Part shown: positions 1-64,000 of the stretch, one piece after another
Position numbering within the stretch: the stretch's first letter is position 1
How the letters are laid out: every line of letters starts with the position of its first letter
Assembly (NCBI GenBank): GCA_001828855.1
Contig: MHZT01000040.1
Location: 177,064 to 241,063, forward strand
Reading direction: 5' to 3'
Source of the DNA: Rhodobacterales bacterium RIFCSPHIGHO2_02_FULL_62_130
Lineage (GTDB): Bacteria > Pseudomonadota > Alphaproteobacteria > Rhodobacterales > Rhodobacteraceae
DNA length: 64,000 nucleotides
Translations under genes and position numbers: made by a program
Notes under the pieces: generated by a model
What the model was told of the DNA's origin: nothing
The model's database searches: none
Seen by the model: only the letters and a program-made list of their open reading frames with translations

Positions 1-126
1 CCCCGAAACCGCCCCCGCCCTCCATACCCCCCCCAACCCCTAACAATCCCTTAACCGCACCCCCACCCCCCGTTGAAATCAAACAACAATCCAAAGTCCC
101 GCACCGGGACCGCCAAAGGCCGCCCC

Positions 127-1605
<1,479 letters not shown>

Positions 1606-1921
1606 CAGGGCCATCCCGCGCGATGATTCCCCCGCAAAAGCGCGGATCGGCTGGCCCCTGCCTGCCGCAAATCTGCTCTAAATTGCGGCAATTCAGCCGA
1701 ATTCTTCCCTTTGTCACAGTCGTATCTACACAAACATTTTTACCCGCGTCGCATTTGTAACAGGCCAGTTGACACAGCGCCCCCAGCACAGAGTAAGGTG
1801 AAGCAGGGATCAGCCTTGGCAGGCCATTTACATGGCGAATCCGGGGCGCTCTTAAAGATGGGGTCCGATCAACGGACCCCGCACGTTACCGCGCAAGCGG
1901 ACCAACAACAGGGAGACTTTC
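1606..1921. other. Intergenic leader of the ABC importer operon
   Basis: 316 bases without a gene. It holds a promoter candidate (TTGACA at 1769-1774) and a perfect 8-bp hairpin, GGGGTCCG 1860-1867 pairing with CGGACCCC 1873-1880 around a 5-base loop. The hairpin ends about 30 bases before the ribosome site GGGAG at 1911-1915. It could stabilise the mRNA or be a protein-binding leader. No terminator for glpK was recognised. Confidence 0.5.
1769..1797 (+). promoter_or_regulatory. Candidate sigma70 promoter of the ABC importer
   Basis: TTGACA at 1769-1774 is a perfect -35 hexamer. A 17-base spacer leads to AGTAAG at 1792-1797, a weak -10. Position fits an about 120-base leader to the GTG at 1922. 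Inferred from sequence only. Confidence 0.35.
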
Positions 1922-3046
1922 GTGAAAAAGAATGCATCTGTCAGCCGCCGCAGTTTTCTGAAAACTTCGGCCGCAGGTGTGGGCGCACTGGCTGCCCCCG
2001 CGCTGATCTCGTCCAAGGCCTTGGCCTCGTCGGGCGAACTGAATTTCACCGGTTGGGCCGGCTATCCCGCCCTTGCGGAAAAAGTGCTTCCGGCCTTCAC
2101 CGCCGCCACGGGCATCACGGTGAACTTCACCGAACAGCCCGATCAGGACACCATGTTCGCCCAAGGCAAGGTGGCGCTGCAATCGGGCGGGATCGATATG
2201 ATCGAACCGACCATTGACCGCGTCGGCGCCTGGGCGTCGAACGGCCTTCTGGGTGCGTTTGACGAAGCCAAGCTGGCGATGGGCAACTATCTGCCCGGTC
2301 TGGCCGACGGTGCCGCGGGCGAGCGTTCGCGCGTCGATGGCAAGCTGATGTATGTTCCCTCTGTCTGGGGAACCGAGGCTTTGGTCTATAACAAGGAAGC
2401 TGCCGTTCTGGGCGATCCGGCGTCCTTGGGCGCGCTGTTCGATCCGGCCAATCAGGTTGTGCTGCGTCCGCATTCGGCCCTTGCTGCGATGGGCCGCTGG
2501 CTGGACGCCACCGGCAAGCTGCCGCGTCCGTGGATGGACGGCTACAGCGATCCGGCCGCCATGGTCGAATTGTGGGACATCGCTCTGGCCGAAGCCATCA
2601 AGGCCAAGGCAAACGTGGTCCAGTTCTGGTCGGGTGAAAACGAGGCCAATGCCGGCTTTACCGCCAACGGCGCGACCGTGGGACTGTGCTGGGATTCGAC
2701 CGGCTACAACCTTCGCAATGACGGCTACGGCTATGCCGCGCCGGTTGAAGGTGCCTTCGCATGGCATCAGGGCTTTGTGCTGATGGCAAATGCCGTCAAC
2801 GTCGATCAGGCCCATGAATTTGCCAAGTGGGTATCCTCTGCAGAAGGTGCCGCCGCTTGGGCAACGGCCTTCTCGTCCAACCCGGTTGGCAAGGGCGCAG
2901 CCGATCTGCTCGATCCGGAAGTGTCGGCCTATTACAACGCCGCTTTCGATGACGCCAAACTGGCTGCCCTGTGGTGGTGGCCGGACCAGTCGGCGGACTT
3001 CCTCGCCAAGCGCGCGGAATATTCTGACAAGTATAAAGCCGCCTGA
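1922..3046 (+). CDS. Tat-exported ABC substrate-binding protein, spermidine/putrescine type
   Basis: Periplasmic ligand receptor of an ABC importer, 374 residues. It begins at GTG with SD GGGAG seven bases upstream. The N-terminus is a twin-arginine signal (SRRSFLK near residue 8, then a hydrophobic Ala-rich segment ending in KALA about residue 35). The mature part starts ELNFTGWAGYPALAEKV, as in PotD/PotF-class proteins, and ends in a Trp-rich helix. It is followed by genes for an ATPase and two permeases in the same direction, so it supplies the binding component. Polyamine or a related small cation such as GABA is the likely ligand; the sequence does not fix this. Confidence 0.85.
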   Translation: MKKNASVSRRSFLKTSAAGVGALAAPALISSKALASSGELNFTGWAGYPALAEKVLPAFTAATGITVNFTEQPDQDTMFAQGKVALQSGGIDMIEPTIDRVGAWASNGLLGAFDEAKLAMGNYLPGLADGAAGERSRVDGKLMYVPSVWGTEALVYNKEAAVLGDPASLGALFDPANQVVLRPHSALAAMGRWLDATGKLPRPWMDGYSDPAAMVELWDIALAEAIKAKANVVQFWSGENEANAGFTANGATVGLCWDSTGYNLRNDGYGYAAPVEGAFAWHQGFVLMANAVNVDQAHEFAKWVSSAEGAAAWATAFSSNPVGKGAADLLDPEVSAYYNAAFDDAKLAALWWWPDQSADFLAKRAEYSDKYKAA

Positions 3047-3064
3047 TCAGCGTCGCTTTGACGG

Positions 3065-3091
3065 CTCGCCGGGTCTGCAAGGCCCGGCGAG
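3065..3091 (+). terminator. Intercistronic hairpin after the binding-protein gene
   Basis: CTCGCCGGG (3065-3073) pairs perfectly with CCCGGCGAG (3083-3091), loop 9 bases, and is followed by only a short T-rich stretch. It lies 18 bases past the stop codon. Such hairpins often protect the binding-protein message or partly terminate it so that receptor is made in excess over the membrane parts. Confidence 0.45.
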
Positions 3092-3220
3092 TTGCGTTTC
3101 TGCGGGGGTATATCTGGACCGATCCGCGTGATTGATCTGGCGCTACCCATCAGGATCATGACGCGGCCTGCTAGGCTTTCAAAAACCATAACAACAAAGA
3201 CCAGGGAAAAGGGCGATCTG

Positions 3221-4306
3221 ATGAGTGCTGGGATCGAGCTTGAAAATGTCGTGTGCGACTTCGGAAATTTCCGCGCCGTCGACAATGTAAACGTCAACAT
3301 CCAGCCCGGAGAGTTCTTCTCGTTCCTTGGGCCGTCGGGATGCGGTAAGACCACCATCCTGCGGATGATTTCGGGGTTCAACGAGCCAACCAAAGGTGTC
3401 ATCCGCATCGGCGGCAAGGATATGCGCGGCCAGCGCCCTAACCAGCGCCCCACCGCGCTTATCTTCCAGAACCTTGCGCTGTTTCCCTTGATGCCGATCT
3501 GGGAGAATATCTCGTTCGGGCTGGAAGTGCGCGGCGTCGACAAGGCCACCCGCCGCAAACGCGCCGAGGAATTGCTGGCACTGGTTGATCTGCCAGATGC
3601 CGCCGACAAGATGGTCAGCCAGCTTTCGGGCGGCCAGAAACAGCGCGTCGCCATCGCCCGCGCCTTGGCCGTGGAACCGGCGGTGATGCTGCTGGACGAA
3701 CCGCTGTCGGCGCTGGACCTGAAACTGCGCCAGCACATGCGGGCCGAGTTGCGCGCCATCCAGAAGCGCACGGGCGTGACCTTCATCTATATCACCCATG
3801 ATCAGGGCGAGGCGCTGGCCATGTCGGATCGTGTAGGCGTCATGTCTCAGGGCCGCCTGCAACAGGTCGCCAACCCGCGCGACATCTACAACAATCCGGT
3901 GAACGGCTTTGTCGCCAGCTTTGTCGGCGAGAACAACATCCTGACAGGTTCCGTGCAAAATGCAGCCGATGGTATGGCCAGCTTTGCCACCCCGATCGGC
4001 ACATTCCGCGCCCGCCTTGTCGATGGTGCCAATGGCAAGCCCGTCAAGCTCTATATCCGCCCCGAACACGTCACGCTGTCCGAAATTCCCGGTAAGGAAA
4101 ACTCGGTCCCCGTCACCATCAGCGATGTGGCTTTCGAGGGCAATTTCATCGCCGTGCAGGCCCAGACCGAAAACGGCACCACTCTTGTGGCCGAACTTCG
4201 CAACGATGGCGCAGCCACGGTTCCGGCCACGGGATCAAAGCTGCACATGACCTTTGACGCCCAGCGTTCGGCCTTGTTGCCGGATGCCGTGGGCGGGCGG
4301 GGGTAA
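3221..4306 (+). CDS. ABC transporter ATP-binding protein, PotA-like
   Basis: Cytoplasmic ATPase that powers the importer, 361 residues. Walker A GPSGCGKTT is near residue 38, the Q-loop FQNLALF near 85, signature LSGGQKQR near 136, Walker B MLLDEPLSALD near 156 and the switch histidine ITHD near 189. A TOBE-type beta domain fills about 270-350, as in PotA. ATG 3221 is chosen over longer in-frame starts because the conserved domain begins immediately after it (SAGIELENV) and AGGGAAAAGGG precedes it. It is separated by only 5 bases from the first permease gene. Confidence 0.9.
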   Translation: MSAGIELENVVCDFGNFRAVDNVNVNIQPGEFFSFLGPSGCGKTTILRMISGFNEPTKGVIRIGGKDMRGQRPNQRPTALIFQNLALFPLMPIWENISFGLEVRGVDKATRRKRAEELLALVDLPDAADKMVSQLSGGQKQRVAIARALAVEPAVMLLDEPLSALDLKLRQHMRAELRAIQKRTGVTFIYITHDQGEALAMSDRVGVMSQGRLQQVANPRDIYNNPVNGFVASFVGENNILTGSVQNAADGMASFATPIGTFRARLVDGANGKPVKLYIRPEHVTLSEIPGKENSVPVTISDVAFEGNFIAVQAQTENGTTLVAELRNDGAATVPATGSKLHMTFDAQRSALLPDAVGGRG

Positions 4307-4311
4307 CGGCC

Positions 4312-5235
4312 ATGCAGGAACTCCTTCGCCGCTATGGCGTGGGCCTGACGGCGGCGTTCATCGGCCTGACCGCGTTCTGGCTTTTGATCCTTGTCATCCT
4401 GCCCAACGTCACCCTGTTCGAAAGCTCGTTCCGCCCCTATCTGCCGGTGGTGGATGTCGGCGGGCCGCTGGATACCTATTCGCTGAACAACTACATGAAA
4501 GTGTTCGGCGTGCCGGTCGATGTGTCGGTGCTGTGGATGACCTTTCAGGTGCCGGTCCATATCAAGATCTTCTTCGGCACGATCTACTACTCGACGCTGG
4601 TGACAGTGATCACCTTCCTCCTTGCCTATCCGCTGGCCTATTATCTGGCCAAGGTGGTTTCGCCCAAATCGCTGCCGACGCTGTTCCTGCTGCTGTTCGT
4701 GCCGCTGTGGGTGTCCGAGATTTTGCGCTCTTTCGCGTGGTTCATCATTCTGGCCTTCAAAGGCCCGCTGAACGCGCTGCTGCTGAACATCGGCCTGATC
4801 GACGCGCCGGTCCGCTGGATTTCCGGCTATAACTCGGTGATCGTCGGTCTGGTCTACACCTATGTGCTGTTCATGGTGTTCCCGCTGTATAACGCGATCC
4901 AGTCGCTGGACACCAACCAGATCGAGGCCGCCGAAGACCTTGGCGCGCCGTGGTGGCGCATCCACCAGCGCGTGATCCTGCCCCATGCCAAGCCGGGCAT
5001 CGCCTCGGGATCCGTGATGGTGTTCATGCTGTGCGCGGGCTCCTTGCTGGTGCCGACGCTGCTGGGGTCGACCTCGGCGCAATGGTTCACCCAGACCATC
5101 CAGCAATGGATGCTTGAAGCGCTGGATTGGAACACAGGGGCGGCCTATGCCTTCATGCTGCTGATCCTTTGCACGGTCTTTGTCAGCGTCGTCATGCGGA
5201 TTTTCCGCGTGAAACTGTCCGACATCGCCAAATAA
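4312..5235 (+). CDS. ABC transporter permease, PotB-like
   Basis: First membrane subunit of the polyamine-type importer, 307 residues. About six hydrophobic helices are visible, the first at residues 13-35. The cytoplasmic EAA loop (EAAEDLGAPWW, near residue 205, with a conserved G and ILPHAKPGI) contacts the ATPase. A longer periplasmic segment follows helix 1, as in PotB. It starts 5 bases after the ATPase stop and is followed after 12 bases by the second permease, with SD GGGGG between them. Confidence 0.88.
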   Translation: MQELLRRYGVGLTAAFIGLTAFWLLILVILPNVTLFESSFRPYLPVVDVGGPLDTYSLNNYMKVFGVPVDVSVLWMTFQVPVHIKIFFGTIYYSTLVTVITFLLAYPLAYYLAKVVSPKSLPTLFLLLFVPLWVSEILRSFAWFIILAFKGPLNALLLNIGLIDAPVRWISGYNSVIVGLVYTYVLFMVFPLYNAIQSLDTNQIEAAEDLGAPWWRIHQRVILPHAKPGIASGSVMVFMLCAGSLLVPTLLGSTSAQWFTQTIQQWMLEALDWNTGAAYAFMLLILCTVFVSVVMRIFRVKLSDIAK

Positions 5236-5247
5236 GGGGGCAAGATC

Positions 5248-6084
5248 ATGCACAAGAACCGCAATCTGGCCTTTCACCTTTATATGGCGCTGTTTCTGGC
5301 CTATCTGCTGATCCCGCTGATCATCATGGGCGGGGCGGCGTTCAACGATAGCAAGCTGCCGACGGTCTACCCTTGGAAGGGCTATACCGATCAATGGTTT
5401 ATTGATCTTTGGAACGACAACCGCATCTGGATCGCGTTCCGCAACACCATCCTTGTGGCGGTGGCCGTGGCGGCGATCTCGGTTCCCATCGGCACGGCGG
5501 CGGCCATCCTGATCAACTCGCTGGGCGGGCGTATCCGCTCGGCACTGTACGGGATCATGGTGGCGCCAATTCTGGCACCCGGCGCTGTGATCGGCATCTC
5601 GACTCTGCTGTTCTGGAACAAGTTCTCGGTGCCGGCGGGGCTGCATCTGTCGGTGCTGGGGCAGGTCAGCTATATCGCGGCCTTCGTGATGCTGCTGGTG
5701 CTGGCACGGCTGCAAAGCTTTGACCACTCGCTGGAAGAGGCGGCACTGGATCTGGGTGCGACGCATTCCCAAGTGATGCGCCGCATCATGCTGCCGCATC
5801 TTTACCCCGCCATCGGGGCAGGGGCGGCGATTGCCTTCTTCCAGTCGATCGAGAACTTCAACATCACGCTGTTCACGCGCGGCAATGCCGATACGCTCAC
5901 GGTCTATGTGTTCTCGAAAGTGCGGTCGGGCATCACCCCTACCATCAACGCCCTTGCGCTGCTGCTGATCCTGTTCACACTTGGCCTTGCCGTCTGGTAT
6001 GAACTGAACCGCCGCCGCAAAGCGCGGATCGAAGCCGCCCGCGAGGCCGAGGGCCGCCGCGCCGAAGAGGCCGCGCTTCTGTGA
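5248..6084 (+). CDS. ABC transporter permease, PotC-like
   Basis: Second membrane subunit, 278 residues, six predicted helices and an EAA loop EEAALDLGATHSQVMRR near residue 162 followed by MLPHLYPAI. It ends in a charged, Arg/Glu/Ala-rich tail (about residues 250-278). This is the last gene of the importer operon; a strong GC hairpin follows directly after the stop codon. Confidence 0.88.
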   Translation: MHKNRNLAFHLYMALFLAYLLIPLIIMGGAAFNDSKLPTVYPWKGYTDQWFIDLWNDNRIWIAFRNTILVAVAVAAISVPIGTAAAILINSLGGRIRSALYGIMVAPILAPGAVIGISTLLFWNKFSVPAGLHLSVLGQVSYIAAFVMLLVLARLQSFDHSLEEAALDLGATHSQVMRRIMLPHLYPAIGAGAAIAFFQSIENFNITLFTRGNADTLTVYVFSKVRSGITPTINALALLLILFTLGLAVWYELNRRRKARIEAAREAEGRRAEEAALL

Positions 6085-6090
6085 TAAAAA

Positions 6091-6113
6091 GGGTGCGTGG
6101 AGACCACGCACCC
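6091..6113 (+). terminator. Hairpin at end of importer operon
   Basis: GGGTGCGTGG (6091-6100) pairs perfectly with CCACGCACCC (6104-6113) around a 3-base loop, starting seven bases after the permease stop. There is no good T tract on the plus strand; on the minus strand it is followed by TTTTTATC. It is related in sequence to the hairpins at 6234-6254 and 27273-27297. Confidence 0.5.
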
Positions 6114-6151
6114 TACCCCTGTTCTGAAAGTTCCGCTCATCCCCTTTGCCT

Positions 6152-6208
6152 AAATATCCCCGCCGGAGGCTCTGGCTGTCATGGCAAGAGCCTCCGGCGG
6201 GAGTATTT
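6152..6208. repeat. Dispersed palindrome A, copy 1
   Basis: Arms 6152-6173 and 6187-6208 are 22-base inverted repeats (two mismatches) of the form GCCTCCGGCGGGAGTATTT read outward. The loop is 13 bases. The same arm occurs at 19239-19393, 27177-27262 and 33434-33466. It sits in the convergent gap between the importer operon and gcdH. Confidence 0.8.
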
Positions 6209-6232
6209 GAACCAAGGTGAACCCAAAGGGTA

Positions 6233-6255
6233 GGGTGCGTGCTTGTCACGCACCT
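6233..6255. repeat. Dispersed hairpin B, copy 1
   Basis: GGTGCGTG (6234-6241) and CACGCACC (6247-6254) flank the loop CTTGT. The flanking text GGTAGGGTGCGTGCTTGTCA is identical to that at 27270-27289, where it again follows palindrome A and precedes the 3' end of a minus-strand gene. It may terminate gcdH transcripts. Confidence 0.7.
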
Positions 6256-6265
6256 TTGCTCAGGG

Positions 6266-7486
6266 TCAGAAGAACGCCTGCAGGCCGGTGATCGCGCGGC
6301 CAAGGATCAGCGCGTGGACGTCGTGGGTGCCTTCATAGGTGTTGACCGTTTCAAGGTTCACCATGTGGCGCATGATCTGGAAGTCTTCCTGAATCCCGTT
6401 GCCGCCGTGCATGTCGCGGGCGTGGCGGGCGGCGTCCAGCGCTTTGCCGCAGTTGTTGCGCTTGATGATCGAGATCATCTCGGGTGCGGCGTTGGCATCG
6501 TCCAGCAGGCGACCGACGCGCAACGAGGCTTGCAGGCCCAGCGAGATTTCCGTCATCATATTGGCAAGCTTCAACTGGTAAAGCTGGGTTTGCGCCAGCG
6601 GTTTGTTGAACTGCTTGCGGTCCAGACCGTATTGGCGGGCGGCGTGCAGGCAGAATTCGGCAGCCCCCAGCACCCCCCACGAGATGCCATAGCGCGCGCG
6701 GTTCAAACAGCCGAACGGGCCTTTCAGGCCTTCGACGTTCGGGAGCAGCGCGTCCTCGGAGACTTCGACATCCTTCAGCACGATCTCGCCGGTGATCGAG
6801 GCGCGCAGGGACAGCTTGCCGCCAATCTTCGGCGCGCTAAGACCCTTGGTGCCTTTGTCCAGCACAAAGCCCTTGATCTTGCCGCCATGGGCTTCGGATT
6901 TCGCCCAGACCACAAACACATCCGCGATCGGTGCGTTGGAAATCCACATCTTGGCGCCGTTCAGCACATAGCCATTGGCGGTTTTCTTCGCCACGGTCTT
7001 CATGCCAGCAGGGTCCGATCCGGCATCGGGTTCGGTCAGACCAAAGCAGCCGATCCATTCGCCCGTCGCCAGTTTCGGCAGATATTTCATCCGCTGCGCC
7101 TCGGTGCCATAGGCGTAGATCGGATACATCACCAAGGATGACTGCACCGACATCATCGAGCGGTAGCCGCTGTCCACGCGTTCAACTTCTCGCGCGATCA
7201 GGCCGTAGGCGACGTAAGACGATCCCAGCCCGCCGTATTGTTCCGGGACGGTCACGCCCAGCAGGCCCATCTCGCCCATCTCGCGGAAGATCGCGGGGTC
7301 GGTGGATTCCTCGCGGTAGGCGGCAACGACGCGCGGCTGCAGTTTCTCTTGGGCATAGGACCGTGCGGCATCGCGCAGCATGCGCTCTTCTTCGGTCAGC
7401 TGATCCTCCAGCCGGAAGGGGTCTTCCCAATCAAAACGGCCCAGATCGGGGGCATCTTTGGCTTTGAGGTAAGGTTTCTCGGTCAT
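6266..7486 (-). CDS. gcdH: Glutaryl-CoA dehydrogenase (acyl-CoA dehydrogenase family)
   Basis: FAD enzyme that oxidises and decarboxylates glutaryl-CoA to crotonyl-CoA in lysine, hydroxylysine and tryptophan breakdown. The 406 residues match full-length GcdH. Visible features: [17 protein letters not shown] near the start, the flavin/substrate segment [14 protein letters not shown] near residue 150, and the catalytic Glu384 within [18 protein letters not shown] lies eight bases before the ATG. Divergent from a LysR regulator across about 100 bases, the usual gcdH/gcdR layout. A GcdH rather than a general acyl-CoA dehydrogenase is favoured by the [17 protein letters not shown] end. Confidence 0.93.
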
Positions 7487-7500
7487 GGCGGCTCCTTGGT

Positions 7501-7587
7501 GGAAAACTCATTTCTGTGGCCTTCTATTGCATGAATCGCAGTAACAGCCTAACGAAACGGCATCGCCCAATGATGAGGAAAACTCAT
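7501..7587. promoter_or_regulatory. Twin GGAAAACTCAT repeats between gcdH and its LysR gene
   Basis: The 11-mer GGAAAACTCAT occurs at 7501-7511 and again at 7577-7587, same orientation, 76 bases apart, in the divergent control region. The second copy supplies the SD (GAGGAAAA) of the LysR gene and touches its ATG. Probable binding sites of the LysR protein; inferred. Confidence 0.4.
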
Positions 7588-8472
7588 ATGATCGGTTCGC
7601 GCCGCTACCTGCCGTCGATGCCGTCCCTGCTGGCGCTGGAGGCGGTGGCGCGGCTTGGCACCACCTCGGCTGCGGCGGATGAGTTGAACCTGACGCAAGG
7701 GGCGATCAGCCGCCAGTTGCAGGTGCTGGAGGGGCAGTTGGGGGTGCAATTGTTGCTGCGTGACAAGCATCGCCTGCGGTTGACCCCCGCCGCGCAGGAC
7801 TATGTGCGCGAGGTGCGGCGCGCGCTGCAATCGCTGTCGCAGGCCTCGCTCAAGCTGCGGGCAAACCCTTTGGGCGGCAGTCTGAACCTTGCGATCCTGC
7901 CCGCTTTTGGCATGCATTGGCTTGCGCCACGGCTGGCGCATTTCGCCGCCAGCCACCCCGAGGTGACGGTGAACCTGTCCACCCGTCTTGCGCCGTTTGA
8001 TTTCGCCAACACCAGCTTTGACGCGGCGATCCACTACGGACGGCAGGATTGGGCGGGCGTCGATTACCTGCCCTTGATGGAGGAAGAGGTTCTGGCGGTG
8101 GCAGCCCCCGCCTTGGTGCCGCAGCCCTTGGACGCCGCGCAAGACGTGCTGGGCCTGCCCTTGCTGCAACTGGAAAGCCGCACCGGCGATTGGGGCCGCT
8201 GGCTGGCACATCACGGACAGGCGGGGCAGCGCCCGGCGGGGATGCTGTTTGACCAGTTCGCCACCATGACACAGGCCGCGCTGCACGGTCTGGGGGTGGC
8301 GCTATTGCCGCTGTTCCTGATCGGACGCGAGTTGGCGGAAGGCAGGCTTGTGCCGGTCTACGGCGGCCCGATCCGCGCGCTGGGCAGCTATTATCTGGTC
8401 TGGCCGCGCGACATACCGCCCCGTGCGCCGCTGCTGTCCTTCCGCGCCTGGATTGCCACGCAACTGACCTAG
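7588..8472 (+). CDS. LysR-family transcriptional regulator (GcvA/GcdR-like)
   Basis: DNA-binding regulator of 294 residues from ATG 7588. The helix-turn-helix is at about residues 10-65 (LALEAVARLGTTSAAADELN, then LTQGAISRQLQVLE), followed by the co-inducer domain. ATG 7588 is preferred to earlier in-frame starts because SD GAGG is ten bases upstream and the family start SRRYLPSMPSLLALEA follows at once. Its divergent position suggests that it controls gcdH in response to a glutarate or lysine degradation intermediate. Confidence 0.85.
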   Translation: MIGSRRYLPSMPSLLALEAVARLGTTSAAADELNLTQGAISRQLQVLEGQLGVQLLLRDKHRLRLTPAAQDYVREVRRALQSLSQASLKLRANPLGGSLNLAILPAFGMHWLAPRLAHFAASHPEVTVNLSTRLAPFDFANTSFDAAIHYGRQDWAGVDYLPLMEEEVLAVAAPALVPQPLDAAQDVLGLPLLQLESRTGDWGRWLAHHGQAGQRPAGMLFDQFATMTQAALHGLGVALLPLFLIGRELAEGRLVPVYGGPIRALGSYYLVWPRDIPPRAPLLSFRAWIATQLT

Positions 8473-8550
8473 CCGCGTCGCGCGGCGATGCGCCGCCTTG
8501 CCCCCGCCTGCGGTTGCGACTAAAGCGCAACTCGCAAGAGCAGGTCGCTC

Positions 8551-9135
8551 ATGGCAAGAGTGATGAATACAGTCCAGAACCCCATCGTCGCAGCCCTTGG
8601 TCCCGCCTTTGCGGATCTGCCAAACGCCCTGCAAAAGCTGCATTCTGGCACCGATGTGCGCCGCTATTCCGGGCGCACCGTTGTCAGGCACGGACCTTCG
8701 GTCATCGCGCGAATCCTGCTCCGGCTTGGTGGCTTTCCGCCCCAAGGCTCTGGCCTGCCGCTGCGCTTTACCATCACCCCCGACGCGCAGGGCGAGGCTT
8801 GGGCGCGCGATTTTGATGGCCATGTCACGCAATCGCGGCTGCGAGCGGGCAGAGCGGGGCAGGTCGTCGAACGCTTTGGCCCGTTCCACATCACCATGCA
8901 GCCCGTGGCCACCCCGACCAGCCTTTCGTTTCCTGTGGTGGCGATCCATTGCCTTGGCTTTGCCTTGCCGCGCCGCTTGCTGCCGAAAAACCCGTCCTAT
9001 GAAAGCGTTGATGCGTCGGGTGCGGTGATTTTCGACATCGGGGCGGAATTGCCGGTTCTGGGCCAGTTGATCGGCTATCGCGGCACCTTGCGCCCCGAGG
9101 CTTGCGACGCTCCTGCAGCAATCGCCACCGCCTGA
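8551..9135 (+). CDS. DUF4166 domain-containing protein
   Basis: 194 residues, no signal peptide or membrane helix. Most of the protein looks like the DUF4166 family: LQKLHSGTDVRRYSGR near residue 27, RLGGFPPQG near 58, PLRFTI near 69, and a C-terminal half with LPRRLLPK. In other genomes this domain stands alone or is fused to saccharopine-dehydrogenase-like or SDR proteins. Its function is unknown. An alternative start is Met5 (8563). Convergence or operon links with its neighbours are not evident. Confidence 0.75.
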   Translation: MARVMNTVQNPIVAALGPAFADLPNALQKLHSGTDVRRYSGRTVVRHGPSVIARILLRLGGFPPQGSGLPLRFTITPDAQGEAWARDFDGHVTQSRLRAGRAGQVVERFGPFHITMQPVATPTSLSFPVVAIHCLGFALPRRLLPKNPSYESVDASGAVIFDIGAELPVLGQLIGYRGTLRPEACDAPAAIATA

Positions 9136-9242
9136 CCCCCCGAAACGCCCTTCCCCCTGAGTCCTGACCGCCACACCTGCCGCCCTATATGCAGTAGCGG
9201 CGAATTGGTGCTGGTATAGCGCTAGACCACTGGGCTAGGGTC

Positions 9243-9251
9243 TGTGGATAA
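9243..9251 (-). promoter_or_regulatory. DnaA box upstream of nrdR
   Basis: TGTGGATAA is the reverse complement of the consensus DnaA box TTATCCACA, located 58 bases before nrdR. A 6-bp hairpin CCCCGG/CCGGGG follows at 9253-9271. A single box may be chance in 64 kb, but the position in a promoter region is suggestive. Confidence 0.4.
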
Positions 9252-9308
9252 CCCCGGATCTATACCGGGGGTCGAGGCAGTCATCAAAAAACAAGCAAGG
9301 AGGGGGCC

Positions 9309-9776
9309 ATGCGCTGCCCATTCTGCGGGAATATCGATACCCAAGTGAAGGACTCGCGTCCGGCCGAAGATCACGTCTCGATCCGGCGGCGGCGGTTTTG
9401 TCCGGCCTGTGGCGGGCGATTCACCACCTATGAACGTGTGCAGTTGCGCGATTTGGTCGTGGTGAAAACCTCCGGCAAGCGCGAGGATTTCGACCGCTCC
9501 AAACTGGAACGCTCGATCCGCATTGCGATGCAGAAACGCCCGATTGATCCCGACCGCATCGACCAGATGATTTCCGGCATCGTGCGGCGGCTGGAATCCT
9601 TGGGCGATACCGACATCTCGTCCAAAGTGATCGGCGAGATCGTGATGGAGTCGCTGGCCCGGATCGATACCGTGGCCTATGTCCGCTTTGCCAGCGTTTA
9701 CAAGAACTTCCAGGCGGCAGATGACTTCGACCGCTTTGTGTCGGAACTGCGCCCCGGCACCTTGCCCGACGAATAA
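9309..9776 (+). CDS. nrdR: Transcriptional repressor NrdR
   Basis: Nucleotide-sensing repressor of ribonucleotide reductase genes, 155 residues, the normal length. The N-terminal zinc ribbon is complete (C3, C6, C31, C34, with [17 protein letters not shown]). The ATP-cone follows ([20 protein letters not shown] near residue 50; [14 protein letters not shown] near 123). SD AAGGAGG precedes the ATG. ribD follows after 10 bases, the widespread nrdR-ribD order. Confidence 0.97.
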
Positions 9777-9786
9777 GGCCGTTTGG

Positions 9787-10884
9787 GTGAGTGGCGCAGA
9801 CCATATGGCCCACGCCCTGCGCCTTGCCGCGCGGGGGCTGGGGCGCACTTGGCCCAATCCGGCTGTGGGCTGTGTTCTGGTGAAGGATGGCCAGATCATC
9901 GGGCGCGGCTGGACCCAGGTCGGAGGCCGCCCCCATGCCGAGACGATGGCGCTGGCGCAGGCCGGAGCCGCCGCGCGCGGGGCGACGGCCTATGTGACGC
10001 TGGAGCCTTGCGCCCATCACGGCAAAACCCCGCCCTGTGCCGAAGCCCTTATCGCTGCGGGCGTGGCGCGCGTGGTCAGCGCGCTGACCGATCCAGATGA
10101 CCGCGTGTCGGGCAAGGGCCATGCCATGCTGCGCGCGGCTGGCATTGCTGTGACCGAAGGCGTGCTGGCCGATCAGGCCGCTGCCGTGAACGTGGGTTTT
10201 CTGAGCCGTGTCACGGCAGGGGTGCCGCATGTCGCGATGAAGCTGGCTTTGACACTGGATGGCCGGATCGCCAATGCCGCTGGGGCAAGCCGCTGGATCA
10301 CCGGACCGTCGGCACGGCGTCAGGTTCATGCCCAAAGGGCTACCCATGATGCGGTGATGGTGGGGATTGGCACGGCTCTGGCCGATGATCCCGATTTGAC
10401 CGTGCGGGATCTGGGTGTGTCGCATCAGCCCTTGCGCATCGTCATCGACTCGGGCCTGCGCCTGCCGCCAGACAGCCGCCTTGTGCGAACTGCCCGCGAA
10501 GTGCCGGTCTGGCTGTGCCATGCCAAAGGGGCATCCGTTCCCGAACGCCTGCAAGACAAGGGTCTGACCTTGATCCCCTGTGCCACAGGGCCGGATGGCA
10601 GGGTGGATATTTACGACGCGCTGCAACGGCTTGCCGCAGCGGGCCTGACGCGGATTTTCTGCGAAGGCGGCGGCACGCTGGCCGCCTCGCTGATTGCGGG
10701 CGGCCATGCGAACGAAATCATCGCCTTTAGCGCGGGCCGTGTGTTCGGATCAAACGGCACGCCTGCCGTGGGGCCGCTTGCTGGCACCCCCACCCTGCAT
10801 GCGCCCGATTATGTGCTGTCAGACCTGCGTGTCGCGGGCGAAGATGTCATGCATATCTGGCGCTTGCGCGGCGGGCCGCACTGA
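9787..10884 (+). CDS. ribD: Riboflavin biosynthesis protein RibD (deaminase/reductase)
   Basis: Bifunctional cytoplasmic enzyme: deaminates diaminohydroxyphosphoribosylaminopyrimidine, then reduces the ribosyl chain with NADPH. The zinc deaminase domain (about residues 1-145) has PHAETMAL near residue 50 and PCAHHGKTPPC near 73. The reductase domain (about 148-360) starts MKLALTLDGRIA and has the FCEGGGTLAASLI segment. GTG 9787 is chosen because VSGADHMAHALRLA matches the usual family start; ATG 9805 is the alternative. The stop TGA abuts the stop of the convergent glyoxalase gene (TGATCA). Confidence 0.95.
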   Translation: MSGADHMAHALRLAARGLGRTWPNPAVGCVLVKDGQIIGRGWTQVGGRPHAETMALAQAGAAARGATAYVTLEPCAHHGKTPPCAEALIAAGVARVVSALTDPDDRVSGKGHAMLRAAGIAVTEGVLADQAAAVNVGFLSRVTAGVPHVAMKLALTLDGRIANAAGASRWITGPSARRQVHAQRATHDAVMVGIGTALADDPDLTVRDLGVSHQPLRIVIDSGLRLPPDSRLVRTAREVPVWLCHAKGASVPERLQDKGLTLIPCATGPDGRVDIYDALQRLAAAGLTRIFCEGGGTLAASLIAGGHANEIIAFSAGRVFGSNGTPAVGPLAGTPTLHAPDYVLSDLRVAGEDVMHIWRLRGGPH

Positions 10885-11313
10885 TCACCAGCTTCCGGTG
10901 TTGCCCATGCTGACCCAAGGCTCGGCAGCAGGCAGCGACTCGCCCTTTTGCAGCAACTCGATCGACACATTGTCGGGGCTGCGGACAAAGGCCATATGCC
11001 CGTCGCGCGGCGGACGGTTGATCACCACGCCATTGGCGGCCAGATGCGCGCAGGTTTCGTAAATATTATCAACCTCATAGGCCAGATGCCCGAAATGGCG
11101 GCTGTCGCTGGGCAGGCCCGCATCGCCATCCCAGTTGAAGGTCAGCTCGACCGGACATTCCGGCTGATCCGGTCCGGCCAGAAACACCAGCGTGAAGCGA
11201 CCGCCCTCATTGACAATCCGGCGCGTCTCTTGCAGCCCCAGAAGATTGTAAAACGCGATGGATTTCTCAAGGTCCAGCACGCGGACCATGGTGTGCAGAT
11301 AGCGGATCGACAT
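10885..11313 (-). CDS. gloA: Glyoxalase I / lactoylglutathione lyase (VOC family)
   Basis: Isomerises the methylglyoxal-glutathione adduct to S-lactoylglutathione. 142 residues, one beta-alpha-beta-beta-beta pair as in bacterial GloA. The four expected metal ligands are visible: His in YLHTMVRV, Glu in PVELTFNWD, His in FGHLAYEV and Glu in VSIELLQ. It ends with a short tail. Converges on ribD with zero spacing and is read alone. Confidence 0.9.
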   Translation of the reverse strand: MSIRYLHTMVRVLDLEKSIAFYNLLGLQETRRIVNEGGRFTLVFLAGPDQPECPVELTFNWDGDAGLPSDSRHFGHLAYEVDNIYETCAHLAANGVVINRPPRDGHMAFVRSPDNVSIELLQKGESLPAAEPWVSMGNTGSW

Positions 11314-11374
11314 TGGCGCCTCATTTGCGGTTATCGCGCCAGTCTAGCAGGCCAATCCCCTCCGGCGAAAGGGG

Positions 11375-12733
11375 TCAGAAGTTTGAGCGCACGCTCAACC
11401 CGACACCGAGCGTCTGCGTTTCGTAAATCGCCACGGTAGAGCGCGCCTGCGCCATCGTGACTGACAGCACCGGCGAAAACCCCATATAGCTGATCTGCGT
11501 CAGCGTCGCCGACAGTCCTGCCGACAGCCGAAAATCTTGCCGCCCGCCGATGTCATAGGGGGAAACCGGATAATCCCGCGCCTCGAGTCCCAGATTGCCC
11601 GCCAGAACCACCCCCAGCACCGGACGCGCGCGGGTATAATCCAGCGTCAGCCCCACCGCGTCATAGCTGCTGGGGGCGATGTCGGACCGGGTTTTCCCCA
11701 GATCAAGCGCCAGTTTCACCGTGTCGCCATTGCCCCGTTTGGCCATCACGCCACCCGTCAGCCCGAAAATCTGCGCCGAACCTTGGCCCGCCATCAGGCT
11801 GTGCTGCGTCTCGGCGCTGACAAGGGCAAAGCCAGTGGCCTTGCGTCCGATCGGTGCCTCCAGCCCCAGATCGGCGCGCGCGTAATCGGTCAGGTCGGCC
11901 CCGCCATACCAGTTATGCCCCGCACCCAACGAGGCCGAATAGATCACCTCGCCCAAACCCAGCTTGCCACGCCGCGCCAGACCAAGCTCTATGCCGGCAA
12001 AGGCATAATCGCTGTTCCGCGCCTCGGGGGCTTGGGCCTGCGCCTTGTCCGACAGCCAGACCAGCTTTTGTGATCCGGCAAAACGCAAATCCGTCGCGCC
12101 TTGCTCGGAGTCCGCCAGCCGGAACTGCCCCGACAGTGCCGCCGAGGCCTCGACCCCCGACAGGGCCAGCGCGTCTCCCGACAGTTGAAACGGAAAGCCC
12201 ATGAACTCGAACATCGGGTTTGTCGCGCCGTTGTTGAGGTTGGACGATGGCCGCAAGCCTATATCAAAGCGCAAACTCAAGGGGTTACGCGACCGTACAT
12301 AGTCAAAATCCCGCGTGGCCACCAAAAGGGCTATGTCGCTGGGGGCGACTTCGCTTGCGCGGCGCAGCCATAGTTGCGCCGCCGTCCGCCGCCCCGAGGA
12401 CGACAGCGCCTGCGCCATCGCCATCGCCGCACCATATTTTTCCTGATCGTTCTGCGCTGCAGCCCAAGCCGCCTTGGCCGACAACCGCGCCTGTGCGTTG
12501 CGGCCCAGATCGCGCTCGGCCTGCGATTTCAGGATCAGCGCGGTGGCATCCTGTGCATCGCGTGTCAGCAACGCCGCAGTAAAACGTAGCGCCGTCGCAG
12601 GGTCTTGCTGCGAAAGCGCCACCGCCGCCAGTTTGCTCAAATCCTTGGGCGATACCGTAATCCCCTCGGCCTGCGCCGAAAGCCCCAACGCCGTGGCCAG
12701 TATGCCAGCAATCAGGGCCGCGCGCGGGGTCAT
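11375..12733 (-). CDS. Slam-like outer-membrane protein (TPR plus DUF560-type barrel)
   Basis: 452 residues: signal peptide (cut near 22, LSAQAEG), a helical TPR-like region at about 30-150 (repeats such as DPATALRFTAALL and NAQARLSAKAAW), then a beta-rich region to the C-terminal Phe, as expected of an outer-membrane barrel. This matches the surface lipoprotein assembly modifier architecture (Slam, type 11 secretion), which moves lipoproteins to the cell surface. The gene before it encodes a lipoprotein with TbpB-like features and overlaps it by 4 bases (ATGA), so the two are co-translated. Substrate export is inferred from architecture and pairing. Confidence 0.72.
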   Translation of the reverse strand: MTPRAALIAGILATALGLSAQAEGITVSPKDLSKLAAVALSQQDPATALRFTAALLTRDAQDATALILKSQAERDLGRNAQARLSAKAAWAAAQNDQEKYGAAMAMAQALSSSGRRTAAQLWLRRASEVAPSDIALLVATRDFDYVRSRNPLSLRFDIGLRPSSNLNNGATNPMFEFMGFPFQLSGDALALSGVEASAALSGQFRLADSEQGATDLRFAGSQKLVWLSDKAQAQAPEARNSDYAFAGIELGLARRGKLGLGEVIYSASLGAGHNWYGGADLTDYARADLGLEAPIGRKATGFALVSAETQHSLMAGQGSAQIFGLTGGVMAKRGNGDTVKLALDLGKTRSDIAPSSYDAVGLTLDYTRARPVLGVVLAGNLGLEARDYPVSPYDIGGRQDFRLSAGLSATLTQISYMGFSPVLSVTMAQARSTVAIYETQTLGVGLSVRSNF

Positions 12734-13743
12734 TCGATCAGTTGGGTTTGATACAGCAGGAAGCCGCCGGTCTCGCGCACGGTCACGCCAGTCGTGCGCG
12801 GGTCGGACGAGGTGACAACGATGATTCCCACCACCTCGCTGGCATTGTCGCCCGCGACGATGGCATAGTAGTTGCCGTCCTCGTAATCCGAAAAGCTGCC
12901 ATCGCCATTATCGATCTCGCTTTTGACGTTGCCGTAAAGCTCGCCGTTCTGGTCCATGGTGTCGGGACCAAGGAAGAACTGAAACACCGGTAACTCTGTG
13001 GGAATGTTGTCGGGGTCTGGTGCCAGCCCTGCCAGCACGTCAGCCGTTATGTTATTGCCATTGATGTCGAAGATTTGCCGATCCCGAACCGTGCCAACCA
13101 CGCCCGGCCCGCTGTCGAAATCGCCAAAGTCGATGGACAGATCCATCGTGCCTTTGACATATTCCAGATCGCCCTGACCGACGAAATCGCGTAGGCCGGC
13201 ATAAGCCCCCTCATAGGTCGCCCGCCCGGATTGCGGCAGTGTCACCCCACCGTCGCGCGACAGGACAAAGCCGCCAAAGCCATAGTCGGCAAATGATCCT
13301 GTGCGTACCACGGCAAACTGGGTCTTGCCGCTGCTGCTGACCCCGCGCAAGGCGCGGTATTGCAGCGTCGGCGACAGATCTCCCGGCACCGGCACCGCCT
13401 CATAAACCGCGAAATCGCCCAAGGTTCCGGCAGGTTTTCCGGTTCCGGCAAAGGTGACGGTCGAGCGGGGGTAGGTGTTGTTGCCGTCAAAGGCCAGATT
13501 GTTGACGTGGAATTCATCATTTTCGGCGTCATAGGTGATGTCGGTATCTTTGACAAAGCCATCGCCATCGCCGTTTTCATCCTCATAGCGCGCAATCGAG
13601 GTTGCCGCGCGTGGGGACGTGGTGCCGGGAAGCGGGGAAACCGTCGTATCGCCCACCGGCTCAGGGGCGGGTGGCGCAAAGGGGTTGCCATCACATGCAG
13701 CCAACAGAAAAACCGCCAACAAAGCGCCCCGATAACCCGACAT
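12730..13743 (-). CDS. TbpB-like putative surface lipoprotein, partner of the Slam-like protein
   Basis: 337 residues with a lipoprotein signal: hydrophobic LLAVFLLAAC with the lipidated Cys17, then a Pro-rich linker (residues 20-45). The rest is acidic, Gly/Asp-rich and beta-strand-rich; the pattern GRATYEGAYAGLRDF... GTMDLSIDFGDF...VVGTVRD resembles the eight-stranded TbpB-type barrel domain. It starts the two-gene transcript and overlaps the Slam-like gene. Known substrates of such systems bind haem, transferrin or adhesion targets; nothing here tells which. No close family member is recognised with certainty. Confidence 0.7.
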   Translation of the reverse strand: MSGYRGALLAVFLLAACDGNPFAPPAPEPVGDTTVSPLPGTTSPRAATSIARYEDENGDGDGFVKDTDITYDAENDEFHVNNLAFDGNNTYPRSTVTFAGTGKPAGTLGDFAVYEAVPVPGDLSPTLQYRALRGVSSSGKTQFAVVRTGSFADYGFGGFVLSRDGGVTLPQSGRATYEGAYAGLRDFVGQGDLEYVKGTMDLSIDFGDFDSGPGVVGTVRDRQIFDINGNNITADVLAGLAPDPDNIPTELPVFQFFLGPDTMDQNGELYGNVKSEIDNGDGSFSDYEDGNYYAIVAGDNASEVVGIIVVTSSDPRTTGVTVRETGGFLLYQTQLIE

Positions 13744-13940
13744 GCCGCATCCATCCTTTTGGTCAAAACCAGATTAAGATAGTGCTGAAAGATATTGAAA
13801 GTCAAAGATTATTCCCCCATTCGATACCTGACGGGCCGTCCGTGGCCGCGCTGCATCACGCCGTAGCTTGCGGTTCCTAAAAGCGGCCCCACCAGATATA
13901 GTCGGCTTCGACTCATCCCTTTGCCGCGAAAGGCCACGCC

Positions 13941-14846
13941 ATGCCGCTGACCCCTGAACAACTGGCCGAAATCGAGGCTGCCCGCAGCAATCCGCGTCCG
14001 ACCTTGCGTGCCGTCTCCGAAGGGATGGAGGCGCATCTCTATCGCGCGCATCCGGTCTTGGACCACGGGCTTGTGCGTGTCATCGATTATATGGGCGACG
14101 ATTCCGCCATCGTGCAGGCTGCCCGCGTGTCTTATGGTGCCGGCACCAAGCATGTGCAGAACGACGAAGGGCTGATCCGCTATCTGATGCGGCACTGGCA
14201 CTCGACCCCGTTCGAGATGTGCGAGGTGAAACTGCACGTCAAACTTCCGGTCTTTGTCGCCCGTCAGTGGATCAGGCACCGCACCGCCAACGTCAACGAA
14301 TACTCCGCCCGCTATTCGATCCTTGACCGCGAGTTCTATATTCCCGAACCGTCGCAACTGGCGGCGCAATCGGTGGTCAACAATCAGGGGCGCGGCGAGG
14401 TGCTGTCGGGCGCGGAATCCGCCCGCGTGCTGGAGATGCTGAAATCCGACGCCGCACGGTCCTATGACCATTACGAGGCGATGCTGTCGCAAGACGGCCA
14501 GCAGGGACTGGCGCGCGAACTGGCGCGGATGAACCTGCCGATGAACATCTATACCCAGTGGTATTGGAAAACCGATCTGCACAACCTGTTCCACTTCCTC
14601 CGCCTGCGCGCAGACGCCCATGCCCAATACGAGATTCGCGTCTATGCCGAGATTATCGCGCAAATCACCAAGGATTGGTTACCGCTCGCCTTTGCTGCCT
14701 TTGAAGATTACCGCATGGGGGGTGTCACGCTGTCGGGCAAAGCGATTGCCGTCCTGAAGCGGCGCTTGGCGGGCGAGGTGGTCGAGCAGCCCGAGTCAGG
14801 CATGAGTAAGGGCGAATGGCGCGAGTTTCTGGAGGTTTGGGGGTAA
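13941..14846 (+). CDS. thyX: Flavin-dependent thymidylate synthase
   Basis: Makes dTMP from dUMP using methylene-tetrahydrofolate, FAD and NADPH. 301 residues, usual for alphaproteobacterial ThyX. The hallmark RHRTANVNEYSARYS is at about residues 112-126, and the C-terminal flavin/nucleotide residues lie in NLFHFLRLRADAHAQYEIR near 212. SD is weak (CGAAAGGCC). No thyA is seen in the window, as expected where ThyX is the sole enzyme. Confidence 0.96.
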   Translation: MPLTPEQLAEIEAARSNPRPTLRAVSEGMEAHLYRAHPVLDHGLVRVIDYMGDDSAIVQAARVSYGAGTKHVQNDEGLIRYLMRHWHSTPFEMCEVKLHVKLPVFVARQWIRHRTANVNEYSARYSILDREFYIPEPSQLAAQSVVNNQGRGEVLSGAESARVLEMLKSDAARSYDHYEAMLSQDGQQGLARELARMNLPMNIYTQWYWKTDLHNLFHFLRLRADAHAQYEIRVYAEIIAQITKDWLPLAFAAFEDYRMGGVTLSGKAIAVLKRRLAGEVVEQPESGMSKGEWREFLEVWG

Positions 14847-14869
14847 CTGACCCCTCCTGAAAACCGTAG

Positions 14870-14928
14870 GTCGGGGTTCACCCCGACTCTCCCCCACACA
14901 CCCGCGCAATGGCGGGGTGAACCCCGCC
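14870..14928. repeat. Inverted REP pair (REPIN) beside the RAYT remnant
   Basis: Two short palindromes face each other: 14870-14887 (GTCGGGG TTCA CCCCGAC plus G) and 14911-14928 (GGCGGGG TGAA CCCCGCC plus CTAC just after). The stem base change in the second (A-to-C matched by T-to-G) keeps pairing. Same family as 15118-15135 and 15193-15220. Organisation as a head-to-head pair is typical of REP sequences mobilised by RAYT transposases. Confidence 0.75.
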
Positions 14929-15117
14929 CTACAAGTGCAGATCCTTTGATCCATCACGATGCCACGACGAATAGGGCCAGTCACGGGGATGCCCGACCAG
15001 CCCGTGTTTCACAGGGTTGATCCAGCAATATCGGATATGGGCGCGGAAATCGGCTTCATCCCGCAGATGATGTTCCCAGAATCGTTTCTGCCAGATCGGT
15101 GCCTCGTCCTTGTGTAG

Positions 15118-15135
15118 GTCGGGGTTCACCCCGAC
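15118..15135. repeat. REP palindrome inside RAYT remnant
   Basis: GTCGGGG, loop TTCA, CCCCGAC; preceded by GTAG. On the minus strand it encodes the VGVNPDL segment of the transposase. Confidence 0.75.
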
Positions 15136-15192
15136 TCTTTTCTCTGTGCCGATGCGGCTGCGCCCGCCCTTCGCGCCATAGGGGTTGGTGGG

Positions 15193-15220
15193 CGTAGGTC
15201 GGGGTGAACCCCGACCTACG
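15193..15220. repeat. Perfect REP palindrome inside RAYT remnant
   Basis: CGTAGGTCGGGG (15193-15204) and CCCCGACCTACG (15209-15220) form a perfect 12-bp stem with loop TGAA. On the minus strand it is read as RRSGFTPTYA within the transposase frame. Confidence 0.8.
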
Positions 15221-15655
15221 CACCGTCATCGTAAACCGCGCCTTTATTGCAGCCATGCGGGTAGAGTAATCCGCGTCGTCCTCAGGCAAAGTCCAGACAC
15301 AGTGCATATGATCCGGCAAAACCACCCAGGCGTTGATCCTGAACGGCCTTTCGGCGCGCGTCACGCGCACGGACTGCCGCAAGATCCCGATATTGCGAAG
15401 CAACAGATCCGAGTCGCGCGCGGCCAAGGCCACGGTAAAGAAGATCGAGGCACCGGGCAGGCGGGGGCGAAGGTAGTCGGATATAGGGAAAGCCTAGCGC
15501 GCAGGGGTTAACAAATCCCTTCCGACTGCAAGACGGTGCAAACTCCGGTAAACCCGCATCCCCCAACTGTCTTGGAAGATTCTGAAAATGTCCCGCTACT
15601 GGACACTACCCAACCGGCCCCTGCGCCCTAACTGCTGTGCAAAGGAGCGCCGCCC

Positions 15656-16054
15656 ATGCAAATCGCCACCCTCTACCTGACGACGCTGACCCTGTTTCTG
15701 GTGCTTGATGCCCTGATGCTGACCCTGCACATGCAGCCGCTGTTCAAGCGCCATATCGGTCCGCTTTTGCTGGAAAACATCCGCCTGCTGCCGGCTGCTG
15801 CCTTTTACGCCGCCTATATTGCAGGGTTGGTCTATCTGGTCAGCTATCCGGCGCTGAAAACCGGCAGCGCCGTGCTGATCCCTGCGGCAATCTTGGGGGC
15901 GATGGCCTATGGAACCTATGAATTCACCAGCTACGCCATTATGAAGGGCTGGAGCCCGCAGATGGTTGCGACAGACCTGATCTGGGGGACGATCCTGACC
16001 TCCGCCTCGGCATGGGGCGGGCTGTTCCTGACCCGACTGATTTTCAAGGCCTGA
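15656..16054 (+). CDS. DUF2177 family membrane protein
   Basis: 132 residues with about four membrane helices (residues 4-24, 43-63, 70-92 and 105-128). The pattern LFLVLDALMLTL at the start, AYGTYEFTSYAIMKGW near 86 and ATDLIWGT near 106 is that of the DUF2177 family; function unknown. SD AAGGAGCG lies eight bases before the ATG. It ends one base before the ArsC-like gene, so the two are probably co-transcribed. Confidence 0.85.
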   Translation: MQIATLYLTTLTLFLVLDALMLTLHMQPLFKRHIGPLLLENIRLLPAAAFYAAYIAGLVYLVSYPALKTGSAVLIPAAILGAMAYGTYEFTSYAIMKGWSPQMVATDLIWGTILTSASAWGGLFLTRLIFKA

Positions 16055-16055
16055 C

Positions 16056-16379
16056 ATGATCCTTTACGGCATCCCCACCTGCGACACCTGCCGCCGCGCG
16101 CTGAAAACCCTTGCTGCGGCGGGAAAGGACGTGACCTTTCGCGATGTGCGGTCAGACCCGCTGACAGAGGCCGAGATTGACACCATCATCTCCGAATTCG
16201 GTGACCGCGTGATCAACCGCCAATCGACCACCTACCGCAGCTTTTCCGATTTCCTCAAGGCCTCTGACCCCGAAGCGCAGATTGCTGCCCAGCCCACCGT
16301 GATGAAGCGTCCTGTGATCCATGACGGCGCCAAGTGGTATCTGGGCTGGGACGCCGCGACCGAGGCCGCCCTTACATGA
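16056..16379 (+). CDS. ArsC/Spx-family glutaredoxin-like protein
   Basis: 107 residues with the thioredoxin-like ArsC fold: YGIPTCDTCRRAL puts a CxxC pair at Cys9/Cys12, where arsenate reductases keep only the first Cys. Later LKASDPEAQIAAQPTVMKRPVIHDG matches the RPI/cis-Pro end of the family. More like the YffB/Spx group than a dedicated arsenate reductase; no ars gene is nearby. A strong terminator follows immediately. Confidence 0.8.
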   Translation: MILYGIPTCDTCRRALKTLAAAGKDVTFRDVRSDPLTEAEIDTIISEFGDRVINRQSTTYRSFSDFLKASDPEAQIAAQPTVMKRPVIHDGAKWYLGWDAATEAALT

Positions 16380-16380
16380 A

Positions 16381-16407
16381 AACGGCCCGCGCCATGCGCG
16401 GGCCGTT
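16381..16407. terminator. Bidirectional terminator between arsC-like gene and cspA
   Basis: AACGGCCCGCG (16381-16391) and CGCGGGCCGTT (16397-16407) form a perfect 11-bp stem with loop CCATG. It lies between two convergent genes. Confidence 0.75.
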
Positions 16408-16426
16408 CCGATAAATTGACCAAAGA

Positions 16427-16633
16427 TCACAACAGGCGCAGGTCGCCCGCCGATTGCTTGCCGTCACGGCCCGACTGAAGCTCGTAGCCGATCTTCTGAT
16501 TGTCATTCAGGCTTTTCAGCCCGGCGCGTTCAACGGCCGAGATGTGAACGAACACGTCCTTGCCGCCATCATCGGGCGCAATAAAGCCATAGCCCTTGGT
16601 GCTATTGAACCATTTCACGGTGCCGGTCGGCAT
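16427..16633 (-). CDS. cspA: Cold-shock domain protein
   Basis: Small single-stranded RNA/DNA-binding protein of 68 residues, one OB fold. RNP1 KGYGFIAPDD is near residue 13 and RNP2 DVFVHIS near 26. Starts MPTGTVKWFN, the canonical Csp start. Acts as an RNA chaperone; cold or stationary-phase induction is known for the family but not visible here. The symbol denotes the family, since Rhodobacterales carry several paralogues. Confidence 0.92.
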   Translation of the reverse strand: MPTGTVKWFNSTKGYGFIAPDDGGKDVFVHISAVERAGLKSLNDNQKIGYELQSGRDGKQSAGDLRLL

Positions 16634-16784
16634 GCCGCATCTCCTATCTCAACCCTCCCGGGGCGATATTGCCGCGGGCCGTGCAAGCCAGGTCTTCCAG
16701 GGCCTTCGATAGCCGGTCAGAAAGTCTGTCGTCACAAGCCAAATCATGCCAAACCTAAGACGAAAATCAAGCACGGAGATTCGG

Positions 16785-17141
16785 GTGAGAAACGCAGCAC
16801 TGACTTTGGGCTTGATTGGCGGCCTTTTGGCCATGTTTGTGGGCTTTTTCGGCTTTGGCTACACCGAGTTCATCGAGAACAACGGCGAGATCGGCGATTT
16901 CGCAAGCCAAGTCGATCATCCTATGGTGATCAAACTGGCCAGCTTTCTGGCTCCGATCCTTGCGATTGCGGGGGCGGCGATGGCGCGGTCGCAGAATGTG
17001 CCTGCGGGCGTGCTGATGCTGGCCTCGTCCGTGGCGATCCTTGTCGCCTTCGGCTTCAACGTGTTCACCATGTTCCCGATTGCGATGTGCGGCTTGGGCG
17101 GGATTTTGGCGCTTGTGGCAAAGCAGCCGGACGCCCATTGA
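16785..17141 (+). CDS. Small multi-pass membrane protein of unknown function
   Basis: 118 residues from GTG 16785, which has SD GGAG seven bases upstream; ATG 16746 in the same frame would add 13 basic residues but has no SD. Three to four hydrophobic segments (about residues 4-28, 50-66, 74-92 and 94-111) and a soluble acidic loop FIENNGEIGDFASQVDHP near 30. I do not recognise a family. It stands alone and is followed by a clear terminator. Confidence 0.65.
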   Translation: MRNAALTLGLIGGLLAMFVGFFGFGYTEFIENNGEIGDFASQVDHPMVIKLASFLAPILAIAGAAMARSQNVPAGVLMLASSVAILVAFGFNVFTMFPIAMCGLGGILALVAKQPDAH

Positions 17142-17142
17142 A

Positions 17143-17169
17143 AAAAGCGCCGGCAAAACCGGCGCTTTT
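17143..17169. terminator. Intrinsic terminator, bidirectional
   Basis: AAAAGCGCCGG (17143-17153) pairs with CCGGCGCTTTT (17159-17169) around CAAAA. It has A and T runs on both sides and separates two convergent genes, serving both. Confidence 0.8.
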
Positions 17170-17190
17170 GGGGTCAGTTCTTGGCCCGTC

Positions 17191-19137
17191 CTAGTTGCCC
17201 GAAGGGGGCAGGGCGGCCAGACCGAACTCTGCCACGGCCTGATCAAAGCTGATGGTCTCGGTCCGCTGATCGCCCAGACGGCGCACGGAAACGGTGCGGT
17301 CCTCAACCTCTTTCATACCGATGGCAAGGATCACCGGCACCTTGCCGACCGAATGTTCGCGGACCTTGTAGTTGATCTTCTCGTTCCGCGTATCGGCCTC
17401 GGCCCGCACGCCCGCCTTGATCAGGGCGTTCTTGACCTCATGCACAAAGGGATCGGCGTCTGACACGATGGACGCCACCACAACCTGACGCGGCGCCAGC
17501 CAGAACGGCAGTTTGCCCGCGTAGTTCTCGATCAGGATGCCGATAAAGCGTTCGAATGACCCCAGCACGGCGCGGTGCAGCATGACGGGACGATGCTTTG
17601 CGCCATCCTCGCCGACATATTCCGCATCCAGCCGCACCGGCAGGTTGAAATCGGCCTGGAACGTGCCGCACTGCCATTCGCGCCCAATCGCATCGGTCAG
17701 CTTGAAGTCCAGCTTCGGGCCATAGAAGGCGCCGTCGCCGGGGTTGATGGTATAGGGCAGGCCCAGACCTTCAATCGCCTTTTGCAGCGCGGTTTCGGCC
17801 TTGTCCCAGACCTCGTCCGAGCCAACCCGCACATCGGGGCGGGTAGACAGCTTGATGTCGAACTTTTCAAAGCCAAGGTCTTTGTAAACCGAGGACAGCA
17901 GCGCGATGAAGCCCGCACATTCGGCCTCGATCTGATCTTCGGTGCAGAAGATATGCGCGTCGTCCTGCGTAAAGCCGCGCACCCGCATCAGCCCGTGCAT
18001 CGAGCCTGACGATTCATAGCGGTGGCAAGACCCGAACTCGGCTAACCGCAGCGGCAGGTCGCGGTAGGATTTGATGCCCTGATTGTAGATCTGCACATGG
18101 CAGGGGCAGTTCATCGGTTTCAGCGCGTTGATGCGCTTTTCCTTGGCGCCATCCTCGTCCACCTCGACGATGAACATGTTCTCGCGGTAGGCTTCCCAGT
18201 GGCCGGATTTCTCCCACAGGATGCGGTCAACCACTTGTGGCGTCTTGATTTCCTTGTAGCCGGCGGTACGCAGACGGCCCCGCATGTAGTCTTCCAGCCC
18301 GCGATAGATCGTCCAGCCGTTCGGGTGCCAGAACACCATGCCGGGGGCTTCCTCCTGCAGGTGGAACAGCTCCATCTCGCGGCCCAGCTTGCGGTGGTCG
18401 CGCTTGGCGGCCTCTTCCAGCATGGTCATATGGGCCTTGAGGTCGTCGCGGTTCTTGAAGGCCACGCCGTAAATGCGCTGCAACATCGGGCGGGACGCAT
18501 CGCCCAGCCAATAGGCCCCCGCCACATGGGTCAGCTTAAAGCCATCCGCCGGAACCTGACCCGTGTGCTGCAAATGCGGCCCACGGCACAGGTCTTGCCA
18601 AGCCCCGTGCCAATACATGCGAATGTCCTGATCTTCGGGAATACGCTCGATCAGTTCCAGTTTGAACGGCTCGTGCTTGCCGCGATAGTATTCGATGGCT
18701 TCGGCACGGCTCCAGACTTCGGTTTTCACCGGCTCGCGCGCGTTGATGATCTGCTTCATCTTGGCCTCGATCTGGCCAAGGTCTTCGGGCGAGAACGGCT
18801 CTTCGCGGTCGAAATCATAGAACCAGCCGTAATCGCGCACGGGGCCAATGGTCACCTTCACATCCGGCCAAATTTCCTGCACGGCGCGGGCCATGATATG
18901 CGCCAGATCATGCCGGATCAGCTCCAGCGCCTGCGCATCGTCGGACATGGTGTGGATGGCGATGGTCGCATCAGCAGGGATCGGCCATTGCAGATCGTAA
19001 TGCGCGCCGTTCACCGTGGCGGAAATCGCCTTCTTGGCAAGGCTGGTCGAAATCGACGCCGCCACTTCGGCAGCCGTCACACCGGCTGCGAATTCGCGCT
19101 TGTTGCCATCGGGGAAAGTCAGGGAAATCTGGGACAT
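17191..19137 (-). CDS. thrS: Threonyl-tRNA synthetase
   Basis: Charges tRNA-Thr; 648 residues, full length. Domains in order: TGS (about 1-62), editing domain (about 65-240, with [11 protein letters not shown]), catalytic class II core (about 245-535, with [11 protein letters not shown] near 340, [22 protein letters not shown], and [12 protein letters not shown]) and the anticodon domain (about 540-640). SD AGGAGGACAGC directly precedes the ATG. No T-box or operator hairpin was recognised in the upstream bases. Confidence 0.97.
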
Positions 19138-19460
19138 GCTGTCCTCCTCGTCGTTTTGGCGCCTACGAAACGCCCGGTTGCGGGTTATGTTGGCGGCGTT
19201 TTCGCGCGCGCGGGCAGAGTTGTCAACCAGCCTCCCAGCTTCATCTTGGACTAAATACTCCCGCCGGAGGGTGAGGCGCGCCCGGAAAAGGGTCCGGTGG
19301 ACCCTTTTCAGCGTCGAACGCCCCGCGCGTGGCGGGGTGGGGGCCTACCGTGAAGAAAAGAGCTTTCGGCGGGAGTATTTGGGCCAAGACGAAACGGCCA
19401 GAAAGACCTGTCCGGCTTTGAGGGCTGTTGCTATATCAGGAAAAAAACCAAGGGGGCGAC
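19138..19460. other. Divergent intergenic region with a long palindrome
   Basis: 323 bases between thrS and the hydrolase gene. It is mostly occupied by palindrome A copy 2 and the 92 bases between its arms, which include a GC-rich hairpin CCCCGC/GCGGGG around 19321-19336. No conserved gene was recognised. Promoters for the two flanking genes could not be assigned. Confidence 0.5.
19239..19393. repeat. Dispersed palindrome A, copy 2 (wide-loop)
   Basis: Left arm 19239-19270 and right arm 19363-19393 carry the same CTTCATCTTGG...AATACTCCCGCCGG pattern in opposite orientation with a few mismatches. The 92-base centre contrasts with 13-14 bases in copies at 6152 and 27177, as if something had been inserted in or lost from the loop. 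Confidence 0.75.
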
Positions 19461-20207
19461 ATGAGCGGGCCGGACCATCTGACCACGCCGCAGGGGCGGC
19501 GCATTGCCTATCACCAGACTGCCGGTCAAGGGCCGGGGGTGGTGTTTCTGGGCGGGTTCAAATCCGATATGCAGGGGACGAAGGCGGTCTATTTGCAGGA
19601 TTGGGCCGAACGGAATGGGCGGGCCTTCTTGCGGTTTGACTATTCGGGGCATGGCCAATCTTCGGGTGATTTTCTGGCGGGCGCGATTGGCGACTGGTTT
19701 GAAGATGCGCGGGCGGCGGTGACAGCGCTGACCGAAGGCCCGCAGGTTCTGGTCGGCTCGTCGATGGGGGGCTGGATCGCGTTGCTGCTGGCGCGGGCGA
19801 TGCCGGATCGGGTGGCGGGTCTGGTGGGGATCGCGTCGGCACCTGACTTTACCGAAGACAGCATGTGGCAAGGCTTTACCGAGGCACAGCGGGCGGAAAT
19901 GGCGACGACGGGGCAGGTGGCTTTGCCGTCGGAATATTCCGATGCCCCTTACGTCATCACACGGCGGCTGATCGAGGATGGGCGGGATCATCTGGTCTTG
20001 CGCGCCCCTCTGGCGTTGCCGTTTCCGGTGCGGCTTTTGCAAGGCACGGCAGATGTCGATGTGCCGCAAGAGGTGGCGCTGCGACTGTTGGCCCATGCCT
20101 CGGGCGATGACATCCGGCTGTCCTTGGTCAAAGGCGCGGACCACCGCTTTTCCACGCCGGACTGTCTGGCAATGATCACGCAAGCGATTGACGACGTTCT
20201 GGCCTGA
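19461..20207 (+). CDS. Alpha/beta hydrolase
   Basis: 248 residues, single hydrolase fold. The start MSGPDHLTTPQGRRIAYHQT is supported by SD AAGGGGG. The oxyanion strand is VVFLGGFKSDMQGTKA (about 27-42), the nucleophile elbow is VGSSMGGW (Ser about 99), an acid lies near the GTADVD segment (about 202) and the His in ADHRFS (about 232). Resembles the ABHD10/YqiA-like esterase group. Substrate unknown; it is the first of two tandem hydrolases. Confidence 0.85.
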   Translation: MSGPDHLTTPQGRRIAYHQTAGQGPGVVFLGGFKSDMQGTKAVYLQDWAERNGRAFLRFDYSGHGQSSGDFLAGAIGDWFEDARAAVTALTEGPQVLVGSSMGGWIALLLARAMPDRVAGLVGIASAPDFTEDSMWQGFTEAQRAEMATTGQVALPSEYSDAPYVITRRLIEDGRDHLVLRAPLALPFPVRLLQGTADVDVPQEVALRLLAHASGDDIRLSLVKGADHRFSTPDCLAMITQAIDDVLA

Positions 20208-20391
20208 TTACACCTTTGCACTTTTTCTGCATTTTGGTGAAATTTCGTAACCAGACAAGACTCGGGTAGGATTCAAGATAATCCTTCATTCTGAATAAGT
20301 CTGAATAGTATCTTCGTGTGAAATCCAAGCTATGCAGGTTGTGAAATTCGAATAATCTGCTGCCAGCTTTAACATCAGGACAAACGCCGCC

Positions 20392-21102
20392 ATGAATGAT
20401 CCGCTTGTCCTGATCCCCGGTCTGATGGCGGATGCACGGCTGTTCCTGCCGCAGATGGTGCAGCTGGGGGCGGATCGGGCCATGCTGGTTGTGCTGCCCA
20501 CCCGCGGCGAAACGGTCGAGCAGATGTCCGAGGCCATCCTGCCCGCATTGCCGCCGAAATTCGCGCTGCTCGGGCATGGTCTGGGCGGCGACATTGCGCT
20601 GGATCTGATCCGTCGTGTGCCGGATCGGGTGACCCGTGTGATCCTGATGGCCACCGATCCTCTGCCCGAACCGCCCGCCAGTGCCGCCGCGCGCGAGATG
20701 CGGATCGTGGCCGCGCGGTCGGGCCGTCTTGGGCAAGCGATGCATGAGGAAATCCCGCCCGCTGCCTTGGCCGATACCGAATGGCGGGCCGAGATTCTGG
20801 CGCTTGTGCAGGATATGGCGCTGGGTTTGGGGGAGGGGGCGTTCCTGCGCCAGTCCCGCGCGCTGCAACGCCGCCCAGATCAGCAAAAGACGATGCGGCG
20901 GGTGAAACTGCCCGCTTTGGTGATCGCAGGTGCGGCGGATACGCTGGTGCCGATGCGGCGGTCGGAATTCACCGCAGGGCTGATGCCCTTTGGCAAGTTG
21001 CAGGTGATTGCCGATGCAGGCCATCTTGCCTCGCTGGAACAGCCCGAAGCTGTCAGCGAGGCTTTGGCGGCCTTTCTGAAAGGCCCGGTGCTACTGCGCT
21101 GA
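20392..21102 (+). CDS. Alpha/beta hydrolase (second, divergent)
   Basis: 236 residues. The fold starts PLVLIPGLMADARLF. At the nucleophile position the elbow reads LLGHGLGGDIAL, with His-Gly-Leu where Ser is expected (family GxSxG); the elbow centre is Gly, so the catalytic Ser may be missing. An acid is in AGAADTLVP (about 187) and the His in IADAGHLASLEQPEAV (about 213). Its 3' end overlaps the convergent phaZ by 12 bases. The lack of the Ser suggests a non-hydrolytic or altered chemistry. Confidence 0.78.
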   Translation: MNDPLVLIPGLMADARLFLPQMVQLGADRAMLVVLPTRGETVEQMSEAILPALPPKFALLGHGLGGDIALDLIRRVPDRVTRVILMATDPLPEPPASAAAREMRIVAARSGRLGQAMHEEIPPAALADTEWRAEILALVQDMALGLGEGAFLRQSRALQRRPDQQKTMRRVKLPALVIAGAADTLVPMRRSEFTAGLMPFGKLQVIADAGHLASLEQPEAVSEALAAFLKGPVLLR

Positions 21103-22380
21103 CTTCACGGCTGCCAGTTTGGGAGCTTCGATCTTGGCCACTTTCGGCGCGCCAGAATTGGCGTCGATAAAGTTCAGCACCAGCGGGCGGATGTTCAACC
21201 GCCAGCTTTTGCCCGCGAAGATGCCGTAATGGCCCGCGCCCGGTTCAAGGTGGCTGGCCTTTTTCGAATCAGGCAGGCCGGTCAGCAGATCCAGCGCCGC
21301 GATGCACTGGCCCGGCGCGGAAATATCATCTTCCGAACCTTCCACCGTCTTCACCGCCACTTGGGTGATCGCGCCGATATCCACCTTTTTGCCCGCCACG
21401 ACGAATTCGTTCTTGGCGATTTCGCGGTTTTTGAAGATCCGCTCGACGGTGGAAAGATAGAACTCGGCGGTCATATCCATCACCGACAGATATTCATCAT
21501 AGAACCGGTTATGGGCGTCGTGATCCGAAGCCTCACCCTGCGCGACGCGCATGATCTGGTCGGTAAAGGCCTTGGTGTGGCGTTCCGCGTTCATCGACAT
21601 AAAGCTTTGAAGCTGCAACAGCCCCGGATAGACTAGCCGCCCCACGCCCTTGTATTTGAAGCCGACGCGCTGGATGGCGATCTGTTCCAACTGCCCCATG
21701 GTGATGCGGCGGCCAAAGTCGGTCACGTCTGTCGCGGCGGCATCGGGATCAATCGGCCCACCGATCAGGGTCAGGCTGCGCGGCTGTGCGGCTGGGTCTT
21801 CGCCTGCCAGATAGGCGGTGGCGGCAAGGGTCAGCGGCGCGGGCTGACAGATGGCGATCACATGGGTGTCCGGCCCAAGATGTCGCATGAAATCAACCAG
21901 ATAAAGCGTGTAATCCTCGATGTCGAACTTGCCTTCCGACACCGGAATATCGCGGGCATTGTGCCAGTCGGTGACATAGACATCGGCATCGGGCAACAGG
22001 CTGGAGACGGTAGAGCGCAGCAGCGTCGCGTAATGGCCCGACATCGGCGCCACCAGTAGAATCTTGCGCGTCATCGGTGCGCGGCGGCGGACATGGAAAT
22101 GGATCAGGCTGCCGAAGGGCTTGTCCACCACATTAACCACATCGACAAGGTGATCCTGCCCGTCGGGACCGGGGATCGACCGGATGCCCCAATCCGGCTT
22201 GGCCACCATGCGGCGGAAACTGCGCTCGGTCACTTCGCCCCAGGCTGCGGTCAGTTGCAGCATCGGGCTGAACGACATCGAGAACGCCGGATAAGACGCC
22301 ATTGCCCTTGCGGTGGCACCCATCCACTCATTTGTGTTACGGATGCTTTCCATAAGGTCATAGGTGGTCATATACTTCAT
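21091..22380 (-). CDS. phaZ: Intracellular poly(3-hydroxybutyrate) depolymerase
   Basis: Mobilises PHB granules inside the cell. 429 residues from ATG 22380 (MKYMTTYDLMESIRNTNEW); an upstream in-frame GTG-type extension lacks homology. The active-site Cys178 lies in VIAICQPAPL, as in PhaZ1-type cysteine depolymerases. The C-terminal His lies in LEPGAGHYGIFAGKSWR. SD AAGGAGACGCCG precedes the ATG. Divergent from phaC with a PhaR-type box between them. Confidence 0.93.
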   Translation of the reverse strand: MKYMTTYDLMESIRNTNEWMGATARAMASYPAFSMSFSPMLQLTAAWGEVTERSFRRMVAKPDWGIRSIPGPDGQDHLVDVVNVVDKPFGSLIHFHVRRRAPMTRKILLVAPMSGHYATLLRSTVSSLLPDADVYVTDWHNARDIPVSEGKFDIEDYTLYLVDFMRHLGPDTHVIAICQPAPLTLAATAYLAGEDPAAQPRSLTLIGGPIDPDAAATDVTDFGRRITMGQLEQIAIQRVGFKYKGVGRLVYPGLLQLQSFMSMNAERHTKAFTDQIMRVAQGEASDHDAHNRFYDEYLSVMDMTAEFYLSTVERIFKNREIAKNEFVVAGKKVDIGAITQVAVKTVEGSEDDISAPGQCIAALDLLTGLPDSKKASHLEPGAGHYGIFAGKSWRLNIRPLVLNFIDANSGAPKVAKIEAPKLAAVKSAQ

Positions 22381-22449
22381 CGGCGTCTCCTTGCGTGGAA
22401 AAGGGCCACGGCCCGTTTGCCGCATACCCTTAGGGGCAGGGCGAAGTTA

Positions 22450-22464
22450 TGCTGCACAGCAGCG
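22450..22464. promoter_or_regulatory. PhaR-type box between phaZ and phaC
   Basis: TGCTGC-ACA-GCAGCG, an almost perfect dyad, 23 bases before the phaC start and 70 before the phaZ start. The same arms occur at 24357, 30798 and 35432. Confidence 0.6.
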
Positions 22465-22486
22465 AGAATAGGGGCGAAAGTTTAAC

Positions 22487-24283
22487 ATGACAACTGAAGA
22501 CAACGACGCAGGCGCAAAATTGGAAAGATTGAATGCCAATCTTGCGAAAGTAGAAGCGTTGTCTGCCCGCCTGATGGCCGCTTTGGCCGCGCGCAAGCCT
22601 TCGGACCCCGGTGTGCAGGGGCCGGGCAATGACATCTATATGAAGGCCGCCACCGCCTATATCGCGGCGATGATGCAAGATCCGGCCAAGGTGCTGGAAA
22701 ATCAGGTAAGCTACTGGGGCAAAACCCTGAAGCATTATGTCGAGGCGCAGCAGGCGCTGGCCTCGGGCGAATTCAAGGCCCCTGCCGATCCCTTCCCGAA
22801 GGACCGCCGCTTTTCCAACCCGCTGTGGGAAACCCATCCCGCCTTCAACTACCTCAAGCAGCAGTATCAGTTGAACGCCGAGGCTGTTCACAATTCCGTT
22901 GAGGCGATGGACGCCATCGATCCGGGCGACAAGCGCCGTGTGGAATACTTCACCCGCCAGATCGTCGATATGATGGCGCCGACGAATTTCCTTGGCACCA
23001 ACCCCGACGCGCTTGAAAAAGCGGTCGAGACCGATGGCGCAAGTCTGGTGCAGGGGCTTGAAAATCTGGTCCGCGACATCGAGGCGAATAACGGCGAATT
23101 GCTGGTGACGCTGGCTGACCGCGAAGCGTTCCACGTTGGCCAGAATATCGCCTCTACCCCCGGTTCGGTGGTCTACCGCAATCGCATGTTCGAGCTGATC
23201 CAGTATACCCCCACCACGGAAACCGTCTACCAGACGCCCTTGCTGATCTTCCCGCCGTGGATCAACAAATTCTACGTGATGGACCTGAAGCCGCAGAACA
23301 GCCTGATCAAATGGATTGTCGATCAGGGCTTTACGCTGTTTGTGGTGTCTTGGGTCAACCCCGATGCATCTTACGCCGATGTCGGGATGGATGACTATAT
23401 CCGCGAAGGCTATCTGACCGCGATGGCCGAGGTGCGCCGCATCACCGGCGAAAAGCAGATCAATGCCGTGGGCTATTGCATCGCAGGCACCACGCTGGGC
23501 CTGACCTTGGCGCATCTGCAAAAGGCGGGAGATCAATCGGTCAAGACCGCGACCTTCTTCACCACGCTGGCCGATTTCTCCGATCCGGGCGAGGTGGGCG
23601 TATTCCTGAACGATGATTTTGTCGATGGCATCGAACGGCAGGCCAACAATGACGGGATTCTCGCGCGCACCTTCATGAGCCGGACATTTTCCTTCCTGCG
23701 CTCGAACGACCTGATCTATCAGCCCGCGATCAAAAGCTACATGATGGGCGAGGCCCCGCCCGCCTTTGATCTGCTCTATTGGAACGGCGACGGCACCAAC
23801 CTTCCGGCCAAGATGGCGCTGCAATATCTGCGCGGGCTGTGCCAGCAGGACGGCTTTGCCAAGGGCGCGTTTCCGGTGTTCGGGCGGCCTGTCAGCCTGT
23901 CTGACATCAAGCTGCCGCTCTGCGCCATCGCCTGCGAAACCGACCATATCGCGCATTGGCGTGGCAGCTTTAACGGCATCAAACAGATGGGGTCCGAGGA
24001 TAAGACCTTCATCCTGTCGCAGTCGGGCCATATCGCGGGCATCATCAACCCGCCTTCCAAGGGCAAATATGGCCACTACACCAGTGCCGCCCCCGTTTCG
24101 GGCGACCCCGAGGCATGGCTGGCAGGGGCAACCTTCAATCAGGGAAGCTGGTGGCCACGCTGGGGCGCATGGCTGTCGGCGCAGTCCGGCCAACAAATAA
24201 AGGCCCGCGTCCCCGGTGATTCGGTGCATCCCGTGCTATGCCCCGCGCCCGGCACCTATGTGACCGCTCAGCCAACTGGTTGA
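22487..24283 (+). CDS. phaC: Class I poly(3-hydroxyalkanoate) synthase
   Basis: Polymerises (R)-3-hydroxybutyryl-CoA into PHB at the granule surface. 598 residues, class I length. Catalytic triad visible: Cys331 in GYCIAGTT (lipase-like box with Ala in place of the common Gly), Asp486 in CETDHIAHW and His515 in QSGHIAGIINPP. PWINKFYVMDL near residue 262 is also typical. It starts the phaC-phaP-phaR series; the 145-base spacer to phaP carries two PhaR-type boxes. Confidence 0.97.
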   Translation: MTTEDNDAGAKLERLNANLAKVEALSARLMAALAARKPSDPGVQGPGNDIYMKAATAYIAAMMQDPAKVLENQVSYWGKTLKHYVEAQQALASGEFKAPADPFPKDRRFSNPLWETHPAFNYLKQQYQLNAEAVHNSVEAMDAIDPGDKRRVEYFTRQIVDMMAPTNFLGTNPDALEKAVETDGASLVQGLENLVRDIEANNGELLVTLADREAFHVGQNIASTPGSVVYRNRMFELIQYTPTTETVYQTPLLIFPPWINKFYVMDLKPQNSLIKWIVDQGFTLFVVSWVNPDASYADVGMDDYIREGYLTAMAEVRRITGEKQINAVGYCIAGTTLGLTLAHLQKAGDQSVKTATFFTTLADFSDPGEVGVFLNDDFVDGIERQANNDGILARTFMSRTFSFLRSNDLIYQPAIKSYMMGEAPPAFDLLYWNGDGTNLPAKMALQYLRGLCQQDGFAKGAFPVFGRPVSLSDIKLPLCAIACETDHIAHWRGSFNGIKQMGSEDKTFILSQSGHIAGIINPPSKGKYGHYTSAAPVSGDPEAWLAGATFNQGSWWPRWGAWLSAQSGQQIKARVPGDSVHPVLCPAPGTYVTAQPTG

Positions 24284-24330
24284 GCGGACAGAGCTTTTTA
24301 CCCGCGTCAAGCCCTGCGTCACTGTCATCG

Positions 24331-24371
24331 CTGCGTTGCAGAAGATTTACTTGAAATGCTGCACTGCAGCA
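24331..24371. promoter_or_regulatory. Two PhaR-type boxes upstream of phaP
   Basis: CTGC-GTT-GCAG at 24331-24341 and TGCTGC-ACT-GCAGCA at 24357-24371, the second a perfect dyad 57 bases before phaP. They closely resemble the TGC-rich dyad bound by PhaR in Paracoccus denitrificans. Confidence 0.65.
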
Positions 24372-24428
24372 TGTATATATTGATCATCAGGAAACGGGCG
24401 GAACCCGAAACCCTTAGGAGCAAATCAA

Positions 24429-24878
24429 ATGACCAAGACCCCGGATTTCACCAAAGCATTCCAAGACGCAATGGCTTCGTTCCCCGTGGACGCAACCGCG
24501 TTCCAGAACGCGTTCAAAACCCAAGCCGCTTTCGGCGAGAAGCTGTCCAAAGTCGCTTTGGAAGCTGCTGAAAAGTCGACCGAAATCTCGTCCAAATGGG
24601 CGAAAGAAACCATCGCCAAGCTGTCGGCTGCTGCCAAAGCCAAAGCCGAGCCGACCGATTACACCAAAGCCGCAACCGACTTCGCATCGGCCGCTGCTGA
24701 ACTGGCTGCCGAAAATCTGGCTGCTTTCGCTGAAGTTGCGAAAAAAGTGCAGTCCGAAACCGTTGAACTGTTGCTGGCCGCTGGCAAGGACGCTTCGGAA
24801 GAAGCAACCGCAGCCGTGAAGAAAGCCGCGACCGAAGCAACCAACGTTGCGAAAAAAGCAGCCGCTGCTGCCAAGTGA
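24429..24878 (+). CDS. phaP: Phasin (PHB granule-associated protein)
   Basis: 149 residues, Ala/Lys/Glu-rich, amphipathic helices throughout, coating PHB granules. The start MTKTPDFTKAFQDAMASFPVD and the segment TQAAFGEKLSKVALEAAEKSTEISSKW are in phasin_2 style. The last third is a run of AAVKKAATEATNVAKKAAAAAK. Codon use is restricted to frequent codons, fitting high expression. Preceded by AGGAG and followed by a strong terminator. Confidence 0.92.
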   Translation: MTKTPDFTKAFQDAMASFPVDATAFQNAFKTQAAFGEKLSKVALEAAEKSTEISSKWAKETIAKLSAAAKAKAEPTDYTKAATDFASAAAELAAENLAAFAEVAKKVQSETVELLLAAGKDASEEATAAVKKAATEATNVAKKAAAAAK

Positions 24879-24927
24879 TCCTTTAGGATCGCGCGTCTCC
24901 TTTCCTCCCCCACAGGATGATGCGCAT

Positions 24928-24960
24928 GGGCGGGCCTATAGCCCGCCCTTTCTTTTTTTT
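24928..24960 (+). terminator. Intrinsic terminator of phaP
   Basis: GGGCGGGC (24928-24935) and GCCCGCCC (24941-24948), loop CTATA, followed by TTTCTTTTTTTT. Clear Rho-independent terminator just before the phaR promoter region. Confidence 0.9.
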
Positions 24961-24990
24961 CTGCACTGCCCTAGACTTCTCTGCACTGCA
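24961..24990. promoter_or_regulatory. PhaR-type half-dyads upstream of phaR
   Basis: CTGCACTGCC at 24961-24970 and CTGCACTGCA at 24981-24990, 20 bases apart, i.e. two helical turns. Suggests autoregulation of phaR by its product. Confidence 0.55.
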
Positions 24991-25021
24991 ATAAAACTGC
25001 ATGAAGACCGGGGAGTCTGTG

Positions 25022-25582
25022 ATGGCCGATACTGCCAAGCCGCTGTTGATCAAGCGTTACGCCAGCCGTCGTCTCTATAACACCGAGACATCGGATTATG
25101 TGACACTGGAAGACATCGCAGGCTTCATCCGCGCAGGGCGCGAGGTGCAGATCGTCGATCTGAAATCCGGCGATGATCTGACGCGCCAATACCTGCTGCA
25201 AATCGTGGCCGAGCATGAATCCAAAGGCGACACCGTGTTGCCCACCAATGTGCTGACCGATCTGGTGCGGTCCTACACCACCAATATCCAGTCAGTCGTG
25301 CCGCAATTCCTGTCCGCCAGCTTTGAGATGCTGCGCGACGGCCAGCACAAGGTGATCGAAAACCTTGGCACCATCCCGAACCCGCTGACCGCGATGCCGG
25401 GCTTTGACATGATGCGTAAGCAGCAGGAAGCCTTCATGAAAACCATGATGGGCGGCGTTCCCGGCTGGGGCGGCTCTGGTCCGGCGTCGGAAGAACCGCA
25501 AACCCCGCAGGCTGTCGCGGATGAACTGGCCGAGATCAAAAAGCAATTCGCCGAATTGCAGAAAAAGCTCTCGAAACTCTGA
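25022..25582 (+). CDS. phaR: PHB synthesis repressor PhaR
   Basis: Represses phasin and other PHB genes and is released by binding PHB. 186 residues from ATG 25022 (SD GGGGAG; an upstream in-frame ATG at 25001 adds only 7 residues). The DNA-binding domain is KPLLIKRYASRRLYNTETSDYVTLEDIA (about 7-34); the PHB-binding region follows to about 110, then a Met/Gly/Pro-rich linker and a C-terminal coiled coil ADELAEIKKQFAELQKKLSK. Confidence 0.95.
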   Translation: MADTAKPLLIKRYASRRLYNTETSDYVTLEDIAGFIRAGREVQIVDLKSGDDLTRQYLLQIVAEHESKGDTVLPTNVLTDLVRSYTTNIQSVVPQFLSASFEMLRDGQHKVIENLGTIPNPLTAMPGFDMMRKQQEAFMKTMMGGVPGWGGSGPASEEPQTPQAVADELAEIKKQFAELQKKLSKL

Positions 25583-25597
25583 GGTGGGGGCGTGGCC

Positions 25598-26545
25598 ATG
25601 CCCGAAGTGCAAGGGCGCGTCACGCTCTGGGGGATCGAGGTGTTTCTGGCCGTCGCCGAAGAGGGCGCGATTTCGGCGGCCGCCAAACGGCTGGGCGTCA
25701 GCCCTTCGGCGATCAGCCAGCAGTTGACGGGGCTTGAAACCGCGCTGGGGGCCGTGCTGCTGGACCGATCCGCCCGCCCGATGCGCCCCACACCCGCAGG
25801 GGCAATGTTTCGCCGCCACGCCCAGACCATCCTCAATGCCGAAGCCGAAGCGCGGGCCGAGTTGGGGCTGGCCGATCTGTCAGGCCTGACCACCCTGCGC
25901 CTTGGCATGATCGAAGATTTCGACGCCGAGGTTACGCCGCGTCTGCTGTCGGCACTGGCGCAGGATCTCAAGGGCTGCCGCTTCCTCTTGGAAACCGGTG
26001 CCAGCCACCGCCTGCTGGACCAGTTGGAATCCCGCGCGCTGGATATGGTCGTCGCCGCCGATCTGGGCAGCGAGGCCGCCGATGATGGCTGGCGCGAAGT
26101 GCATCCCCTGCTGGCCGAACCGTTTCTGGCCGTCACGCCCAAGGGCCGCACACCCGATGATCTGCCGCTGATCCAGTATACCGCGCGCCACCTGATGGGG
26201 CGGCAGATCGCCAGCCATCTGGCGCGGCTGAACCTGCGGCTGGCGCATCGCTTCGAGTTGGACAGCTATAACGCCATTCTGGCGATGGTCGCGGGCGGGC
26301 AGGGTTGGACGATCCTGACCCCGCTTGCCCTGCATCAGGCCGCCCGCTTTCGCGGCGCGGTCGATGTCGCGCCCTTGCCCTTCGCCCCCTTGGAGCGCAC
26401 GCTGTCCCTGTCAGCCCGCGCAGGCGTGTTGCGCGATGTGCCGGCTCAGGTGGCGGCGCACCTGACGCGCCTGATCGAAGATGCCGTCGTCGCCCCCGCC
26501 CGCGCGGAATGGCCGTGGCTCGGGGTCAGTTTGCGCGTGCTTTAG
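25598..26545 (+). CDS. LysR-family transcriptional regulator
   Basis: 315 residues from ATG 25598; GTG 25592 is possible and adds 2 residues (SD GAGG or GGGGG at 25581-25590 fits either). HTH about residues 13-65 (FLAVAEEGAISAAAKRLGVSPSAISQQ), then an effector domain. Begins only 15 bases after phaR and shares its direction, so it may be co-transcribed with phaR. Ligand and targets are not recognisable. Confidence 0.85.
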   Translation: MPEVQGRVTLWGIEVFLAVAEEGAISAAAKRLGVSPSAISQQLTGLETALGAVLLDRSARPMRPTPAGAMFRRHAQTILNAEAEARAELGLADLSGLTTLRLGMIEDFDAEVTPRLLSALAQDLKGCRFLLETGASHRLLDQLESRALDMVVAADLGSEAADDGWREVHPLLAEPFLAVTPKGRTPDDLPLIQYTARHLMGRQIASHLARLNLRLAHRFELDSYNAILAMVAGGQGWTILTPLALHQAARFRGAVDVAPLPFAPLERTLSLSARAGVLRDVPAQVAAHLTRLIEDAVVAPARAEWPWLGVSLRVL

Positions 26546-26614
26546 CCGCAGAATTGGCATTTGCCTTCCGGCGGGGCGGGGTCTAGGCAGACCCAAAGCG
26601 CAAAGGGGCAAGAC

Positions 26615-27136
26615 ATGGCACTCAAGGATATTCTGCAACGGGCAGGCAATGCCTGCGAATTTTGTGGTGCGGGCGATGGGCTTGAGGCTGTCGATATCGC
26701 CCCCGCAGGCGAAATCGCCCTCTGCCCCGCCTGCCGTGGCGAAGAAGATGTGCAGCCCGACCACTGGCGCTGCCTTGAAGGCGCGGCATGGACGGCAGAA
26801 CCGGCGGTGCAACTGGCGGTCTGGCGCAAACTCGGCACGATCGACGCGGCATGGGCCGCCGAGGCCCGCGAAGGCATGACCCTGCTGCCCGAAGTGCAGG
26901 GCTGGTCCGAAACTCCGCTGGCCGTGGAACACCGCGACAGCAACGGCGCGCTGCTGGCCCAAGGCGATACAGTGGTGCTGATCAAGGATCTGGTGGTCAA
27001 GGGCGCAAACTTCACCGCCAAACGCGGCACGGCCGTGCGCGGCATCGCCCTAGTCCCCGACAACGCCGCCCAGATCGAAGGTCGCGTCGAAGGTCAGCGC
27101 ATCGTCATCCTGACCGAATTCGTCAAAAAGCGCTAA
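26615..27136 (+). CDS. PhnA/YjdM-like zinc-ribbon protein
   Basis: 173 residues. N-terminal ribbon with C14, C17, C37 and C40 (ACEFCGAGD...ALCPACR). The C-terminal part QGDTVVLIKDLVVKGANFTAKRGTAVRGI is the SH3-like PhnA domain. Annotated historically with phosphonate metabolism, but no phn gene is nearby and the true role is unsettled. SD AAAGGGG precedes ATG 26615; earlier in-frame starts lie in poorly conserved sequence. Confidence 0.85.
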   Translation: MALKDILQRAGNACEFCGAGDGLEAVDIAPAGEIALCPACRGEEDVQPDHWRCLEGAAWTAEPAVQLAVWRKLGTIDAAWAAEAREGMTLLPEVQGWSETPLAVEHRDSNGALLAQGDTVVLIKDLVVKGANFTAKRGTAVRGIALVPDNAAQIEGRVEGQRIVILTEFVKKR

Positions 27137-27176
27137 GCCCGCCGTTCTGCGGAAAATCTGAAACGGGCGGTTTTGG

Positions 27177-27262
27177 CTTCATCTTGGCCCAAATACTCCC
27201 GCCGGAGGCACCCGCTGCCAACGTCAGGTGCCTCCGGCGGGAGTATTTGGGCCAAGATGAAG
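27177..27262. repeat. Dispersed palindrome A, copy 3 (perfect 36-bp arms)
   Basis: Left arm 27177-27212 and right arm 27227-27262 are exact inverted repeats of 36 bases with a 14-base loop. It contains the core GCCTCCGGCGGGAGTATTT. Sits in the convergent gap between the PhnA-like gene and pyc, followed by hairpin B. Confidence 0.92.
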
Positions 27263-27272
27263 CTGCAAGGGT

Positions 27273-27302
27273 AGGGTGCGTGCTTGTCACGCACCCTTCT
27301 TT
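27273..27302 (-). terminator. Hairpin B copy 2, terminator at pyc end
   Basis: AGGGTGCGTG (27273-27282) pairs with CACGCACCCT (27288-27297), loop CTTGT, then TCTTTTTC. The T run on the plus strand makes it a good terminator for rightward transcripts; the position also fits the end of pyc on the minus strand. Confidence 0.65.
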
Positions 27303-27303
27303 T

Positions 27304-30300
27304 TCATTCCAACTCGATCAGCAGATCCTTGGCATCGATCTGGCTGCCGGCGTGGACATGCAGCGCTTTGACCACGGCGGCGCGGTCGGCGTGGATGCCG
27401 GTTTCCATCTTCATCGCCTCGATGGTCAAAAGCAGGTCGCCTGCGTTGACCTTCTGCCCCGCCACCACGGCTACGGAGGCAATCGAGCCGGGCATCGGTG
27501 CGCCGATGTGGCCGGGGTTGCTGTCTTGCGCCTTGGGCTTCACAGCCGCCTTGGCCTTGATCGCGCGGTTCGGCACACGGATCACGCGGGGCTGGCCGTT
27601 CAGCTCGAAGAACACCTTCACCTCGCCATCCTCGGTGGTCTCGCCCACGGCTTGCAGGCGGATTTCCAGAAGTTTGCCAGGGTCGATTTCCGAGGTGATC
27701 TCCTCCCCCGGCACCATGCCATAGAAGAAGGTCCGCGTCGGCAGGGTGCGGACGGGGCCATAGGCTTTGTGGCGGCCCATGTAATCAAGGAACACCTTGG
27801 GATACATCAGATAGCCGTTCAGATCCTCGTCATCGACCTTCAGCCCGTTCAATTCGCCCGACAACTTCGCGCGCACCGCCTCCAGATCGACCGGAGCCAT
27901 GCCTTCGCCGGGGCGCGCGGTCGAGGCCACTTCGCCCTTCAGCACTTTCTTGGAAATCCCCGCAGGCCAGCCGCCATGCGGTTGGCCAAGGTTGCCCTTC
28001 AGCATGTCCACGACGGAATCGGGGAAGGCCACGTCAACGGAAGGGTCTTCGACCTGCGCGCGGGTCAGGTTTTGCGCGACCATCATCAGCGCCATGTCAC
28101 CCACGACCTTGGACGATGGCGTAACCTTCACAATGTCGCCGAACATCTGGTTGGCATCGGCATAGGCCTGCGCCACCTCGTGCCAGCGTTCCTCCAGCCC
28201 CAAGGACCGCGCCTGCGCTTTCAGGTTGGTGAACTGGCCGCCGGGCATCTCATGCAGGTAGACTTCCGAGGCGGGGGCGGGCAGGCCGCTCTCAAACGCC
28301 GCATACTGCCCGCGCACGCCTTCCCAATAGTTGGAAATCGCCCTGATCGCGGCAATATCCAGCCCGGTATCGCGGTCGGTATGGCGCAGCGCCTCGACAA
28401 TCGAGCCAAGGCAAGGCTGCGAGGTGCCGCCCGAGAACGCGTCCATCGCCGCATCTACCGCATCCACACCCGCGTCGCAGGCGGCCAGAATCGTCGCCGC
28501 CGCCGCGCCGCTGGTATCATGGGTGTGGAAGTGGATCGGCAACCCGACTTCTTGCTTCAAAGTCTTGACCAAAATCCGCGCCGCTGCTGGCTTCAGCAGC
28601 CCCGCCATATCCTTCAACCCAAGGATATGCGCGCCTGCCGCCTTCAATTCCTGCCCGCGGGCAACGTAGTATTTCAGATCATATTTGGCGCGGGTCGGGT
28701 CCAGAATATCGCCGGTATAGCAGACGGTGCCTTCGCAGACCTTGTTTGCCTCAACCACCGCATCCATCGCGACGCGCATGTTTTCGACCCAGTTCAGGCT
28801 GTCAAACACGCGGAACACATCGACGCCGGTGGCCGCCGCCTGTTTGACAAAGGCCTGCACCACATTGTCGGGATAGTTGGTATAGCCCACCCCGTTCGAT
28901 CCGCGCAGCAGCATCTGCGTCATCACATTGGGCATCGCGGCGCGCAGATCACGCAGGCGCTGCCACGGACATTCCTGCAAGAACCGGTAGGCCACATCAA
29001 ACGTCGCCCCGCCCCAGCACTCGACGCTGAACAGTTGCGGCAGGTTCGCCGCATAGGTGGGGGCCACCTTGATCATGTCGATCGAGCGCATCCGCGTCGC
29101 CAGAAGCGACTGGTGGCCGTCGCGCATCGTGGTGTCGGTGATCAGCACCTTTTGCTGTTTCGACATCCAGTCCGCCACCGCCTGCGGGCCTTTTTGCTCC
29201 AGCAGGTTGCGCGTGCCCATCGAGGGTTCCGCCAAGGCTTTCGGGGCTTTGGGGATACGCGCCTCGGCATGCGGCTTGGCGCGGCCTGCGGTTTCGGGAT
29301 GCCCGTTCACGGTGATATCCGCGATATAGGTCAGGATCTTGGTCGCGCGGTCACGGCGCTTTTTGAACTGGAACAGCTCTGGCGTCGTGTCGATGAACTT
29401 GGTGGTATAGGTGTCGTTCAGGAAGGTCGGGTGTTTCAGCAGGTTGATGACGAACTCGATGTTCGTGGACACGCCGCGAATACGGAATTCGCGCAGCGCG
29501 CGGTCCATGCGCGCAATCGCACGGTCCGGCGTCGGCGCCCAGGCCGTCACCTTGACCAGCAGCGAATCGTAATAGCGCGTGATCACGCCGCCCGCATAGG
29601 CCGTGCCGCCATCCAGACGGATGCCCATGCCGGTGGCCGAGCGATAGGCCGTCAAGCGCCCGTAATCAGGGATGAAGTTGTTCTGCGGGTCTTCGGTGGT
29701 GACGCGGCATTGCAGCGCATGGCCGTGCAGCCGGATATCCTCCTGCCGCGCCATGCCGGTCGCCACTGCCAGCGGCTTGCCTTCTGCAATCAGGATTTGC
29801 GCCTGCACGATGTCGATGCCGGTGACCTGTTCGGTCACGGTGTGTTCGACCTGAACGCGCGGATTCACCTCGATAAAGTAGAATTTCTGGCTGTCCATAT
29901 CCATCAGGAATTCGACAGTGCCGGCACATTCATAGCCGACATGGGCGCAGATGCGGCGGCCCAGATCGCAGACTTCGGCGCGCTGGGCCTCGGTCAGATA
30001 GGGGGCAGGCGCGCGTTCGACGACCTTCTGGTTGCGGCGCTGCACGGTGCAGTCGCGTTCATAAAGGTGATAAATCTCGCCGTGCTTGTCGCCAAGGATC
30101 TGCACTTCGACATGCCGCGCGCGCAGAATCATCTTCTCCAGATAGCCCTCGCCATTGCCAAAGGCAGCCTCGGCCTCACGACGACCCTCGCGCACCTTGT
30201 CGACCAGTTCGGCCTCGGACAGAATCGGACGCATGCCGCGACCGCCGCCGCCCCAGGACGCCTTGAGCATCAGCGGATAACCCACCGCTGCCGCCTCTTT

Positions 30301-30744
30301 CTTGATGGCGTCGAAATCCTCGCCCAGAACTTCGGTCGCCGGAATGACCGGAACCCCCGCCGCCATAGCCACCCGCCGCGCGCTGGCCTTGTCGCCCAAA
30401 GCCCGCATGGTTTCGGCCTTGGGGCCGATAAAGGTGATGCCCGCCTGATCGCAAGCCTCTACGAAATCGGGGTTTTCCGACAAAAGCCCATAGCCCGGGT
30501 GGATCGCATCCGCCCCCGACGCCCGCGCCACGCGGATGATCTCGGGGATCGACAGATAGGCGCCCACAGGCGACAGGCCTTCCCCGATCAGATAGGCCTC
30601 ATCCGCCTTGAAGCGGTGCAGCGACAGCTTGTCCTCTTCGGCATAGACCGCGACAGTCTTTTTGCCCATTTCATTGGCTGCCCGCATCACACGGATCGCG
30701 ATTTCGCCACGGTTGGCGACAAGGATTTTCTTGAACTCGGTCAT
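27304..30744 (-). CDS. pyc: Pyruvate carboxylase
   Basis: Carboxylates pyruvate to oxaloacetate with biotin and ATP, refilling the TCA cycle. 1146 residues, the standard single-chain length. Biotin carboxylase (about 1-450, start FKKILVANRGEIAIR, lid GGGGRGM), carboxyltransferase (about 535-830, DTTMRDGHQSLLATRMR), and biotinyl domain at the end with EAMKMET (Lys near 1112). ATG 30744 chosen at the conserved start; longer open frame upstream is not conserved. A PhaR-type box lies 54-68 bases upstream. Confidence 0.97.
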   Translation of the reverse strand: MTEFKKILVANRGEIAIRVMRAANEMGKKTVAVYAEEDKLSLHRFKADEAYLIGEGLSPVGAYLSIPEIIRVARASGADAIHPGYGLLSENPDFVEACDQAGITFIGPKAETMRALGDKASARRVAMAAGVPVIPATEVLGEDFDAIKKEAAAVGYPLMLKASWGGGGRGMRPILSEAELVDKVREGRREAEAAFGNGEGYLEKMILRARHVEVQILGDKHGEIYHLYERDCTVQRRNQKVVERAPAPYLTEAQRAEVCDLGRRICAHVGYECAGTVEFLMDMDSQKFYFIEVNPRVQVEHTVTEQVTGIDIVQAQILIAEGKPLAVATGMARQEDIRLHGHALQCRVTTEDPQNNFIPDYGRLTAYRSATGMGIRLDGGTAYAGGVITRYYDSLLVKVTAWAPTPDRAIARMDRALREFRIRGVSTNIEFVINLLKHPTFLNDTYTTKFIDTTPELFQFKKRRDRATKILTYIADITVNGHPETAGRAKPHAEARIPKAPKALAEPSMGTRNLLEQKGPQAVADWMSKQQKVLITDTTMRDGHQSLLATRMRSIDMIKVAPTYAANLPQLFSVECWGGATFDVAYRFLQECPWQRLRDLRAAMPNVMTQMLLRGSNGVGYTNYPDNVVQAFVKQAAATGVDVFRVFDSLNWVENMRVAMDAVVEANKVCEGTVCYTGDILDPTRAKYDLKYYVARGQELKAAGAHILGLKDMAGLLKPAAARILVKTLKQEVGLPIHFHTHDTSGAAAATILAACDAGVDAVDAAMDAFSGGTSQPCLGSIVEALRHTDRDTGLDIAAIRAISNYWEGVRGQYAAFESGLPAPASEVYLHEMPGGQFTNLKAQARSLGLEERWHEVAQAYADANQMFGDIVKVTPSSKVVGDMALMMVAQNLTRAQVEDPSVDVAFPDSVVDMLKGNLGQPHGGWPAGISKKVLKGEVASTARPGEGMAPVDLEAVRAKLSGELNGLKVDDEDLNGYLMYPKVFLDYMGRHKAYGPVRTLPTRTFFYGMVPGEEITSEIDPGKLLEIRLQAVGETTEDGEVKVFFELNGQPRVIRVPNRAIKAKAAVKPKAQDSNPGHIGAPMPGSIASVAVVAGQKVNAGDLLLTIEAMKMETGIHADRAAVVKALHVHAGSQIDAKDLLIELE

Positions 30745-30797
30745 TGGCAGCACTCCGGTCAGGGGTGAGGGGGCGTCATTGCGCCGCACTCTAGGGG

Positions 30798-30812
30798 TGC
30801 TGCGGTGCAGCG
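30798..30812. promoter_or_regulatory. PhaR-type box upstream of pyc
   Basis: TGCTGC-GGT-GCAGCG, the same arms as in the phaC/phaP boxes, located 54 bases before the pyc start in the pyc/uvrD divergent region. Confidence 0.5.
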
Positions 30813-30899
30813 CAAGGGGCTGAAACGCCGAATTATCACAGTTTTGCGACTGGTGTTGCGCTAACATCGGGTCGTTGCAAAGGGGATGAAAATCTGTCG

Positions 30900-30914
30900 G
30901 AACATATGCGGAAC
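30900..30914. promoter_or_regulatory. Alphaproteobacterial SOS (LexA) box before the helicase
   Basis: GAAC-ATATGCG-GAAC, the reverse complement of GTTC-N7-GTTC, the LexA box of Rhodobacter and other alphaproteobacteria. Located 40-55 bases before the helicase ATG, where a repressor would block the promoter. Confidence 0.6.
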
Positions 30915-30954
30915 ACTTCTTTAATTCCGCGCGGCCTCGGGTTAGGGTGGGGCT

Positions 30955-33399
30955 ATGAACTGGTCCGATGAAGAAGATGCTTTCGAGGCGGCGGTGCCGC
31001 TGTCCCAACGTGCGATGGCCGCGCGGCCTGGTGCTGTTGGTGGCGTGCAGGGCGATTATCTGGCCGATCTGAACCCCGCGCAGCGCGAGGCGGTTCTGGC
31101 CTCGGATGGTCCTGTGCTGATGCTGGCGGGGGCAGGGACGGGCAAGACCAAGGCGCTGATGGCACGGATCGCGCATCTGATTGCAACGCAGCGCGCACAG
31201 GCGCACCAGATCCTTGCGGTGACGTTCACCAACAAAGCCGCGCGCGAGATGAAGAACCGCCTTGCCGCGCCGCCGTTCAACCTGCCCGAACCCTTGCGCT
31301 GGATGGGAACTTTCCACTCGATCTCGGTCAAGATCCTGCGCCGCCATGCCGAGTTGGTGGGCCTGAAATCCAACTTCACCATTCTGGACACCGACGATCA
31401 GTTGCGCCTGCTGAAGCAACTGGTTCAGGCCGCCAATATCGACGAAAAACGCTGGCCGCCGCGGCTTCTGGCCGGAATCATTGACACTTGGAAGAACCGC
31501 GCCCTGACGCCCGACCGTGTGCCTGCGTCTGAGGCCAGCGCCTTCAACAACCGCGGGACCGAACTTTATGAACAATATCAGGAACGTCTGAAAACCCTGA
31601 ATGCCACCGATTTCGGCGACCTGCTACTACATTGCGTCACCATATTTCAGCGTCACCCCGACGTGCTGGAACAGTATCAGCGCTGGTTCCGCTATATTAT
31701 GGTGGACGAATATCAGGACACCAACGTCGCGCAATATCTGTGGCTGCGGCTGCTAGCGCAGGGGCACCGAAACATCTGCTGCGTGGGCGATGACGACCAG
31801 TCGATCTATGGCTGGCGCGGGGCCGAGGTGGGCAATATCCTGCGGTTCGAAAAAGATTTCCCCGGCGCGCATGTGGTGCGGCTGGAACAGAATTACCGCT
31901 CGACCGCGCATATTCTGGCGGCGGCCTCAGGCGTGATCGCCGCCAATGCCGACCGTCTGGGCAAGACCCTGTGGACCGCAGGCGAACAGGGCGAAAAGGT
32001 GCGGCTGATCGGCCATTGGGATGGCGAGGAAGAGGCCCGCTGGATCGGTGAGGAAATCGAAGCCGCACAGCGCGGGCGGCGTGCGATTGATCCGGTGTCG
32101 CTGAACGAAATTGCGATTCTGGTCCGCGCCAGCCACCAGATGCGCGCCTTTGAAGACCGCTTCCTGACCATTGGCCTGCCCTACCGCGTCATCGGCGGGC
32201 CGCGATTCTATGAACGGCAGGAAATCCGCGATGCGATGGCCTATTTCCGGCTTGCGGTGTCGCCCGAGGATGATCTGGCCTTTGAACGTGTGGTCAACCT
32301 GCCCAAGCGCGGGCTTGGCGACAAGGCGCAACAGGACATCCAGCGCGAGGCCCGCGCGCAGGGCCTCCCCCTGCTGGAAGGCGCGCGCAGCCTGATCGCG
32401 CGCGGTGGCATCGGCGGCAAGGGCGCTGGGCAGTTGCGCGGCTTTGTCGAAGGGGTGGACCGCTGGCATGCAGCCCTTCTGGGCGCACGCGCAACACCGC
32501 CCGAGGATGCCGTGGTTGAACCCCTCTTGCCCGACACGCCCCCCGCCAACGACCTGAATCACGTCCGGCTGGCCGAGATCATCCTTGAAGAGTCCGGCTA
32601 TATCTCGATGTGGCAGAACGACAAGACGCCCGAGGCCCCCGGCCGGTTGGAGAACCTGAAAGAACTGGTCAAGGCGCTGGAGCAATTCGACAGCCTGCAG
32701 GGCTTTCTCGAACACGTCAGCCTGATCATGGAGAATGACACCGAAGAGGCGGTCGAAAAGGTGTCGATCATGACGCTGCATGCCGCCAAGGGTCTGGAAT
32801 TTCCCGTGATTTTCCTGCCCGGTTGGGAGGAAGGGCTGTTCCCCAGCCAGCGCAGCATGGATGAATCGGGCAAGAAGGGGCTAGAGGAAGAACGCCGCCT
32901 TGCCTATGTCGGCATCACGCGGGCCGAGGAACTTTGCACGATTTCCTTCGCCTCGAACCGCAGGGTTTACGGGCAGTGGCAAAGCCAGCTTCCCAGCCGA
33001 TTTATCGATGAATTGCCGGAAAAGCATGTCGAAGTCCTGACGCCCCCCGGCCTTTACGGTGGCGGCTTTGGCGCAGCGGCCTCATCCTATGGCGCGGCGC
33101 TGGAAGATCGGGCGATCAAAGCTGATGTCTACAACTCGCCCGGATGGAAGCGGATGCAGGATCGTGGCGCGCAGCGCCCGATGTCCCAACCGCGCGAATC
33201 CCGCCACATGACCATCGACGCCGAGGCGGTGTCGTCCTTTGTCATCGGTGAACGGGTGTTCCACCAGAAATTCGGCTATGGCGAGATCATTGCGATTGAA
33301 GGCGACAAGCTGGATGTCGAATTCGATCACGCCGGATCAAAAAAGATCGTCGCCCGCTGGGTTGTGCCGGCGCATCAGGTGGATGACGTGCCGTTCTAG
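30955..33399 (+). CDS. uvrD: UvrD/PcrA-type superfamily 1 DNA helicase
   Basis: 3'-5' helicase in nucleotide excision and mismatch repair. 814 residues. Motifs: Q-motif LNPAQREAV near 36, Walker A GAGTGKT near 60, TFTNKAAREMK near 90, Walker B VDEYQDTN near 249, DDDQSIYGWRGA near 279, QNYRST near 312, and MTLHAAKGLEFPVIFLPGWEEGLFP near 606. The C-terminal TUDOR-like end has VFHQKFGYGEIIAIEGDKLDV. Divergent from pyc; likely SOS-controlled. Shared motifs cannot alone separate UvrD from PcrA/Rep; UvrD is the alphaproteobacterial assignment. Confidence 0.93.
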   Translation: MNWSDEEDAFEAAVPLSQRAMAARPGAVGGVQGDYLADLNPAQREAVLASDGPVLMLAGAGTGKTKALMARIAHLIATQRAQAHQILAVTFTNKAAREMKNRLAAPPFNLPEPLRWMGTFHSISVKILRRHAELVGLKSNFTILDTDDQLRLLKQLVQAANIDEKRWPPRLLAGIIDTWKNRALTPDRVPASEASAFNNRGTELYEQYQERLKTLNATDFGDLLLHCVTIFQRHPDVLEQYQRWFRYIMVDEYQDTNVAQYLWLRLLAQGHRNICCVGDDDQSIYGWRGAEVGNILRFEKDFPGAHVVRLEQNYRSTAHILAAASGVIAANADRLGKTLWTAGEQGEKVRLIGHWDGEEEARWIGEEIEAAQRGRRAIDPVSLNEIAILVRASHQMRAFEDRFLTIGLPYRVIGGPRFYERQEIRDAMAYFRLAVSPEDDLAFERVVNLPKRGLGDKAQQDIQREARAQGLPLLEGARSLIARGGIGGKGAGQLRGFVEGVDRWHAALLGARATPPEDAVVEPLLPDTPPANDLNHVRLAEIILEESGYISMWQNDKTPEAPGRLENLKELVKALEQFDSLQGFLEHVSLIMENDTEEAVEKVSIMTLHAAKGLEFPVIFLPGWEEGLFPSQRSMDESGKKGLEEERRLAYVGITRAEELCTISFASNRRVYGQWQSQLPSRFIDELPEKHVEVLTPPGLYGGGFGAAASSYGAALEDRAIKADVYNSPGWKRMQDRGAQRPMSQPRESRHMTIDAEAVSSFVIGERVFHQKFGYGEIIAIEGDKLDVEFDHAGSKKIVARWVVPAHQVDDVPF

Positions 33400-33433
33400 C
33401 CCTGCGCTGTCGGCGCGGGCTTAACGGTTGGTT

Positions 33434-33466
33434 GCCTCCGGCGGGAGTATTTCGGCCAAGATGAAA
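33434..33466. repeat. Dispersed palindrome A, single arm
   Basis: GCCTCCGGCGGGAGTATTTC and the following GGCCAAGATGAAAC are present once only, without the inverted partner. Lies between the convergent helicase and transporter genes. Confidence 0.7.
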
Positions 33467-33468
33467 CG

Positions 33469-34614
33469 CTAAGGTTTCATCGTCTTTTCAAGCGCATATA
33501 CGGCCAGCCCTGCCAGCAATCCCCAGAACGCAGCCCCGATGCCAAAAGCCGCCACGCCCGAGGCGGTGGTGGCTAGCGTGATGGTGGCGGCAAAGCGGGT
33601 GGCGGGCGGGGTGAAAGCCCCCGTCAGCGCGCCCATCAGCGGCCCCAGCAGCGCCAGCGCCACCAGCGCCGTCATCAAGGGCGGGGGCAGGGCGGTCAGA
33701 ATCGTCAGGATCAGCGGCCCCGCCAAGCCCAGCAGCAGCCAGAATCCGGCATAGGCCACCCCGACTTTCCAGCGCTGGGCGCGGTCGGGATGGGTATCCT
33801 CACCCAGACAGATCGCCGCCGTGATCGCCGCCATGCTGATGGTATGCGCGCCGAACAGCCCCGAAATCGCCGACAAAACCCCCGTCGTCGCCAGCGCCGC
33901 GCGCACCGGCGGCTCATATCCCGCCGCGCGCAGGGTGGCAAAACCGGGCAGATTCTGCGAGGCCATCGTGACCAGATACAGCGGCACGCCCAGCCCGATC
34001 AGAACATCGGGCCGGAAACTGGGGGCGATGAAGGTCAGGGTGGGTAGGGGCAGCGCCAGAGCGGGCAGGCTGGACCCGCCGAAGGTAAAGGCCAGACTCA
34101 ACCCTGTCGCCAAGGCTGCCAGCACCGCCAGCGCCGGATTCTTCAGACGCACCAGCAGAAACACCGCGATCATCGGGAACACCAGCGCAGGCAGCGCTTG
34201 CGCGGCGGCGCTGCCCTTGAGGCAAAATGGCAGCAGCACACCCGCCAGCATCCCCGACGCCACGCCATCGGGAATCAGCGCCACCAACCGCCCCAAGGGC
34301 CGCAGCGCGCCGGTCAGGGCAACCAACGCACCTGCCAGCACAAAGGCCACCACCGCCTCGGCCATGGTGATGCCGGATGTCGCGGCGATCAGCGCAGCGC
34401 CGGGGGTGGACCACGCCAAAACCACCGGCACCCGCTGCGTGATGCTGAGAAACGCAGACCCGACCGCTTTGGCCAGACAGATGGCGAAAACCCAGCTTGC
34501 GGTTTGCGCCACTGTCGCCCCGACCGCCGCCGCCGCTGACAGCACCAGCGCGATGGTCGAGCCGTAGCCAACCAGCGCCGCCACCAGCGCAGGCGAAAAA
34601 AGTGAAAGCCGCAT
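33469..34614 (-). CDS. BenE-family (benzoate/H+ symporter type) transporter
   Basis: 381 residues from ATG 34614 (MRLSLFSPALVAALVGYGST); a longer in-frame start 18 codons upstream is less likely. About 12 hydrophobic helices. The segments WSTPGAALI near 67, IPDGVASGMLAGVLL near 113, and FGAHTISMAAITAAICLGEDTHPD near 253 are typical for BenE. Benzoate is the textbook substrate, but no aromatic genes are adjacent, so the substrate is uncertain. The CcsR array lies upstream in the same direction. Confidence 0.87.
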   Translation of the reverse strand: MRLSLFSPALVAALVGYGSTIALVLSAAAAVGATVAQTASWVFAICLAKAVGSAFLSITQRVPVVLAWSTPGAALIAATSGITMAEAVVAFVLAGALVALTGALRPLGRLVALIPDGVASGMLAGVLLPFCLKGSAAAQALPALVFPMIAVFLLVRLKNPALAVLAALATGLSLAFTFGGSSLPALALPLPTLTFIAPSFRPDVLIGLGVPLYLVTMASQNLPGFATLRAAGYEPPVRAALATTGVLSAISGLFGAHTISMAAITAAICLGEDTHPDRAQRWKVGVAYAGFWLLLGLAGPLILTILTALPPPLMTALVALALLGPLMGALTGAFTPPATRFAATITLATTASGVAAFGIGAAFWGLLAGLAVYALEKTMKP

Positions 34615-34681
34615 GAAACCGCCCCTGTCGTTTCGCCGGACTATCGGGGGGCTTTGCGGGGGATGCAAGCAGGGGGGGAGG

Positions 34682-34751
34682 GGCGGCGATCTCAGGGAGG
34701 AGGAGGAGATCGCCGCCGGATCGTTCGGCCCCAGGGAGGAGGAGGGGGCCG
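34682..34751 (-). ncRNA. CcsR-like sRNA unit 5
   Basis: Two hairpins, each with the loop CCUCCUCCCU on the minus strand. The second is GGCGGCGATCTC (34682-34693) with GAGATCGCCGCC (34706-34717), a perfect 12-bp stem. The first is CGGCCCC (34726-34732) with GGGGCCG (34745-34751). Last unit of the array. Confidence 0.75.
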
Positions 34752-34763
34752 TTCGAAAGGAGG

Positions 34764-34832
34764 GGCGGCGATCTCAGGGAGGAGGAGGAGATCGCCGCCG
34801 GATCGTTCAGCCCAGGGAGGAGGAGGGGGCCG
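34764..34832 (-). ncRNA. CcsR-like sRNA unit 4
   Basis: Same plan: 12-bp stem 34764-34775 with 34788-34799 is identical to unit 5. The other hairpin is shorter (GCCC 34810-34813 with GGGC 34827-34830). Loops are CCUCCUCCCU on the minus strand. Confidence 0.75.
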
Positions 34833-34845
34833 CTCGAAAGGAGGG

Positions 34846-34914
34846 GCAGCGATCCCAGGGAGGAGGAGGGGATCGCCACCGGATCGTTCGACCCCAGGGA
34901 GGAGGAGGGGGCCG
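34846..34914 (-). ncRNA. CcsR-like sRNA unit 3
   Basis: GCGATCCC (34849-34856) pairs with GGGATCGC (34869-34876). Compared with units 4 and 5 (ATCTC/GAGAT), two pair changes are compensated (ATCCC/GGGAT), supporting RNA structure. The other hairpin is CCCC (34892-34895) with GGGG. Confidence 0.75.
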
Positions 34915-34926
34915 TTCGAAAGGAGT

Positions 34927-34996
34927 GGCGGCAATCTCAGGGAGGAGGTTGAGATCGCCACCGGATCGCTCGGCCCTAGGGAGGAGGAGAGGGCCG
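34927..34996 (-). ncRNA. CcsR-like sRNA unit 2
   Basis: Stem GGCGGCAATCTC (34927-34938) with GAGATCGCCACC (34951-34962), two mismatches. First hairpin CGGCCCT (34971-34977) with AGGGCCG (34990-34996): the closing C-G pair of unit 5 is here T-A, a compensated change. Confidence 0.75.
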
Positions 34997-35014
34997 GTCG
35001 AAAGCAAGAAAAAA

Positions 35015-35085
35015 CGGCGACGCCAGGGAGGAGGAACAGCGCCGCCGCGCCTTCATACGGACCCCAGGGAGGAGGTTGGGACCCG
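35015..35085 (-). ncRNA. CcsR-like sRNA unit 1
   Basis: The most divergent unit and the one nearest the DUF1127 stop codon (about 10 bases away). Both CCUCCUCCCU loops (35025-35034, 35066-35075) are kept. Stems are CGGCG/CGCCG and ACGG-N2-CCC/GGG-N2-CCGT with an internal loop. It is followed by an A-rich spacer 35001-35014 on the plus strand. Confidence 0.7.
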
Positions 35086-35094
35086 TGTCAGGAA

Positions 35095-35310
35095 TTACTT
35101 GCCGTAAGCGGCTTCCGAAGCCACTTGGGCGATGACCGAGCGGCTGATGCCCAGATCGGTCAGATCACGATCGCTCAGCGCAGCCAGTTCACGCACGGTC
35201 TGGTCATAGACGCGGCGGCGGGCCAGAGCAGCTTTGACACCCGCAACCAGCGAACCAAAACGGTCCGAGATCGAAACAGTGGTAGCGCGGGTCGAATTCA
35301 CATATGCCAT
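35095..35310 (-). CDS. DUF1127 protein, CcaF1-like
   Basis: 71 residues, basic, with the DUF1127 motif near the C-terminus (LSDRDLTDLGISRSVIAQVA, residues about 45-64). In Rhodobacter sphaeroides a DUF1127 RNA-binding protein (CcaF1, RSP_6037) is co-transcribed with CcsR1-4 and affects their processing; here the same layout holds with five downstream units. SD GAGG precedes the ATG. The arrangement predicts heat- or oxidative-stress control via RpoH. Confidence 0.88.
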   Translation of the reverse strand: MAYVNSTRATTVSISDRFGSLVAGVKAALARRRVYDQTVRELAALSDRDLTDLGISRSVIAQVASEAAYGK

Positions 35311-35389
35311 GATAGCCTCATCAGTCTTTTACTTGGCGAGGGCGTTCCGACCGGATGTCGATCACGTCTTGCTCGCTGTTAGGGGTAAC

Positions 35390-35415
35390 ATGGGGCAAAT
35401 GCTGCGACTGCACAA
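35390..35415 (-). promoter_or_regulatory. Candidate RpoH-type promoter of DUF1127-CcsR transcript
   Basis: On the minus strand TTGTGC (35410-35415), 14 bases, then CCCCAT (35390-35395) followed by GTT. The -10 resembles the sigma32-type CCCCAT; the -35 is a partial match. Position gives a leader of about 70 bases. Confidence 0.4.
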
Positions 35416-35431
35416 TGGCCTGCCGAGTCAA

Positions 35432-35446
35432 TGCTGCCATGCAGCA
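35432..35446. promoter_or_regulatory. PhaR-type box between DUF1127 gene and mrp
   Basis: TGCTGC-CAT-GCAGCA, perfect 6-bp arms identical to those of the phaP box, 17 bases upstream of the candidate RpoH promoter. Confidence 0.5.
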
Positions 35447-35582
35447 AGCGCATGGCTCGTCGTCACAAAAAGTTCATCAAATACAGCATCTTCGCTGAAT
35501 CTTTGAGCAAATGGTCAAGACGCACTTGCCCTTTGCCCCAAACCAAACAACTTTGCGGAAAACTTATGCGGGGAATGAAGAT

Positions 35583-36656
35583 ATGGACCTGACGCGGGAC
35601 GACGTTCTAGCGGTGCTGTCACGGATTTCAACGCCGGGGGGCGGTGATCTGGTCTCGCGCGATCTTGTGCGCGCGCTGGTGATCGAAGGCGGACAGATTC
35701 GTTTTGTGATCGAAGCCGCCACGCCAGACGAGGCGCGCGGCCTTGGTCCGGCACAGGCGGCGGCGGAAATCGCGCTGAAGGCCTTGCCGGGGGTGACAGC
35801 GGTTTCGGCGGTGATGACGGCGCATGGTCCGGCAGCCAAGGCCGCCCCGCCGACGCTGAAGATCGGTCAGCACCCCACGCCGCAACAGGGCGGGCCTGCC
35901 CGTATTGCAGGGGTAGACCGCATCATTGCTATCGGGTCCGGCAAGGGCGGGGTGGGCAAATCGACCATCTCTTCCAACCTTGCGGTGGCCTTGGCCAAGC
36001 AGGGCCGTCGCGTCGGCCTGCTGGATGCCGATATATATGGTCCCTCGCAACCGCGCATGATGGGCGTCACCAAACGCCCCGCCAGTCCCGACGGCAAGAT
36101 CATCGAGCCGCTGGTGGCTCATGGTGTCACCATGATGTCGATTGGCCTGATGCTGAAAGAGGACGAGGCTGTGATCTGGCGCGGCCCGATGATCATGGGC
36201 GCGCTGCAACAACTGCTGACGCAGGTCGCATGGGGCAAACTGGACGTGCTGCTGATCGACCTGCCCCCCGGCACCGGTGACATCCAATTGACCCTGTGCC
36301 AGCGCACGCATCTGACCGGCGCGATTGTGGTGTCCACGCCGCAGGACGTGGCGCTGCTGGATGCGCGCAAGGCACTGGACATGTTCCAGAAACTGAAAAC
36401 GCCCGTGCTGGGATTGATCGAGAACATGTCCACCTATGTCTGCCCGAACTGTGGCCATGAGGCACATCTGTTCGGGCATGGCGGTGTGGCCGCCGAAGCA
36501 GCGCGGCTGGATCTGCCCTTCCTTGGCGAATTGCCGCTGGACCTGTCGGTGCGGCTGGCCGGAGACAGTGGCACCCCCGTGGCCGCAGGCGATGGCCCGA
36601 TTGCCGAGGCCTATGCCCGCCTTGCCGCGCGTCTGGTGGCGGGCGGGATGGCCTGA
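35583..36656 (+). CDS. mrp: Mrp/ApbC/Ind1-type iron-sulfur carrier ATPase
   Basis: P-loop NTPase that carries and transfers Fe-S clusters. 357 residues from ATG 35583; a longer frame from 35511 lacks homology. N-terminal DUF59 domain (about 1-75, DLVSRDLVRAL), deviant Walker A GKGGVGKST near 120, Walker B-like LIDLPPGTGD near 220, and the cluster-binding CxxC at C287/C290 (VCPNCGHEAHLFG). Read toward the dcw cluster, but a terminator and a long leader separate it from mraZ. Confidence 0.94.
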   Translation: MDLTRDDVLAVLSRISTPGGGDLVSRDLVRALVIEGGQIRFVIEAATPDEARGLGPAQAAAEIALKALPGVTAVSAVMTAHGPAAKAAPPTLKIGQHPTPQQGGPARIAGVDRIIAIGSGKGGVGKSTISSNLAVALAKQGRRVGLLDADIYGPSQPRMMGVTKRPASPDGKIIEPLVAHGVTMMSIGLMLKEDEAVIWRGPMIMGALQQLLTQVAWGKLDVLLIDLPPGTGDIQLTLCQRTHLTGAIVVSTPQDVALLDARKALDMFQKLKTPVLGLIENMSTYVCPNCGHEAHLFGHGGVAAEAARLDLPFLGELPLDLSVRLAGDSGTPVAAGDGPIAEAYARLAARLVAGGMA

Positions 36657-36694
36657 GACCAGCCCGAATCACCTCATCTGGGAAATCATGGGAA

Positions 36695-36718
36695 AGCCGG
36701 GCCTCGTGTCCGGTTTTT
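36695..36718 (+). terminator. Terminator of mrp
   Basis: AGCCGG (36695-36700) with CCGGTT (36710-36715), one G-T pair, followed by TTTCG. Short but with a U tract. Confidence 0.5.
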
Positions 36719-36792
36719 CGATATTCAGGGCCTTGCAGCCACCAGTTTTTCCGCAAAATCACCACGCCACACCACACTACCGAAAGATTTTT

Positions 36793-36827
36793 TGGGAATG
36801 CATGGGTGGGCTTGGGGCGGCATGGAT
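36793..36827 (+). promoter_or_regulatory. MraZ operator, four decamer repeats
   Basis: TGGGA 36793, TGGGT 36803, TGGGG 36813 and TGGAT 36823, each exactly 10 bases apart. This is the TGGGN-N5-TGGGN rule established for E. coli MraZ. They overlap a possible sigma70 promoter (TTGGGG 36812-36817, 17 bases, CATATA 36835-36840). Confidence 0.65.
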
Positions 36828-36840
36828 TGGACTACATATA

Positions 36841-36862
36841 GCGGTAACGGCGGCGTTACCGC
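36841..36862. promoter_or_regulatory. Perfect palindrome in the dcw leader
   Basis: GCGGTAACG (36841-36849) and CGTTACCGC (36854-36862) with loop GCGG. May be an operator or an RNA hairpin at the start of the leader; no known factor assigned. Confidence 0.45.
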
Positions 36863-36962
36863 CTAGTGATTGCCCTGCCTGTCTCGATTCCCTACCAAAT
36901 GCTGCTTTGTGTCGGGGCTTGGCGCAATATCTTCGGTCTGGTTTCCCGAAAATTTCCATTGC

Positions 36963-36988
36963 TTCCCATAAAATCCCATGTCATCCCT
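36963..36988 (-). promoter_or_regulatory. Second MraZ-type repeat set, inverted, over a -10 element
   Basis: TTCCCA, TCCCA and TCCC recur at 36964, 36974 and 36984, i.e. TGGGA-N5-TGGGA-N5-AGGGA on the minus strand. The sequence TAAAAT (36969-36974) within it would be a good -10, giving a start near 36981. No convincing -35 was found. Confidence 0.45.
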
Positions 36989-37203
36989 TTCCCTACGAAG
37001 ATGAGACGGGCAATCAAAAGCAGGGGCAGCTAAGACCCCGAACAGGCGAAAAAGACAGGCTCATACAGGCACCCGCCTCATCCCAAATCAGAGATCCGGC
37101 GCGCGAGCGAGCAGACATCTCCCCCAGGTGGCGCGCGTAGCTGGACGCCCAGCGATGGGACAGAAAGCGGATCAAGCAGTGGCAGCAGCTTGATCCGCTT
37201 TTC
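36981..37203 (+). ncRNA. UpsM-like sRNA from the dcw leader
   Basis: If transcription starts near 36981, an RNA of about 220 bases would end at the terminator 37164-37203, and the full mraZ leader would be about 265 bases. This copies the Rhodobacter sphaeroides arrangement in which most transcripts upstream of mraZ stop as the sRNA UpsM. The 5' end is a guess; the 3' end is well supported. Confidence 0.55.
37164..37203 (+). terminator. Intrinsic terminator upstream of mraZ
   Basis: AAGCGGATCAAGC (37165-37177) pairs perfectly with GCTTGATCCGCTT (37188-37200), loop of 10, followed by TTCC TATT. It sits 44 bases before mraZ and would cut most readthrough into the dcw cluster. Confidence 0.8.
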
Positions 37204-37246
37204 CTATTCCACCGCCCCGAACGTGAACGAAGGAGCCGCAAGGCCC

Positions 37247-37759
37247 ATGCTGACCGAGGCTTTCAGAGGCGAGTTCTACCAGAAGGTAGACGCAAAGGCG
37301 CGGGTGTCCATTCCCGCCGCCTTCCGCCGTATTCTGGAGGCCGAAGATCCCGCCAGCGCCGAATTTCCCCGCGCGCGTGTCTACATGGTCTATGGCGGCA
37401 AGCACCGCAATTTTGTCGAATGCTATTCCAAGGCGGGGGCCGATGCCCTTGCCGCCAAGATCGAGGCGATGGAACTTGGCAGCCCCGCGCGCGACCGCGC
37501 CGAACGTGACCTGATCTCCCGCTCTGTCATGGTGGAAATCGAACCCGATGGCCGCATCGTGCTGCCCGCCAAAGTGCGCGCCAAGATGGGCTTTGTGGGC
37601 GATGATCTGGCCAAGGGCGACGAGGCTGCCTTTGCCGGTTTCACCAACCGTTTCAAACTGTTCCGCCGCGATGTCTATGACGCCGAGCTGGCCGACGAGG
37701 ACGACGATGATGGCGTTGATCCGCTGGCCTTGGTCGGCAGGGCTGCGAGGGCGGAATAG
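37247..37759 (+). CDS. mraZ: Transcriptional regulator MraZ
   Basis: First gene of the dcw cluster and likely its own repressor. 170 residues from ATG 37247 (LTEAFRGEFYQKVDAKARVSIPAAFR). Two AbrB-like halves: DxKxRVSIPAAFR near residue 14 and EIEPDGRIVLPAKVRAKMG near 99. The acidic tail (DEDDDDG) is typical of Rhodobacterales. The upstream decamer repeats are its probable targets. The in-frame start at 37190 is inside the terminator and rejected. Abuts rsmH directly. Confidence 0.94.
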   Translation: MLTEAFRGEFYQKVDAKARVSIPAAFRRILEAEDPASAEFPRARVYMVYGGKHRNFVECYSKAGADALAAKIEAMELGSPARDRAERDLISRSVMVEIEPDGRIVLPAKVRAKMGFVGDDLAKGDEAAFAGFTNRFKLFRRDVYDAELADEDDDDGVDPLALVGRAARAE

Positions 37760-38773
37760 ATGACCGCTGCCCGCGATCCTGCCGCCGATCGCTCTCCCCA
37801 TATTCCTGTGCTGCTGCGTCCTTTGCTTGCTGCCGTGGCCCCCGTGCGGGGGCTTTGGCTGGACGGCACCTTTGGCGCGGGCGGCTACACCCGCGGCTTG
37901 CTGGAGGCTGGGGCCGATTGCGTGATCGGGGTGGACCGCGATCCTTTGGCGCTGGAACTGGCCGCGCCTTGGGCGGGGGCCTATGGCGACCGCCTGCGTC
38001 TGGTGCAGGGCAATTTTTCCGAACTTGACCAGCATGCAGGCGCGCAACTGGATGGTGTCGTGCTGGATCTAGGTGTGTCCTCGATGCAGATCGACATGGC
38101 CGAGCGCGGCTTTTCCTTCCAGAAAGACGGCCCGCTTGACATGCGGATGAGCCAATCCGGCGAATCCGCTGCCGATATCGTCAACACCGCATCCGAAGAA
38201 CGCATCGCCGATATCCTCTATCACTTTGGCGAAGAGCGCGCCTCGCGCCGCATCGCCCATGCGATTGTGGCCGCCCGCGCCACCGATCCGATCATCACGA
38301 CCCTGCGGCTGGCCGAGATTGTCTCGAAATGCCTGCCGCGTCCGAAACCGGGGCAAAGCCATCCTGCCACCCGCAGCTTTCAGGCACTGCGGATTGCGGT
38401 GAATGCCGAGTTTTCTGAACTGGTGCAGGGTCTTGGCGCTGCCGAACGCGCGCTGAAACCGGGTGGACTGCTGGCGGTTGTGACCTTTCATTCGCTGGAA
38501 GATCGTGTGGTCAAACGCTTTTTTCAGGCCGCATCCGGTGAAGAGCCGAACTCGAACCGCTATGCCCCTGCCAAATCCGGCACAACAGCGCGGTTTGAAC
38601 TGGTGACACGCAAGGCCGTCGGTCCCGACGATCAGGAGTTGGAAGAAAATCCCCGCGCACGCTCGGCCAAGCTGCGGGTGGCGCGTCGCACCGCTGCCCC
38701 TGCCATGGCCCCCGATGCCGCCAAGCTGGATGCCCCCGATCTGCCCCAGACCAAGAAGGGACGCCGCGGATGA
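37760..38773 (+). CDS. rsmH: 16S rRNA (cytosine(1402)-N4)-methyltransferase
   Basis: Methylates C1402 of 16S rRNA with SAM (formerly mraW). 337 residues, usual length. SAM-binding [18 protein letters not shown] near 33, [11 protein letters not shown] near 97, [26 protein letters not shown] near 193, and [16 protein letters not shown] near 238. The start codon follows the mraZ stop without a gap, and the end overlaps ftsL by 4 bases (ATGA). Confidence 0.97.
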
Positions 38774-39165
38774 TGCGCCCTGTGCTTTATGCCCTGTCGT
38801 TTCTGGCCGTGATCGCGCTTGGGTTCTGGGCCTACCGCGAGAATTACGCCACCCAAGCCGCCCTGCGCGAAGTCTCGGATCTGCAAAACGAAATCGCCAC
38901 CCTGCGCGATGCCTTGGCCACCCAGCGCGCCGAATGGGCCTACCTCAACCGCCCCGCGCGCCTGCGCGAGCTGGCCACGCTGAACTTTGACCGCCTTGGC
39001 CTTTTGCCGATGGAGCCGCAGCAATTCGGGGATGCCACGCAGGTATCCATGCCGCCGCCGCCCGTTGCCGAAGACCTGTTCATCAACAACCCGCAAGACG
39101 TGATGGGGATGCTTGACATCTCGACCATCACCCCCGCCGATCCCGAAGGCGAGGCCGTGCCATGA
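38770..39165 (+). CDS. ftsL: Cell division protein FtsL
   Basis: Small bitopic divisome protein, 131 residues. Membrane helix near residues 5-22 ([19 protein letters not shown]), then a coiled coil about 30-55 ([28 protein letters not shown]) and the [19 protein letters not shown] region that meets FtsI/FtsB. Assignment rests on size, topology and position between rsmH and ftsI; sequence conservation in this family is low. Overlaps both neighbours by 4 bases. Confidence 0.9.
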
Positions 39166-40949
39166 CCCGCACCCCCCTGCGCCCGCTGGCGCGTATTCTG
39201 GACGCCCGCGCCAAGGGTGAGAATCCCGAACTGATCGAGCGGGAAAACCTGCGCCAGCGTCACGATGCGATGCGTGAAAAGGCCCGCGGGCAGGCGCAAT
39301 TCCGGCTTACCCTGCTGGCGGCCTGCTTTTTCTCGGCGTTTTCCCTGATCGGGGTGCGGATGGGGATGCTGGCCGGAACCGAAGCGGTAGAGCCGCGCAA
39401 CGCCTCTGCCGGAATCGAAATTCAGGCGGGCCGCGCCGATATCGTCGATGTCAAAGGCCGGATTCTGGCCACCAACATGATGACCCATGCGCTGTATGTG
39501 CAGACGCGCGATCTGATCGATCCGCCGCGAGTGGCCGCCGAACTGGCCGCGATCTTCCCCGAACTGGACGCCGACACCCTGCTGCGCCGTTTTACCGACG
39601 GGCGCAGTTTCCTGTGGGTCCGCAAGGTGTTGTCGCCCGAACAGATGCAGTTGGTGCATGAGATCGGCGATCCCGGCCTCTTGTTCGGCCCGCGCGAGAT
39701 GCGGCTTTACCCCAACGGCACGCTGGCCGCGCATGTGCTGGGGGGCGCGTCCTTTGGCAACGAAGGCGTTGATTCCGCCGAAGTGATCGGCACCGCCGGC
39801 ATCGAGAAATTCATGGATGACCGCCTGCGCGATCCGGCGCAATCGGGCCAGCCGCTGCAACTGTCGCTGGATCTGACCGTGCAGGCCACTGTCGAAGAGG
39901 TGCTGGCCACCGGCATCTCGATGATGAACGCCAAGGGTGGTGCCGCGATCCTGATGGATGTGAACACCGGCGAGATCGTCAGCCTTGCCGCGCTGCCGAC
40001 CTTTGATCCCAATGACCGCCCGAACAACCCCACCTCGGGCGATCCGTCCGACAGCCCGCTGTTCAACCGCGCGGTGCAGGGGATTTACGAACTCGGCTCT
40101 ACCTTCAAGATATTCGCGGTCGCGCAGGCGATGGAACTGGGTCTGGTCAATCCCGAAAGCATGGTCGACGCCAATGCGCCGATGTATTGGGGCAAGCACA
40201 AGATCGACGAATTCGAAGGCCACAACTATGGCCCGCTGCTTTCGGTATCGGATGTGATCGCCAAATCCTCCAACGTCGGCACGGCGCATATCGCCCTGAT
40301 GATCGGCGGCGAACGCCAGCAGGCCTTCCTCAAGACGATGGGTCTGTTTGACCCCGCGCCGCTTGAACTGGTCGAGGCCAAGGGCGCAAAGCCGCTGCGC
40401 CCGGCTAAATGGCCTGAAATCGTCACCATCACCGCCAGCTATGGCCACGGCATGTCGGGCAGCCCGATGAACCTTGCCTCGGCCTACGCCACCATCGCCA
40501 ATGGCGGCATCAAGGTGACGCCGACGCTTTTGCACCGCACCGCGCCGATGATGGGCGAACGGGTGATGCGGGAAGAGGTCGCCCTGGCCTCGGTTGCCAT
40601 GCTGCGCCGCGTGGTCACCGATGGCACCGCCAGCCTTGGCGATGTGCCGGGCTATGCGGTGGGCGGCAAGACCGGCACCGCCAACAAGGTCAAGCGCGGC
40701 GGCGGCTATTACGAGGACAAGGTGGTCAACACCTTCGCCAGCGTTTTCCCCGCCAATGATCCGAAATATGTGCTGGTGGTCACGCTGGATGAACCGGTTG
40801 AAACCTCGGGACCAAAGCCGCGCCGCACCGCAGGCTGGACCGCCGTTCCCGTCGCCGCCGAGATCATCCGCCGCACGGCACCCTTGCTGGGCATGCGGCC
40901 ACAGGTTGAAGCCGCCTCGCTGGATGGGTTAACAGCCGTCAACAACTAG
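39162..40949 (+). CDS. ftsI: Peptidoglycan D,D-transpeptidase FtsI (PBP3)
   Basis: Crosslinks septal peptidoglycan. 595 residues: cytoplasmic tail (1-40), one membrane helix (about 42-65), pedestal domain (about 80-260), transpeptidase domain to the end. Catalytic Ser313 in GSTFK (SxxK), Ser369 in SSN (SxN) and KTGT at 503. The N-terminal tail carries basic residues and an ALKEK-like linker. Overlaps ftsL by 4 bases; 18 bases to murE. Confidence 0.96.
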   Translation: MTRTPLRPLARILDARAKGENPELIERENLRQRHDAMREKARGQAQFRLTLLAACFFSAFSLIGVRMGMLAGTEAVEPRNASAGIEIQAGRADIVDVKGRILATNMMTHALYVQTRDLIDPPRVAAELAAIFPELDADTLLRRFTDGRSFLWVRKVLSPEQMQLVHEIGDPGLLFGPREMRLYPNGTLAAHVLGGASFGNEGVDSAEVIGTAGIEKFMDDRLRDPAQSGQPLQLSLDLTVQATVEEVLATGISMMNAKGGAAILMDVNTGEIVSLAALPTFDPNDRPNNPTSGDPSDSPLFNRAVQGIYELGSTFKIFAVAQAMELGLVNPESMVDANAPMYWGKHKIDEFEGHNYGPLLSVSDVIAKSSNVGTAHIALMIGGERQQAFLKTMGLFDPAPLELVEAKGAKPLRPAKWPEIVTITASYGHGMSGSPMNLASAYATIANGGIKVTPTLLHRTAPMMGERVMREEVALASVAMLRRVVTDGTASLGDVPGYAVGGKTGTANKVKRGGGYYEDKVVNTFASVFPANDPKYVLVVTLDEPVETSGPKPRRTAGWTAVPVAAEIIRRTAPLLGMRPQVEAASLDGLTAVNN

Positions 40950-40967
40950 GACAGCGAGGCAACCAGC

Positions 40968-42500
40968 ATGGACAGGCCGAAATCTTTGACAGAGTTGGGC
41001 CTGACCGCGCGGGGGGGGCTGACAGTGGATGAGCGCCGCTCGACGCTTGGCAGGCTTCGCTCGGCGCGGGATCGCCGGATGCTGGTGACGGGTCTGACGG
41101 TGGACAGCCGCGCGGTGAAAGAGGGCTACCTGTTCGCAGCCCTGCCCGGAGCCATGATGCACGGCGCCGAATTCATCGGCCCCGCCCTTCGCATGGGGGC
41201 CGCCGCGATCCTGACCGATGCCGAGGGCGCAAAGATCGCCGCCGAATTTCTCGCAGGCGCAGACGTTGCCCTGATCATAGCCGAAGACCCGCGCGAGGCA
41301 CTGGCCGGTGCTGCGGCGCTTTGGTTCGGCGCACAACCCGACTGCATGGTTGCCGTGACCGGCACCAACGGCAAAACATCCGTGGCCACCTTTGCCCGCC
41401 AGATCTGGATGCAAATGGGCCATGCCGCGATCAACATCGGCACCACGGGGGTGGAAGGCGCATGGACCGCGCCTTCTGCCCATACCACGCCCGACCCGAT
41501 CACCCTGCACCGCATGCTGGCCACAGCCGCCGCCGAAGGTGTCACCCATGCCGCGATGGAAGCCTCAAGTCACGGGCTGGATCAGCGCCGCATGGACGGG
41601 GTGCGGCTGCGCGCGGCGGGGTTCACCAACTTTACCCAAGACCATCTGGATTATCACAAGACCTTCGACGCCTATTTCGCCGCCAAAGCCGCCCTGTTTG
41701 ACCGCGTGCTGCCCGAAGACGGTGTGGCCGTGATCAACATGAACGATCCCAAGGGTGCGGCGATGGCATCCATCGCCGTGGCGCGCGGACAAAACCTGAT
41801 CACCGTGGGCCACGCCGCCGACTGCGATCTGCGTATATTGGCACAGCGCTTTGATGCTACGGGGCAGGATGTGCGTCTGGCATGGCGCGGCACCCCCTAT
41901 CAGGTGCGTCTGAACCTGATCGGCGGTTTTCAGGCCGAGAATGTGGCGCTTGCCGCCGGTCTGGTGATCGGCGCGGGCGAGGCGGCCTCGGATGTCATCG
42001 CCGCCCTGCCGCATCTGTCAGGCGTGCGCGGGCGGATGCAACTGGCCGGAACGCGGCGGAACGGCGCTTCGGTCTTTGTCGATTATGCCCATACACCCGA
42101 CGCCATCCAGACCGCCCTGCGCGCGTTGCGCCCGCATGTGATGGGCCGCCTGATCGTGGTGTTCGGGGCAGGCGGCGACCGCGACCGCACCAAACGCCCA
42201 CTGATGGGGGCCGCCGCCCGCGCCAATGCCGATGTGCTTTACGTCACCGACGACAACCCCCGCTCTGAAGACCCCGCCACCATCCGGGCCGAGATCATGG
42301 CCGCTTGCCCCGATGCAAATGAGGTGGGCGACCGCGCCGAGGCCATCCTGCGCGGCGTCGATGCCTTGCAGGCGGGCGATGCCCTGCTGATTGCAGGCAA
42401 GGGGCATGAGACAGGGCAGATCATCAAGGGCGATGTCTACCCCTTTGACGATGTGGAACAGGCCAGCGTCGCCGTGGCCGCACTGGATGGATTGATATGA
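40968..42500 (+). CDS. murE: UDP-MurNAc-tripeptide synthetase MurE
   Basis: Adds meso-diaminopimelate to UDP-MurNAc-L-Ala-D-Glu. 510 residues. P-loop GTNGKTSVATF at 132; the DNPR motif near 429 specifies diaminopimelate. GSHGL-like SSHGLDQRR near 200, and FVDYAHTPDAI near 370. The ATG gives the start MDRPKSLTELGL. Overlaps murF by 4 bases. Confidence 0.97.
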   Translation: MDRPKSLTELGLTARGGLTVDERRSTLGRLRSARDRRMLVTGLTVDSRAVKEGYLFAALPGAMMHGAEFIGPALRMGAAAILTDAEGAKIAAEFLAGADVALIIAEDPREALAGAAALWFGAQPDCMVAVTGTNGKTSVATFARQIWMQMGHAAINIGTTGVEGAWTAPSAHTTPDPITLHRMLATAAAEGVTHAAMEASSHGLDQRRMDGVRLRAAGFTNFTQDHLDYHKTFDAYFAAKAALFDRVLPEDGVAVINMNDPKGAAMASIAVARGQNLITVGHAADCDLRILAQRFDATGQDVRLAWRGTPYQVRLNLIGGFQAENVALAAGLVIGAGEAASDVIAALPHLSGVRGRMQLAGTRRNGASVFVDYAHTPDAIQTALRALRPHVMGRLIVVFGAGGDRDRTKRPLMGAAARANADVLYVTDDNPRSEDPATIRAEIMAACPDANEVGDRAEAILRGVDALQAGDALLIAGKGHETGQIIKGDVYPFDDVEQASVAVAALDGLI

Positions 42501-43936
42501 CACTCTGGACCGCCAAAGACGCAGCCCTTGCCACCGGCGGGCGCGCAACCTCTGACTGGGCCGCAAATGGTGTGTCCATCGACACCCGCACGATTGCCAA
42601 GGGCGACCTGTTTGTCGCGCTGAAAGATGTCCGCGACGGTCATGATTTTGTCGCAGCCGCCCTTGCCAAAGGCGCCGCCGCTGCGCTGGTCAGCCGCATC
42701 CCCGAAGGCGTCGCCGCCGATGCGCCCTTGCTGATCGTCGATGATGTTCTGGCCGCCCTTGAACGTCTTGGCACCGCCGCCCGTGCGCGCACCACCGCAA
42801 AGGTGATCGGCGTCACAGGGTCGGTCGGCAAGACCTCGACCAAGGAGATGCTGCGCGCCATCCTGTCGGGGCAGGGCCGCGTCCATGCCGCCGAGGCCAG
42901 CTATAACAACCACTGGGGTGTGCCGCTGACCCTTGCCCGCATGCCCGCCGACGCCGATTTCGCGGTGATCGAGATCGGCATGAACCACCCCGGTGAAATC
43001 GCGCCGCTGGCGATCCTGTCGCGGCTGGATGTGGTGATGATCACCACCGTCGCCCCTGCACATCTTGAGGCGTTTCACGACATCGCAGGCATCGCCCGTG
43101 AAAAAGCCGCGATCATGGACGGGCTGGTTGCGGGCGGCACCGCCATCCTGCCCGCCGATCTGGAGGTCAGCCCGATCCTGCTGGCCAAAGCCGCCGCTGT
43201 CGGGGCCAAGCCCGTGACCTTCGGCACCAAAAATGCCGATTACCAACTGACCCATGTGCAGATCGGTGATCTGGCCACCATCGTCAAAGCCACCCGCCAC
43301 GGCGCGGCGTTCCTTTACAAGGTGATGTCACCGGGCCGCCACTTTGCCGAAAACGGCCTTGGCGCGCTGGCGGTGGCCGATGCGCTGGGGCTTGATCCGG
43401 TGATTGCCGCCGCCGATCTGGGCCGCTGGGCGCCCCCCGCAGGGCGCGGCACCCGCGACAAGATCATCCTTGACCGCGTCGACGAAACCGCTTTCGAGCT
43501 GATCGACGATGCCTTCAACGCCAACCCTGCCTCGCTTGCAGCCTCGCTTGATGTGCTGATCGCCGCCGAACCGCAGCACGGCGTGGGCCGCGTGGGCCGT
43601 GGCCGCCGCATCGCCATCCTTGGCGATATGCTGGAACTGGGCCGCACCGAGATCGAATTGCATGAGGCCATTGCCCGCCACCCGAACCTTGACACCATCG
43701 ACGTGATCCACTGCGTCGGCCCGCGGATGCGGATGCTGTGGCGCGCGCTGCCGCGCAACCAGCGCGGCGAATGGGTCGATACTGCCCCCGAACTCGCCGC
43801 CCGCGCGCGGTCGCTGATTGACGCGGGCGACATCGTTCTTGTCAAAGGATCGAAGGGGATAAAAGTCAGTCTGGTCGTTGACGCCCTGCGGAAATTGGGC
43901 CATGCGAGCGCCGATGCCAAGCAGGGAGATCACTGA
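42497..43936 (+). CDS. murF: UDP-MurNAc-tripeptide D-alanyl-D-alanine ligase MurF
   Basis: Completes the pentapeptide by adding D-Ala-D-Ala. 479 residues: N-terminal MurF/E domain (about 1-95, VSIDTRTIAKGDLFVALK), P-loop GVTGSVGKTSTKEML near 108, NNHWGVPLTL near 137, and a C-terminal domain with DDAFNANPASLAASL near 337 and LGDMLELG near 375. mraY starts at the next base. Confidence 0.97.
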   Translation: MTLWTAKDAALATGGRATSDWAANGVSIDTRTIAKGDLFVALKDVRDGHDFVAAALAKGAAAALVSRIPEGVAADAPLLIVDDVLAALERLGTAARARTTAKVIGVTGSVGKTSTKEMLRAILSGQGRVHAAEASYNNHWGVPLTLARMPADADFAVIEIGMNHPGEIAPLAILSRLDVVMITTVAPAHLEAFHDIAGIAREKAAIMDGLVAGGTAILPADLEVSPILLAKAAAVGAKPVTFGTKNADYQLTHVQIGDLATIVKATRHGAAFLYKVMSPGRHFAENGLGALAVADALGLDPVIAAADLGRWAPPAGRGTRDKIILDRVDETAFELIDDAFNANPASLAASLDVLIAAEPQHGVGRVGRGRRIAILGDMLELGRTEIELHEAIARHPNLDTIDVIHCVGPRMRMLWRALPRNQRGEWVDTAPELAARARSLIDAGDIVLVKGSKGIKVSLVVDALRKLGHASADAKQGDH

Positions 43937-45019
43937 ATGTTGTATCTTTTGACCGGATTTTCCGACGGCGGTGATTTTTTCAACCTGTTCCGCTATATCA
44001 CCTTCCGCGCTGGCATGGCCTTTGTCACCGCATTGATCTTCGGCTTTATCTTTGGCCGCCCGCTGATTGACCTGCTGCGCCGCAAGCAGGGCAAGGGCCA
44101 GCCGATCCGCGATGATGGCCCGCAAAGCCATTTTGCCAAGGCCGGCACCCCCACGATGGGCGGCCTTCTGATCCTGTCGGCGCTGATGTTTTCCACCCTG
44201 CTTTGGGCGCGTCTGGACAACCCCTATGTCTGGATCGTGGTGCTGGTCACGCTGGCCTTCGGGCTGATCGGCTTTGCCGATGATTACGCCAAGGTCACCA
44301 AGCAGAACACCAAGGGCGTCTCCAGCCGTGTGCGCTTTGTGTCCGGTCTGGCGATTGCCGCACTGGCGACCTATGCCGCCGCGCAATTCCATCCGGCAGA
44401 GCTGACCAACCAGCTTGCGCTGCCGTTCTTCAAGAACACCCTGATCAACCTGTCGCTGTTTTTCATCCCCTTCGGCATGATCGTGATCGTGGGGGCGGCC
44501 AATGCGGTGAACCTGACCGACGGGCTTGACGGCCTTGCCATCATGCCGGTGATGATCGCGGCAGGCACCTTGGGCGTGATTTCCTATGTCGTGGGCAACT
44601 TCAACTTCTCGGATTACCTTGGCGTGCATTTCGTCCCCGGCACGGGCGAGCTGCTGATTTTCGCCGCCGCCCTGTTCGGCGGGGGATTGGGGTTCCTGTG
44701 GTATAACGCCCCGCCCGCAGCCGTGTTCATGGGCGATACCGGCAGCCTTGCTTTGGGCGGCGCTCTGGGTGCGATTGCCGTCTGCACCAAGCACGAGATC
44801 GTTCTGGCCATCGTCGGCGGCCTCTTTGTGGTCGAGGCGCTGTCGGTCATCATTCAGGTGCTGTATTACAAGCGCACCGGCAAGCGCGTGTTCCTGATGG
44901 CCCCGATCCACCACCATTTCGAGAAAAAAGGCTGGGCCGAGCCTCAGATCGTGATCCGCTTCTGGATTGTCTCGCTGATCCTGGCGATGATCGGTCTGGC
45001 CACGCTCAAGGTGCGCTAG
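43937..45019 (+). CDS. mraY: Phospho-MurNAc-pentapeptide transferase MraY
   Basis: Integral membrane enzyme making lipid I from UDP-MurNAc-pentapeptide and undecaprenyl phosphate. 360 residues with ten helices. Diagnostic motifs: [12 protein letters not shown] near 71, the metal-binding DDYAK near 114, [13 protein letters not shown] near 189, [12 protein letters not shown] near 265, and [13 protein letters not shown] near 322. Begins directly after the murF stop. A non-dcw SDR gene follows after 2 bases. Confidence 0.97.
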
Positions 45020-45021
45020 AT

Positions 45022-45693
45022 ATGCCCCGCCCCTTGCATCCAACCGCCCTTGTCACCGGCGGGAATCGCGGCATCGGGCGGGCCATCGTGGCGGGGCTGA
45101 AGGCCAAAGGCTGTGCCGTGACGCTCGCCGCCCGCGATGAGGACGAAGGCCGCCGCGCCGCCGCCGATCTGGGCGTTGCTTTTGTCCGCATCGACCTGAC
45201 CGACCCCGACAGCTATTTCGATGCCATAACCCAATCAGGCGGCTTTGACATTCTGGTCAACAACGCCGGTACCCTGAACGAAGTTTCCCTGCTGTCGCCG
45301 AAATCCGATTTCGATCAGGCGATGGAGGTGATGGTGGCAGCCCCGCTGGACCTGATCCGCCTCAACGTCCCGCATTGGCGCGAAACCGGCTGGGGGCGGA
45401 TCGTCAACCTGTCCTCGGGCCTTGGCGCCCATGCCGAAGGTCTGCGCGGTCCGGGGGCTTACGGCGTGGCCAAAGCCGCGCTGAACGCCCTGACCCGCGC
45501 ACTGGTGCGTGACCTGCCTGCAGGCGTCAAGATCAACGCCTGCCACCCCGGATGGGTCGCCACCCGCATGGGCGGCAAGAATGCGCCCCGCACGGTGGAA
45601 GAGGGCGCCGATACCCCCGTCTGGCTGGCCATGTTGCCCGACGATGGCCCGACCGGCGGCTTTTTCGAAAACCGCGCGCCGAAACCTTGGTAA
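45022..45693 (+). CDS. Short-chain dehydrogenase/reductase
   Basis: 223 residues, Rossmann fold. Cofactor motif TGGNRGIGRAI near residue 11, NNAGT near 81, active-site Ser in VNLSSG near 122 and YGVAK near 142. The acidic residue expected for NAD preference is not clear; Arg in AARDED near 36 suggests NADPH. An accessory gene within the dcw cluster; its stop (TAA) abuts the stop of the convergent acetyltransferase gene. Substrate unknown. Confidence 0.88.
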   Translation: MPRPLHPTALVTGGNRGIGRAIVAGLKAKGCAVTLAARDEDEGRRAAADLGVAFVRIDLTDPDSYFDAITQSGGFDILVNNAGTLNEVSLLSPKSDFDQAMEVMVAAPLDLIRLNVPHWRETGWGRIVNLSSGLGAHAEGLRGPGAYGVAKAALNALTRALVRDLPAGVKINACHPGWVATRMGGKNAPRTVEEGADTPVWLAMLPDDGPTGGFFENRAPKPW

Positions 45694-46146
45694 TCAGCCT
45701 TCCACCGGAACCGAATACAGGATGAAATCCGATTTCGGCCGGAAGCTGTCATACAACTGCCGACCGGCATAGTTGAACTCTTGCGTCAGCCAGCGCACGT
45801 TGGAAATCTTGCGCGCCTTTGCAAAGCCGATGACATGGTTGATCATCGCCCGCCCGAAGCCGCCGCCGCGAATGTCGGGGCGCACATAAAGGTCGGACAG
45901 ATAGACCACCTTTTGCCCCGAAAGCGACCGGTGCATCAGTTGATACTGCACCATCCCCACCACGCGCCCCGCATCATCCAGCGCCAGATCCGACCAGAAA
46001 TCCTCATCGGGATCATGAATCCAGCCCCATGTGGCGGCCTTGCCCTCGGCCGAAACGCTGGTCTTGTAAAAGGCCGCATAGGCGTCGAACATCTCCTCCC
46101 ATACAGGGCGGTCGGCGGCGGTGACGGGGCGGATGGTGACGGGCAT
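45694..46146 (-). CDS. GNAT-family N-acetyltransferase
   Basis: 150 residues from ATG 46146 (MPVTIRPVTAADRPVWEEMF), preceded by AGGAG on the minus strand. Acetyl-CoA loop VRPDIRGGGFGRAMI near 84, and LTQEFNYAGRQLYDSF near 118. It is the only minus-strand gene within the dcw cluster, placed convergently to the SDR gene and divergently to murD. It splits the cluster transcript, so murD probably needs its own promoter. Substrate unknown. Confidence 0.87.
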   Translation of the reverse strand: MPVTIRPVTAADRPVWEEMFDAYAAFYKTSVSAEGKAATWGWIHDPDEDFWSDLALDDAGRVVGMVQYQLMHRSLSGQKVVYLSDLYVRPDIRGGGFGRAMINHVIGFAKARKISNVRWLTQEFNYAGRQLYDSFRPKSDFILYSVPVEG

Positions 46147-46271
46147 CGGCAGGCTCCTGCATGTAAACTGGGCGTAACAAAGCCGTAGCACCGTGAATGG
46201 TCAAGCCTTACCCCTACCACTTTGCCCCGTCTTCTTTTATGCCAAAGCCTGATCCAAGAAAGAGGCGCGCC

Positions 46272-47669
46272 ATGATCCCCGTTAAAGGCTATGCAGGCAA
46301 AAAGGTTGCGGTCCTTGGTCTGGGCCGGTCCGGCCTTGCCACCGCCCGCGCGCTGCTGGCGGGCGAGGCGGAACCGCTTTTGTGGGACGACAGCCCCGAA
46401 GCCCGCGCCAAGGCCGAGGCCGAAGGCTTTACCTGCACCGATCTGACCCGCGCCTCTGCCTTTGATGGCGTGGCCGCCCTGATCACCAGCCCGGGCATCC
46501 CGCATCTATACCCGAATCCCAACAAGGTGATCGCCCGCGCGCTTGAGGCAGGGATTCCGGTGGATAATGACATCGGCCTGTTCTTCCGCAGCTATGCCGG
46601 TCCCGAATGGGACAATTTTGAAACCACCCCGCGCGTGGTCTGTGTGACCGGATCGAACGGCAAATCCACCACCACCGCGCTGATCCATCATATTTTGGAC
46701 GTGTCAGGCCGCCCCACCCAGATGGCGGGCAATATCGGGCGCGGCGTGCTGGACATTGATCCCGCCACCGATGGCGAGGTGGTGGTGCTGGAACTCTCCT
46801 CTTACCAGACCGATCTGGCCCGCAGCCTGACGCCGGATGTGGCGGTGTTCACCAACCTGTCGCCCGATCATCTTGACCGCCACAACGGCTTGGGCGGCTA
46901 TTTCGCCGCCAAACGCCGGTTGTTCGCCGAAGGCGGTCCCGACCGCGCCGTTGTGGGCGTGGACGAGGTGGAAGGCCGCTTTCTGGCCAACCAGCTTGCC
47001 GAAGGCCCGCAAGATGACCGCGTGATCCGCATTTCCTCCGGCACCAAGCTGGAGGATTTCGCGTGGTCGGTGTTCGCGCGCAAAGGCTTTCTGGCCGAAT
47101 GGCGGCGCGGCAAGCAGGTGGCCTCGATCGATCTGCGCGGGGTGGCGGGCCTGCCCGGCGCGCATAACCACCAGAACGCCTGCGCCGCCTATGCTGCCTG
47201 CCGCAGCCTTGGGATTGCACCGAAGCTGATCGAAGGCGCGTTCCACTCCTTCGCAGGTCTGCCGCATCGCAGCCAGTTGATCGGCGAAAAGGCGGGGGTG
47301 AAATTCATCAACGATTCCAAAGCCACCAACGTCGATTCTGCCGCCAAAGCCCTGCAAGCCTTCCCGAAAATCCGCTGGATCGCGGGCGGCTTGGGCAAGG
47401 ACGGCGGTATTGCTGGGCTGGTGCCTTATCTAGGCTCGGTGCAAAAAGCCTACCTTATCGGCCACTCCGCCCGCGATTTCGCGCTGGAACTGGGGGCCAC
47501 GCCCTATGAGATCTGCGAGACGATGGCCCGCGCAGTGGAACGTGCCGCCGCCGAGGCGCAGGCGGGCGAGGTGGTGCTTCTGGCCCCCGCAGCCGCCAGC
47601 TTTGACCAATATCCGAACTTTGAAAAACGCGGCGAAGATTTCACCGCGCTGGTGAAGGCAATCCTGTAA
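46272..47669 (+). CDS. murD: UDP-MurNAc-L-Ala-D-Glu ligase MurD
   Basis: Adds D-glutamate to UDP-MurNAc-L-Ala. 465 residues from ATG 46272 ([24 protein letters not shown]); upstream in-frame starts lack homology, and AGAGG precedes this ATG. P-loop [15 protein letters not shown] near 120, LSSYQTDLA near 176, [11 protein letters not shown] near 195, and [17 protein letters not shown] near 344. First cell-wall gene after the SDR/GNAT insertion. Confidence 0.96.
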
Positions 47670-47697
47670 CGGCGTGATCCTTGGCAGGCAAAGGACG

Positions 47698-47725
47698 CTC
47701 CGCGGGGGATATTTAAGCGAAGAGG
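47698..47725. repeat. Degenerate arm of palindrome A after murD
   Basis: CTCCGCGGGGGATATTTAAG and CGAAGAGGA resemble the CTCCGGCGGGAGTATTT...CAAGATGA arm with several changes. No inverted partner. Marks the boundary between murD and the inserted GFA gene. Confidence 0.4.
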
Positions 47726-47740
47726 ATCGGGGGAGAGAAG

Positions 47741-48211
47741 ATGCAGGGCGGTTGCACATGCGGGGCGGTGCGCTATCGGATGACCGAGGCGCCGATGTTC
47801 GTGAATTGCTGCCATTGTTCGTGGTGCCAGCGCGAAACCGGATCGGCCTTTGCGCTGAACGCGATCATCGAGACGGACCGGCTGGAGGTGACAGGGGCGG
47901 TCGAGAGGATCGGTCTGCCCTCCGCCTCGGGCAAGGGGCAAGAGGTGGTGCGCTGTCCGGCCTGCAAGGTGGCACTTTACAGCCATTACGCCGGGGCAGG
48001 CCGGCTGGCCGCCTTTGTGCGGGTGGGAACGCTGGATCATCCCGCCACCTGCCCGCCACAGGTGCATATCTACACCGCAACCAAACTGCCTTGGGTTGTG
48101 CTGGACGGGACCGTGCCGGAATTTGACGGCTATTATTCCTTGCGCGATATCTGGCCCGCCGCTGCCCAAGCCCGCCGCGAGGCGATGAAGGCGCGCGCGG
48201 CGCAGACCTGA
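47741..48211 (+). CDS. GFA-family (CENP-V/GFA) zinc protein
   Basis: 156 residues with the complete cysteine set of the GFA domain: C5, C7, C24, C26, C29, C72 and C75 (GGCTCGAVRY... CCHCSWC... RCPAC). Named after a formaldehyde-glutathione enzyme, but most members have unknown function. SD GGGGGAGAG precedes the ATG. An accessory insertion between murD and ftsW. Confidence 0.88.
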   Translation: MQGGCTCGAVRYRMTEAPMFVNCCHCSWCQRETGSAFALNAIIETDRLEVTGAVERIGLPSASGKGQEVVRCPACKVALYSHYAGAGRLAAFVRVGTLDHPATCPPQVHIYTATKLPWVVLDGTVPEFDGYYSLRDIWPAAAQARREAMKARAAQT

Positions 48212-48355
48212 GGCCCGCGGCAGTTTCTTGCCTGTCCCCTGCGGGTTATCCCCGCCTTTGTGCTGGCCATCGCGCCTGATATTGGCTAGTCTTGCCCACA
48301 GATCGGGACATACCCGGCATATCGGCAGAGCAGACGGCAAACAGGCGGATTTCCC

Positions 48356-49522
48356 ATGACTGAGATGGTCTATGGCTCCATGCCCTCACGGGTATCCGAG
48401 CCGGTTCTTCCCCGCTGGTGGCGCACCATCGACAAATGGTCGATGACAGCAATCCTTGTGCTGTTCGGCATCGGGCTGTTGCTGGGGCTTGCGGCTTCGG
48501 TTCCCTTGGCCGAGCGCAACGGTCTGGACCCCTATTACTATGTGCAGCGGCAGGCCTTCTTTGGCGGGCTGGCGATGGCGGCGATGGTGGCGACCTCGAT
48601 GATGTCGCCCGACATGGTGCGGCGCTTGGGGGTGCTGGGCTTTGGGATTTCCTTTATCGCATTGATCTTGCTTCCGGTTTTCGGAACCGATTTCGGCAAG
48701 GGCGCGATCCGCTGGTTCAGCTTCGGCTTTGCCTCGGTGCAGCCGTCCGAGTTTCTGAAGCCCGGTTTCATGATCGTGGTGGCTTGGCTGATGGCCGCCA
48801 GCCTTGATCTGAACGGTCCCCCCGGCAAGCTGGTCTCGTTCGGCCTTGCGGTGACGGTGGTGCTGTTTCTGGCCTTGCAGCCGGATTTCGGTCAGGCGCT
48901 TCTGGTGCTGTTCGGCTGGGGCGTGATCTATTTCGTCGCTGGTGCGCCGATGTGGCTGATCATTTCGATCATCGCCTCGACCGGTGCTGCGGGCTTTGTG
49001 GCTTATGGCATGTCCGAACACCTTGCGCGCCGGATTGACGGCTTTCTGGCCTCGGATATCGACCCGCGCAGCCAGCTTGGCTATGCCACCAACGCCATTC
49101 AAGAGGGCGGCTTTTTCGGCGTCGGAATCGGCGCGGGCGAGGTGAAATGGACCCTTCCCGACGCGCATACCGATTTCATCATTGCGGTGGCCGCCGAGGA
49201 ATACGGGCTGGTTCTGGTGCTGGCGATCCTTGCGCTTTATGCCACCGTCGTCGTCCGCAGCCTGTCGCGTCTGACGCGCGAGCGTGATCCCTTCACCCGT
49301 CTGGCAGGCACCGGCCTTGCCTGCATCTTTGGCGTGCAGGCCATGATCAACATGGGCGTCGCCGTGCGTCTGCTGCCCGCCAAGGGCATGACGCTGCCCT
49401 TCGTGTCCTATGGTGGCAGTTCGGTCATCGCGGCGGGTATCACCGTAGGGATGCTGCTGGCCATGACCCGTGCGCGCCCCCAAGGCCAGATGAGCGATAT
49501 TTTCCTGCGGCGGGGGCGGTGA
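48356..49522 (+). CDS. ftsW: Septal peptidoglycan glycosyltransferase FtsW
   Basis: SEDS-family polymerase that works with FtsI at the septum. 388 residues, ten helices. SEDS marks: [25 protein letters not shown] near 111, the catalytic Asp in [10 protein letters not shown] near 178, and [20 protein letters not shown] near 336. Starts after a 144-base gap, so it may have a promoter. The stop overlaps the murG ATG by one base (TGATG). Confidence 0.96.
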
Positions 49523-50610
49523 TGGCCCCGCTTCTCCTGATCGCGGCGGGCGGCACGGGCGGGCATATGTTCCCCGCGCAGGCCTTGGCCGAGGCGATGG
49601 TTGCCAAAGGCTGGCGGGTGAAACTGTCCACCGATGCCCGTGGCGCACGTTATGCGGGCGGCTTTCCTGATGCCGTGCAGGTGGTGGTGCTGTCGTCGGC
49701 CACCTTCGCGCGTGGCGGGGTGCTGGCCAAGCTGGCGGTGCCGTTCCGCATCGCGGGCGGGGTGCTGGCGGCGCTGGGGTCCATGTTGCGCGACCGGCCT
49801 GCGGTGGTGGTGGGCTTTGGCGGCTATCCCTCGATCCCCGCGCTGGCGGCGGCATGGGTGCTGCGGCGCCCGCGGATGATCCATGAACAGAACGGCGTCT
49901 TGGGCCGCGTGAACGCGGTCTTTGCGCGCCGCGTCGATAAGGTGGCTTGCGGCACTTGGCCCACCACCTTGCCCGCAGGTGTGACGGGCGAGCATACCGG
50001 CAACCCCGTGCGCCAGGCCGTGCTGGACCGCGCCGCCGCAGGCTATATCGCCCCCGGTGATTACCCGATGGATCTGCTGGTGATCGGCGGCAGTCAGGGC
50101 GCGCGCATCCTGTCCGATGTGGTTCCCGCCGCCATCGCGGCCCTGCCCGAAACGCTTCGCCAACACCTGCGCGTCGCCCATCAGGCCCGCGCAGAAGACG
50201 TGGATCGCGTCGTCCAAGCCTATGACGCTGCAGGCATTCCTGCCGAAGTTGCGCCCTTTTTCACCGACATCCCCCGCCGTCTGTCCGAATGCCAACTGGT
50301 GATCTCGCGCGCGGGGGCGTCCTCAGTCGCCGACATCTCGGTGATCGGGCGCCCCGCCATCCTGATCCCCTTTGCCGCCGCCACCGCCGACCATCAGACC
50401 GCCAATGCGCGCGGCTTGGTCGACGGGCAGGCCGCCATCCTGATCCCGGAAAAGGCGCTTGACGCCGCCTCCCTTTCCACCCAATTGGCCACGGTTCTGG
50501 GCAACCCGCAGGCCGCAGCGCTGATGGCGCGCAAGGCGCTGGCGCTGGGCATGCCCGATGCAACGACACGTCTCGTCTCGCTGGTCGAGGCGCTTTCCCC
50601 TACGAGGTAA
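49522..50610 (+). CDS. murG: UDP-GlcNAc:lipid I N-acetylglucosaminyltransferase MurG
   Basis: Converts lipid I to lipid II at the inner face of the membrane. 362 residues, GT28 fold. Nucleotide loop [19 protein letters not shown] near 5, GFGGYPSIP near 94, [13 protein letters not shown] near 119, GGSQGARIL near 191, and [22 protein letters not shown] near 261. ATG 49522 is used; the GTG just before it is in frame and equally close. Three bases to murC. Confidence 0.96.
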
Positions 50611-50613
50611 TCC

Positions 50614-52017
50614 ATGAACGCGACCAAACTTCCGATGGAATTGGGACCGATCCATTTCGTCGGCATCGGCGGCATTGGCATGTCGGGCATTGCCGAAGTG
50701 CTGATGACGCTTGGCTATCGCGTGCAGGGGTCTGATGCCAAGGCGTCAAAGATTACCGACCGTCTGGTGTCGCTGGGGGCCACTGTGTTCGAAGGCCAGC
50801 GCGCCGAGAACATCGGCGAGGCCGCCGTTGTGGTGATTTCCTCGGCCATCAAAAAGGGCAATCCTGAACTGGAGGAGGCTCGCCGCAAGAAACTCCCCGT
50901 CGTGCGCCGCGCCGAAATGCTGGCAGAGCTGATGCGCCTGCGCTCGAACATCGCCGTCGCTGGCACCCACGGCAAGACCACGACCACGACGATGGTGGCC
51001 ACGCTGCTGGACAAGGGCGGCTTTGATCCGACTGTGATCAACGGCGGCGTGATCCATGCCTATGGCTCGAACGCCCGCGCGGGTGAGGGCGAATGGATGG
51101 TGGTCGAGGCCGACGAATCCGACGGTTCCTTCAACCGCCTGCCCGCCACCATCGCCATCGTCACCAATATCGACCCCGAGCATATGGAGCATTGGGGAAC
51201 CTTCGATGCCCTCCGCAAAGGCTTCCTCGATTTCGTCTCGAACATCCCGTTTTACGGTCTGGCGGTCTGCTGCACCGACCACCCCGAGGTGCAATCGCTG
51301 GTGGGCCGCGTCACCGATCGCCGTGTGGTGACATTCGGTTTCAACGCGCAGGCCGATGTGCGTGCGGTGAACCTGACGTTCGAAAATGGCATAGCGCACT
51401 TCGACATCCTGCTTCAGAACGAGGCGACAGGTTCGAAAATTGAAGGCTGCACCCTTCCGATGCCCGGCGATCACAACGTATCCAACGCGCTGTCCGCCGT
51501 GGCCGTCGCCCGCCACCTTGGCATGAAGCGCGAGGAAATCCGCGAAGCTCTGGCCAGTTTCGCCGGTGTGAACCGCCGCTTCACCCGTGTGGGCGAAGTG
51601 AACGGCGTCACCATTATCGACGACTATGGCCACCATCCGGTCGAGATCGCCGCCGTGCTGAAAGCCGCGCGTCAGGCCACCAAGGGCCGCGTTATCGCCG
51701 TGCATCAGCCGCACCGCTATACCCGCCTGCACAGCCTGTTCGAAGATTTCTGCACCTGCTTCAATGAGGCCGATGTCGTCGCCATTGCCGAGGTTTATGC
51801 CGCAGGCGAAGACCCCCTCGCAGGTGCTTCCCGCGATGATCTGGTGGCAGGGCTGATCGCCCACGGCCACCGCCACGCCCGCGCCATCATCGATGAATCC
51901 GATCTGGCCCGCCTTGTGCGCGAACAGGCCGGTCCGGGGGATATGGTGGTCTGCCTCGGGGCTGGCACGATCTCGACATGGGCCAACAACCTGCCCGCAA
52001 AACTGGCGCAGGCGTGA
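50614..52017 (+). CDS. murC: UDP-MurNAc-L-alanine ligase MurC
   Basis: Adds L-alanine to UDP-MurNAc. 467 residues. [17 protein letters not shown] near residue 12, P-loop [16 protein letters not shown] near 116, DESDGSF near 169, and [10 protein letters not shown] near 336, with HQPHRYTR near 364. The stop overlaps the next start by one base (TGATG). Confidence 0.97.
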
Positions 52018-52280
52018 TGCTGCCGCTGGTCCTTGGCGCGGTTTGGGTGATCGCGGCGGCGCTGGTGGCACTGCTGCCGATGCCGCGCCAGATCTGGCCC
52101 GGTCTGGCCCTGCTGATGATGGCACCGCTCTTGCTGATCTGGATCGGCGCCACACAGGGCTGGTTCTGGACCGCGTTTGGCGCTTTTGCGTTTCTATCGA
52201 TGTTTCGACGGCCACTGATATATTTTTATCGTAAGGCCAATGGGTTACGCGTCGAAGATATAAGAAGGGGAAAAATATGA
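52017..52280 (+). CDS. DUF2484 family membrane protein, first copy
   Basis: 87 residues from ATG 52017, three hydrophobic helices (about 1-20, 25-42 and 47-62), ending basic (RKANGLRVEDIRRG). A DUF2484 gene is a regular companion of murC-murB in Rhodobacterales; function unknown. Overlaps murC by 1 base and the second copy by 4 bases. Codon use near its end is AT-richer (AATATATTTTTATC type). Confidence 0.8.
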   Translation: MLPLVLGAVWVIAAALVALLPMPRQIWPGLALLMMAPLLLIWIGATQGWFWTAFGAFAFLSMFRRPLIYFYRKANGLRVEDIRRGKI

Positions 52281-52528
52281 GCTGGCCTTTGGTTCTGGCA
52301 TTTCTTTGGCTGATCGCCGCCAATGTGATCGCAATGTTCCCCAGCCGTGACAATCACTGGCGCAACGCCTATGCGCTGATTGCCATCGGCGTGCCGATCC
52401 TTGGCCTTGTGACATGGCAGGATGGTCCCGTCTGGGGCATGCTTTTGCTGCTTGGTGCGGCATCGGTGCTGCGCTGGCCGCTGGTCTATCTGTGGCGCCA
52501 CCTCAGCCCGCGCCCGCAACGCCGCTAG
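52277..52528 (+). CDS. DUF2484 family membrane protein, second copy
   Basis: 83 residues, three helices, same plan as the preceding gene (W-L-X-A-N start, FLWLIAANVIAMFP; RWPLVYLWRHL near the end resembles RRPLIYFYRK). The pair looks like a tandem duplication. Co-translated via the ATGA overlap. The sulfate permease leader starts about 50 bases later. Confidence 0.78.
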   Translation: MSWPLVLAFLWLIAANVIAMFPSRDNHWRNAYALIAIGVPILGLVTWQDGPVWGMLLLLGAASVLRWPLVYLWRHLSPRPQRR

Positions 52529-52576
52529 GGCTTGGCCCGCGCGCGCCGCTCTGCTAGATCGGCCCGATCAACCCGG

Positions 52577-52694
52577 ACCCGGGTGCAACTCCCGGGTGGC
52601 TCTTCCGGCCGCCGATCCGCCGGACCACCGCTCAACTGACCATGATTTGCACCCAGACGCGCGCAAAGCCGCCACCGGTCAGGAACGGAATACC
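52577..52694 (+). ncRNA. Structured leader of the SulP gene (possible sul1-type cis-regulatory RNA)
   Basis: Three pairings are visible. Stem 1: ACCCGGG (52577-52583) with CCCGGGT (52591-52597), loop TGCAACT. Stem 2: GGTGG (52595-52599) with CCACC (52625-52629), enclosing TCCGGC (52604-52609) with GCCGGA (52619-52624). Pseudoknot: GGGTGCAA (52581-52588) with TTGCACCC (52647-52654). Stem 1 and outer stem 2 share three bases, so they exclude one another. The SD follows at 52681. Position before a sulfate transporter in a Rhodobacterales genome fits the described sul1 motif, whose consensus I could not check. Confidence 0.55.
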
Positions 52695-54185
52695 ATGATC
52701 ACTTTGAACACCTACCGCCAGGAATGGTTTGGCACCATCCGCGCCGATCTGCTGTCGGGCCTTGTCGTCGCCCTTGCGCTGATCCCCGAGGCGATTGCCT
52801 TTTCCATCATCGCGGGCGTCGATCCCAAGGTCGGGCTTTACGCCAGCTTTTCCATCGCGGTCATTTCCGCCTTTACCGGCGGCCGCCCCGGCATGATTTC
52901 GGCGGCCACCGCCGCGACCGCCGTGCTGATGGTCACGCTGGTCAAGGATCACGGCCTGCAATACCTGCTGGCCGCGACCATTCTGGCGGGGCTTTTGCAA
53001 ATCGCGGCGGGCTATCTGCGGCTGGGCTTTGTGATGCGCTTTGTGTCGAAATCGGTGATGACGGGCTTTGTGAACGCGCTGGCCATCCTGATTTTCATGG
53101 CGCAACTGCCCGAACTTGATCCGGCCAAGGTCAATATGCTGACCTATGTGCTGGTCGCGGCAGGCTTGGCGATCATCTACCTGTTCCCCTATGTCACCAA
53201 GGCCATTCCGTCGCCCTTGGTCACCATCGTGGTGCTGACAGCCCTGACGTTATACTTCGGCTGGGACGTGCGCACCGTGTCCGATATGGGCCAACTGCCT
53301 GATACACTTCCGGTTTTTCTGATCCCGCAAATCCCCTTCACGCTTGAGACGTTACAGATCATCCTGCCCTATTCCCTTGCCGTCGCCGCCGTCGGCCTGC
53401 TGGAAAGCCTGATGACGCAGAACCTGATCGACGAGATCACCGAGACCATAACCGACCGCAAGCAAGAGTGTATCGGCCAAGGCCTGTCGAATTTTTTCAC
53501 CGGATTCATCGGCGGCATGGCGGGCTGTGCCATGATCGGCCAGTCGATGATCAACATCAAATCCGGCGGGCGCGGACGGCTTTCGACCTTTGTCGCGGGG
53601 GCGATGCTGCTGGTGTTCTGCGTCGGTCTGGGCGACTGGGTGGGCGAAATTCCGATGCCCGCGCTGGTGGCGATCATGATCATGGTGTCGGTCGGCACCT
53701 TTAGTTGGGCCTCATTGGCCAATCTGCGGACGCATCCGCGCTCGTCCTCCATCGTGATGCTGGTGACGGTCGGCACGGTGATTTTCACCCATAACCTTGC
53801 GATTGGTGTCGGCATCGGTGTGCTGCTGTCGGGCATCTTCTTTGCCGGCAAGATCGCGCAACTGTTTCAGGTCACGTCGGTGCTGTCGCCGGATGGCAGG
53901 GCGCGGACCTATGTGATCGAAGGTCAGGTGTTCTTCGCCTCGGTCGAGGATTTCGCCCGCGCCTTCGATTACAAGGAACCGCTGGACCATCTGACCATCG
54001 ACGTTTCCGCAGCACACATCTGGGACATCTCGGCGGTGGCGGCTTTGGATATGGTGGTGCTGAAATTCCGTCATGCGGGCGCGCAGGTCAAGGTGGTCGG
54101 GATGAATCTGGCCTCTGAAACCATCGTGGACAAGCTGGCTTTGCATGGCAAATCCGGCACTGCCGATCCCTTGGCGCTGCACTAG
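52695..54185 (+). CDS. SulP-family sulfate permease
   Basis: Membrane anion transporter, 496 residues from ATG 52695. About 12 helices, with SulP signatures [36 protein letters not shown] near residue 15 and TGFVGGMAG-like [20 protein letters not shown] near 271. A cytoplasmic STAS domain occupies about 400-490 ([23 protein letters not shown]). It interrupts murC-murB and is not part of the classical dcw set. A sequence upstream can fold into a pseudoknot; a terminator-like hairpin follows the stop. Confidence 0.9.
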
Positions 54186-54216
54186 CGTCGGGCCAAAGGG
54201 CGGCTGACAAAGCGGG

Positions 54217-54244
54217 CGGGCAAGGTAGTTCTGCCCGTCTTTTG
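54217..54244 (+). terminator. Terminator of the SulP gene
   Basis: CGGGCA (54217-54222) and TGCCCG (54232-54237), loop AGGTAGTTC, followed by TCTTTTG. It would isolate SulP from murB. Confidence 0.6.
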
Positions 54245-54264
54245 CGTTCAAAGGGCGGGAATCG

Positions 54265-54279
54265 TTAATTTTTCCTTAA
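54265..54279 (+). promoter_or_regulatory. CtrA-type box upstream of murB
   Basis: TTAA-TTTTTCC-TTAA matches TTAA-N7-TTAA exactly, 113 bases before murB. A new transcription unit must begin here because SulP ends in a terminator. It would drive murB-ddl-ftsQ-ftsA. Confidence 0.55.
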
Positions 54280-54392
54280 TGGGGCCATATCAAGCCGTTG
54301 ATAAAGAAAGATAAAAAATGGTCCCGAGTTGGGATCATCGCCAAAGCTGGCGCAGCCTTGCCAGCCGCCCCCACATTTTCTATCACATCGGC

Positions 54393-55322
54393 ATGACCCA
54401 ACTCCCCACCCCCCGCGGCACCCTCACCCCGAACCGGCCCCTTGCCGACCTGACATGGCTCCGCGTGGGCGGCCCCGCCGACTGGCTGTTCCAGCCCGCC
54501 GACGAGGATGACCTGCGTGATTTCCTGCGGGCCTTGCCGCCCGAGGTGCCGGTGTTCCCGATGGGGGTCGGCAGCAACCTGATCGTGCGGGACGGCGGGT
54601 TGCGGGCCGTGGTGGTCCGGCTGGGACGCGGCTTCAACGCGATCTCGGTGGGGCAGGGGCAGGTGGTGGCCGGCGCCGCCGCCCTTGATGCCCACGTGGC
54701 CCGCAAAGCTGCCGAGGCGGGGCTGGACCTGACCTTCCTGCGCACCATCCCCGGCAGCATCGGCGGGGCAGTGCGGATGAACGCGGGCTGCTACGGGTCC
54801 TACGTGGCCGATCACCTGATCTCGGTCCGCTGCGTGACCCGCGCGGGTGAGGTGGTCGATCTGCCCGCCGCCGACCTGCACCCCCGCTACCGCCAGACCG
54901 ACCTGCCCGACGGCTGGGTGATCGTATCGGCCACCTTCCGCGCCGAGGCGGGTGACCCCGCCGCACTTGAGGCACGGATGGCCGACCAGATCGCCAAGCG
55001 CGATGCAAGCCAGCCCACCAAAGACCGCTCTGCCGGATCAACCTTCCGCAATCCCGTCGGTCATTCCAGCACAGGCCATGCCGATGACAGCCATGAATTG
55101 AAGGCGTGGAAAGTGATTGACGACGCCGGTATGCGCGGGGCCACTTTGGGTGGCGCGCAGATGTCGCCGATGCATTCAAATTTCCTGATAAACCGCGATG
55201 GGGCAACCGCCGCCGATCTGGAAGATTTGGGCGAGGAAGTAAGAAAAAGGGTTTTCCAACAGAGCGGTATCACGCTAGAGTGGGAAATCATGCGGGTCGG
55301 GGAACGGCGCGCGCAAAAATAA
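54393..55322 (+). CDS. murB: UDP-N-acetylenolpyruvoylglucosamine reductase MurB
   Basis: FAD/NADPH enzyme that reduces enolpyruvyl-UDP-GlcNAc to UDP-MurNAc. 309 residues from ATG 54393 ([31 protein letters not shown]); SD is weak, and an in-frame start at 54318 adds 25 unlike residues. FAD-binding [12 protein letters not shown] near 55, [17 protein letters not shown] near 121, and the reductive Ser in [11 protein letters not shown] near 212. Type I-like C-terminal end. Confidence 0.95.
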
Positions 55323-55358
55323 GATCATGGGCCGAAAACGGTCTGGATGAGGCAGTAA

Positions 55359-56279
55359 ATGGCAGGCGGCTCAAGCAGGGCAGTCTCCAAGGTGGCGGTG
55401 TTGATGGGTGGTCCTTCCGCAGAGCGGGAGGTTTCGCTTGTCTCTGGGCGCGCATGCGCTGCGGCACTTCGGGAGGCGGGGTATCAGGTTATCGAGGTCG
55501 ATTGCGGCCCCGATCTGCCCGCACGTCTGGCCGAGATTAAACCCGACGTCGCCTTCAACGCCCTGCATGGCCGTTGGGGCGAGGATGGCTGCGTGCAGGG
55601 CATCCTTGAGTGGCTGCACATTCCCTATACCCATTCGGGCGTGCTGGCCTCGGCCCTTGCGATGGACAAGGCCAAGGCGAAAGAGGTCTATGTCGCAGCC
55701 GGTTTGCCGATCGTGGCCAGCCGACTGGCGACGCGAGATGAGGTTCAGGCAGGCCACGTCCTGCCGCCGCCCTATGTGGTCAAGCCGAACAACGAAGGCT
55801 CGTCCGTCGGGGTTTATATCGTGCATCCGGGCAGCAATGCCCCGCGTCTGGCCGAAACCATGCCCGAGGTGGTGCTGGTGGAAACCTATGCGCCGGGGCG
55901 CGAATTGACGGTGACGGTGATGGGGGATCGGGCGCTTTGCGTGACCGATATCATCACCGAAGGCTGGTATGACTTTGATGCGAAATACAAAACCGGTGGC
56001 AGCCGCCATGTGCTGCCTGCCGAGTTGCCGCAAGAGATTACGGATGCTTGCCTTGACTATGCCCTGCGCGCCCACCGCGCGCTTGGCTGTCGGGGTGTCA
56101 GCCGCACCGATTTTCGTTGGGATGAGGGGCGCGGGCTGGCGGGGCTGATCCTGCTGGAGACCAACACCCAACCGGGGATGACGCCGACCTCGCTAGCGCC
56201 GGAACAGGCTGCATTTTTGGGCATGTCGTTCCCCGAATTATGCGCGTGGATGGTGGAGGACGCCTCATGCAATCGCTAG
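55359..56279 (+). CDS. ddl: D-alanine--D-alanine ligase
   Basis: Makes the D-Ala-D-Ala dipeptide used by MurF. 306 residues, ATP-grasp. [19 protein letters not shown] near 14, [11 protein letters not shown] near 146, RTDFRWDE near 253, and [20 protein letters not shown] near 266. The ATG follows a short gap after murB; the weak SD suggests translational coupling. The end overlaps ftsQ by 13 bases. Confidence 0.96.
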
Positions 56280-57169
56280 GCCGCGCCCCCCAGCGCCCGC
56301 ATGCCATCCGCCGCGATCCGGCCCCCAGCCGCTGGCAATACCGGATGCAGCGGCTATGGCTTACGCCGCTGTTTCGGGTGCTGTTCCGTGTGGGTCTGCC
56401 GGTTGCTTCGGTTGGTCTGATCGCGGCGCTTGTGCTGCATGATGACAGCCGCCGCGCGGCGCTGGTGCAGACCTATGACAGTTTGAGCGAACAGTTTCAG
56501 GACCGGCCCGAGTTCCGCGTCAGTTATCTGTCGATCGAAGGCGCGTCGCGTGATCTGGCGGACGCAGTGCGTGCCAAGCTGGCGGTCAAGTTGCCGGAGT
56601 CTTCGTTTGATCTGGATCTGGACGCGCTGCGGCAAAAGGCCGAAGCGCTGGATGCGGTGGCGAAGGCGGAATTGCGGGTGCGGGCGGGCGGTGTGTTGCA
56701 GGTGTTGCTGACCGAACGCGCGCCTGTGCTGGTTTGGCGGAACGACACCGGTTTAGAGCTGCTGGACGCCACAGGGCATCGCGTGGCGGGCTTGGCCGCG
56801 CGCGGGGATCGGTCGGATTTGCCGCTGGTGGCGGGCGAGGGGGCCGATACCCATGCCTCCGAGGCGCTGGAATTGCTGGATGCGGCAGGGCCGATCAGTC
56901 CGCGTATTCGCGGGCTTGTGCGGATGGGCGACCGGCGCTGGGATATCGTGCTGGATCGTGAGCAGCGGATTTTGCTGCCCTCTGATGGCGCTGTGGCGGC
57001 GCTGGAGCGGCTTCTGGCGCTGGATGCCGCCGAGAACCTGCTGGCCCGCGATCTTGTTGCGGTGGATTTAAGAAACGAACAGCGGCCGGTTTTGCGGCTT
57101 GCACCCTTTGCACTGGCCGAAGCGCGGCGCGCGCTTGGGATTATCGAGACGACGGAGAGTGACCTATGA
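56267..57169 (+). CDS. ftsQ: Cell division protein FtsQ
   Basis: Bitopic divisome scaffold, 300 residues from ATG 56267 (SD GGAGGA within ddl). Basic cytoplasmic tail (1-37), one membrane helix about 38-57, POTRA domain about 80-150 ([23 protein letters not shown]) and FtsQ beta domain to the end, with [20 protein letters not shown] near 223. Overlaps ftsA by 4 bases. Confidence 0.94.
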
Positions 57170-58500
57170 CCGACCTGTATCAATCCCAGCGTGCCATGCG
57201 TCACATGCGCCGGACGGCGATGCAGCGCGGTGTGGTGGCAATCCTTGACGTCGGCACCTCGAAGATCGCCTGTCTTGTGCTGCGGTTCGACGGGTTCGAG
57301 CAGATGCGCGATATTGATGGCGTGGGGCCGATGGCAGGGCAATCCACCTTCCGCGTGATCGGGGCTGCGACCACGCGGTCCCGCGGTGTGCGCTTTGGCG
57401 AAATTGCCGTGATGAACGAGACCGAGCGTGCCATTCGCACCGCCGTGCAGGCCGCGCAAAAGATGGCGAATGTGCGGGTCGATCATGTGATCGCCTGCTT
57501 CAGCGGGGCGGAACCCCGCAGCTATGGCCTTGCGGGCGAATGGGAATTGCAGGACTCGGTCGTGACCGAGCAGGACGTGGCGCGCGTGATGGCCGCCTGC
57601 GATGTGCCCGATATCGGCGAGGCGCGCGACGTGCTGCACGCCCAACCGGTGAACTTTGCGCTGGATCACCGGACGGGTCTGGGCGATCCGCGCGGGCAGA
57701 TCGGCAACCGTCTGGCCTGCGATATGCATATGCTGACGGTGGATGCGTCGGTGGTGCAGAACCTGCTGTATTGCATCAAGCGCTGTGATCTCGAACTCGC
57801 TGGGATTGCGTCTTCGGCTTATGTGGCGGGGATTTCGTCGCTGGTTGAGGATGAACAGGAGTTGGGGGCGGCCTGCATCGACATGGGCGGTGGTGCCACC
57901 GGTATCTCGATCTTTATGAAAAAGCATATGATCTATGCTGACTGCGTGCGGATGGGCGGCGATCATGTGACGTCGGATATTTCCAAGGGTTTGCAGGTGC
58001 CGCTGGCAGTGGCGGAACGTATCAAGACCAAGCACGGCGGCGTGCATGCCACCGGCATGGATGACCGCGAGATGATCGAGATGGGCGGCGATTCCGGCGA
58101 TTGGGAGAAAGACCGCCGCCAGATCAGCCGGACCGAGCTGATCGGCATCATGCGCCCGCGCGTCGAGGAAATTCTGGAAGAAGTGCGCGCGCGGCTGGAC
58201 GTGGCGGGTTTTGACCATCTGCCCAGCCAGCAGGTCGTGCTGACCGGCGGGGCCAGCCAGATTCCGGGGCTTGACGGATTGGCCAGCCGCATCCTGGGGC
58301 AAAGGGTGCGGATGGGGCGGCCTTTGCGTGTGCAGGGCCTGCCGCAGGCAGCGACAGGGGCGGCGTTCTCCAGTGCAGTGGGGCTGTGCCTGTTTGCGGC
58401 GCATCCGCAGGATGAATGGTGGGATTTCGACATTCCGACCGAGCGTTATCCGGCAAGGTCGTTGAAACGGGCCATCCGGTGGTTCAAGGATAACTGGTAA
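57166..58500 (+). CDS. ftsA: Cell division protein FtsA
   Basis: Actin-like ATPase tethering FtsZ to the membrane. 444 residues. GVVAILDVGTSKIACLVL near 22, the 1C domain about 90-175, CIDMGGGATGISIF near 239, and VVLTGGASQIPGL near 354. The C-terminal end RSLKRAIRWFKDNW is an amphipathic membrane-targeting helix. The N-terminal tail (1-20) is longer than in E. coli. Confidence 0.96.
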   Translation: MTDLYQSQRAMRHMRRTAMQRGVVAILDVGTSKIACLVLRFDGFEQMRDIDGVGPMAGQSTFRVIGAATTRSRGVRFGEIAVMNETERAIRTAVQAAQKMANVRVDHVIACFSGAEPRSYGLAGEWELQDSVVTEQDVARVMAACDVPDIGEARDVLHAQPVNFALDHRTGLGDPRGQIGNRLACDMHMLTVDASVVQNLLYCIKRCDLELAGIASSAYVAGISSLVEDEQELGAACIDMGGGATGISIFMKKHMIYADCVRMGGDHVTSDISKGLQVPLAVAERIKTKHGGVHATGMDDREMIEMGGDSGDWEKDRRQISRTELIGIMRPRVEEILEEVRARLDVAGFDHLPSQQVVLTGGASQIPGLDGLASRILGQRVRMGRPLRVQGLPQAATGAAFSSAVGLCLFAAHPQDEWWDFDIPTERYPARSLKRAIRWFKDNW

Positions 58501-58602
58501 ACCGCTACATTCTGACAGTTTGGCAAAATGCCGCTGATATGCGGTAGTTTTTCCCCATATTTTGTGGGGAGCCTGACTTTTTTTCGTGACCTTTTCCGGC
58601 TC

Positions 58603-58611
58603 TGTGGATAG
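58603..58611 (-). promoter_or_regulatory. DnaA-like box upstream of ftsZ
   Basis: TGTGGATAG is one base off the consensus DnaA box, in the 218-base ftsA-ftsZ gap. This gap has several T-rich stretches and must hold the ftsZ promoter, which I could not assign. Confidence 0.3.
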
Positions 58612-58718
58612 AATCGGGGATAATTCGGCAATCTGGAACTTTGGGACAGGTTTCAGAACAGACCGGAACGGCAACTGGCGGCAGGTGAGCTGCACAACAA
58701 GAAACAGGCGGACAGCAC

Positions 58719-60347
58719 ATGACCTTGAACCTGACCATGACCTCGCAGCGTGAAGAGCTGAAGCCGCGTATCACGGTGTTCGGTGTCGGCGGTGCCGGTG
58801 GTAACGCCGTCAACAACATGATCGACCAGCAACTTGAAGGTGTCGAGTTTGTGGTCGCCAACACTGACGCGCAGGCCCTGCAGCAAAGTCGCGCGACGGC
58901 AAAGATCCAGATGGGTCTGAAGGTGACGGAAGGTCTTGGGGCAGGGGCGCGCCCGTCGGTTGGCGCTGCGGCTGCGGAAGAAACCATCGAAGAGATCGTT
59001 GATCATCTGGCGGGCGCGCATATGTGCTTTATCACGGCCGGTATGGGCGGCGGCACCGGCACCGGTGCGGCCCCGATCATCGCACAGGCTGCGCGGGAGC
59101 TGGGCGTGCTGACCGTGGGTGTTGTCACCAAGCCCTTCCAGTTCGAAGGCAACAAGCGGATGAAGCAGGCCGAAGAAGGCATTGCAGCACTGCAAAAGGT
59201 TGTCGATACGCTGATCATCATTCCGAACCAGAACCTGTTCCGTCTGGCGAACGAACGCACCACCTTTACCGAAGCCTTCGCCATGGCCGATGACGTGCTG
59301 TATCAGGGCGTCAAGGGCGTGACCGACCTGATGGTGCGCCCCGGCCTGATCAACCTTGACTTCGCTGACGTGCGTGCGGTGATGGACGAGATGGGCAAGG
59401 CCATGATGGGGACGGGCGAGGCCAGCGGCGAGAACCGCGCGGTCGAGGCCGCTGAAAAGGCGATTGCCAACCCGCTGCTGGACGAAATCAGCCTGCATGG
59501 TGCCAAGGGCGTTCTGATCAACATCACCGGCGGCTATGATCTGACCCTGTTCGAACTGGACGAGGCTGCGAATATCATCCGCGAAAAGGTTGATCCTGAC
59601 GCGAATATCATCGTTGGCTCCACTCTGGATACCACAATGGAAGGCACTCTGCGGGTCTCCGTGGTGGCCACCGGTATCGATGTCGCGCAAAGCCGCGCCG
59701 ATCAGCCGATTGCCCGCCGCAAGATGGTCGAACCGCTGAGCAAACCGGTTCCCGCGCCGGAACCTGCGCGCCGTGAAGTGCCGGTTGCGGCTTCTCCGGT
59801 TGCGACGCCGGTTCAGACGCAGCAACCCGCGCCGCAGCCATCGATGTTCGACGGTCTGGATGGCGAAAACAGCTTTGCCCCGCAGACCGAGCCGGAGGAC
59901 TTTATCGCCGCCGACGACATGCCGCCGCCCGCCTACCGTCCGCAGGCTCCGATGCAGCGTCAGGCCCCCAGCACGGCCAATTATGACGCCGATGCGGCGG
60001 CCTTTGTCGCTCCGCGGCCGCGCGCGCCCGGCACGCCCTCGCCCGAGGCAATTGCACGGCTTCAGGCAGCGGTCAGCAAATCGCCCGCTCAGCAAACCCG
60101 GTCTGCGCCCGCCGCGCCGCAAGCCAGCCGCGCACCTGCCACTGCGGCCAAACCGGCCGAGCGTCCGCGCTTTGGCATCGGCAGCCTGATCAACCGCATG
60201 GCCGGTGGCCACGCCGAACCGGCACCAGAGCGGCAGCAGACCGCACGCCAACAGCCTCCGGTGACGGCTTATGATGACGAGCAGGAACTCTCTGCCGATC
60301 AGGAACGGATCGAAATTCCGGCCTTTCTGCGCCGCCAAGCCAATTAA
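58719..60347 (+). CDS. ftsZ: Cell division protein FtsZ
   Basis: Tubulin-like GTPase of the Z ring. 542 residues. [14 protein letters not shown] near 23, the tubulin signature [10 protein letters not shown] near 110, and the T7-loop [11 protein letters not shown] near 210. The globular part ends about 330. A long Pro/Ala/Gln/Arg-rich linker (about 335-525) follows, then the alphaproteobacterial end peptide [12 protein letters not shown]. The linker is much longer than in E. coli FtsZ. The 218-base gap before it and the terminator after make it a separate expression unit. Confidence 0.98.
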
Positions 60348-60370
60348 GATCTGTTACAGTTGATTGGAAG

Positions 60371-60400
60371 GCCCCGACGTGTTCGGGGCTTTTCTTTTTA
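60371..60400 (+). terminator. Intrinsic terminator of ftsZ
   Basis: GCCCCGA (60371-60377) with TCGGGGC (60383-60389), loop CGTGT, followed by TTTTCTTTTTA. Confidence 0.9.
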
Positions 60401-60530
60401 TATCAATGCTTTACCTGTTGGAAATTCTGTCACACTCCGTTACAAAGAGTGAGTTGAGATAAATGCCGCACAGTTTTAGCACAGTCATCAAGGCGCAGAA
60501 TGGTCGCCATGCCTACCCTTGAGGATTGCC

Positions 60531-61451
60531 GTGCAAAATACCTTGGTTGCCCCCGCCAGTTTTACCGGCCTTGGTCTGCACTCTGGTGCGCCGGTTCGTA
60601 TGGTTGTGAAGCCTGCGCCGGACAATCATGGCATCTGGTTTCGTCGCACCGATCTTGACCAAAACGAAGCCCTGATTCCGGCGATCTGGGATGCGGTTGT
60701 GCCATCGCGGCTTTGCACTCTGGTTGCGAATGCGGCGGGGACCAGTGTTTCGACGATCGAGCATGTGATGGCTGCGCTGGCAGGTTGTGCTATTCACAAT
60801 GCGCTGATCGAGATTGACGGACCGGAAGTGCCGATCCTTGACGGGTCGGCGGTGCCGTTTGTGGCGGGCTTTCTGGCCGCAGGCTTGAAAGCGCAAAGCG
60901 CGCAAGTTCGCACAATCCGCGTGCTGAAGCCTGTCGAAGTGCGCGACGGCGAGGCGGTGGCACGGCTGGAGCCGTCCGAGAATCTGGAGATTGATTTCAG
61001 TATCGATTTTGCCGAGGCCGCGATTGGCCGTCAGGAAAAAGTGCTGAACATGGCAAATGGCGCTTTTGTGCGCGAATTGTCGGACAGCCGCACTTTCTGC
61101 CGCGCCGATGATGTGACGGCCATGCGCGCGCGCGGTCTGGCCTTGGGCGGCACGCTGGAAAATGCCGTGGTATTCGATGGCGACCGTGTGCTGTCACCGG
61201 GCGGCCTGCGCTATATCGACGAACCCGTGCGCCATAAGATGTTGGATGCATTGGGAGATTTGGCTTTGGCGGGCGGGCCGATCCTTGGTCGTTACACCGG
61301 TATTCGCGCGGGTCATGCGCTGACCAACCGTCTGTTGCGCGCGCTGTTCGCCGCGCCTGATGCGTGGCGGTACGATGATTGCGGCGCTGCGACAGGCAAG
61401 AAACTGCCCGGCGTAGGGGTGCATCAGGGCGATCTTCCGGCGCGTCAGTGA
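60531..61451 (+). CDS. lpxC: UDP-3-O-acyl-N-acetylglucosamine deacetylase LpxC
   Basis: Zinc deacetylase, the committed step of lipid A synthesis. 306 residues from GTG 60531 (VQNTLVAPASFTGLGLHSG) with SD GAGG six bases before; a TTG at 60519 is in frame but would waste this SD. Zinc-ligand TIEHVMAAL near 74, DGSAVPFVAGFL near 102, and HKMLDALGDLALAG near 233 with IRAGHALTNRLLRAL near 261. Expressed separately from ftsZ. Confidence 0.94.
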   Translation: MQNTLVAPASFTGLGLHSGAPVRMVVKPAPDNHGIWFRRTDLDQNEALIPAIWDAVVPSRLCTLVANAAGTSVSTIEHVMAALAGCAIHNALIEIDGPEVPILDGSAVPFVAGFLAAGLKAQSAQVRTIRVLKPVEVRDGEAVARLEPSENLEIDFSIDFAEAAIGRQEKVLNMANGAFVRELSDSRTFCRADDVTAMRARGLALGGTLENAVVFDGDRVLSPGGLRYIDEPVRHKMLDALGDLALAGGPILGRYTGIRAGHALTNRLLRALFAAPDAWRYDDCGAATGKKLPGVGVHQGDLPARQ

Positions 61452-61455
61452 CACA

Positions 61456-61498
61456 AGGCGCAACAAAGCGATGAAAGCCGTTTTGCGCCTCGGATTTT
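61456..61498 (+). terminator. Candidate terminator of lpxC
   Basis: AGGCGCAA (61456-61463) pairs with TTGCGCCT (61483-61490) across a 19-base loop, then CGGATTTTTC. Confidence 0.4.
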
Positions 61499-61582
61499 TC
61501 TGTGCTAGGACAGTCACAACAGCAGCGTGACGCGCCCATTTTGCGGGTGTTCTAGGTTGCGGCAAATTGGGATAGGCGGAAG

Positions 61583-62428
61583 ATGGCAGGCGGAAAACCG
61601 GGTGCGGCGCGGGTCATAGGCATGGCGCTTCTCGTGGCTGTGCTGACCGCATGTTCGGGCGGCGGCGCGCAAGAGCGTGCGCTGGACAGCTACACCCCCG
61701 AGGAAATCTACAAACGTGGCGAGTTGGTCCTTGAATCCAAGGCCAAGCCCAAAGATGCACTGATCTATTTCCAAGAGGTGGAGCGTCTTTATCCCTATTC
61801 GGAATGGGCCAAGCGCGCTTTGATCATGCAGACCTATACGCTGCACAAGGCCAAGGACTACGAAGAAGCCCGCATCACGGCGCAGCGCTATCTTGATTTC
61901 TATCCCGGCGAAGAAGACGCGGCCTACGCGCAATATCTGATGGCGCTGTCCTATTATGACCAGATCGATGAGGTCGGTCGTGATCAGGGGCTTACCTATC
62001 AGGCGTTGCAGGCGTTGCGGGTCGTGATCGAAGAATATCCCGACAGCGAATATGCCAAATCCGCGATTCTGAAGTTTGATCTGGCCTTTGATCATCTGGC
62101 AGCCAAAGATATGGAAGTCGGGCGCTATTATCTGAAGCGGCGCAACTATACGGCGGCGATCAACCGGTTCCGCACTGTTGTGCAGGATTTCCAGACCACG
62201 ACCCATACCGCCGAAGCCTTGCACCGTCTGGTCGAATGTTATCTGGCGCTGGGTCTTACGGACGAGGCGCAGACGGCGGCGGCAATTCTGGGCTATAACT
62301 ATCAGTCCAGCCCCTTCTATGACGACAGCTTCCGTCTGCTGAAAGATCGCGGCCTTGCACCCGAGGCCAAAGGCACCAACTGGCTGTCAACGGTCTACCG
62401 TCAGATGATCAAGGGCGAGTGGTTGTAA
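61583..62428 (+). CDS. bamD: Outer membrane assembly lipoprotein BamD
   Basis: Lipoprotein of the BAM complex that folds outer-membrane barrels. 281 residues. Signal with lipobox LTAC (Cys24), then five TPR-like repeats (LDSYTPEEIYKRGELVL, WAKRALIMQTYTLHKAKDYEEA, YAQYLMALSYYDQID). The segment EAGRDQGLTYQALQALRVVIEEYPDSEYA is typical of ComL/BamD. It lies between lpxC and recN as in other Rhodobacterales. Confidence 0.95.
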   Translation: MAGGKPGAARVIGMALLVAVLTACSGGGAQERALDSYTPEEIYKRGELVLESKAKPKDALIYFQEVERLYPYSEWAKRALIMQTYTLHKAKDYEEARITAQRYLDFYPGEEDAAYAQYLMALSYYDQIDEVGRDQGLTYQALQALRVVIEEYPDSEYAKSAILKFDLAFDHLAAKDMEVGRYYLKRRNYTAAINRFRTVVQDFQTTTHTAEALHRLVECYLALGLTDEAQTAAAILGYNYQSSPFYDDSFRLLKDRGLAPEAKGTNWLSTVYRQMIKGEWL

Positions 62429-62473
62429 TGCAGGCACCCTGCGTCGTGACTGCGCGCCCTTCGGGGGCATAAG

Positions 62474-64000
62474 GTGCTACGCTCGCTTGATATTCGGGAT
62501 GTGCTGATCATCGATCGGCTGACCCTTGATCTGGGGACTGGCCTGAACGTGCTGACCGGTGAAACCGGCGCGGGCAAGTCGATCCTGCTGGATGCCTTGG
62601 GCTTTGTACTGGGTTGGCGCGGGCGCGCCGAACTGGTCCGTGCGGGGGCGGCACAGGGCGAAGTCACGGCCGTTTTCGATCTGCCCGAGGGCCATGCCGC
62701 AAGGGATGTGCTGTCCGCTGCAGGGATCAGTGCAGGGGATGAATTGATCCTGCGCCGGATCAATACCGCCGATGGACGAAAGACAGCCTTTGTGAATGAC
62801 CGTCGGGTTTCGGGCGAGGTGCTGCGCGATCTGTCCGATGTTCTGGTCGAATTGCACGGCCAGCATGATGACCGTGGCCTGTTGAACCCGCGCGGGCATC
62901 GGGTGTTGCTGGACCAGTTTGGCGGCATTGATGCGGGCGAAGCGCGCAGCGCGTGGCGGACAAGGGCGCAGGCGCGCACGGCGCTTGAAGCCGCCGAGGC
63001 CGCATTGGGCCGCGCACAGGCCGAAGAAGATTTCCTGCGCCATGCCGTCGCCGAACTGGACAAACTGGACCCGAAACCGGGCGAAGAAGCGGTGCTGGAC
63101 GCGCGTCGTCGCACCATGCAAGGGGCCGAACGCATCCGCACCGACATCGCACGCGCCAACAATGCGATTGCCGCCGAGGGGGCCGAAGGTGCGATGCGGG
63201 ACGCGCTGCGCTGGCTGGAAGGCGCGTCGGATCGGGCCGAGGGCAAACTGGATCGCGCTCTGGCGGCGCTGAACCGTGCGCTGATCGAACTGGGCGAGGC
63301 GCAGGGCGGTGTGGAAGACTGTTTGCGCCAGTTGGATTTCAATCCGGCCGAACTTGAGGCGCTGGAAGAGCGGTTGTTTGCGATCCGGGCGCTGGCGCGC
63401 AAATATGGCGTGCTGCCGGATGATCTGGGCAACCATGCCGAAACCCTGCGGACGCGGCTTGCCGTGATTGACGGCGGCGCGGCGGGGCTTGCCAAATTGC
63501 AGCGCAGCGTGGCCGAGGCCGATGCGATCTATGCCCGCGCGGCGGCGGCTCTGACACTGGCAAGGCGGGCGGCAGCGGTGCGGCTGGATGCGGCGATGGC
63601 AGCCGAACTGGCACCGCTGAAGATGGAGCGCGCGGTTTTCAAAACCGAGATCGCTGTGACCGAGGCGGGGCCGGACGGAATGGACGCTGTGACCTTCACG
63701 GTTGCCACCAACCCCGGCGCGCCGTCGGGACCGCTCAACCGTATCGCTTCGGGCGGTGAGTTATCGCGCTTTCTTCTGGCGCTGAAGGTCTGTCTGACGG
63801 GCGATGCGCCGGGCTTGACGCTGATCTTTGACGAGATTGACCGTGGTGTCGGTGGCGCGACTGCAGATGCGGTCGGGCGGCGGTTGCAGGCGCTATCCGG
63901 CACGGCGCAGGTCTTGGTTGTGACGCATAGCCCGCAGGTGGCAGCTCTTGGTGGCCATCATTGGCGGGTGGAAAAGCGTGTCGAGGCGGGGCAAACCCTG
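62474..64000 (+). CDS. recN: DNA repair protein RecN (3' end outside the window)
   Basis: SMC-like ATPase of double-strand break repair. 509 codons from GTG 62474 (SD AAGG) run open to the window end; full proteins have about 550. Walker A GETGAGKS near 33, coiled-coil region about 155-340 (AEEDFLRHAVAELDKLDPKPGEEAVL), signature ASGGELSRF near 425, and Walker B LIFDEIDRGVGG near 450. The frame stays intact throughout. Follows bamD by 45 bases. Confidence 0.95.
   Translation, partial: MLRSLDIRDVLIIDRLTLDLGTGLNVLTGETGAGKSILLDALGFVLGWRGRAELVRAGAAQGEVTAVFDLPEGHAARDVLSAAGISAGDELILRRINTADGRKTAFVNDRRVSGEVLRDLSDVLVELHGQHDDRGLLNPRGHRVLLDQFGGIDAGEARSAWRTRAQARTALEAAEAALGRAQAEEDFLRHAVAELDKLDPKPGEEAVLDARRRTMQGAERIRTDIARANNAIAAEGAEGAMRDALRWLEGASDRAEGKLDRALAALNRALIELGEAQGGVEDCLRQLDFNPAELEALEERLFAIRALARKYGVLPDDLGNHAETLRTRLAVIDGGAAGLAKLQRSVAEADAIYARAAAALTLARRAAAVRLDAAMAAELAPLKMERAVFKTEIAVTEAGPDGMDAVTFTVATNPGAPSGPLNRIASGGELSRFLLALKVCLTGDAPGLTLIFDEIDRGVGGATADAVGRRLQALSGTAQVLVVTHSPQVAALGGHHWRVEKRVEAGQTL

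Follow-up and report, generated by a model that had tools for sequence, protein, structure and literature searches.

The window (the whole 64-kb stretch of DNA that was analysed) carries on its minus strand a DUF1127 gene that is followed by an array of ten RNA hairpins. The features discussed here are the following.

25001..25582, plus strand: phaR, PHB/PHA accumulation regulator gene (PF07879, E 7.4e-27), 10 kb from the array and putatively linked to it
33469..34614, minus strand: benE, benzoate transport protein family (PF03594, E 7.8e-99), downstream neighbour
34640..34668, minus strand: TTGCAT-N17-GATAGT, likely a separate benE promoter, similar in 10/15 loci of the genus
34682..34751, minus strand: unit 5, two hairpins (34751-34726 and 34717-34682), U-run absent behind it
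34764..34832, minus strand: unit 4, two hairpins (34832-34808 and 34799-34764), Rfam match
34845..34914, minus strand: unit 3, two hairpins (34914-34889 and 34880-34845), Rfam match
34927..34996, minus strand: unit 2, two hairpins (34996-34971 and 34962-34927), Rfam match
35009..35095, minus strand: unit 1 (CcsR1), two hairpins (35086-35057 and 35054-35008) with CCUCCUCCC loops; RF02791, 58.7 bits, E 1.3e-13
35009..35014, minus strand: U6 run (TTTTTT) directly 3' of the second hairpin of unit 1, conserved in the genus, putatively terminator-like
35095..35310, minus strand: DUF1127 protein gene, 71 aa, ccaF1 orthologue (PF06568, E 5.9e-13)
35388..35416, minus strand: putative promoter by sequence match, ATTGTG (-35, RpoH-like) and CCCATGT (-10)
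35400-35416, minus strand: spacer element ATTGTGCA-GT-CGCAGCA, putative PhaR or LysR-type operator, near-invariant in relatives
35511..36656, plus strand: mrp/apbC-type P-loop ATPase gene, divergent neighbour and synteny marker

The phaR gene belongs to a PHB cluster at 21091-25582, which comprises phaZ on the minus strand and phaC, phaP and phaR on the plus strand. PhaR-type boxes occur in this cluster at the phaP promoter (CTGCACTGCAG, 24359-24369) and before phaR (CTGCACTGCA, 24981-24990).

The minus strand has ten copies of CCTCCTCCCT at 34694-35075. The rest of the window has no copy, and 100 shuffles gave a mean of 0.05 and a maximum of one. The whole genome has 11 copies, ten of which are the array. 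The ten hairpins form five pairs, all with an identical CCUCCUCCCU loop on stems of 6 to about 16 base pairs, and the order within each pair is the weaker hairpin and then the stronger. An earlier sequence-only reading had described five two-hairpin units with ten loops on this strand, and this description is borne out. It had also given a repeat period of 81-88 for units of 70 bases; the direct-repeat spacing within the array is indeed 81-82, but unit 1 is longer and different. The loop had been equated with the anti-Shine-Dalgarno (anti-SD) end of 16S rRNA; it includes that end, with CCUCCU in common, but is not identical to it.

The predicted fold of 34670-35094 has an energy of -191.3 kcal/mol, compared with -142.5 +/- 4.7 for shuffled sequences (z -10.3). 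The first stem of unit 4 has 6 pairs only, one of them G-U, and the first hairpin of unit 1, folded alone, is no more stable than its shuffles (z -0.39). Long open frames run across the array (34613-35382 on the plus strand, 164 and 242 aa; 33914-34879 on the minus strand, 321 aa). These are probably not genes, they track the C/G-rich repeats. The genome has five DUF1127 matches, but only one CCTCCTCCCT lies outside the locus, and the other DUF1127 genes were rejected as sites of further arrays.

The stop codon of the DUF1127 gene lies 8 nt from the first stem, in agreement with an array start that had been placed within 10 bases of the gene. In 52 of 56 related DUF1127-linked arrays this distance is -4 to 17 nt, and the other four have 44 to 106 nt. 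The mrp gene is matched in 62 of 67 stretches examined, including the window and the locus L009 of the Rhodobacter sphaeroides-like genome G051; the 67 count our own locus and that of G051 twice each, and L042 and L147 have short mrp matches with 47% identity. Either benE or uvrD is present in many of the same stretches. The gene benE is probably outside the operon. A pattern TTGnnn-N17-GATAnT, found 11-29 nt beyond the last hairpin in 9/15 loci of the genus and at 108 nt in one more, looks like a promoter of benE's own and would separate it from the array. This pattern was not found in the other five of the 15 loci, four of which are short arrays.

An Rfam search of the units gave matches of all five to CcsR1 (RF02791), with E-values from 1.3e-13 to 2e-6. 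Units 2-5 score 34.5 to 41.6 bits, and even the best unit at 58.7 bits stays below the gathering score of 65.3. The array also matches ar14 (RF02344) at 34 to 46.7 bits, short of the gathering score of 58.8, and 6C RNA (RF01066) weakly, at 35 bits against a cut-off of 47 (E 0.013). 6C RNA is an actinobacterial RNA with C-rich loops. A CcsR1 match at E <= 0.001 is present in 243/295 genomes of the family and in 1/14 control genomes. The gathering score is passed in only 10/295 and 0/14 of these respectively, and we therefore place the locus in the wider ccaF1-CcsR class rather than the strict Rfam family.

The ccaF1-CcsR1-4 locus of R. sphaeroides (CIN1), judged by L009 and PMC10253847, likewise has a gene for a 71-aa DUF1127 protein whose 3' UTR contains the array, some 10 nt behind the stop codon. 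Its units are hairpin pairs with CCUCCUCCC loops, and it has the promoter element and the mrp neighbour as well. It differs in that the window has five pairs and a U-run after unit 1, whereas the terminator described in the available text lies at the 3' end (PMC10253847). In L009 the later units are largely of another sequence type than those of the window. The sequence-only reading had proposed homology with this system, and the protein family, the Rfam CcsR1 matches, the promoter element and the gene neighbourhood agree on it. Because these are shared, the locus is best read as a ccaF1-CcsR orthologue. We consider it very probable that it is an ordinary member of this known stress operon (cuckoo RNA) class, in which the DUF1127 gene and the array are cotranscribed and the transcript is processed into anti-SD small RNAs.

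Cuckoo RNAs are also found in Rhizobiales, where alpha-r14/NfeR1 and others (RF02344) have hairpins with CCUCCUCCC anti-SD loops; unlike the array in the window, they mostly have three hairpins. Outside Rhodobacterales, 61 of 82 arrays with at least three hairpins have no DUF1127 gene that was found within 400 nt upstream. Pattern matches in Streptomyces, Actinobacteria, Lachnospiraceae and others (L045, L089, L115, L124 and L152-L154, among the matches listed) are not arrays by our detector and were set aside as chance matches of low complexity.

The number of units varies widely among relatives. In 56 related arrays there are 3 to 14 exact loops (median 8), with ten or more in 19. The set was picked by Rfam score, a three-loop pattern and genus, and it therefore leans to long arrays; left out were L036 and L175 (repeats of our own locus), L024, L027, L032, L033 and L078 (arrays without an upstream DUF1127 match) and L029, L169 and L171 (no array by the rule). 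A DUF1127 gene is present in all 15 genomes of the window's genus, and the array has 8 to 14 hairpins in 11 of these loci and 3 to 5 in four, allowing up to one loop mismatch. L009, which belongs to the best CcsR1-scoring genome, includes a DUF1127 gene, the promoter element and seven exact-loop pairs, the last five of which are near-identical and about 114 nt apart. The available parts of two papers count four sRNAs, CcsR1-4, in R. sphaeroides (PMC8625941, PMC10253847), and the seven pairs of L009 may reflect a different copy, strain or way of counting. Since array size varies so freely, five units are unremarkable; the contrast of five here with four in R. sphaeroides, which had been put forward earlier, carries no weight, and we ruled it out as a novelty.

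In ten loci of the genus, the second hairpin of unit 1 is closer between genomes (0.77) than to the later hairpins of its own array (0.55). A wider set reverses this (0.46 between genomes, 0.58 within the array), and we therefore make no general claim of an ancestral unit 1.

A run of U residues follows the second hairpin of unit 1 at once, after a stem of about 11 pairs with a 13-nt loop. The count took as a U-run any 8 bases with six or more T within the 8-34 nt beyond the loop motif. Such runs are present behind hairpin 2 in 15 of the 56 arrays and behind the last hairpin in 25; among 396 other hairpins, three have one. Of 13 arrays in the window's genus, 12 have the run behind hairpin 2, and two of these (L170 and L172) have another behind the last hairpin. 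Judged by these counts, the position of the presumed terminator is a trait of the genus. Unit 5, which ends the array, has no U-run behind it, and the count shows no terminator-like U-run behind the last hairpin of L009 either. As terminal U-runs occur in only 25/56 arrays and not in L009, this lack does not exclude membership of the class. The comparison suggests that the loop and the promoter element are more stable than the length of the array or the place of the terminator.

Units 2 onward in the genus thus sit behind a terminator-like signal. If it were a strong terminator it would leave units 2-5 nearly silent; these units keep good stems and loops, and they are therefore presumably transcribed, by read-through. 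We propose that in this genus the U-run would end part of the transcripts after unit 1, which would place unit 1 in excess over units 2-5. A serious possibility, somewhat below an even chance, is that the U-run is an RNase E cleavage site or an Hfq tail and not a terminator. According to excerpts of the R. sphaeroides work, CcsR RNAs are released by RNase E (PMC8625941) and bind Hfq (PMC8307010). The presumed transcription of units 2-5 fits this too, and a 13-nt loop is long for a terminator; our terminator scan lists nothing at 35009-35014, because its loop limit is 8 nt. Against cleavage or an Hfq tail, the GC-rich stem runs at once into CTTTTTATT or TTTTTT, and U-runs are concentrated after hairpin 2 or the last hairpin and are rare elsewhere, as terminators would show.

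The sequence upstream of the DUF1127 gene (35416-35387) reads ATTGTGCAGTCGCAGCATTTGCCCCATGTT. By sequence match it is a putative RpoHI/RpoHII-type promoter, as in the R. sphaeroides-like G051. The pattern ATTGTGCA-N3-GCAGCA with a CCCAT-type -10 is matched at no fewer than 16 of 20 fixed positions in 45 of 55 related loci and in 0/1100 shuffles; the 55 promoters are those of the 56 arrays minus L055, whose upstream sequence is 41 bases long. When a strict RpoH-like pattern was required (TTG, 17-20 nt, CCCAT/CCAAT type), 22/55 promoters and 3% of shuffles had it, so the -10 region is less constant and the sigma-factor assignment is weaker in the other loci.

In the loci compared, the spacer element is more constant than the -10 region. 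In a gap-free alignment 54/55 loci depart from ATTGTGCA-NN-YGCAGCA at no more than one of its 14 positions. None of the 54 varies in TTGTGC or GCAGC, and conservation of the fixed -10 positions ranges from 50 to 91%. Four of the loci dropped from the counts (L024, L032, L033 and L078) also carry it. A spacer so conserved is, on this alignment, more than an RpoH promoter needs. The exact form TTGTGCA-N3-GCAGCA occurs once in the window's genome, before the DUF1127 gene. In three other genomes searched it occurs once in two and twice in G086, where the second copy (C16:21458-21473; L194/L246) precedes a 226-aa open frame, a possible further target of a shared regulator.

PhaR is a repressor that binds PHB granules, and the sequence of the promoter element resembles a PhaR operator. 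In the available text of PMC12542648 the printed Sinorhizobium meliloti PhaR sites include CAATTGTGCACCGCAGCATTA (mmgR) and ATATTGTGCAGTGCAGCAACA, and the printed R. sphaeroides consensus is CTGCNNNGCAG. The S. meliloti sites have the half sites of the array promoter with one base fewer between them, and the array element is GC-N4-GC where the R. sphaeroides consensus has N3. S. meliloti MmgR is described there as a PhaR-regulated sRNA whose promoter box nearly equals the element in the window (PMC12542648). It is a different sRNA with a GC-N3-GC box, and PhaR binding is reported for MmgR, whereas at the promoter in the window it is putative.

The N4 spacing was compared with that in 37 phaP/phaR stretches. 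Noncoding DNA away from phaR has TGC-N3-GCA in 27 of these and neither form in 10. Just before phaR, N3 alone is found in 17, TGC-N4-GCA alone in 12, both in two and neither in six. The 12 stretches with N4 alone have it where a PhaR box is expected, as putative sites. The sole exception to the promoter element among the 55 loci, L147 of Litoreibacter, reads TTGTTGCGACGCAGCA, which is the canonical N3 form with the right half unmoved.

A PhaR match is present in 289/295 genomes of the family. Six genomes have none (G150, G003, G090, G136, G321 and G363), and the promoter was read in G150 only. The locus of this genome is clear: a DUF1127 gene with eight hairpins and a U-run behind the last one. 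Its promoter retains ATTGTGC and AACAGCG in register, with the element matched at only 7/14 positions, and no element site at two or fewer mismatches was found in the promoter stretch. The nearest readable relatives by DUF1127 sequence keep the element in 10 of the 12 listed, the other two being copies of our own locus. Of the other genomes without a PhaR match, G003 has one weak CcsR1 match and G090 and G136 have no CcsR1 match. The element is retained in two incomplete genomes without a PhaR match, G300 (84% complete) and G166 (71%), and phaR may be missing from these assemblies. We put forward, at about an even chance, that PhaR would bind the promoter spacer and that the array would be released when PHB granules titrate PhaR away.

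The main rival reading assigns the invariant element to a LysR-type redox regulator (LsrB/VtlR), which would make the locus purely a stress operon. NfeR1 and AbcR1 are reported to be activated by LsrB, and the NfeR1 promoter to contain TGCA-N6-GCAT (PMC10746234, PMC8844928), and VtlR controls DUF1127 genes in Brucella through the motif CAATGCAGCCATGCA (PMC12595884). CATnGCTGCA, a sequence that fits the VtlR motif, is common among the boxes before Rhizobiales arrays, and the Rhodobacterales element fits a loose T-N11-A. The outer GC pairs, however, are spaced by 6 in the VtlR motif and by 4 in the array element. TTGTGCA and GCAGCA recur as half sites in the printed PhaR sites, GCAGCAT is common at phaP promoters, and the element is lost in a genome without a PhaR match (G150, scored for PhaR only). 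We regard a LysR-type site as rather unlikely.

Boxes of the form TGCRNYGCA are present within 300 bp before 37/82 arrays outside Rhodobacterales, compared with 75/1745 other 300-bp windows and 3% of shuffles. Where such arrays are linked to DUF1127, the box lies upstream of the gene in 8/26 (11 sites, 1.7 expected). Boxes occur at a similar place in Rhizobiales loci, for example L054, L081 and L112, about 55 nt before the first hairpin. As they often overlap the published LsrB/VtlR motif they were not counted as PhaR evidence, and this line of support was dropped.

It is improbable that the invariant spacer is part of an extended RpoH promoter to which no repressor binds. The TTG and CCCAT regions do fit the RpoH -35 and -10, and an RpoHI/RpoHII promoter is reported for the R. 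sphaeroides locus in the available text (PMC10253847). The GCAGC half, however, does not vary in any of the 54 aligned loci, compared with 50-91% retention of the fixed -10 positions, and G150 has lost the GCAGCA half with its -35 and AACAGCG start region still in register.

The stems of the array also appear to be selected as RNA structure. The compensatory pairs named in the sequence-only reading are present (unit 5 has CGGCCCC/GGGGCCG where unit 2 has CGGCCCT/AGGGCCG, and unit 3 has ATCCC/GGGAT where units 2, 4 and 5 have ATCTC/GAGAT). In an arm-swap test, the stem score of each hairpin was compared with the score obtained after its 3' arm had been replaced by that of another hairpin. The 466 exact-loop hairpins of the 56 arrays have a mean score of 24.9 unswapped, which falls to 12.5 when the new arm comes from another genome and to 13.1 when it is a different arm of the same genome. 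This supports the selection claimed earlier; these hairpins were preselected for stems of at least 5 pairs, and real pairing is therefore favoured. The window's own ten hairpins, which had no such preselection, score 25.6 with own arms and 15.0 swapped (90 swaps). Swaps among window hairpins of the same type give a smaller gap (19.8 and 17.2 for first hairpins, 31.3 and 25.6 for second hairpins), as expected because the units are close copies. That the array is a C-rich tandem repeat from replication slippage without RNA function would fit the close copies and constant spacing of the later units, but the loops are invariant while the stems covary and the locus and its neighbours are common across the order, which leaves this reading extremely improbable.

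Transcription, processing and targets of the array are proposed here from its relatives. A stress sigma factor of the RpoHI/RpoHII type would transcribe the DUF1127 gene and the hairpin array together, and the 3' UTR would be cut into two-hairpin sRNAs, in R. sphaeroides by RNase E with the DUF1127 protein CcaF1. Through their exposed CCUCCUCCC loops these sRNAs would then bind mRNAs at purine-rich ribosome-binding sites and keep them from being translated. Excerpts of the R. sphaeroides papers describe an RpoHI/RpoHII promoter and RNase E processing (PMC10253847, PMC8625941), flhR as a target with Hfq binding (PMC8307010), induction under stress (PMC8625941, PMC8307010), and effects of the operon on C1 metabolism and photosynthesis (PMC8625941, PMC10253847). 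Anti-SD silencing by a relative is described for NfeR1 on ntrB in the available text (PMC10746234). An effect on many mRNAs by way of their ribosome sites, which the sequence-only reading had suggested for the array, is likewise published for relatives such as NfeR1 (PMC10746234), and the array in the window may act in this manner. The exact complement of the loop, AGGGAGGAGG, is found 2-10 nt before ATG nowhere in the genome. An 8-nt version, GGAGGAGG-N2-10-ATG, has 11 sites compared with 3 matches in a reversed control, and several of these precede short frames only.

In the most far-reaching reading, PhaR would sit on the promoter spacer across Rhodobacterales, repressing the array through an operator between the RpoH -35 and -10; a filled PHB store together with stress would release the anti-SD RNAs, and in this genus the internal terminator would give an abundant first sRNA and a read-through reserve. 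We give this full scheme a little less than an even chance. The promoter element is the part that would matter; the array is well conserved and a routine case of an sRNA class already described. If true, carbon storage would directly tune a global translation brake, and the PhaR reading is a testable link from PHB storage to a stress sRNA operon. Among the papers listed by our literature searches there was no earlier report of the promoter element and none pairing PhaR with CcsR, CcsR1 or CcaF1; the primary CcaF1, CcsR and cuckoo RNA papers were outside their reach, and prior notice is possible.

Other RNAs were also sought in the window. A MraW methylase gene (37190-38773, plus strand) marks the start of the dcw cluster, and the gene preceding it is presumably mraZ. 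No Rfam match above cut-off was found at this dcw start. The R. sphaeroides sRNA UpsM derives from the 5' UTR of the dcw cluster, according to the available text of PMC8625941. The only RNA match at gathering level in the window is a sul1 RNA (RF03058) at 52572-52629 on the plus strand, with 75 bits.
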